NCBI GenBank assembly: GCA_003171065.1
Contig: PMXQ01000110.1
Span: 1 to 37,208 of the forward strand
Reading direction: 5' to 3'
DNA: 37,208 bases
Source of the DNA: Chloroflexota bacterium
GTDB lineage: Bacteria > Chloroflexota > Limnocylindria > Limnocylindrales > CSP1-4
In this document: positions 1 to 37,208 of the stretch, one piece after another
Layout of the letters: the number at the start of each line of letters is the position of its first letter
Numbering within the stretch: the stretch's first letter is position 1
Notes under the pieces: generated by a model
Told to the model about the DNA's origin: nothing
What the model saw: the letters and a program-made list of their open reading frames with translations, nothing else
Databases searched by the model: none
Program-made: the position numbers and the translations under genes

Positions 1-45
1 TCGCCGTCGCAGTGACATCTCGCGTGTCACGACGTCCGGCCCCCG

Positions 46-834
46 TCAGGCCGAGGGCGTGGCCGAGCCCGTTTCGATCGCCGCGGGCTCCGATTCGGCC
101 GCCGCAACGACCGCGGAAGCTGCAGGTGCCACGGCCGAAGGCTCCGCGGCAGCCTCACCCGGCTTGGCCGGGCGGCTCGGTCTGGCCGCGCCACCTGTGG
201 AACCGGCCGCCCTGGTGCGACCGGCGGGCTTGCCGGCAGGTCCACCGGTAGAGGCGGACTTGGACGCGCGCGCGGTGGGCGCCCCTCCGCCCTGGGAGAC
301 GGCTATCCCCACCGCTTGGGCTTCCTCGGCACCGAGAGTCGTCTCCGACTGGCCGTCGAACACGGCCTTCGCGTACACCCGAGTACCGGTGCGGGAGTGG
401 AGGCTCGTGACCACGAAGCCGTCGTTGTTGGCGTCGAGGATCGCCAGCGCGAAGCTCTGGTTGCCGCCCGTATCATCGAACGGGTTGAAGCGCACGAGGC
501 CGAGCCGGCCGAAATGCAGCCGCGCCCCACCCTCGAGCATTGCAGTCCGGGCGATCAATTCGTCCAGGTCGTGGGCCACGTGCACTACCGTGTCCAGGTG
601 CGTTGCCAGCACACCTTCAAGACTCTGACCGTCGGCGCCCTGCGTCAGGTCGTCCAGGCGCTCGCTCAGCAGGGCAATCCTTCGCGACTGGACGTAGAGC
701 ATGAGGATCATCAGGAGCAGGACGACGCATCCGACGACGATGACGGCGCCTATGACGCCCAGATGCGTGGACACGAAGTTGTTGAGTTGCGACACGTTGA
801 CCTCCACTCGGCTCGGGGCGAGTCTACCAGCCAC
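46..834 (-). CDS. DUF4446-like membrane-anchored protein with Ala/Pro-rich C-terminal tail
   Basis: N-terminal TM (VIGAVIVVGCVVLLLMILMLYV), then a LHFGRLGLVRFNPFDDTGGNQSFALAILDANNDGFVVTSLHSRTGTRVYAKAV core typical of DUF4446. Start may be an internal GTG near 801. Confidence 0.75.
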   Translation of the reverse strand: MAGRLAPSRVEVNVSQLNNFVSTHLGVIGAVIVVGCVVLLLMILMLYVQSRRIALLSERLDDLTQGADGQSLEGVLATHLDTVVHVAHDLDELIARTAMLEGGARLHFGRLGLVRFNPFDDTGGNQSFALAILDANNDGFVVTSLHSRTGTRVYAKAVFDGQSETTLGAEEAQAVGIAVSQGGGAPTARASKSASTGGPAGKPAGRTRAAGSTGGAARPSRPAKPGEAAAEPSAVAPAASAVVAAAESEPAAIETGSATPSA

Positions 835-935
835 GACCGCAGCACGGCTCGTGGACTCTCAAGCCCCTCGCCGAGGTCGGTCGGGATGCTATGCTCGACA
901 GGCCATCGAACGATTACCGGAGGCCCCTCACTAAC

Positions 936-1328
936 ATGGCCAAGCGCACCCGCGGCTCGAATCGTCCCGGCCAGCGGCACCAAGACCGACATTCTCCGGC
1001 TCGGCAGCAGCCGCGGCCCGCGAGTCGACCCAGCCAGGGCCTTTCGGCGGCTGAGGAAGCGCGCGCAGCCGATCTCGAATCTCAGATCGTGGCCCAGGAA
1101 CGCGCCGCTCAGCAGACCGCCGGGCGCTCGCGCGACCGTTCGCCCGTTGCCGACTTCGGACCCGCCGGACGACCCCGAGGTCAGAGCCCGCTGGCAGTCC
1201 GCGCGGCCGAGGAATACGGCTACGTGAGCCGTGACGTCCGCCGAATCGTGCGGGTCGGCGGCACCATGGTCGGAATCCTGGCCGTCTTCGTCGTCCTGAT
1301 CGACCTCCTGCACGTCATCCAGCTCTGA
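936..1328 (+). CDS. small hypothetical protein with C-terminal transmembrane helix
   Basis: ATG at 936 (MAKRTRGSNRPGQRHQ...); basic disordered N-terminus and TM tail VGGTMVGILAVFVVLIDLLHVI; divergent from the DUF4446 gene. Confidence 0.6.
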   Translation: MAKRTRGSNRPGQRHQDRHSPARQQPRPASRPSQGLSAAEEARAADLESQIVAQERAAQQTAGRSRDRSPVADFGPAGRPRGQSPLAVRAAEEYGYVSRDVRRIVRVGGTMVGILAVFVVLIDLLHVIQL

Positions 1329-1364
1329 CGACGCTCTGACGCCCCGTTTACTCGGCCTCCCGGG

Positions 1365-3794
1365 TCAGCCTGGCTTGGTCGCGCTACCCGAGACCCCGTC
1401 CCTTCGACCGTCGCCCGCGCGCGAAGCGGACCGATCCAGCGCCCGGCGCACGGCCTCGGCCAACTGACGGGCGTCGAACGGCTTGGCCAGCACGGCCCCC
1501 GCGGCCACCGCTCCGCTGATCTGCCCTTCGCGGTCGCGTGGATAGCCGGACATGAACAGCACGGGCAGGCCCGGCCGGCGACCGGTGAGAACCGCGGCGA
1601 TCGTAGGCCCGTCGAGCTCGGGCATCACGACATCCGAGAGCAGCAGATCCAGCGAGGCTCCGAGCGCGGTCGCCTCATCCACGGCCCCCCTGGGGCCGGT
1701 CGCCACGACTCGATAGCCTTCGGCCTCGAGCGCCCGCTTGCAGAAGTCGCGCACCGCCGGCTCATCCTCGACCAGCAGGACCGTTTCATTACCGCGTCGC
1801 GACGATCCCGTCGGGATGGCTTCCGCCGCCGAGGCGATGCCTTCGCTCAGCGGCAGGTTTACCTGGAAGCAGGACCCGACTCCGACCTCCGACTGGACGT
1901 GGATGTGGCCGCCCATTTGCTCGACTATGCCGTAAACGGTGGCCAGGCCCAGTCCCGTGCCATGTCCCAGGTTCTTGGTCGTGAAGAAAGGCTCGAAGAT
2001 CCGGTCCATCACGTCCATCGCCATCCCGAAGCCCGTGTCGACTATCTCGATGCGGGCCCAGGACGGGCCGGGCCGTCCGGTCCCGCTCGCCGGATCCGGG
2101 GGGAGCAGGCCGGTGTTCAGCCTCAGCTCGCCGCCGCTCGGCATCGCGTCGCGGGCGTTGACGACCAGATTCATCACCACCTGATCCAGCTGGCTCGGAT
2201 CAGTTTCCACGAAGCCGAGGCGCTGATCCAGCGTCACCTCGAACTCGATGTCTTCGCCCAGGAGGCGGCGCAACATCGGGACGAGGGCGCCGATTCGGTC
2301 GTTCAGCTCGATCCTTTCGACGGCCCGGGGGGCGCGCCTGCCGAATGCCAGTAGCTGTGCGGTGAGCTCCGTTCCCCGCGCGCCGGCCCGCCTGATCTCC
2401 CGGACGTCGGCCGCCCGTTCATCGCCTTCGAGAGCCGCCACGAGGATGTCGGCGTAGCCGTTGACGACCGTGAGCAGGTTGTTGAAGTCATGGGCAACCC
2501 CGCCCGCCAGTCGGCCCAGGGCCTCCATCTTGGAGGCCTGGCGGAGCTGGTCCTCGAGCTCCTTTGACGCGGTGATGTCCTCGGCCGTGGCAACCGCCAT
2601 GCTGGGCGTCCCATGCTGATCCCGCACGGCCGCCACATGGACGCGGGCCCAGATCACCGACCCGTCCTTGCGGACGTACCGCTTGACCAGCTCATAGCTG
2701 TCGACGCGCCCGGCGAACAGGTCGGCCAGGGCGCCGCGGCTGGCCTCTCGGTCGGCTTCATGCGTGTAATCGAACGCCGAGGCCTTCGCCAGTTCGCTCT
2801 GTTCGTAGCCGAGCAGCCGGTGGAACGCCGCGTTGCTCTCCAGCGCTCGGCCTTCTTTGTCGATGAGCATCATTCCGATCGAGGAATCGTCGAATATGGC
2901 CCGCATGCGCGCCTGGCTCTCCGCCGTGGCGCTCTCGGCGGCAACTCGGTCGCTGATATCGCGGGTGATGACCTCCATGGCCGGACGGCCGCCGAAGACC
3001 ACCGGCTTGGCCGCCACCTCGACATCGAACTCGGTCCCGTCGCGGCGAAGGTGACGCTCTCGCGACGGCTCGACGGCGCCACCTTTCTGCAGGATCACGG
3101 CCACCCGCTCGCGGATGGCGTCTCTTTGGGACGGGGCGACGAAGTCCCACACGCCAAGCCCCAGCAGATCCGCCGGATCGCCGCTGCCGTAGAGACTGGC
3201 CGCAGCGCGGTTGGCGAACACGATGCGACCGTCCTGGTGGACTGCGACGGACTCCGGGAGCAGGTCGAGAAGGGTCTCGTGGCGAGCCTCAGTCTCGGCA
3301 AATGCCCGCGCCGCGCGTTTGCCGCGCGTCGTTTCCGATCCCGTGGCCATGATGAACGCGATCGCTTCTGTAGATGCGACGAGCTCCGCCGTCCAGGCGA
3401 TGCGGGCTTTGCGGCCGTCCTTGCGAACCCACTGCGAGAAGAACGAGACCCTGCGCTCCTCACCCGAAACCAGGCGCTCCAGGGCCACCTGGGCCTCGAC
3501 GCGGAACCTGGGCCGAAGCCGCATGAAATCCAGGAGCGCCCTGCCGGATACCTCGGCGAAAGGAATTCCCGAGCTTTCCTCGCAGCGGCGGTTCCACAGC
3601 AACAGGGAGCCATCGGTCCGCGCCACGACGACCAGCGAATCGACGGCATCAACGATCGCCCTGAGCGTTGCGACGTTTCGGGGCGTCAAGCCCGCCGCGG
3701 CATCGTCGACGCCGGACGGCCCGGAAGGCGCGGAGGACCCTGACGGCGCGGAGGACGCGGAGCGGTCGCTTGGGCGAGAGTTCGGGATCGGCAT
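1365..3794 (-). CDS. multi-PAS hybrid sensor histidine kinase with C-terminal receiver domain
   Basis: Repeated PAS segments, H-box [22 protein letters not shown]-box [15 protein letters not shown]-boxes DTGFGM and [16 protein letters not shown]-terminal REC ([13 protein letters not shown]...[13 protein letters not shown]). Confidence 0.93.
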
Positions 3795-3866
3795 GCCAGT
3801 TCCACTCTACCCCGGCGGGTGGCATGTCCACCAGCCGAATGGCCCAGCGGCGAGTAGCATCCAGTC

Positions 3867-5363
3867 ATGGTCACCCGCCGCCCCGGCAGAACCGCCTCTG
3901 CGAGCCAGCAGCCGATCTTCGCACCTCCACCGGACCGCCAGCCGCTGGCCGCCCGGATGCGGCCGCGCACCCTGGACGAGGTCGTCGGCCACGGCCAGCT
4001 GATCGGCGAGCGCGGAGCCTTGCGGCGCGCCGTCGAGCGCGGTCGCCTCGGCTCCATCCTCCTGTGGGGGCCGCCCGGAAGCGGCAAGACCAGCCTGGCC
4101 CGCGTGCTGGCCGATGCCGTCGACGCTCAACTGGTGACGATCTCGGCCGTGATGAGCGGCGTTGCCGAGGTGCGCGCCCTCGTCGTCGAGGCGCGTGATC
4201 GGCTTGCCCTCAACGGCCGCCAGACGATCCTTTTCATCGACGAGATACATCGCTTCAACAAGGCCCAGCAGGACGCGCTGCTGCCTCATGTCGAAGAAGG
4301 GACCGTCACCCTCGTGGGCGCCACCACTGAGAACCCGTACTTCGAGGTGAACTCGGCGCTGCTCTCGCGCCTGCGGGTCTATCGCCTGGAACCCCTGACC
4401 GACCAGGAGGTGGCCACAGTGGTCAGGCGTGCCCTCGCGGACGAGGAACACGGGCTGGCCGGCGGCCTGGGGCCGGCAGGTGGCGTGTCAGTCGGGGAGG
4501 AGGCCTTCGAGCACCTGGTCAGCCTCTCCGCGGGAGACGCCCGACAGGCTCTGAACGTCCTCGAAGGCGCGGTGTCGATCGCGGAGGCCGAGGGTTCTCG
4601 TGACGAGCTGGGCCACGTCGCGCCCAGGCTGGCCGACGTGGAGGCGGCTGCCCAGCAGCGCGTGCTCTCCTACGATCGAGCCGGCGACGGCCACTTCGAC
4701 ACCGTCAGCGCCTTCATCAAGAGCATCCGCGGCAACGACCCCGACGCCGCCCTGTACTGGCTGGCCGCCATGATCGCCGCCGGAGAGGATCCCCGCTTCA
4801 TCGCCCGTCGCCTGATCATCTCCGCCTCCGAGGACGTTGGTCTGGCCGACCCGCGCGCCCTCGAGATCGCCGTCGCCGCTGCTGCGGCCCTCGACTGGGT
4901 CGGACTTCCGGAGGCTCAATACGCCCTGGCTCAGGCGACCGTGTTCCTGGCCGCGACCGCAAAGAGCAACGCCGCGGGTCGCGCCTACTTCGCCGCGATG
5001 GACGACGTTCTGGGCCGCGGATCGCTGCCCGTGCCGGCGCACCTGCGCTCGAGCGGGCCCGGCCGGCGCAACTACCGCTACCCGCACGACTACGCCGGCG
5101 ACGATGTGACGCAACAGTACCTCCCCAGCGAGCTGGCCGATCGCCGCTACTACTTCCCCGGCGACGAGGGCGCGGAGAGCAAGATCCGCGAACGGTTCGA
5201 GCGGCTGCGCCAGGCTCGTCGCGATCCGCCCACGCGCAAGCGCCCCGTCGATGGACAGCCGCAGGGGGATCCGATGGCTACGGGGTCTGAAGGGATGCGC
5301 CGTCGGCAGGAGAGCCTGCGCGAGCTGGCCGACGAGCAGCGCCGGGACGCCGGCGGGAAGTGA
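3867..5363 (+). CDS. rarA: replication-associated recombination protein A (RarA/MgsA AAA+ ATPase)
   Basis: [25 protein letters not shown], Walker [16 protein letters not shown], Walker [23 protein letters not shown]-terminal [18 protein letters not shown]. Confidence 0.95.
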
Positions 5364-5874
5364 TCGGCCGCCGATATCGGTCATCGACGCGGCTGGCCCA
5401 GAGCCGCCCCCGGCGAGTGGTGCAGCCGCATACCGGATAGATCGCCGTACCTACCCGTCTGCCTGCCCCGCCCAACTGATTACCTCATCTGAGGTATTGC
5501 GATTGGATGAGGCCGAGTCAGAGTCTCCGCTGGGAGTCGCGAAGGCGACCGGGTTGAGACCCCAGGCACTCCGTGAAGCGCTCCGGCAGGACCAGATCTC
5601 CAGCACGGCGCTTGAGACGTTGAGCAGCTCCACGGGATGCAACGAATCTGACACGGCCGGCACGGTGCAGCCGGTACAGATTCCGACCGGCCAGCCGAAT
5701 ACTCCGATGCGTCCCTTCCGATTACTGGGGAGCGCAATGTCTCGTGCGCACGCTGTCGCACCCGATGGTGCGAACGTTCCGTATCGGGGACCCGCGCAAG
5801 CTGCGAGGACCGCCACCCCAAGAGTGGCGAGCCGCCCGCGGCGGCCCTCGGAATTCTGCTATGTCGAACGCGCG

Positions 5875-6144
5875 ATGCTGCTCTGGCCCCGGCTCGATCG
5901 GGCCAAGCTGCGCAAGGTCGCCGACAGCCCCGCCCGGATCGCCGAGATGGTCGAACGACGGACCTCGCAGCCGTACGAGGTGATCCTGGCGATGCTGACC
6001 AGGCAGACCGACGCGTTGATCTCCCCGACCGAAGCGACCTCCGGCTTCGATTCAGGTCGCTCCGAGGCCGCCCGAATGTCCCTGCGCATCGTCCGCAGCG
6101 AGGAAGGCGCACAGATCGAGATTCAGGACTTGCTGCCTGCGTAG
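5875..6144 (+). CDS. small hypothetical protein (89 aa)
   Basis: In-frame ATG at 5875; MLLWPRLDRAKLRKVADSPARIAEMVERRTSQPYEVILAMLTRQ looks protein-like (amphipathic helices). No family recognised. Confidence 0.45.
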   Translation: MLLWPRLDRAKLRKVADSPARIAEMVERRTSQPYEVILAMLTRQTDALISPTEATSGFDSGRSEAARMSLRIVRSEEGAQIEIQDLLPA

Positions 6145-6354
6145 CTCGGACCCACTGTCTTCCCGGCGCCGGTTCCCAATCTCGCGGCCTGTTCGACGCG
6201 GTTGCCGCGTCCGGGCACGGCAGAGCCGGTCGCCAGAACCTGCCTCAGGAGCTCATCTCGGGTGGATCTGCGTGGTTGCTGGCGATCCGGCTCTACGTCT
6301 GAGGCGTCGGGGTCGACCGGCCCGACTTGAGCCTCGGCCGGCGACGGCGGTGCG

Positions 6355-6768
6355 TCAGGGCTCCAGGTCCAACGCCCGGACGTGTCGCGTCTGGAAGATG
6401 GCGATCGGCCGGCGGTCGAAGGCGGCAACGCGGGTGATGCCCAGGCGCTCGGCCGTGGCGACCAGAACGGCATCCGTAAGGCGGGGCCGGTACTCCATCG
6501 TCTCGCGGAGCAGTTCCGCGGCTCGTGCCAGGTCGGCCTGAGTCGGGGCCACCACCCGCACCGCGCCGCTCTGGATCGACTCGAGCAGCGCCAGCGTCGC
6601 CCGCAGCCCCAGTTCGCGCTGCAGAAGCAGGTCCACCTCGCCCAGCGTCAGCGCCCCGATCATGAGCGGCTCGTTGACCCGTCCGAACCAGGCCAGCGCG
6701 GCGCGATGATTGAGGTCCGACTGGTCGGCCGCGGCCAGGATCGCGCTCGAGTCGAGAAGGATGACCAT
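6355..6768 (-). CDS. vapC: PIN-domain ribonuclease toxin (VapC family)
   Basis: MVILLDSSAILAAADQSDLNHRAALAWF...LTDAVLVATAERLGITRVAAFDRR: PIN acidic residues (DSS, LTDA, FDRR). Confidence 0.86.
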   Translation of the reverse strand: MVILLDSSAILAAADQSDLNHRAALAWFGRVNEPLMIGALTLGEVDLLLQRELGLRATLALLESIQSGAVRVVAPTQADLARAAELLRETMEYRPRLTDAVLVATAERLGITRVAAFDRRPIAIFQTRHVRALDLEP

Positions 6769-6771
6769 GGC

Positions 6772-7023
6772 TCAGGTCTCCTCCGGCCGGGGCCGCTGGC
6801 CGGCCTCTCGACGCGCAATCCCGCGCCCATCGAGCGAAAGCCGCCCGTGGTCACTCCGCCCGACGGCCAGAAACGGCAGATCTGGCGTGGTGTCGTTCGT
6901 CTCGAGATGCGCCTCCAGGGCGGCCGCGATCACCGACGTCTTCGTCACGCCCGTCCGAGCCGCGAAACGATCGAGCCGCTCCAGCAGGTCGGAGTCTATC
7001 AGAATCGTCGTCCGCTTCAACAT
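6772..7023 (-). CDS. ribbon-helix-helix antitoxin partner of the PIN toxin
   Basis: MLKRTTILIDSDLLERLDRFAARTGVTKTSVIAAALEAHLE: RHH/CopG-like N-terminus; 3 nt upstream of the PIN gene on the same strand. Confidence 0.82.
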   Translation of the reverse strand: MLKRTTILIDSDLLERLDRFAARTGVTKTSVIAAALEAHLETNDTTPDLPFLAVGRSDHGRLSLDGRGIARREAGQRPRPEET

Positions 7024-7111
7024 ATGCGGTCATATATACCACACTGGCACAAGCCGGCAACGCCTCGTAGCATCCGCCCGTCGTCCTGCTTTCCCGCATG
7101 AGGTGGAACCC

Positions 7112-8278
7112 GTGAACCGCTTCGAGGCCAACCTGCGCATTCCCGGCCCCACGTCGCTCCCGGACGCCGTCCGAGAGGCTGGCGCTCGCCAGATGGTCAA
7201 CCATCGGGGTCCGGAGTTTGCCGTCCTCCAGAACAGCATCATCGCCCGCCTGAAGACCTTCTATAAGACCCAGAACGACGTCCTCATCGTCACCGCGGCC
7301 GGCACCGGCGGGCTTGAGTCGGCGATCGTCAGCTTCCTCTCCCCCGGCGACAAGGTCCTGGCAGTCACCATCGGCACCTTCGGCGATCGCTTCGCCAAGA
7401 TCGCCTCCACCTACGGCGCGGACGTCACCAGGCTCGCCTTCGAGTTGGGCAAGGCCGCCGCGCCGGAGAAGGTCCGCGAGGCCCTCAAGGCCGGTGGCCC
7501 GTGGAAGGCCGTCCTGATGACCCAGAACGAGACCTCCACCGCTGTCACCAACCCGATCGAAGCGCTGGCGAAGGTCGCCCACGAAGAGGCGCCCGACGCC
7601 CTGATCCTCGTCGACGCGATCTCGGGGCTGGGCGCCGTCCCGTTCGAGACGGATGCGTGGGGCCTGGACGTCGTCGTCAGCGGCTCGCAGAAGGCCTGGA
7701 TGGTCGCCCCCGGCCTCAGCTTCGTGGCCGTCTCGCCGCGCGCCTGGGAAGCGGCCGCAGTGGCGAAGATGCCCAAGTTCTACTTCGATCTGCTCGCCCA
7801 CAAGACCAGCGCCGAGGCGGGACAGACTCCGTGGACCCCGGCCGTGGCGGTGATGTTCCAGCTCGACGTCGCCCTCCAGTTGATGGAGCAGGAGACGCTG
7901 GCCGAGATCTGGAAGCGCCACGCCGCCGTGGGCGCGGCGGTTCGCGCCGGCCTGCAGACCCTCGGCTTCAAGCTCCTGGCGGACCCGAAGTACGCCTCGG
8001 ATACGGTCACCGGCGCCTGGATACCCGAGGACCTCGACTGGAAGGCTTTCAACGGCAAGCTCCGCAAGTACGGCCTCATCGTTGCCGGCGGCCAGGGCGC
8101 ACTCAAGGGCAAGATCTTCCGAATCGGGCACCTCGGCCACGTCACGATCCCGAACATCCTGAACGCGATGGCGGTCCTCGAGCAGACGCTCATCGAGCTC
8201 GATCGACCCGTCACTCCTGGCGCGGCCGTGGCCGCCGCCCAGGTCGCCGCCCTCAAGTCCCTCGGCCTGGCCAGGTAA
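7112..8278 (+). CDS. class V PLP-dependent aminotransferase (alanine--glyoxylate / serine / phosphoserine aminotransferase-like)
   Basis: GTG start at 7112 (MNRFEANLRIPGPTSLPDAV), LIVDAISGLGAVPFETDAWGLDVVVSGSQKAWMVAPGL PLP-lysine region. Confidence 0.9.
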   Translation: MNRFEANLRIPGPTSLPDAVREAGARQMVNHRGPEFAVLQNSIIARLKTFYKTQNDVLIVTAAGTGGLESAIVSFLSPGDKVLAVTIGTFGDRFAKIASTYGADVTRLAFELGKAAAPEKVREALKAGGPWKAVLMTQNETSTAVTNPIEALAKVAHEEAPDALILVDAISGLGAVPFETDAWGLDVVVSGSQKAWMVAPGLSFVAVSPRAWEAAAVAKMPKFYFDLLAHKTSAEAGQTPWTPAVAVMFQLDVALQLMEQETLAEIWKRHAAVGAAVRAGLQTLGFKLLADPKYASDTVTGAWIPEDLDWKAFNGKLRKYGLIVAGGQGALKGKIFRIGHLGHVTIPNILNAMAVLEQTLIELDRPVTPGAAVAAAQVAALKSLGLAR

Positions 8279-8288
8279 GGAGCATCAG

Positions 8289-9872
8289 ATGAAGATTCTC
8301 GTTGCGGAGCCTCTGGCCAAGCAGGGCATCGAGATCCTGCGGGCCCATCACGAGGTCGACGAGAAGATCGGCCTCTCGCCGGAAGAGCTCGCCGCCATCA
8401 TCGGCGAGTACGACGCCCTCCTGGTTCGCAGCCAGGTCAAGGTCACGGCCGAGATACTGGCCCACGCCACGCGCATGATCGTGATCGGCCGGGCCGGAGT
8501 CGGTGTCGACAACGTCGACCTCGAGGCCGCCACCAAGGCCGGCATCGTCGTCGTCAACGCCCCGACCGGCAACACCATCTCGGCTGCCGAGCAGACGATC
8601 GCCCTGATGCTGGCGCTCGCCCGCAAGACCGCGGCCGCAGACGCGTCGATGCGAAGGGGCGAATGGAAGCGGAGCTCCTTCACCGGCGTCGAGCTGCGCG
8701 GCCGCACCCTCGGCATCATCGGCCTGGGCAAGATCGGCCAGGCTGTGGCCGACCGCGCCCGCGGCCTCGAGATGAACATCATCGGCTACGACCCCTTCGT
8801 AACCGCCGACCAGGCCGCCCTGCACGGCATCAACCTGGTCGACGTCGAAACGATCATCGAGAAGGCCGACGTCATCACCGTCCACGTACCGCTCAACAAG
8901 GCGACGCGCGGGATGATCGGGCCCGATCAGATCGCCAAGCTCAAGCCGGGCGTGATGCTCGTCAACGTTGCTCGTGGCGGCGTCTACGATGAGGCCGCGG
9001 TCGCTGCCGGCCTCGTCGAGGGCAAGATCACCGGCGCCGCGTTCGACGTCTACGAGACCGAGCCCCCGGTTGACTCGCCCCTCCTGACCGCACCGAACAC
9101 GGTTCTGACCCCGCACCTCGGCGCTCTCACGGCCGAGGCCCAGCTGCGCGTGGCGGAGGAAGCCTGCGAGCAGGTCATCGACGTGCTGGCCGGCCGATCG
9201 GCCCGCTACGCGGTCAACGCCCCGCTGCTCACCCCCGAGACGGCGCGCGCGATCGCCCCGTATCTGCCTCTTACCGAGACGCTCGGGCGCATTGGCGCTC
9301 AGTACTTCCGCAGCGCGGTGAAGGCCCTCACCGTGGACGTGGCCGGCGATCTGGCCAACTACGACGCTTCCCAGCTCACCGCGGCCGCTCTCCGGGGCAT
9401 CCTCGAGAACGCCACGAGCGAGCGAGTCAACCTCATCAACGCCGGCTTCCTGGCCAAGAGCCGGGGCCTGACGGTGAACGAGCGCAAGACCAACGACGCC
9501 GGCACGTTCGCGTCGCTGGTGACGCTGACACTCGAAGGCGACACCGGCAAGGCCGTTGTGGCCGGCACGATCGCCAACGGAGAGCCACGCCTGGTCCGGA
9601 TCGACGACAACTGGCTGGACATGGCGCCGACGCCGCTGATGCTCGTCACGCGCCATCAGGACAAGCCTGGCACCATGGGCCGCATCGGACTAATGCTCGG
9701 CGAGGCGGACGTGAACATCAGCGCGATGCATCTGGCGCGGACCGCGGCCAGGCAGGACGCCCTGATGCTTCTAGCCGTCGACGACGAGGTCCCCGACGCC
9801 GTAGCCGCGGCGATCCGGAACCACCCGGCGGTCCTCGACGTGTGGGTCATCCGGGCCGCCACCGACCGTTGA
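8289..9872 (+). CDS. serA: D-3-phosphoglycerate dehydrogenase
   Basis: Starts MKILVAEPLAKQGIEIL; NAD fold LGIIGLGKIGQAVADRARG; catalytic VNVARGGVYDE and TPHLGALTAEAQ; C-terminal ASB and ACT domains (MLVTRHQDKPGTMGRIGLMLGEADVNISAMHLART). Confidence 0.97.
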   Translation: MKILVAEPLAKQGIEILRAHHEVDEKIGLSPEELAAIIGEYDALLVRSQVKVTAEILAHATRMIVIGRAGVGVDNVDLEAATKAGIVVVNAPTGNTISAAEQTIALMLALARKTAAADASMRRGEWKRSSFTGVELRGRTLGIIGLGKIGQAVADRARGLEMNIIGYDPFVTADQAALHGINLVDVETIIEKADVITVHVPLNKATRGMIGPDQIAKLKPGVMLVNVARGGVYDEAAVAAGLVEGKITGAAFDVYETEPPVDSPLLTAPNTVLTPHLGALTAEAQLRVAEEACEQVIDVLAGRSARYAVNAPLLTPETARAIAPYLPLTETLGRIGAQYFRSAVKALTVDVAGDLANYDASQLTAAALRGILENATSERVNLINAGFLAKSRGLTVNERKTNDAGTFASLVTLTLEGDTGKAVVAGTIANGEPRLVRIDDNWLDMAPTPLMLVTRHQDKPGTMGRIGLMLGEADVNISAMHLARTAARQDALMLLAVDDEVPDAVAAAIRNHPAVLDVWVIRAATDR

Positions 9873-10720
9873 ACTCCTCTCTGCGGGATGCGGAGCGGCC
9901 CTCAGGGGCCGCTCCGCTCATTCCCGACGGCCTCGAAGCGATCCTGATCCTCCTCCGACACGGCCAGACTCAGTTCATCGTCGACAAGCGCTTCCAGGGC
10001 CAGATGGAGGCGCCGCTGACTCGTCTGGGCGAGCGGCAGGCCGAGCTGGCCGGCGCGCGCCTGGCACACCCTCATGCGGCGCCGCCGTTGCCGATCCCCG
10101 ACACCGCACCCTTCGCCATCGTCCACTCCCCGTTGAGTCGGGCACTCCGCACCGCGGAGCTCGTAGCCGGGGCAATGGATGCCGCCGGCCGCGCCACTCC
10201 CCCACTCCGCCCCGATGCGGGCTTCCTGGAGATCGCCCAGGGTGAGTGGGAGGGACTCACAGACACGGAGATCACGGCCCGCTTCGGCGAGTCGCTGGCC
10301 GCGTGGCGGCGCTGGCCGACCCGCTTCCACGCCCCCGGCGGCGAGAGCCTCGAGCAGGTCCGGGCCCGCGTCGAAACGTCACTGGCAGTCGTCCTGGCGG
10401 AGCTGGCGGATGGGGCCCCTCGGGGCACACTGGATCGACACCAGGTCCTCGGCTATGAGGACGCAGCCCACGAGACCCCGCGCTGGTCGCTGATCGTCGG
10501 CCACGGCGGAGTCTTCCGAGTCGCCGTCTGCGCCCTTCTCGGCCTTCCGGCGACGCACTTCTGGAACTTCGACTTCGGCCTCGCTGCAATCGCGGTCGTC
10601 GAGATCCGGGCTGGTCGCGCGGTTCTGCGTGCGGTGAACCTGGACGAGCATCTCGGGCGGGAGGCCGGCGCCATTCCGGCCGAATCGCCGGCGAAGCGCT
10701 CCCAATCCGGCGCGATCTGA
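9869..10720 (+). CDS. histidine phosphatase superfamily protein (phosphoglycerate mutase-like; candidate metal-independent phosphoserine phosphatase)
   Basis: LLRHGQTQFIVDKRFQGQMEAPLTRLGERQAELAGARL, HSPLSRALRTAE, EGLTDTEI, GHGGVFR. Candidate TTG start overlaps the serA stop codon. Confidence 0.86.
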   Translation: MNSSLRDAERPSGAAPLIPDGLEAILILLRHGQTQFIVDKRFQGQMEAPLTRLGERQAELAGARLAHPHAAPPLPIPDTAPFAIVHSPLSRALRTAELVAGAMDAAGRATPPLRPDAGFLEIAQGEWEGLTDTEITARFGESLAAWRRWPTRFHAPGGESLEQVRARVETSLAVVLAELADGAPRGTLDRHQVLGYEDAAHETPRWSLIVGHGGVFRVAVCALLGLPATHFWNFDFGLAAIAVVEIRAGRAVLRAVNLDEHLGREAGAIPAESPAKRSQSGAI

Positions 10721-10785
10721 AGCCAGCGCCGGCCGGGTTCGTCGTCGGCGCCCCTGGGCCGGCCGTAGCGTTTCCGCCTCCGACT

Positions 10786-13227
10786 TCAGCTACGCCTGGC
10801 TCGGCCCTGCGGCGGTCGCTTGCGGCCGCGACCGAGGATGCGGAAGAAGAGCCGCAGCAGAGCCTGGCGAACCCGACGCTGGGCCGCGGCCAGAGAGATG
10901 AGCCGCTCTGTCGGCAGCTGCCTCCGGCCGTAGACGACCTCGACCTGCGCGGTCGCCACTTCGCCCAGCGGATCCCGCACCGTCGGCATCACGTCCGCCA
11001 GCATCCCCGCGTACTCATATACGGTCTGCGTTGGCCGCGGCGTGTAGCCAAGCCTGCTGGCCGCCCGGACGATGCGCCGGTACACCGTGTCGGGACTCTC
11101 CAGCCGGCGCGGCCGGCGCCGCCATACGACCAGCAGCGCCAGCAGAACCACGAGAAGGATCACGGCCGCAGACAGAATCAAGCCGGAGCCATTGTCAGTG
11201 GATCCGGGCAACGTCGAGCCTCCGGCGCCACGGTGCCGAGGCGGCACATCCGCGCCGTCCGGGCCGCCGGAGCTCAGCGGAGACGGCAACGGGGTCGGCG
11301 AAGCCGTGGCCGGGCTACCCACCGGGAGCTCGGTCGGCTGGCCAACCGAACCCCCGGTCGGATCGAATGGTATCCAACCGTAGCCCGGGAAATAGACCTC
11401 AACCCAGGAGTGGCGCTGCTGTCCTGTCACGTCGATCGCGCGACTCGCTTGCTCCACGGGCCCCGACAGATACCCCTCGACGTAGCGGGCGGGGAACCCA
11501 TCCATCCGCATCAACATCGTCATGGTGGTGGCGTATTGCTCGCAGAAGCCTCTCTTGAAAGTGGCGAAGCAATCGACCGTGGTGAGCGACTGGCACGCCA
11601 GGTCCGAGATGTTGGAGTCGTAGGTGAAGTTGTTTGGATCGCGCATGTACGCCTGAATGGCGTTCGCCGCGTCAAAGGGGTTTGTGAAGTGGCCCGTCTT
11701 TGGGTCGACGGCCACGCCATTGGCTTTCGCCCACGACTCGATCTGGCTCAGCAAGTCCTGCCCGGCTGCCCCCACCAGGGCCGCGCCTTGTGTGTACCGG
11801 GCCAGGAGCCCCGGCGGATAGTCCGTACTGGCCTGGCGGAGCCGCCACTCAGTCAGCCCGGCGCCCGTAAGGTCCAGGTTCGGCACCAAGGAGGTCACCG
11901 AGTAGCTCGTGGCATCGGTGGAGAACCAGACGACGTCGGACTCCGATGGCGGGCTCAGGACCAGGACGCGAGCGACCGGAACGGTCGCCGACACGGGCTC
12001 ATTGGCAACCACCAGATGCCTGAGCGACCTGTCGCGAACATTGACTGTGTACGTGACCGTGGTCCGACTCGACGTGCCTGCGTCGACTTGATCGAGCGTT
12101 CCGTCGTTCAGGCCATCACCAGGTTGCAGGGCACTCTGCGAACCTGCGCCCACCGCCCAGCCGGTCGACCGGAAGGTGTCGTAGGAGATCACGCGCCAGT
12201 GGGAGATAGGCGCTCCTTCCGGCATCTGGATGGTGAAGAGGATGCTGTTCGATGCGCTGAAAGACGACCCGATGACTGTCGAGCTTCCGAAATCGGCTCC
12301 CTGGCTGAAACGGCTCTGGCTCCCGGCAGGCAGATAGGCGCTGATCCATGTCGCCAGATCGTGGAAGTTGCCGCTGAACGCGAACCAGGCATTGGCCAGC
12401 GGCGCCGAGCTGGCAATCGTCGTCAGGATCAACGCCCCACAGATCGCCGCCGAAGCGAAACCGAGACCGTTCTGGAGTCGCGGCGCGTGGAGGTCGCCCC
12501 CACGCCAGACGCGATGCCGCTGCAAGCTCGTGCGCTCATCCGCGGCATGAGCTCCGAGTAGCAGCACCAGTGCGGCGGCGCTGAAGAGGACCAGGGCCGG
12601 GAACTGATCCTGCTCTGTGAGCGCCATGTTGGCAATCAGGATCACCGCCATCAGCAGAACGCCGTTGATGGCCCGGTGGTACCCAAAAACGTCATACGAA
12701 GCGGCCTGGGCGGTCCCCCAGACGACGATGCCGATGACCAGGCAAAAGTGCCCGTACTGGGTAGTGGCGATCTGGTGGCGCCAGGTCAGGTCGAGATAGG
12801 CCTGGGCCACGGAACTGGCGGTGGCCTGAAACCACCCCCCAAGGCCCGGCGTTGCGCCCGGCGTCAACGGGATCACCGAGCCCACGACCTCGATCAGAAC
12901 GAAAGCACCGACAGCCGCGCCCGTGACCTGGGCAATCCACGGCGCGACGTCGAGGCGGGAGCTTATGTAACCCCACAGGGCGGCCGCAACCCCAATCCAG
13001 ATGACGAAGCTCGTCAGGTCGTCTCGACCGAGGATCCAGCGAGCGTCGGCGATCGACCAGGCCGCCGTGCCGGCCATCAGCAACACCAGAACCAGGCTCA
13101 GCCAGCCCTCGTCCGGCCGCAACCGTTCCAGCAGTCTGCCCAAGGGGCCGGGCTCATCGAATCCACGATCCCAATCGCGTGGCCGCCAGTCGCCGGCCGG
13201 GTGCCGCTCCATCGAGCCGGCGGTCAT
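10786..13227 (-). CDS. TgpA-like transglutaminase-domain membrane protein (DUF3488/transglutaminase/DUF4129)
   Basis: Multiple N-terminal TMs; FKRGFCEQYATTMTMLMRMDGFPARYVEGYLSG and RHSWVEVYFPGYGWIPFDPT transglutaminase core; C-terminal TM and DUF4129-like region. ATG at 13227 overlaps the upstream stop as ATGA. Confidence 0.9.
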   Translation of the reverse strand: MTAGSMERHPAGDWRPRDWDRGFDEPGPLGRLLERLRPDEGWLSLVLVLLMAGTAAWSIADARWILGRDDLTSFVIWIGVAAALWGYISSRLDVAPWIAQVTGAAVGAFVLIEVVGSVIPLTPGATPGLGGWFQATASSVAQAYLDLTWRHQIATTQYGHFCLVIGIVVWGTAQAASYDVFGYHRAINGVLLMAVILIANMALTEQDQFPALVLFSAAALVLLLGAHAADERTSLQRHRVWRGGDLHAPRLQNGLGFASAAICGALILTTIASSAPLANAWFAFSGNFHDLATWISAYLPAGSQSRFSQGADFGSSTVIGSSFSASNSILFTIQMPEGAPISHWRVISYDTFRSTGWAVGAGSQSALQPGDGLNDGTLDQVDAGTSSRTTVTYTVNVRDRSLRHLVVANEPVSATVPVARVLVLSPPSESDVVWFSTDATSYSVTSLVPNLDLTGAGLTEWRLRQASTDYPPGLLARYTQGAALVGAAGQDLLSQIESWAKANGVAVDPKTGHFTNPFDAANAIQAYMRDPNNFTYDSNISDLACQSLTTVDCFATFKRGFCEQYATTMTMLMRMDGFPARYVEGYLSGPVEQASRAIDVTGQQRHSWVEVYFPGYGWIPFDPTGGSVGQPTELPVGSPATASPTPLPSPLSSGGPDGADVPPRHRGAGGSTLPGSTDNGSGLILSAAVILLVVLLALLVVWRRRPRRLESPDTVYRRIVRAASRLGYTPRPTQTVYEYAGMLADVMPTVRDPLGEVATAQVEVVYGRRQLPTERLISLAAAQRRVRQALLRLFFRILGRGRKRPPQGRARRS

Positions 13228-14453
13228 GCCAGCACCGTCCCGAGATCGTCGCCGGCTGCAACCTTGCATGCCTTGAGATCGTATTCGGCCAGGGCAAAGC
13301 GAAGCGCCCGCCACTGCGCTGACTCGCCCGTCAGTGTGTCGCCCACGCCGCGACGTCCCCGTTGAGCGGCCCGCTCATAGCTGACCGCATCGACGGTCAC
13401 GACTACAGCGGCCACGCCTCTGCCCCGCAGCCCCGCCAACGCCCGGATCCACGATCGGTCCAGCGACGGCGTCACGACGACGGCAGTCATTCCGCGCCTC
13501 AAACGGGGCAGGCCTGCGAGCAGCACCTCGCCCAATGGAGTGCGCCCATCGCCGTCGACGGCAGCCATCAGCTGCATGATCTTCAGTCGCTGGCGCGGGC
13601 CCCGGTCTGCCGGGATCGAGACCAGCCGATGCCCGCTGGTCGTCACGCCTACGGCCCGATTCTCAATGATCGCGTCGTGGGCGATGGAGGCCGCCGCTCG
13701 GAGCGACTCCTCAACCGTCGAAAGGTCGCCCTCTCCGCCCTGCACCGCGGTCTCCAGGTCCACGAAGAGCCACACGTCGGCGGTCTGCTCCAGGTCGAAT
13801 TCCTTGACCTGAATCTCGCCCAAGCGAGCGGTGCTGCGCCAGTGGATCCGGTTGAAGCTGTCGCCCGGGGCGTACGGTCGGACAGTCGTGGCGAGCGGAG
13901 TCGTCTGGAGCGTCCGTTCCGGCGCTGAATGCGTGCCCTCGAGGTTCGCGTTCGGCAAACGCCATCGCGGCAGGGGCACCACGCGCGGAAACACGGTCAC
14001 GACCGTCGGCCGGCCCACCGTGGCAGCCGCTTCGAAGAAGCCGAACGGATCGCCCGTCCGCACGACCATCGGCTCGATTCGGTATGTGCCCCGCCTCGTC
14101 AGCGGCACGATCGCGACCCAGGATCGCTGAGCCCACGAGCGCAGGCCAAGCGCGCGGCCGGGAAGCGGCACCGGCAGATCCGTCGGGTTGTAGACCTCCA
14201 GCCACGGCTTGGGCAAACGGCTGGCGTTGGAGATGCTGTACGTGGTGCGGAGTTCGTCTCCAACGTGACCCTGGCGATGATCCACCCGATAGCCAGCCTC
14301 CAGATCCGCCAGGCCGAAGCGGGTAAGCACATAGCTGCCGCCTACGGCAAGAAGCCCAAGATAGACCACGTAGAAGAGGAACGGCAGCCCGGTCGAGAAC
14401 GCGGCGAGTACCAGAACCAGCGCCACGACCAGGAACTGGAGCCGCCGGATCAC
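13224..14453 (-). CDS. DUF58 domain-containing protein
   Basis: Two N-terminal TMs; VRPYAPGDSFNRIHWRSTARLGEIQVKEFDLEQTADVWLFVDLE is the DUF58 hallmark; between MoxR and transglutaminase genes. Confidence 0.92.
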   Translation of the reverse strand: MIRRLQFLVVALVLVLAAFSTGLPFLFYVVYLGLLAVGGSYVLTRFGLADLEAGYRVDHRQGHVGDELRTTYSISNASRLPKPWLEVYNPTDLPVPLPGRALGLRSWAQRSWVAIVPLTRRGTYRIEPMVVRTGDPFGFFEAAATVGRPTVVTVFPRVVPLPRWRLPNANLEGTHSAPERTLQTTPLATTVRPYAPGDSFNRIHWRSTARLGEIQVKEFDLEQTADVWLFVDLETAVQGGEGDLSTVEESLRAAASIAHDAIIENRAVGVTTSGHRLVSIPADRGPRQRLKIMQLMAAVDGDGRTPLGEVLLAGLPRLRRGMTAVVVTPSLDRSWIRALAGLRGRGVAAVVVTVDAVSYERAAQRGRRGVGDTLTGESAQWRALRFALAEYDLKACKVAAGDDLGTVLA

Positions 14454-14474
14454 GAGGCTTCGCCCTTCTCGAGG

Positions 14475-15506
14475 CTAGCGGGCGGGGCTGCCGCTCGCGC
14501 CCCTCTGGACTGCGGCCTTGCCATCCGGCGCCTCCGCCTTCTCTCCGCGGCGGGCGGAAGGAACAGCCAGGCTGGGATCCACGGCCACGCTGTCGAGCAG
14601 CTCGGCCACGACCTGGCGGGGGTCGATGTCGTGCATCGACGAGCTCGTCTTGATGATCAGGCGGTGAGCGAGGCAGGACTCGGCCAGAGTCTTGATGTCG
14701 TCCGGGATGACGTAGTCACGACCGGCCAGGGCTGCCAGCGCCTGGCCCGTGCGGTACAGGGCCAGCGAACCGCGCGGCGACGCGCCCAGGTAAACATCCG
14801 GGTGCGTGCGGGTGGCGTTGACCAGACGGACGATGTAGTCGGCCACGCTCGGATCGACGTAGATCTCGCGCACCCCCTTTTGGAGCTCGAGCAGTTTGTC
14901 GACCGACAGGACCTCCTTGAGATCCTCCAGGGGGTGGGTGATCTTCTGCTGGTCGAGGATCTTCTGCTCGTCGGCCGGGCTCGGGTAGCCCAGTCGGATG
15001 CGGAGCATGAAGCGATCGAGCTGAGCCTCCGGCAGGGCGAACGTGCCTTCGTATTCGATCGGATTCTGCGTGGCGATCACGAGAAACGGCTCCGGCATCG
15101 CGTACGTGGTGCCGTCGATCGTGGCCTGGTGCTCCTCCATGCATTCGAGGAGGGAAGACTGAGTCTTGGGCGTGGCACGGTTGATCTCGTCGGCCAGGAC
15201 GACCTGCGCCATGATCGGGCCCGGCCGGAACTCAAACTCCTGCGTCCGCTGGTTGTAGATCGAAAGGCCGGTTACGTCCGACGGCAGCAGATCCGGTGTG
15301 AACTGGACGCGCCGGAAGCTACAGCCGAGGCTGCGGGCCACGGCCTTCGCCAGCATCGTCTTGCCCGTACCCGGCACATCCTCGATCAGCAGATGGCCGC
15401 GGCACAGGAGTGCGACCAGGGTCAGGCGAACTTCGAGTCGCTTGCCGACGATCACGCGTTCGACGTTGGCCGCAACCATCTCGCCGGTCTCTTGAATGCT
15501 CGTCAT
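14475..15506 (-). CDS. MoxR family AAA+ ATPase
   Basis: [99 protein letters not shown]. Confidence 0.96.
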
Positions 15507-15880
15507 CTGTCTCGCTTCTCCCCCAGAGGTTGGCTGATGATCCGCGAGCGGGTCGCAGAGTCGGTTTCTCGGCCATGCCCCCGTCCAGGGTCATCTTCGA
15601 GGGACGCAACATACTACGCCGAGACGACCGGCCGCTGGCCCGTGTGACCGCAGCTGGTACACCCTGTGGTCGGCTCCCAGTCGGCTCGACATCGGCTCGA
15701 CACCGACTGCGCGTCACCCTCTCCTGGCAGCCTTGCGAATCGCCTTGCAGAAGACGGGACCTTCGGACTTGGTCACGAGTACGAGCAGGGCGGCTCACCG
15801 GGCGGGTGCAACGGCGTACCCTCCACCAACGGGCGTGCTGTTGGCAGCGCTCGGAGCCGGCAAAGGACATCGGAGCACAG

Positions 15881-17878
15881 ATGCGCGAACTCACCGACTC
15901 GTATTGCGAGCGGTGCGGCACCCGCTACACCTTCGGTCCGAGCCCCACCAAGGGGCCCACGCTGACCGGTGCGCGCCTCCTGGCGAAGGGTCTCAAGAAC
16001 TTCGTCATGACCGACGGGACGTCGATGAACGAGGCTATGGCCGCGGCTCGCATCGACGTCACGAAAGACGAGTCCTCGCGCGTGACCGAGGAGTTCCATC
16101 GGACCTTCAACTTCTGCATGACCTGTCGCCAGTACGCCTGCGACAAGTGCTGGAACGAGAACCAGGGCGCGTGCCTCTCCTGTGCTCCACTGTGGGACCA
16201 GAAGCCGGTCGCGCGCGAGGGCTATCTCATTGTCCGCACGCCGGTATCGCGCCAGGATCTCGGAGACACCGCGAAGGTGCGCTCGTTGGCGGATGTTGCG
16301 CCGGGGCCGGCCGGCCCTGCAGATGCTGTGCCGTGGCCTGACGAGGATCCGCTGCCCGCGCGGACCGCCCCTCGCCAGGGCGGTAATGGCCACCGCCCGC
16401 CGGAGGCGGCGCCGGGAATTCCGGTGGCGCAGACCACACCCATGCCGCCGATTCCGATGCTTGCGCCCACGGAGCCGCCTGAGCAGACGGAGCCGGTGGC
16501 GCGCCGGCCGCCCCAACCACGGCCGCAGCAGCCCCGCCAGCCCGCCAGAGTCTCGGAGGAAGAGCGGTCGGCGGCCCAGCAACTGCGGGCTCAGTCGCAA
16601 GCCTGGAAGGCGCATGACGACGACTGGAACCTCTGGCCGCTGAGCGACGAGCCTGCCAACGCCGAGATGACACTCACTCCCGAGGAGCTCCATCTCGTCC
16701 AGGCTCAGCTCAGCCGCGCTCCGTCGCCCGGCGAACCCAGTGACACGCCCACTCGGGCCGGAACCCCCGACGCGGAGGCATTTGCGCCGTCGCACACGCT
16801 GGCCGAGGACGCGGCTCGCGTCACCGAGCCAGGACCGGGCTACGGAACCGAGCCGGAACTGCCGGTCCACGGCGCCTGGGAGCCCGAGACACCGGCCCCG
16901 AGGAAGGCACCAGCGTCCGACTTCGACTTGCTGGGTTCGCTCCGACAGCCGATCGAGATACCGCAGCCGCATGTCGAGGCGGAGCCACACCACACGCCCG
17001 TCATCGGCCGCCTGCTGGGTCACCGCGCGCCGGCGGACGAAACTCCCCACAAGGCCGAGCGCAGCGCGCCCCGGACCGTCAAGACGCCCCGGCACATGAG
17101 CACGGAACCGATCACGCCGTGGCCGGTGGCGACGCGATGGGTCGACCGCCCGATCGAGCCTCACGACTGGTGGGCCGACGCCGTTGCCGCCCCGATCGAC
17201 CGGGAGGCGCCGCCCGAGACAGTCGCGGCCGAAACCCAGGAGCCCATCGAGGCCCAGGCGGTGATGGAGAGCTCCATCCCTGCGGCCTCCGCACCGATCG
17301 TCTTCACAACGCTCCAGCCCGAGCCCGAAATCAAGCTAGAGCCCGCGCCCGAGCCCGCGCCCGAGCCCGAAATCAAGCGAGAGCCCGCGCCCGAGCAGGC
17401 GGCGCCGGCCCAGCAACCGCTCTTCACCATGCTCCCGGTCTCCACCGACCGCTGGGCCGCAGCGAAACCCGACGTGCCCTCCCGCGCTCCGGTCGAATGG
17501 CCCGCCAGCGACCCAGTGGACCCCAAGCTGGCGCCACCAGCAACGCCGGTGACGCGACGTCCCGTGGAGCCTGCCCCCATCGCGGCCCAGGACACCGAGG
17601 AGCCCGCCCCGTGGCCGCCGATCGGCGCCAGCTGGCCCTCCCCGGCCAGCCCGGCGGCACCGTGGCCCCCTCCCCGCGCCGACGTCCCAGTCTCAGTCTT
17701 GGCCGCTGCCCGGGCCGAGCAGGCCGAGATGCCGGAGTCGCCTCTCGTGGCCGCCCTTTGGGCCGAGTCGGCTCAGCAGGTTCTGGACCGCGGCACCGTC
17801 CGCGTCTGCCACCACTGCGCGCTGCCGGTCTCGACTCAGGCCCGCTACTGCCGCCGCTGCGGTACACGGCAGGCCTGA
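15881..17878 (+). CDS. protein with Cys-rich zinc-binding modules at both termini and a long Pro/Glu/Ala-rich disordered centre
   Basis: ATG at 15881 (MRELTDSYCERCGTRYTFGPSP); CMTCRQYACDKCWNENQGACLSCAP near the N-terminus; C-terminal CHHCALPVSTQARYCRRCGTRQA zinc ribbon. Confidence 0.76.
   Translation: MRELTDSYCERCGTRYTFGPSPTKGPTLTGARLLAKGLKNFVMTDGTSMNEAMAAARIDVTKDESSRVTEEFHRTFNFCMTCRQYACDKCWNENQGACLSCAPLWDQKPVAREGYLIVRTPVSRQDLGDTAKVRSLADVAPGPAGPADAVPWPDEDPLPARTAPRQGGNGHRPPEAAPGIPVAQTTPMPPIPMLAPTEPPEQTEPVARRPPQPRPQQPRQPARVSEEERSAAQQLRAQSQAWKAHDDDWNLWPLSDEPANAEMTLTPEELHLVQAQLSRAPSPGEPSDTPTRAGTPDAEAFAPSHTLAEDAARVTEPGPGYGTEPELPVHGAWEPETPAPRKAPASDFDLLGSLRQPIEIPQPHVEAEPHHTPVIGRLLGHRAPADETPHKAERSAPRTVKTPRHMSTEPITPWPVATRWVDRPIEPHDWWADAVAAPIDREAPPETVAAETQEPIEAQAVMESSIPAASAPIVFTTLQPEPEIKLEPAPEPAPEPEIKREPAPEQAAPAQQPLFTMLPVSTDRWAAAKPDVPSRAPVEWPASDPVDPKLAPPATPVTRRPVEPAPIAAQDTEEPAPWPPIGASWPSPASPAAPWPPPRADVPVSVLAAARAEQAEMPESPLVAALWAESAQQVLDRGTVRVCHHCALPVSTQARYCRRCGTRQA
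17317..17395 (+). repeat. imperfect 42-nt in-frame direct repeat (EPEIK[L/R]EPAPE) in the zinc-ribbon protein
   Basis: gcccgagcccgaaatcaagc[t/g]agagcccgcgcccgag at 17317 and again at 17359. Confidence 0.75.
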
Positions 17879-17908
17879 GATCCGCGCCGCGCCAAGTTCG
17901 GGCCGCCG

Positions 17909-18151
17909 CTAGTCGTCGAGATCTTCGAACAACCCGGGCTGCAGATCCTCGCTGTGGACCGTGCCGTGCGGTCGCAGCAGCGACCGGACCTGGACCTTTC
18001 GCACGAAGCGCCGGTTGCCCAGCTTGATGCTCTGGAGCTTACCGGTCCGGGCCCACCGGCCGATCGTTCCGGACGTGAAGCGTACGTTCGAAGCCGCGAG
18101 CAAGTCAGCCGCCTCCGAGAGCGAGATCCAGTCGGTCGGTGGCTTCGACAT
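17909..18151 (-). CDS. small helix-turn-helix (MerR/excisionase-like) DNA-binding protein
   Basis: DWISLSEAADLLAASNVRFTSGTIGRWARTGKLQSIKLGNRRFVRKVQV resembles the HTH_17/excisionase fold; 3 nt after the FmdB gene. Confidence 0.68.
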   Translation of the reverse strand: MSKPPTDWISLSEAADLLAASNVRFTSGTIGRWARTGKLQSIKLGNRRFVRKVQVRSLLRPHGTVHSEDLQPGLFEDLDD

Positions 18152-18154
18152 TGG

Positions 18155-18466
18155 TCAGTCCGAGTCCTTCTGTGCCGCTGCGCCGGACGACTCGCCCGAC
18201 GAACCGCCTGACGACTCGCCGGAACCTGAACCGGCATCCGAGGCAGCGCTCGACACGGGATCCTTTGTACCGGCTTTCGAAGGCTTGGCGGTGGCCCGTT
18301 CCTTGCGGGCCCAGCCGGTCCCCTTGAAGTGGACCGTGGGCACGCCGAAGGTCTTCTTCATCGGCGCGCCGCACAGGGGGCAGGCATCCGGGACGTGGCC
18401 GTGGAGGGCGTGCATGATCTCCATCTCGTGGCCGCAGCTTGTGCAGACGTAATCGTAGGTGGGCAA
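18155..18466 (-). CDS. FmdB-family zinc ribbon protein
   Basis: MPTYDYVCTSCGHEMEIMHALHGHVPDACPLCGAPMKKTFGVPTVHFKGTGWA is the canonical FmdB N-terminus; Ser/Gly-rich tail. Confidence 0.88.
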   Translation of the reverse strand: MPTYDYVCTSCGHEMEIMHALHGHVPDACPLCGAPMKKTFGVPTVHFKGTGWARKERATAKPSKAGTKDPVSSAASDAGSGSGESSGGSSGESSGAAAQKDSD

Positions 18467-18484
18467 GGGTCCCTCCAGGCGCCG

Positions 18485-19207
18485 CTAGCCGCGGGTCATG
18501 CGCATGCCGCACTTGGGACAGTAGAAAGCCCGCAAGTGCCCGGAGTTGAAGCCGCAATGCCCGCACACCAGGCCGTCCGCCTTGGTGCCGGTGACGGGTC
18601 GCTCCACGGACGCGACTCCCAGGGCCTGATGGTCGCCCGCGATGTTGCCGAACAGCCCGGCCAGGATTCGCGACGCATTCCGATCCGTGTCGCCGCGCAC
18701 GCCCTTCCCGCCCCAACCGACGACGGCGCGAACGATCATGTCGCCCGTCATCTCGTCCCAGTGCGACGCGACGCCGCCGACGATAGCGTTGTACTCCGGG
18801 TATCCGGAGGTGTCGAGCTCGCCATCCAGGAGCCCGCCCACGAACGTGTCGAAGGCCAGATCGATCGCGTCGACGGCCTCCAGCACCACGAGGGCGTGCC
18901 GCGTGACGGGTAGCCGCTTGCGGTGGTAGGTAAGCCACTCCGCGGCCTCGGGCATGCGAACGATGAACGGCGCCGCGCTGCCTAGCTCGACCGGGTATGG
19001 TTCGACGAGTTCCGGCTCGCCCTGCAGGTAGCCGTCGAGCATTCGCGCCAGCCGAGCGACGGCACCGGGACCCGTCTTGATGCGGACGCTCTCGCTGCTC
19101 TTCGCCGAATACGAGAGCTTCAGCGTGAAGTCCTGGGCGGGGACCTCTTCGACAGCTGGCGGTGTGTTGACCTGGGCGGGCTTCTTGGTCTTCCCGAAGA
19201 GCGGCAT
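18485..19207 (-). CDS. hypothetical protein with C-terminal zinc ribbon
   Basis: Globular N-terminal region without a recognised family; C-terminus GLVCGHCGFNSGHLRAFYCPKCGMRMTRG. Confidence 0.7.
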   Translation of the reverse strand: MPLFGKTKKPAQVNTPPAVEEVPAQDFTLKLSYSAKSSESVRIKTGPGAVARLARMLDGYLQGEPELVEPYPVELGSAAPFIVRMPEAAEWLTYHRKRLPVTRHALVVLEAVDAIDLAFDTFVGGLLDGELDTSGYPEYNAIVGGVASHWDEMTGDMIVRAVVGWGGKGVRGDTDRNASRILAGLFGNIAGDHQALGVASVERPVTGTKADGLVCGHCGFNSGHLRAFYCPKCGMRMTRG

Positions 19208-19373
19208 GGTCGTTCCTCGAAAGTGTGGCGAACCTGCACGTATCCTATCAGTGAGATGGGGCTGTCTGCGCCGGTACGGTCGCGTATATAAGTGGCGCCG
19301 AATGGGCCGTCACGGCTCTCACGAGCGGCGGCCTACGGGCGGCGGGCGGGTCACGGCGGCTTGGGGACCACAG

Positions 19374-22181
19374 CTAGCGGCTGACCCGTTCGGCGAGCCT
19401 CGCCACCAGCTCCTCCAGCTCGGCGGCTCGCGCTTTCGCGCCATCGACCACGACCGGCGGCGCCTTGGAGATGAATGCCTCATTGGTGAGCCTGGCGCGG
19501 ACGGCGGCAAGCAGCCCTTGCGCCTCGGCCAGCTCGCGTTCCAGGCGCGCGCGGTCGCGCTCGTCCTGGGCCTCGTCCCGGGCCGCCGGGCGGACCACTG
19601 CCTCGATCTCGCCGGCGATCACCGAGAGGCCGCCGGTCACTCCCCGTCGAACCGATTCGGGGCTCAGCTCGCGGCCGAGCGGCTTGGCGCGCGCAAGCCG
19701 CTCGATCGCCGGCCGGAGCGCCTCGAAGGTGGGCCCGAGCGACTCGGGCACGTAGATGTCCAGCGGCAGCCAGGCCGCCGGTTCGATGCGCGCCTCGGAC
19801 CTGGCGTTGCGCACCGCCCGCACCAGGTCGATCAGGGCGGCCACTTCCATTTCGGCGGCCGCGTCGGTGGCATCGGCATCGACGGTCGGCCAGTCGGCGA
19901 CGATCAGCAGGCTCGGATCCTGGGCCCCGTGGGGAAGCCGCTCCCAGATCGTCTCGGTCACGAAGGGCATGATCGGATGGAGCAGCCGCAGGTATGTATC
20001 CAGAACGTCAACCAGCGTCCACCAGGTGGCTTCGCGTTCGTCCGCGCCGAGGCGGTCGTCGCCGAGGCGGATCTTCGCCAGCTCCACGGCCCAGTCGCAG
20101 TACTCGTTCCAGATCGCCTCGTACAGGATCTGGCTGGCGTCACCGAACCCGTACAGGCTCATCGCCTCATCCACCGCGGCCACCGTCGCCGCAGCCCGCG
20201 AAAGGATCCAGCGGTCGGCCGGGCCCACCTTGTCGCGCGCGGGCAATTCCCTCGGCGCGCCCGCCGGAATCGAGGCCGGACGCGCGCCCAGGACGAACCG
20301 AGCCACGTTCCACAGCTTGTTTGTGAAGTTACGGGCGTTCTCGAGCTTCTCGGCGCCCAGGCGGGCATCGTTGCCGGGGGCCGTGCCGTTGACCAGGGCG
20401 AACCGCAGCGCGTCGGCGCCCACCTCCTCGATCGTCTCGAGCGGATCGACGGAGTTGCCCTTCGTCTTGGACATCTTCTGGCCGTACGGGTCGCGGATCA
20501 GGCCCGACAGGTAGACGGTGTGGAAGGGAGCCTCGCCGGTCAGGTGGATGCCCAGCATCATCATCCGGGCGACCCAGAAGAAGATGATGTCATAGGCGGT
20601 TTCCATGACCGAGCCCGGGTAGAAGCGCTCGAAGTCGCGCGTCTTCTCCGGCCAGCCGAGGGTCGAGAACGGCCACAGGCCCGAGCTGAACCAGGTGTCG
20701 AAGATGTCTTCGTCCTGGCGCAGCTCGGCGGCCGGACGAGCGCACACCTCGCACGCCGCCGGGCCGGCCGGGTCGGCCGTCACCGTCGTGTGGCCGTCCG
20801 GGCAGTACCAGGCCGGGATTCGGTGGCCCCACCACAGCTGGCGACTCACGTTCCAGTCGCGCATCCCGGTCATCCAGTGTTCCCAGACCTTGACGAAGCG
20901 CTCCGGCAGAATCTGCGTCCTGCCCGAGCGGGTCGCCTCCAGGGCGGCTGCCGCGAGCGGCGCGACGCGCACGAACCACTGCGTCTTGAGCCGAGGCTCC
21001 ACGATGTCATCGGAACGCTGGCAGCGGCCGAGCAGCATCTCGTGGGGCTTCGTCGATGCCAGGTCGCCGCGTGCTTGCAGGGCCTCCACGATCTGGCGGC
21101 GGGCCTCGTAGCGGTCCAGGCCGGCGAATTGCGCGCCGATCTCGTTGATCCGTGCGGCGTCGTCGAGGACGGTGATCATTGCCAGGCCGTGGCGCTTGCC
21201 GGTCTCGTAGTCGTCCTGGTCGTGGGCCGGGGTGATCTTGACCGCGCCGGTCCCGAAAGCCCGATCGACCACGGGGTCGGCGATGATCGGCACCGTGCGA
21301 TCGACGAACGGGATCATCGCCTCGCGTCCGATGAGCGCGGTGTAGCGTGGGTCGTCCGGATTGACCGCCACGGCCGTGTCGCCCAGGAGCGTCTCCGGGC
21401 GCGTGGTCGCCACCGCGATCCAGGCGTTGGGGTCGGGCGCGCCAGTCGCTTCGTCGATGAGGTGGTAGCGCATCGTCCAGAGGCTGCCCGTTGTTTCGTT
21501 GGGGATGACCTCCAGGTCTGAGACGCTCGTCCGACAGCCGGGGCACCAATGGATCAGGGCTTCGGTCCGGTAAGCCAGGCCTTCGCGATAGAGGCGCAGG
21601 AAGGCCTCGCGCACGGCTCGGGCGGAGACCTCGTCCATCGTGAAGCGCAGGCGGCTCATGTCGAGCGAGGCGCCGAGGCGGCGCTGCTGACTGAGGATCG
21701 TCTCGCGGGTCTCGCGGACGAACTCCCACATCGCCTCGAGATACTTCTCGCGGCCGAGGGTCTGTCGCGTCTCGCCCTTCCTGGCGAGCAGCTTGTCCAG
21801 CACGTATTGGGCCGCGATCGAGGCGTGGTCCAGGCCGGGCAGGAAGAGCGCCGGCCGACCCTGCATTCGGGCGTGCCGGGTCATCAAGTCCTCGACCGTG
21901 GAGCGCTGCGCGTGGCCCAGGTGCAGGGAGCCGGTCACGTTGGGCGGCGGCTGGATGATGACGAAGGGCGCCTTGCTCCAGTCGGCGCGCGAGCCCTTGC
22001 CGTCGGGGTTGAAGACGTCGGCGTCGAGCCAGCGCTGGTAGATGGCGTGCTCGACATCGGCCGGGCGATAGGCCTTCGCCAGCTCAGTCTCGCCGACCGC
22101 GCGGCCCCGGTCGGCCGCGCCGCCGCGATCGGCCGCGCCGCTGCTCGCCCCCGGCTTTCGCGTCTTCGCACCGTCCGACAT
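19374..22181 (-). CDS. valS: valine--tRNA ligase
   Basis: PPPNVTGSLHLGHAQRSTVEDLM, RHARMQGRPALFLPGLDHASIAAQ, DPYGQKMSKTKGNSVDPLETI, C-terminal coiled coil (EAQGLLAAVRARLTNEAFISKAPPVVVD). ATG at 22181 follows GGAG; the ORF track uses TTG at 22196. Confidence 0.97.
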   Translation of the reverse strand: MSDGAKTRKPGASSGAADRGGAADRGRAVGETELAKAYRPADVEHAIYQRWLDADVFNPDGKGSRADWSKAPFVIIQPPPNVTGSLHLGHAQRSTVEDLMTRHARMQGRPALFLPGLDHASIAAQYVLDKLLARKGETRQTLGREKYLEAMWEFVRETRETILSQQRRLGASLDMSRLRFTMDEVSARAVREAFLRLYREGLAYRTEALIHWCPGCRTSVSDLEVIPNETTGSLWTMRYHLIDEATGAPDPNAWIAVATTRPETLLGDTAVAVNPDDPRYTALIGREAMIPFVDRTVPIIADPVVDRAFGTGAVKITPAHDQDDYETGKRHGLAMITVLDDAARINEIGAQFAGLDRYEARRQIVEALQARGDLASTKPHEMLLGRCQRSDDIVEPRLKTQWFVRVAPLAAAALEATRSGRTQILPERFVKVWEHWMTGMRDWNVSRQLWWGHRIPAWYCPDGHTTVTADPAGPAACEVCARPAAELRQDEDIFDTWFSSGLWPFSTLGWPEKTRDFERFYPGSVMETAYDIIFFWVARMMMLGIHLTGEAPFHTVYLSGLIRDPYGQKMSKTKGNSVDPLETIEEVGADALRFALVNGTAPGNDARLGAEKLENARNFTNKLWNVARFVLGARPASIPAGAPRELPARDKVGPADRWILSRAAATVAAVDEAMSLYGFGDASQILYEAIWNEYCDWAVELAKIRLGDDRLGADEREATWWTLVDVLDTYLRLLHPIMPFVTETIWERLPHGAQDPSLLIVADWPTVDADATDAAAEMEVAALIDLVRAVRNARSEARIEPAAWLPLDIYVPESLGPTFEALRPAIERLARAKPLGRELSPESVRRGVTGGLSVIAGEIEAVVRPAARDEAQDERDRARLERELAEAQGLLAAVRARLTNEAFISKAPPVVVDGAKARAAELEELVARLAERVSR

Positions 22182-22200
22182 CGCTCGCTCCGTCAATCAA

Positions 22201-22233
22201 GCGACCCGCTCGTCCAGCGGACGAACGGGTCGT
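22201..22233 (-). terminator. terminator-like hairpin of the T-box, competing with the antiterminator
   Basis: Minus strand CGACCCGTTCGTCC-GCT-GGACGAGCGGGTCG, a long GC stem. The GTTCG it consumes is also the 3' arm of the CGAAC/GTTCG antiterminator helix (22248-22252 with 22222-22226). Confidence 0.78.
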
Positions 22234-22445
22234 GGTACCACCTGCTGGTTCGGCTTCGCCCGGCGCCGGTCATCCCGGCCGCCGTCACTGGCGATGCCCT
22301 CTCGGCGCGCTATCGGGCGCCTCCCGCACCGCTCACGAGCTACGTTCGCGCCGTTCCGACTGCGGGACTTTCAGCCTGCGCCCGTGGCGCGGGTCCCGCT
22401 CTCTGCTCGCCGGATGGCGGCGCTACTCCTCTCGGTCAACACCGT
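22201..22445 (-). promoter_or_regulatory. T-box leader (tRNA-Val-sensing) upstream of valS
   Basis: Minus strand: GACCGAGAGGAGTA-GCGCCG ... GCAGAGAGCGGGAC ... GGCTGAAAGTCC ... CGGCGC-GAAC-GTA-G-CTC-GTGAGC ... CGAACCAGCAGGTGGTACCACG. AGUA and GAAC flank the GCGCCG/CGGCGC helix, specifier codon GUA (Val) is complement(22341..22343), and the T-box TGGT can pair with A73CCA. Confidence 0.94.
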
Positions 22446-23028
22446 GAAGGCGCCGATCGTAGCACAGGGGTTGTCACGACCCGGTGGGCGCGGGCGTGGG
22501 CTGGCTCGTTGGCGCTGGAATCACCGAAGACCGGGTCGTCGAAGGCGAAGGAGCCGCTGGGGGCGTTGGCGGCGGAGTGATCGTGGCCGCGGGCCGGAGC
22601 GATCCCTGAACGGCAGAGTGCCGGCGACACCGGTCCGGGCAATTCGCCCCGTTCTGCGGCTTCGGCGAGAAGCTCTCCTGTGTGGCGCTCCTTCGCCGCC
22701 AGCTCGGTGGCGAAGGCAGCGCGCATCTCCGGATCACCCCGACCTCGGTTTCGGCAAGATTCCCGCCGTGCGGTCGCTATTCAGGATCAGGCCCGGGTCG
22801 GGCGTGCCCCGGGGCCGCAACGAGCGCGCTTCTGGTGTCACACGCGGCCAGAACCGGCCGACAAGGAGCGCTCCGACCCCACCGGGCACCGATTCGCGCC
22901 CTCTCGTGCGCGCCGCGCCGGCGACACTTCTGCGTAACGCCAGCCACCTGGGAATGTAGCAGAAACGGGCCGGGCGCCGGAGCCCACGCAGTCGGCCCCG
23001 TCTCCAGGACCCAAGGGGCGGGCGGCTC

Positions 23029-23127
23029 GGGGCAATTCGCCGCTGCCGGGGCAGTTCGCCGCTGGCTGGGCAGTTCGGCGTCATAAGGGGCTTACGGTAG
23101 CGAGTGGCGGCGGGGCAGTTCCGACCC
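23029..23127. repeat. short GGGGCA[A/G]TTCGCCGCTG direct repeats upstream of the FAD/Fe-S oxidoreductase
   Basis: GGGGCAATTCGCCGCTG at 23029, GGGGCAGTTCGCCGCTG at 23048, TGGGCAGTTCGGCGTC at 23067 (19-bp period), GGGGCAGTTCCGACCC near 23112. Confidence 0.65.
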
Positions 23128-23156
23128 GCCCTCCCGCCGGCCGGTATGCTGCGCCG

Positions 23157-26100
23157 GTGACGAACCCGACCGCTGCCGCCCGCAAGGTCACCGCCGAGCG
23201 TGAGTCTCTGGCGGCCGATCTGCGCGGCCACGTCCGCGGCGAGGTCCAGTTCACGCCGGGCGACCGCGCCCTGTACGCCACCGATTCGTCGAACTACCGC
23301 CAGCTTCCGATCGGCGTCGTGCGGCCGCTCGACATAGACGACCTGGCGGAAACGATCCGCGTCTGCCGCGACCACGACGCGCCGGTGACGATGCGCGGCG
23401 GCGGAACGAGCCTGGCCGGTCAGACCACGAACCGAGCCGTAGTGGTGGACGTCTCGCGCCACCTGAACCGCATCGTCGAGCTGGACCCTGGCCGGCGCGT
23501 CGCCCGCGTCGAGCCGGGCGTGATCCTCGACGACCTCCGCGCCGCCGCCGAACGGCACCACCTGACCTTCGGGCCGGACCCGGCCACGCACGACCGCTGC
23601 ACGCTGGGCGGGATGCTCGGCAACGACTCGTGCGGCGCCCACTCGATCATGGCGGGGCGCACGAGCGACAACGTCGAGTCCCTCGACGTGCTCACCTACG
23701 ACGGGCTGCGCCTGACGGTGGGCCGTACCGTGGACGAGGAACTGGAACGGATCTGCGCGGAGCAGGGTGCGCGGGGCGAGATCTACCGCTCCCTCCGCTC
23801 CCTCCGGGACCGCCACGGGGCGCTGATCCGCGAGCGCTACCCGAAGCTGCCGCGACTTGTCTCCGGCTTCCCGCTCGGGGCGTTGCTGCCGGAGAACGGC
23901 TTCGACGTCGCCCGTTCGCTGGTCGGGACGGAAGGCACCTGCGTCACCATCCTCGAGGCGACGGTTCGACTCGTGCCCAGCCCGCCCGGTCGAGCGCTGC
24001 TGGTTCTCGGGTTCCCCGACGTCTTCGAGGCGGCGGATCGAACGCCCGAGATCATGACGGCGGGACCGATCGGCCTCGAAGGGTTCGACGATCGACTGGT
24101 CGAAGCCTGCCGGCGCAAGGGCCTGAACCAGGCCGCGATCGCAGGGCTGCCGGAGGGCGGCGGCTGGCTGCTGGTCGAGTTCGGAGGCGAGACAGCCCGT
24201 GAAGCCGAATCGAAGGCGCGCCAGGCTGCCGGGCGTTTCGGCGGCAGCGGGTCGGCCCGCGTGGTCGTCGACGCGGCAAAGCAGGAGGCCCTCTGGACCC
24301 TGCGCGAATCCGCCGTGGGCGCCACGGCCGTGGTCCCCGGCAAGCCCTCCACGTATCCCGGCTGGGAGGATTCGGCCGTTCCGCCCGAGCGGCTGGGCGT
24401 TTACCTGCGCGAGCTCGACGCGCTGATCGGCCGGTTCGGGTTCGAACGCACCTTCTACGGCCACTTCGGCGACGGTTGCCTTCACCTGCGCACTGAATTC
24501 GACTTCCGAACGCCCGAGGGTCTGCGTGCCTTCCGCTCCTTCATCGAGCACGCGGCCGACCTGGTGGTGCGGCACGGCGGCTCACTCTCGGGCGAGCACG
24601 GCGATGGCCAGGCCCGGGCAGAGCTGCTGCCGCGCATGTTCGGGCCGGAGCTGGTCGCGGCCTTCCGGGAGTTCAAGTCGATCTGGGATCCGCAGGGGCG
24701 CATGAACCCGGGCAAGGTCGTCGATCCGCTGCCCCTGGACGCGGACCTGCGGCCGGCCCTCCTGCTCGCCAACCCCACGACGATCTTCGGCCTGCCCGAC
24801 GACGGCGGCTCGCTGGCCCGGGCGGTGGCGCGCTGCGTCGGCGTGGGCAAGTGCCGCCGCGAGTCGGGCGGGGCGATGTGCCCGACGTTCCAGGCCACGC
24901 ACGAGGAGCGCCACTCCACGCGCGGGCGGGCACGGTTGCTGTGGGAGATGCTCGAGGGCGAGGCGCTGACGGATCTGTGGCGCAGCGATGCCGTTCTCGA
25001 GGCCCTGGATCTGTGCATCGCCTGCAAGAGCTGCAAGAACGACTGCCCGGTCCAAGTGGACATCGCCACCTACAAGGCCGAGTTCATGGCCCATCACTAC
25101 GCCCACCGGTTGCGGCCGCGAGTTGCCTACTCGATGGGCCTGATCCACTGGTGGGCGCACCTGGCGCGGATCGCGCCGGGGCTGGCCAACTCGATCGGGG
25201 CGGCGCCGGGGATTGCGGGGCTGGCCAAGCTCGTCGCCGGTGTGGATGGGCGGCGGTCCTTGCCGCGGTTCGCCGGCCGGACATTCCGCCGCCAGCTCCC
25301 CGACGGAGTGGCGGACCTGGGCGGCGCGCGTGGGGCCGAGCGGCGGGTCGTTCTCTTCGCCGACACCTTCACCGAGGGCTTCGCGCCCTCGCAGGGGCTC
25401 GCGGCACTGCGGGTTCTTCAGGCTGCCGGCTTCTCGGTCGAGGTACCGCGGGCCGACCTGTGCTGCGGCCGCCCGCTCTACGACCGCGGCTTCCTGGGGC
25501 AGGCCCGGCGGTTGCTCGCCCAGATTCTCGATGCCTTCGAGCCGGAGCTGGACTCGGGCGTGTCGGTCGCGGTCCTGGAGCCATCGTGCGAGGCGGTTTT
25601 CCACGACGAGCTGGCGAACCTGTTCCCGGCCGACCCTCGCGCCCGGCGGCTGGACGAGATGACCGTGGGCCTCGGCGCGTTCGTAGCGGCGCACCCGCGC
25701 GAGTTCACCGCCGCGTTGCCCGGCCGGCTCGCGGCCCCGACCGTCCTCCACGGGCACTGCCACCAGAAGGCGACTGTAGGGATGGCGGCCGAAGAGGCGG
25801 CCCTGCGATCCATCGGCCTGGCGCCGGCCCAGCCGGAACCCGGTTGCTGCGGCATGGCCGGCGCTTTCGGGTTCGAGCGCGGCGAGCACTACGAGCTGTC
25901 GTTGAAGATCGGCGAGCGAGCACTCCTCCCGGCGGTTCGTGCCGCCGCTCCGGAAGCCCTGCTCGTCGCGGACGGTTTCAGCTGCCGCGAACAGATCACG
26001 CAGTCGGGCGGCCGGCGCGCCCTTCACCTCGCCGAGGTGCTGGAGATGGCACTGGCGCCTGCGACCGCGCCTGCCGGCGTCGGCCCCGGTCGACGAGGTG

Positions 26101-26159
26101 ACGGCGGGCCCTTGCCCATGCCTTCGGCGAATGCCACGATGGACGGTGGAAAGAGGTGA
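23157..26159 (+). CDS. fused FAD-linked oxidase and Fe-S oxidoreductase (GlcD/GlpC-type, D-2-hydroxyacid dehydrogenase-like)
   Basis: FAD domain (PVTMRGGGTSLAGQTTNRAVVVDVSRHLNRI), LGNDSCGAHSI, C-terminal ferredoxin motifs (CIACKSCKNDCPVQVDIATYKAEF) and CCG motifs (DLCCGRPLYDRG, GCCGMAGAFG). GTG start. Confidence 0.95.
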   Translation: MTNPTAAARKVTAERESLAADLRGHVRGEVQFTPGDRALYATDSSNYRQLPIGVVRPLDIDDLAETIRVCRDHDAPVTMRGGGTSLAGQTTNRAVVVDVSRHLNRIVELDPGRRVARVEPGVILDDLRAAAERHHLTFGPDPATHDRCTLGGMLGNDSCGAHSIMAGRTSDNVESLDVLTYDGLRLTVGRTVDEELERICAEQGARGEIYRSLRSLRDRHGALIRERYPKLPRLVSGFPLGALLPENGFDVARSLVGTEGTCVTILEATVRLVPSPPGRALLVLGFPDVFEAADRTPEIMTAGPIGLEGFDDRLVEACRRKGLNQAAIAGLPEGGGWLLVEFGGETAREAESKARQAAGRFGGSGSARVVVDAAKQEALWTLRESAVGATAVVPGKPSTYPGWEDSAVPPERLGVYLRELDALIGRFGFERTFYGHFGDGCLHLRTEFDFRTPEGLRAFRSFIEHAADLVVRHGGSLSGEHGDGQARAELLPRMFGPELVAAFREFKSIWDPQGRMNPGKVVDPLPLDADLRPALLLANPTTIFGLPDDGGSLARAVARCVGVGKCRRESGGAMCPTFQATHEERHSTRGRARLLWEMLEGEALTDLWRSDAVLEALDLCIACKSCKNDCPVQVDIATYKAEFMAHHYAHRLRPRVAYSMGLIHWWAHLARIAPGLANSIGAAPGIAGLAKLVAGVDGRRSLPRFAGRTFRRQLPDGVADLGGARGAERRVVLFADTFTEGFAPSQGLAALRVLQAAGFSVEVPRADLCCGRPLYDRGFLGQARRLLAQILDAFEPELDSGVSVAVLEPSCEAVFHDELANLFPADPRARRLDEMTVGLGAFVAAHPREFTAALPGRLAAPTVLHGHCHQKATVGMAAEEAALRSIGLAPAQPEPGCCGMAGAFGFERGEHYELSLKIGERALLPAVRAAAPEALLVADGFSCREQITQSGGRRALHLAEVLEMALAPATAPAGVGPGRRGDGGPLPMPSANATMDGGKR

Positions 26160-26162
26160 GGC

Positions 26163-26546
26163 GTGGCCTACATCGAAGATGTCGTCGAGATGACCAAGCA
26201 CAACACGCTGTTCCGGAAGGTGCTTGCAACCGGCGCGCACAGCCAGATAGTCGCGATGAGCCTCGCGCCCGGAGAGGAGATCGGCGAAGAGGTTCACGCC
26301 GACGTCGACCAGGTCCTCGTCTTCGTGACCGGCGTCGGCGACGCCGTGATCGAGGGCAAGAAGACGCCGATCGGCCCGGGCTGGCTCGTGCAGGTGCCCG
26401 CCGGGGTGCGGCACAACTTCGTCAACACCGGGTCCCAGGATCTGCGCCTGTATACCGTCTACTCGCCGCCCGAGCACGCCCCGGGAACCGTTCATCGCAC
26501 CAAGGCGGACGCCGACGCCGCGGAGGCCGCCGAGCACGCCCACTGA
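26163..26546 (+). CDS. cupin-domain protein
   Basis: MSLAPGEEIGEEVHADVDQVLVFVTGVGDAVIEGKKTPIGPGWLVQVPAGVRHNFVNTGSQDLRLYTVYSPPEHAPGTVH; start 3 nt after the upstream stop. Confidence 0.9.
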   Translation: MAYIEDVVEMTKHNTLFRKVLATGAHSQIVAMSLAPGEEIGEEVHADVDQVLVFVTGVGDAVIEGKKTPIGPGWLVQVPAGVRHNFVNTGSQDLRLYTVYSPPEHAPGTVHRTKADADAAEAAEHAH

Positions 26547-26809
26547 CGGCGCGATCGAGCCAACAGCTACGGCAAGCTGCAGATGTTCGACTGACTCGAA
26601 CGCGCTGCGCCGTTCAGATCCCTTACGCACGACCCGGAGGCCGGCTCTCGGCGCGCCAGCGGCGCCCCCCAAACGTTCTTCGTTATCTCGGCCTCGAATC
26701 CTCTCGCCCCGACCGATGCGACAGAGCGCCAGCGTGGGTGAGTGTGCGCATACCCAGAGGGGTGCCTGAGTCGACCCGGGTTGCCGGACTTGTGTTGGCT
26801 GCTACCAGC

Positions 26810-27781
26810 CTACGGCTGGTATAGCTCGGCCGAGGCGAGATACGTTCCTCGATCCTCGCCTCCGGCGATCAGGACGCGGCCGTCGGGGAGCAGCGTGGCG
26901 GTGGAGTAGTAACGACTGGTAGCCATCGAGCCGGTCGGGCCGAACGAGCCTGTCTTGGGGTCATACAGCTCGGCCGAGGCGAGAGGCGTTAATCCGTCGT
27001 GACCTCCGGCGATCAGGACGCGGCCGTCGGGGAGCAGCGTCGCGGTGTGCCAGAGGCGAGTGGTAGCCATCGAGCCGGTCGGACTGAACGAGCCTGTCTT
27101 GGGGTCATACAGCTCGGCCGAGGCGAGCGAGGCAGATTCGTTGAAGCCTCCGGCGATGAGGACGCGGCCATCGTGGAGCGCTGTGGCGGTGTGGCCTGTG
27201 CGAGTGGTTTTCATCGAGCCGGTCGGGCTGAACGAGCCTGTCTTGGGGTCATACAGCTCGGCCGAGGCGAGATACGTTGATTGGGCGTAGCCTCCGCCGA
27301 AGCCTCCGGCGATCAGGACTCGGCCGTCGGAGAGCAGGGTGGCGGTGTGGAACTCGCGAACGGTAGTCATCGAGCCGGTCGGACTGAACGAGCCTGTCTT
27401 GGGGTCATACAGCTCGGCCGAGGCGGTGTCAGTCGCGTCGTTGTCAACTCTGCCTCCGGCGATCAGGACGCGGCCGTCGGAGAGCAGGGTGGCGGTGTGG
27501 AACTCGCGAACGGTAGTCATCGAGCCGGTCGGACTGAAGCGCGGTGGCGGCGTGGGTGAAGCGGTGGGAGTCGGGGCAGGTGTCGGCGTGGGTGAAGCGG
27601 TGGGAGCCGGCTCGGGAGTCGGCGACGCGGTGGTGGACGGAGTGGGCCTATCTATCGGGCTCGGCGTTGCCGTCGCAGCGGCGCAGGCCGCCAGGCTCGC
27701 CCCGATCAACAGGACGGCCATCAGCCGCCCAACTCTGGCGTAGCTCCGGCGACCGCCGGAGGATCCTTTGACCTGGTTCAT
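26810..27781 (-). CDS. secreted lipoprotein with kelch-like beta-propeller repeats
   Basis: ATG at 27781 (MNQVKGSSGGRRSYARVGRLMAVLLIGASLAAC lipobox), Thr/Pro/Ser linker, then repeats of FSPTGSMTTVREFHTATLLSDGRVLIAGG...ASAELYDPKTGS. Confidence 0.87.
   Translation of the reverse strand: MNQVKGSSGGRRSYARVGRLMAVLLIGASLAACAAATATPSPIDRPTPSTTASPTPEPAPTASPTPTPAPTPTASPTPPPRFSPTGSMTTVREFHTATLLSDGRVLIAGGRVDNDATDTASAELYDPKTGSFSPTGSMTTVREFHTATLLSDGRVLIAGGFGGGYAQSTYLASAELYDPKTGSFSPTGSMKTTRTGHTATALHDGRVLIAGGFNESASLASAELYDPKTGSFSPTGSMATTRLWHTATLLPDGRVLIAGGHDGLTPLASAELYDPKTGSFGPTGSMATSRYYSTATLLPDGRVLIAGGEDRGTYLASAELYQP
26860..27540 (-). repeat. five near-identical in-frame kelch repeat units (144-156 nt period)
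   Basis: tgtcttggggtcatacagctcggccgaggc recurs at 26951, 27095, 27239 and 27395 (spacing 144, 144, 156 nt); catcgagccggtcgg[g/a]ctgaac is also repeated. Confidence 0.9.
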
Positions 27782-27790
27782 CTCTCCCCC

Positions 27791-28004
27791 AATCCGGCTC
27801 AGTTCCTGAACCGGATTGAGACGCTGGCGACCGCCCGGCGGTGATGGCAAACGGGGCAGCGAAGGCTTGCGCCAGCCGAGCGTCGGGCCGGGCGCGATCC
27901 CACTGAGGGTCGGCAGGAAGGATGCCGACCCTCTGGGGGCCGTCACAGTCCTCGGTCGACCGATGGCAGCGGATCTTGCGGCGTGGCCATGGCAACACCT
28001 CCCT
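27791..28004 (-). promoter_or_regulatory. candidate structured 5' leader of the kelch lipoprotein (mini-ORF plus hairpins)
   Basis: Minus strand: GGGAGGTG SD, 15-codon ORF MATPQDPLPSVDRGL* (27943-27990), perfect hairpin GAGGGTCGGC/GCCGACCCTC (27905-27933), GCTGGCG/CGCCAGC pairing, and AATCCGG...CCGGATT hairpin (27791-27817) just before the gene's SD. Confidence 0.42.
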
Positions 28005-28417
28005 GTCGCGGATCTGGACCGAGGACCTCGTGCCACGATCCTGCGGGTCGGTCTCGCCACTGGCTCGCCGCGATCCCGGCGGCCGGGGTGTGGGCCGCGT
28101 GTCAGAGCCCCTATCTGGGATGATTCGCCACCGGGGGACGGGGCCACAGCGTGGGCCAGCGCACTGTCACCCGAGCTGCCAGTGGACTGGCAGCCAGGCC
28201 CTCGTTCGATTCATGCGCCGGGCGACTACTATCCACGGTCGGCGCAAGTGGGGCCAGTCCGCGGGCACGCTCGCATACTCATCCGGGAGGGACCTGAGCG
28301 TGAGTCACCCTGTCGCTCCGTCGGCACGGGTCAGTGCCGGCCGCGGACCGAAGCCTGGATCTTGATACCAGTCGCCGGGTGAATCGATCGCAAGTCGAGG
28401 CGCGGCGGGCGAGCCTC

Positions 28418-28435
28418 GGCGGGCGCCGGCCCGCC
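28418..28435 (-). terminator. hairpin downstream of clpX
   Basis: Minus strand GGCGGGC-CGGC-GCCCGCC just after the clpX stop; no clear U-tract. Confidence 0.45.
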
Positions 28436-28440
28436 CCGCC

Positions 28441-29745
28441 CTACGCGGTCTGGCCGCGCTCCTCGAGGAGCTTCTGGTAGTTCGTCTCGTCGAAGCCCTC
28501 GTCCACCTGCGTCTTCGTGAGCAGGAGCGGCAGCCGGCCCTCGCGGATCGTCTCCTCGGTAATGATGCACTTGCGGATCTCGCCGTGATCCGGCACGTCG
28601 TACATCACCTCGAGCAGCGCCTCCTCGACAATCGAGCGCAGGGCGCGGGCGCCGGTCTTGCGGGTGATCGCGACCTCCGCGGCTGCTGTGAGCGCCGCCT
28701 CGGTGAAGACCAGGTCCACCTTGTCGAGCGACAGGAACTTCTGGAACTGGCGCGTGATCGCGTTCTTGGGCTCGGTCAGGACGCGGACCAGGTCGTCCGC
28801 GGTCAGCGACGAGAGCGTCACGACCACCGGCAGCCGGCCGACGAACTCGGGGATCAGGCCGTACTTGAGCAGGTCCTCCGGCATGAGACGCTCGAGGATT
28901 CGCTCCCGGTCGATCTCCGGCATGTGGTTCTCGGCGCCGAAGCCCATAGACCGCTTCCCGACCCGCTCTTCGACCAGCTTCTCCAGCCCGTCGAAAGCCC
29001 CGCCGCAGATGAACAGGATGTTCGTCGTGTCGATCTGGATGAAGTCCTGGTGAGGATGCTTGCGGCCGCCCTGGGGTGGTACGTTGGCGAGCGTCCCCTC
29101 GAGGATCTTGAGGAGCGCCTGCTGGACGCCCTCACCCGAGACGTCGCGGGTGATCGAGGGGTTGTCCGCCTTGCGGGCGATCTTGTCGATCTCGTCGATG
29201 TAGATGATGCCCCGTTGAGCCCGGGCGACGTCGAAATCGGCCGACTGGATGAGCCTCAGCAGGATGTTCTCGACGTCCTCACCGACGTAGCCGGCCTCGG
29301 TCAGCGAGGTGGCGTCGGCGATGCAGAACGGCACGTCCAGGATCTTGGCTAGGGTCTGGGCCAGGAGCGTCTTGCCCGATCCCGTCGGACCGACGAGGAG
29401 GATGTTCGACTTCTGCAGCTCGACGTCGTCGATCTGGTGACCGGCGTTGACCCGCTTGTAGTGGTTGTGCACGGCCACGGAGAGGACCTTCTTGGCCTTC
29501 TCCTGACTGATGACGTACTGGTCGAGGGCGGTCTTGATGCCCCGCGGGTTGGGCAGCTTGGCGACCTGCGGCTTGGCGCGCGGCGACTCGAGCATCTCCT
29601 CTTCGATGATTTCCTGGCAGAGGTTGATGCACTCGTCGCAGATGTAGACGCCCTGGCCCGCAATGAGCTTGCGAACCTGCTCCTGGCTCTTGCCGCAGAA
29701 ACTGCAGCGATATGGAACTTTGGGGCCGCTCTTGGTGGTCGTCAC
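28441..29745 (-). CDS. clpX: ATP-dependent Clp protease ATP-binding subunit ClpX
   Basis: N-terminal zinc domain [86 protein letters not shown]. Confidence 0.98.
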
Positions 29746-29774
29746 GCGCCCGGACCTGTCCTTTGCGTCTTAGC

Positions 29775-30455
29775 CTAGCCCCGGTCGAGTTCGGCCTCGG
29801 GAGGCTGCTGGCCTTCCTCGGTCTTGTCGACTCCGTCGGCGCCGCTCGCCGATTCGGTCAGTGCAGTCAGCGGCGATACAGTGGCGGAGTAGACAGCATC
29901 GATGATGCCATACTCCTTGGCCTCCGTTGGGGACATGAAGTAGTCCCTTGAGGTATCGGCAACGATCTTCTCGATCGGTTGTCCACAATGGCGGCTCAGA
30001 ATCTCGTGATTTGTGTTGACCAGAGTCTCCATCTCCTTGACCTGGATCATCACGTCCGGGGTGTTGCCCCGGAAGCCGCCGGACCCCTGGTGGATCATGA
30101 TCCGGCTGTGCGGCAGGGCGAAGCGCTTGGCGGGCGCGCCGGCGGCGAGCAGCACGGCCGCCATGCTGGCCGCCATGCCTATGCAGATCGTGCTCACAGG
30201 GGCACGGACGTACTGCATCGTGTCGTAGATCGCAAGACCGCTGGTGATGACCCCGCCGGGCGAGTTGATGTACAGGCTGATGTCCCGCTCCGGATCCTCG
30301 GCGTCGAGGAAGAGCAGCTGGGCGATGACCAGGTTCGCGACGTTGTCCTCGATGGTGTCGCCCAGGAAGATGATTCGCTCGCGCAGAAGGCGCGAGTAGA
30401 TGTCGTAGGCGCGCTCGCCACGGCTCGAGGACTCGATCACCATCGGCACGAGCAT
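29775..30455 (-). CDS. clpP: ATP-dependent Clp protease proteolytic subunit
   Basis: [48 protein letters not shown], catalytic [14 protein letters not shown] and PHSRIMIHQ. Confidence 0.98.
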
Positions 30456-30484
30456 CGAATCGTCTCCTCTTCGCTGGGTCGCGC

Positions 30485-31915
30485 TCAGGCGCCGGGCGCG
30501 CTGGCGGCCGGCCGCGTCAGGCTCTCAGGTGCGGTCATTCCGGCCGACGCGGCAGCCTCGACGGGCACAGTCTCGACAGTCGAACCTGGCCCGGCATCCT
30601 CGATGTGCCGCAGGCGCGGCGCCTCAGGGTGGGCCGTGAGCCATTCGTCCACGAGCTGTTCAACGGTCCGCGACTGCCGGATCGTGTTTCTGATGGAGTT
30701 TCGGCCGCGTTCGCTTTCGAAGAACTGGATCAGACTGCGATCGTTCGCATAGCGGGACCTCGCCTGGCCGACCTCTACCTCGACCTCGGCCTCCGAAACC
30801 TCAACGCCCTTGACCTTGGAGATCTCCGCGAGGGTCAGCAGGCTCTTCGCCCGCTTCTCGGCCTGAGGGCGGAACTCCGCCCGCGCCTCGGCATCGGTCT
30901 TGCCGGTCGCCTTGAAATACGCCTGATCGCTGATCCCCTGGCGAGCCAGGGCGGAGCGCATCTCGTCGCGCATGACCTCGACTTCCTGGTCGACCAGGAT
31001 GTCCGGCAGGTCGATGGTGGCGTTGGCCGCGGCGTAGTCGACGATCCGGTCGGCGAACTCATGACGGGCTCGATCGAGGGCGTTCTCCTCGAGGCGCTTG
31101 CGCAGCTCGACCTTGAGGTCGGCCAGGTCCTTGAATCGGCCCACGGATCGGGCGAACTCGTCGTCTGCTTCGGGCACGACCTTGCCGCGCAGCTCCTTCA
31201 GCTTCAGCTTGAAGTGCAGGTGCGCGCCGCGCATCCACTCGACCTGGAAGTTCTCCGGAATGTCGATGTCGAACTCGCGGTCTTCGCCCTTCCACATCCC
31301 GACGATGTGGTCTTCGAAGCCCGGGTACAGCCGGTTCTGGCCCAGAACGAGCGGCATCCGCTCAGAGGATCCGCCCGTGAACTTGGCGCCGTCCCGCGTG
31401 CCGTCGAACGCGACGATCACATAGTCGCCGTTCCCGGCGGCGCGGCCTTCCACCGGCTCGAGGTGGCCCTCGCCGTCGCGCAGATCGTCGACGACCTTCT
31501 CGACCATCGTCTCGTCGACGGGCTCAACCTCAGGCTTGAACGGGAAGTTCTCGAAGTCGCCGAGCTTGATCTCCGGCCGGACCTGCAAGGTCGCCTTGAA
31601 GATGACCGGCTTGCCCTCTTCGGCCTGGGTGACTTCGACCTCAGGAGAAGCCAGCGGCGCGATCTCCTGGTCGCGCACGGCCTCCCGCACGGCATTCTCG
31701 ACGAGGAGATCTACGGCTTCATCCATGACGGTGGAGGCACCTACCACTCGCTCCACGACCGCCCGCGGCGCCTTGCCAGGCCGGAATCCCGAAATGCGGT
31801 GCTGTTGCGAGAGGCGACGAGCGGCGTCGTCCAGCGAGCGGGTCAGGCGCTCGGCCGGGAGCTCGAACTCTATCTGGAGGCGGGATCTGGGAAGGGGGGT
31901 GTTGGTCGTCTGCAT
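30485..31915 (-). CDS. tig: trigger factor
   Basis: [49 protein letters not shown]-like centre; C-terminal chaperone arm; upstream of clpP-clpX. Confidence 0.96.
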
Positions 31916-32007
31916 CGCGGGCGATTATAGGGGCCGCGGCGGTCCGCGGCCGGGAGCGGAGGACGGGGTCCGGAGCCGGCGGGAGTGACGACGCCGTGCC
32001 CGCCGGG

Positions 32008-32370
32008 TCAGCGGTCCTTCTCTTTGACCCAGCCCACGTGCTTGCGCAGGAGCCCGACCATGCCCAGCTCGAACTGGCGCTCGTCGGTGTGCTCCGGCAG
32101 AGCGCCAAGCTCGCCGGCGCTGAGGGAGACATCGACGTGCGAGGCCGTCAAGGCGACCACGTCATCCGCCGACACGAAGACGCGTCGCCCCTTCCACTTG
32201 AGCTGCACGACGATGCCGTGGAAGATGTCCTCTTCGTGGGACCCCAGGAGGTCATACACAGTTCCGATCTGCTCGCCGTCCGAGCGCACCGGGGTGTTCT
32301 CCGGCACGGCGCGCCAGGCGATCGGCTGGTCCGTGTCGCCGTTGGCTTCGGACTTGGGTGGCGTGTCCAT
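32008..32370 (-). CDS. PRC-barrel-like small protein
   Basis: IAWRAVPENTPVRSDGEQIGTVYDLLGSHEEDIFHGIVVQLKWKGRRVFVSADDVVALTASHVDVSL resembles PRC-barrel/DUF2171-like beta-barrels. Confidence 0.62.
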   Translation of the reverse strand: MDTPPKSEANGDTDQPIAWRAVPENTPVRSDGEQIGTVYDLLGSHEEDIFHGIVVQLKWKGRRVFVSADDVVALTASHVDVSLSAGELGALPEHTDERQFELGMVGLLRKHVGWVKEKDR

Positions 32371-32400
32371 CGTTGCTTCTCCTGACTTATCGAGCCGCCC

Positions 32401-33633
32401 TCACGCAGAGGGCGAGCTCGCGGGCAAGCTTGGGGACGGGCTCGCGGATGGCTTCGCCGACGCACTCGAGGATGGGCTCGGGGACGTCGGGACCATGCGA
32501 GCACCGACGATCTTGCAGATGTGGCGGACGATAGTGAAACCTTCGGGATTGAACGATTTGTCGTCCATCGTATAGACGGCGAGGATGTATGTCTCCGCGC
32601 CGACGGTGACGATCCCGGACGAGTTCATGACGTAGAGGTTGTCCGGTCCCAGGACCCAGCCGTCCTTCAGCGCGATCGTCGCCCCGGCGGGACTGCTGTC
32701 GCCGACCCCGACCCGCTGATCGGCCTGGATGTGCTCCATCAACTTGAGCGCCAGGGCGCGATCCGTCGCGTTCAGGATCTTCCCCTCATGCAGCAGCTCC
32801 AGCAGCGAAACCATCGCCGCGGGCGTGATCGTGCTAAAGCCCCAGCCGACGTGCGGGGTCTGCGGGGTCAGGCCGGAGATGCCGACCTTCTTCATGAACG
32901 CGTTGATCCCGGCCTGGTAGCCGATCTCCGTGTACAGCGCCGTCGCGGAATTGTTGTTCGAGTTCTCGATCATCGTCGTCAGCAGCGACAGCTCGGTGGC
33001 GTTGGGACCCCTCCCTTTCGCCTCGAGCTGAGTCAGCAGCGTTAGCATGATCGGCACTTTCATCGAGCTCGCGACGACGTACGGGCGGTCCGCGTTGTGG
33101 CCGTAGACCACGCCGCGAGTGACATCGAGCAGCTCGACCCCCACCCGGGTGCCGTAGTCGGTGAGGTAATCTGCCAGGCCCGTGTCGAGCGCGTCGAAGC
33201 TCGCCATGGCGCGGCCCGAGGGCTGGATCATCGTCAGCGCCGACGCCTCCACCCAGCCGGTCCCGTGCCGGCCAGGCGTCTGCCAGGTGACCTGGGCCCA
33301 GGCCTTGCCGTCAACCGTGGTTGACTTCAAGGTCAGCGTCAGCGGGAAGTTCGCCCCGAGATGGACCTGGGCGGCGCCCTCGTCACTCGCCGTCGCGTAC
33401 ACGGTCACCGACCCGCTCGTCCAGGCCTTCTGCGGGACAGGCGAGGGCGTGGGGGACGGGACGGGCGAAGGGGTGGGCGACGGAGTCGGCGACGACTGCG
33501 ACCCACTCGACTCGTTCGTCGACGTCGCGGGGCTGACCGAGCCCGAGGCCGACGACGCCGGCGGAGTCGAGCCGCCTCCGCAACCGAGCACCGCACATGC
33601 CAGGAGGCACACGAGCAGACGACGAATTGCCAC
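32401..33633 (-). CDS. secreted class-A beta-lactamase-like serine hydrolase lipoprotein with SH3-like N-terminal region
   Basis: GTG at 33633 (lipobox RRLLVCLLACAVLGCGG); Ser/Pro/Thr linker; SSMK (SxxK) and SNNNSATALY motifs, KDGW in the KTG position; Ser/Pro-rich C-terminal tail. Confidence 0.86.
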   Translation of the reverse strand: MAIRRLLVCLLACAVLGCGGGSTPPASSASGSVSPATSTNESSGSQSSPTPSPTPSPVPSPTPSPVPQKAWTSGSVTVYATASDEGAAQVHLGANFPLTLTLKSTTVDGKAWAQVTWQTPGRHGTGWVEASALTMIQPSGRAMASFDALDTGLADYLTDYGTRVGVELLDVTRGVVYGHNADRPYVVASSMKVPIMLTLLTQLEAKGRGPNATELSLLTTMIENSNNNSATALYTEIGYQAGINAFMKKVGISGLTPQTPHVGWGFSTITPAAMVSLLELLHEGKILNATDRALALKLMEHIQADQRVGVGDSSPAGATIALKDGWVLGPDNLYVMNSSGIVTVGAETYILAVYTMDDKSFNPEGFTIVRHICKIVGARMVPTSPSPSSSASAKPSASPSPSLPASSPSA

Positions 33634-33748
33634 AGTACGACACCTCTGGACGAGCCAGACCCCGACTCGACTGACTGCCGCCGACCGGTACGCGCCCCAG
33701 ATCATAGTCGACGCCAACGCTCGGGACGGTACCTGCGACAATCTGGGC

Positions 33749-35338
33749 ATGACACACCTGCGTCGATCCCTGCTGGCGTTGCTCGCCGTTCTCGCCATCG
33801 TTTCGGCGTGCGGCTCGAATCCGCCGAGCCCGCCGCCCAGCCAGGCCCCCAGCCCGACCTCGGCCGCGTCGCCGTTTGACGCTCCGACCGCCTCGCCGAC
33901 GCCGCAGTCCACGCCAAGTCCGACGGCAGCCCCGGCCGTTCCGATCGTTCCGGTCGCGGACTTTCGGACGATCGCGACCACGATCGATCAGGCCGGCGTC
34001 GCGGCCATCCTGGCCGGCACGAACAAGCAGTTCACGACGCTCGAGCTGGTGAGCGCCGACGCGGACGGCATCCTTGCGGCGCTCAGCCTGTCCCAACCGT
34101 CGGTCGCGAGCCGTCTCGTGCTCGCTCCGACCGCCGCGGTCCTGGAGGCCGACCTCGATGCCAAGGCGGCCCGCCTGGGCATCGTCCGCGCCACCGACGT
34201 GGGACCGAGCGTGCGAGCGCTGGGCTGGGGGGACGTGTCGCTCTTCGGCGTGTCTCGAGTCAAGAGCCTGGCGGACTGGCCGCTGCAGGCCAGCCTGCCG
34301 GCGACCGCCACCACAGCCGCGTTCAATCCGTCGGCGACCTGGACGATCGTCGCGGGCGGCGACGTGATGCTCGACCGCGGCGTGTACAAGGTGATCAAGC
34401 TCCAGGGCAAGGGCGTGGATTTCCCGTTCTCCGGCGGGACCGCCACGATCACCAGCCGCTACTGCTGCTCATCGTGGGACTGGGTGATGCCGCGCACGAA
34501 GGTCGATGACACGACCCAGGACGTGCGCGCCCTGACGTCGGGAGCTGACCTGTCGATGGTGAACCTGGAGGGTCCAGCCCCGACCAACTCCTCGTACCAC
34601 GCCACGGGAATGTCCTTCACATTCAATCAGGCGTTTCTCGCCGGGCTCCAGTACGCTGGGATCGATTGGGTCTCGCTTGCCAACAACCACATCCTCAACG
34701 CCGGCAGACAGGGCGTGGTCCAGACGATCGCGGCGCTTGACAAGCTCGGGATCGCCCACAGCGGCGCCGGCGCGAACATAACGGCGGCCCGGACTCCGGC
34801 CATCTTCAACATCGATGGCGTCAAGGTCGCGGTCCTCTCGTACGACGCGATCTCACCCGGCGAGGCCGCCACTGCGAAGTTACCCGGAACCGCCGAGCTC
34901 TCCGCCGGCACCGCCCCAGCCGACATCAAGGCAGCCAAGGCGGCCGGCGCCCAGGTCGTCATCGTCTACCCCCACTGGGGGATCGAATACAAGACCGGAC
35001 CGACCGCGGCTCAGAAGAGGCTGGCGCACCAGATGATCGACGCGGGCGCGGACATGATCATCGGCAACCATGCCCACTGGGCGGGGGCCATGGAGATATA
35101 CAAGGGCAAGCCGATCTGGTACGAGCTCGGCAACTTCGTGTTCGACCAGACATGGTCGGAGCAGACCGAAGAGGGGCTCGTGCTCGAGCTGACGTTCAGC
35201 GGCTCCACCCTCGTTCAGGCGTGGACGCATCCGACGATCATCCTCGATGGCGCCCAGCCGAATCTGCTGGATCCGGTGAGCGGCGAGGCCGTCATGAACC
35301 GCGTCTACACGGCCTCCGGGAAGCTGTTGCCCTGGTAA
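33749..35338 (+). CDS. CapA-family (poly-gamma-glutamate synthesis-like) metallophosphatase lipoprotein
   Basis: ATG at 33749 (MTHLRRSLLALLAVLAIVSACG); WTIVAGGDVMLDRG, MVNLEGPAPTN, SLANNHILNAGRQG, VVIVYPHWGIEY, IGNHAHWAGAMEIYKGKPIWYELGNFVFDQ. Confidence 0.91.
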   Translation: MTHLRRSLLALLAVLAIVSACGSNPPSPPPSQAPSPTSAASPFDAPTASPTPQSTPSPTAAPAVPIVPVADFRTIATTIDQAGVAAILAGTNKQFTTLELVSADADGILAALSLSQPSVASRLVLAPTAAVLEADLDAKAARLGIVRATDVGPSVRALGWGDVSLFGVSRVKSLADWPLQASLPATATTAAFNPSATWTIVAGGDVMLDRGVYKVIKLQGKGVDFPFSGGTATITSRYCCSSWDWVMPRTKVDDTTQDVRALTSGADLSMVNLEGPAPTNSSYHATGMSFTFNQAFLAGLQYAGIDWVSLANNHILNAGRQGVVQTIAALDKLGIAHSGAGANITAARTPAIFNIDGVKVAVLSYDAISPGEAATAKLPGTAELSAGTAPADIKAAKAAGAQVVIVYPHWGIEYKTGPTAAQKRLAHQMIDAGADMIIGNHAHWAGAMEIYKGKPIWYELGNFVFDQTWSEQTEEGLVLELTFSGSTLVQAWTHPTIILDGAQPNLLDPVSGEAVMNRVYTASGKLLPW

Positions 35339-35345
35339 ACGGGGC

Positions 35346-35369
35346 TCGGGGCGTAGAAACTCGCCCCGA
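35346..35369 (+). terminator. terminator-like hairpin after the CapA-family gene
   Basis: TCGGGGCG-TAGAAACT-CGCCCCGA: perfect 8-bp stem 8 nt after the stop codon; no T-tract. Confidence 0.55.
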
Positions 35370-35406
35370 ATCGCAGACGGAAGCCCGGGGCTCGGCACAA
35401 ACACGG

Positions 35407-35453
35407 TGGTGGGCGAGGTCGGGGTCGAACCGACACGCCGCTTACGCGGCCAC
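35407..35453 (-). tRNA. tRNA 3'-half remnant, most like tRNA-Leu (class-II variable arm, T-arm, acceptor 3' strand, encoded CCA); possible attachment site
   Basis: Minus strand GTG-GCCGC-GTAA-GCGGC-GT-GTCGG-TTCGACC-CCGAC-CTCGCCC-A-CCA. No matching GGGCGAG 5' acceptor strand or foldable anticodon arm in the upstream 45 nt. Confidence 0.58.
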
Positions 35454-35717
35454 AACGGGGATGCTCTATCCGGCTCCTCGTGGCGGGCGATGCAGAATCG
35501 GCGCTGTTAGCGTGTGAGTCGGACCCCGAGTTAGGCCCAACTGGGGCACTGCGCCGTCTCGGCGTCTCGGACTGGCTCCGGCTTCGATGATGCACGCGCT
35601 GGCTTTGTACCTCATCCCGGTCCTAGGTGTCTGCGTTGTGGTCTGTCTCGCATACCTCCCGCGCCCGACGGGCCACCGTTCCGCCGTGGTTCGACTCACT
35701 GGCAAGGTGCGCGAGGT

Positions 35718-37208
35718 CTAGCCTACGACGCACCAGCGGGACACGTCGCCGTCATAGCGGACTAGGACGGTCCGTAGCGTCGTCAGTGAGAACGACGCCG
35801 CGCCGGGGCAGTACCACCGATTCGCGGCGGCGGATGAGGCGCTGTTGTGGGGCAGGGTGAGGGTCGAGCCGCTCGCATTGTTGAGTAGCTTCTCCTCGCC
35901 TTCGGACCCTGCCGCCATCCCGGTGATGGAATACGCGCCGGTTGAGGAGATCTTGACCGTGCGCGCGCCAGACAGGCCGGTTGGCGCCCAGTCGTTCACG
36001 GAGGCTGTCAGGCTCGGGGCGATGTACCCATACATCCGGAAGTTAGCGCCTCCGGATAGCTGCCCGTCCGAGTCGATGCCCCCGCCCGAGTTCGTAACGA
36101 TGTCGCCGCCGACCTGGAGTTCGCCGGATACGAAGGTCGGCCCGAGCGTGATCGCAACAGTCGGGTCGATTGAGCTGGACTCAGTACCGGGTGCCAGGCA
36201 GGCGAGCCCGAATCTGACCCAATTCGAGGCGCTATGGGTCGTCTGTTCCCACGCGGTCAATTCGACGCGGGCATATCGAGCGTTGAGCGGTGCACGCATC
36301 GCGGCGCCCGTGAAGATGCCCTCGGCCGTAGTCCCGCTAGGACAGGAGGGGCCAGCCGAGTCGGTCGAGGATATGAACCCGCCCCCGGCGGTGTACCACC
36401 TAACGGCTACGTCGGAGAATACGGCCCCTGCCGCTTGGTTCGACGCCGCCACTAGGAAGGTGTACAGGAGCGAACCGCCTTCGACCGGGACTAGGTCGGT
36501 CGTTATCGCGACGTTGTTTGAGGTGATGGTGCCCACGGCCGAAAAGGCGAACTGGACGTAGTTGCCACCCGGCCAGGACGTTGAGGCTACAACCGTAGCG
36601 GTGCCCGAGCCCGAGCTGCGCCAAGCCGTCCAGAATGGCAGGCCGGACGTTTCGCCGGTGGCGTCGGTGCGGCTCGTGCCCAAAGTCAGCGCCCCGGCAA
36701 CACTCTCACTCATCTGCGAGTTGTAGATACCTGAGTGGATGAAGTCCACCCAGGCGGCGCCGAAGCCCTGGGGTTCGAGCAGTGATCCGCCATAAGCGTC
36801 ATAGAGCGCGACGCCATAGGAGCCGTCAGGCAGATGACCCAAGATCGCCCGGACGAGAGTGCCGTCACTAACCTGGATACCGGAGGCTGATACCGTCGTG
36901 CTGGCGTTTCCTAGCACCACTCCCGATGGCACCGTTCCGCTGGACTGGTTCAGGATGATCTTGGCTCCGTCGATCAGGACGTTGCCACTCGCGTCCACAA
37001 TCTTGATGCCGTAGTCGGTGCCAATGTGGCCGAGGGTGGCACGCGCCCGCGTCCCATCGCTGACCTGGACGCCGTTGGCAGTTATCGTCGTGGACGAGTT
37101 GCCGAGGACCACGCCAGAGGGCACGGTGCCTGTTGATTGCGCCAACTGGATCTTCGAGCCATCAATGAGCGCATTCCCGCTGGCGTCCACGATCTTGATG
37201 CCGTAGTC
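35718..37208 (-). CDS. phage tail-fibre-like structural protein, 5'-truncated by the window edge
   Basis: Repeated YGIKIVDASGN.LIDG.KI...SGTVPSGVVLGN.STT; C-terminus KLLNNASGSTLTLPHNSASSAAANRWYCPGAASFSLTTLRTVLVRYDGDVSRWCVVG resembles tail-fibre/tail-spike C-termini. Frame stays open to 37208. Confidence 0.76.
   Translation of the reverse strand, partial: DYGIKIVDASGNALIDGSKIQLAQSTGTVPSGVVLGNSSTTITANGVQVSDGTRARATLGHIGTDYGIKIVDASGNVLIDGAKIILNQSSGTVPSGVVLGNASTTVSASGIQVSDGTLVRAILGHLPDGSYGVALYDAYGGSLLEPQGFGAAWVDFIHSGIYNSQMSESVAGALTLGTSRTDATGETSGLPFWTAWRSSGSGTATVVASTSWPGGNYVQFAFSAVGTITSNNVAITTDLVPVEGGSLLYTFLVAASNQAAGAVFSDVAVRWYTAGGGFISSTDSAGPSCPSGTTAEGIFTGAAMRAPLNARYARVELTAWEQTTHSASNWVRFGLACLAPGTESSSIDPTVAITLGPTFVSGELQVGGDIVTNSGGGIDSDGQLSGGANFRMYGYIAPSLTASVNDWAPTGLSGARTVKISSTGAYSITGMAAGSEGEEKLLNNASGSTLTLPHNSASSAAANRWYCPGAASFSLTTLRTVLVRYDGDVSRWCVVG
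36825..37208 (-). repeat. 192-bp (64-aa) tandem in-frame repeats in the tail-fibre-like gene
   Basis: ccgtagtc at 37009 and 37201 (192 nt apart), each inside [c/g]tccac[a/g]atcttgatgccgtagtc; the protein shows two full units plus a divergent third. Confidence 0.85.

Follow-up and report, generated by a model that had tools for sequence, protein, structure and literature searches.

The window (the whole analysed stretch of 37,208 nucleotides from a Chloroflexota bacterium) appears to carry, upstream of the valine--tRNA ligase gene valS, a class I (transcriptional) T-box riboswitch that controls this gene via tRNA-Val(UAC), a reading drawn from the sequence to which we assign a probability of about 0.88. 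The complete leader occupies positions 22446–22202 of the minus strand and ends shortly 5' of valS. In the window's genus, the specifier of this T-box has probably changed from GUC to GUA, and the sensor thereby from tRNA-Val(GAC) to tRNA-Val(UAC) with the amino acid kept, within a lineage whose T-boxes are nearly all missed by the Rfam cut-off.

Organization and conservation of the valS leader

The valS ORF matched the NCBIfam profiles NF004349 (1043.6 bits) and TIGR00422 (927.2 bits), each over its cut-off, and its ATG is located at 22181–22179 on the minus strand. Upstream of the leader, GTGCTA and then CGAT, or a similar sequence in its place, were found at a near-constant distance, with small variation, in 23 aligned leaders, and transcription would start at approximately 22449. 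The features are listed in Table 1, and all of the elements named in the initial annotation (AGUA/GAAC, GCGCCG/CGGCGC, GUA, AGAGAGC, distal loop, T-box and terminator) were recovered on the minus strand.

Table 1. Features of the valS leader region in the window
Feature	Position	Strand	Basis
Extended -10 promoter TGC-TACGAT	22456..22464	-	Conserved upstream of leader in relatives
Stem I, base helix CACGGU/GCGGUG up to distal loop	22327..22446	-	RF00230, pair counts
Kink-turn-like motif UUGAC (5' strand) and lower helix CGAG	22431..22439	-	CGAG pairs with 22339-22336
AGUA, 5' side of specifier-loop S-turn	22424..22427	-	Alignment columns invariant
AGAGAGC, distal bulge of Stem I	22398..22404	-	RF00230, sequence, alignment
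Extra apical hairpin GCGCC-ACG-GGCGC, inserted before distal loop	22378..22390	-	Alignment
Distal loop element GGCTGAAAGTCC (RNA form GGCUGAAAGUCC)	22365..22376	-	Sequence, alignment
Specifier GUA (Val), frame GAA-N-NNN-R	22341..22343	-	Comparison of leaders
Stem IIA hairpin GGCGC/GCGCC, loop CCGAUAGC	22304..22321	-	Pair counts
Stem III GCCGG-GAUGA-CCGGC	22265..22279	-	Covariation
Antiterminator CCAGC-A-GG/CC-GCUGG with ACGA/UCGU	22214..22248	-	RF00230, pair counts
Terminator hairpin, 14 bp, loop GCU, then CUUGAUUGA	22202..22232	-	Folding, alignment
Shine-Dalgarno GGAG of valS	22188..22191	-	Sequence
valS, valine--tRNA ligase, 935 aa, putatively regulated gene	19374..22181	-	NCBIfam profiles and Pfam

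The gene was located in 41 genomes, the window's own among them, and the leader alignment comprised 19 same-genus loci (own included) and four sister-genus loci. Stem I contains the AGUA/GAA specifier loop, the kink-turn and the AGAGA/distal loop pair, and its helices are 79-100% paired with compensatory changes; the lower helix CGAG is 100% paired in the 23 leaders. The helix GCGCCG/CGGCGC is formed by 22423-22418 with 22353-22348, and GAAC lies at 22347-22344 (minus strand). Stem IIA is 100% paired, with one pair changed on both sides, and four of the five pairs of Stem III show changes on both sides across relatives. A candidate IIA/B pseudoknot between the loop CCC and a downstream GGG was seen by eye and is broken in L045 and L048. 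The extra apical hairpin is missing from all four sister-genus leaders aligned. In 6 of the 19 same-genus leaders (L036, L040, L044, L098, L099 and L100), Stem I has a further hairpin-like sequence immediately 5' of the AGAGA bulge (alignment columns 46-96).

When a structure of 47 pairs was counted on this alignment, 93.0% of cells were paired (90.0% in shuffles), 13 pairs were changed on both sides (5.0 in shuffles) and the covariation score was 0.110 (0.068 in shuffles), none of which was reached by any of 500 shuffles; the shuffles disregard relatedness, and a single row, the window sequence, supplied the structure, so that these figures support it, short of proof. Slid versions of the structure paired 26–42% of cells. 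Most compensatory changes fall in the upper helices of Stem I and in Stem III. RNAalifold, applied to all aligned leaders, produced a mixed fold containing distant pairs and showing little covariation.

Specifier and putatively sensed tRNA

The specifier loop of the window reads GAA-C-GUA-G, with the G after GUA at the loop end, and GUA is present in 19 of 19 same-genus aligned leaders. The sister-genus loops are GAA-G-GUC-G, GAA-G-GUU-A and GAA-G-GUC-A, and 13 additional leaders of valS, from family and class, carry GUC or GUU; these were read under the same frame rule, except that of L135, GGAA-GUC-A, which was read by eye. Since GUA, GUC and GUU are all valine codons, the frame is fixed without the name of the downstream gene, and the valine specifier proposed in the initial annotation is thus borne out by relatives that use all three codons in one frame. 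A specifier placed directly after GAA (CGU, Arg) was rejected, as this frame gives Gly (GGU) or Arg in relatives and the frame one base further on gives Val in all. In TBDB, 2–4 nt separate the specifier from the loop's 3' end, and GUA accounts for 61% of Val T-box specifiers (PMC7778990), so the GUA specifier itself is not unusual.

The genome encodes tRNA-Val with the anticodons UAC, GAC and CAC, among which tRNA-Val(UAC) has an anticodon matching GUA and an ACCA end complementary to the UGGU bulge (22240-22237, minus strand). GUC is the specifier in most of the sister genera and families examined, and GUC/GUU/GUA offer a natural series of valine specifier changes for asking what selects the sensed isoacceptor.

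Family match and the Rfam threshold

A search of the whole window against Rfam 15 at the gathering score reported no T-box. In a permissive scan of 22150–22600, RF00230 gave two separate matches in the correct order, one over Stem I (22448–22326; 31.0 bits, E 3.3e-5) and one over the antiterminator (22242-22219; 12.1 bits). Both scores are below the gathering cut-off of 93 bits. The RF00230 hit anticipated by the initial annotation is therefore present by E-value, locally and genome-wide (5.1e-5), but lies under the gathering score. In the whole-genome search, the valS leader ranked third among four T-boxes, the other three preceding trpE (C40), pheS and thrS (C53); these targets were assigned from downstream ORFs and NCBIfam, and trpE was the top NCBIfam match at its locus, but under the cut-offs of that profile and on a partial frame. 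Across the class, an RF00230 match at E<=0.001 was detected in 130 of 151 genomes and a match over the cut-off in only four of 151, indicating that the cut-off here is a reporting threshold of the library and not a feature of the RNA. A new detail is a lineage in which nearly all T-boxes score below the Rfam threshold, and the present cut-off conceals most T-boxes of this GC-rich, poorly studied lineage. No RF00230 match was detected in the genomes searched of a sister family whose genome size is about 1 Mb; the presence of such a reduced-genome family beside this lineage would point to Limnocylindrales (Chloroflexota).

That Rfam leaves the leader unreported at its gathering score would fit a chance resemblance without any T-box, an explanation that we regard as extremely improbable given the genome-wide E-value, the conserved position before valS, the covariation and the swaps among valine codons. 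The RF00230 E-values and the conservation with covariation place the element beyond chance.

A tRNA-Val(GAC) gene precedes the thrS T-box leader by about 40 bp (L004 ~1390-1740; in the own genome C53:143141-143492), and it is present in the thrS leader region in six of eight same-genus regions checked. It is possible that this tRNA and the thrS leader share a transcript.

Predicted control of valS transcription

The T-box sequence GGTGGTACCACG occupies 22242-22231 (minus strand). All 11 pairs of the antiterminator are unbroken in the 23 leaders, and wherever a sequence has letters at these positions, CCAGC/GCUGG, GG/CC and ACGA/UCGU are paired. The initial annotation had also described an antiterminator that excludes a terminator; antiterminator and terminator do share bases, at 22232-22214, whereas the proposed CGAAC/GTTCG pairing proved wrong, its CGAAC arm being lost in L045, L048 and L100, and CCAGC·A·GG/CC·GCUGG is the conserved one. 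Folded alone, the antiterminator has −10.8 and the terminator hairpin −26.4 kcal/mol. The hairpin is near-invariant in relatives, and neither it nor the antiterminator varies much, in keeping with two helices drawing on the same bases; being invariant, the antiterminator yields no covariation. The 12 nt 3' of the hairpin contain on average 49% U across relatives, and clear T-runs follow it in other families of the class, e.g., TTTTTGTTTG. The U-tract is good in outgroups; the copy in the window, CUUGAUUGA, is eroded and interrupted, and because of this weakness termination may be leaky.

By analogy with the family, the valS leader may be expected to bind tRNA, to respond to its charging and to terminate transcription. 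Stem I would recognise the tRNA-Val anticodon UAC by means of its GUA specifier, and its distal loops would grip the tRNA elbow. With uncharged tRNA, base pairing of its 3' ACCA to the UGGU bulge would stabilise the antiterminator, allowing RNA polymerase to proceed into valS. With charged tRNA, transcription would end at the 14-bp hairpin, the more stable of the two folds.

The end of the hairpin lies about 20 nt from the ATG, which, together with the interrupted U-tract, could suit a valine T-box acting on translation, in which the 3' hairpin would keep ribosomes from loading efficiently close to the start codon. Such control seems improbable, as the hairpin has no anti-Shine-Dalgarno and GGAG lies outside it, relatives have U-rich tails 3' of the hairpin, and in this genome's trpE leader the terminator is well over 100 nt away from the start. 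A hairpin with the Shine-Dalgarno in its loop, suggested by folding the 3' end of the leader in the window, was discarded, being by eye absent in L035. Since the hairpin shares bases with the antiterminator, relatives carry U-rich tails and the Shine-Dalgarno is outside, transcription attenuation is the best reading of these features and most likely the mode of control.

Leader loss, complete or partial, was detected upstream of valS in 2 of 21 same-genus genomes: G008 (L038) retains just the terminator's 3' arm and G018 (L041) just the antiterminator/terminator part, and in both an ORF ends shortly upstream. These remnants look like loss of regulation, with assembly error as a possible alternative. 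Together with the weak U-tract of the window, they would agree with a decayed T-box whose regulation has been lost in the present genome too; this is very improbable, considering that the core elements of the window are all intact and that compensatory changes persist across the genus. In genus g16, the motif was absent in both genomes examined. One genome, G016, has two valS copies (G016:C1:3653-6385 and G016:C58:25416-28206), and the leader of the second copy (L095) and the G019 leader (L034) look identical, suggesting binning contamination.

Comparison with known T-boxes and genomic surroundings

The leader shares with class I valS T-boxes of RF00230 the AGUA/GAA specifier loop, AGAGA bulge, distal loop, Stem IIA, Stem III, antiterminator with UGGN bulge, overlapping terminator and downstream synthetase gene. 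It is unlike them in being GC-rich and in its extra Stem I apical hairpin, weak U-tract and sub-cut-off score. In Chloroflexi, three T-boxes were described in Dehalococcoides, one for ileS and two trp-related, and no valS T-box is listed for the phylum in that survey (PMC2494555); as in Dehalococcoides, the present T-boxes occur outside Firmicutes, and trpE is also a target in the window's genome. A literature search limited largely to openly accessible journals found no report of valS control by a T-box in a lineage of this kind. A valS target and a GUA specifier are ordinary for T-boxes; the near-total failure of the Rfam cut-off in this lineage and the apparent isoacceptor change in one genus go beyond the routine, and a well-supported valS T-box is added in a poorly studied GC-rich lineage.

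Between valS and a Kelch-repeat ORF (26810-28147, minus strand) lie two minus-strand ORFs (22734-24575 and 24582-26672; 613 and 696 aa) for which Pfam gave no match at E 0.01. A c-di-GMP-II-GAG riboswitch (RF03169, 60.3 bits, E 1e-9) is located at 28038-28121 on the minus strand, where it precedes or overlaps the start listed for the Kelch-repeat ORF.
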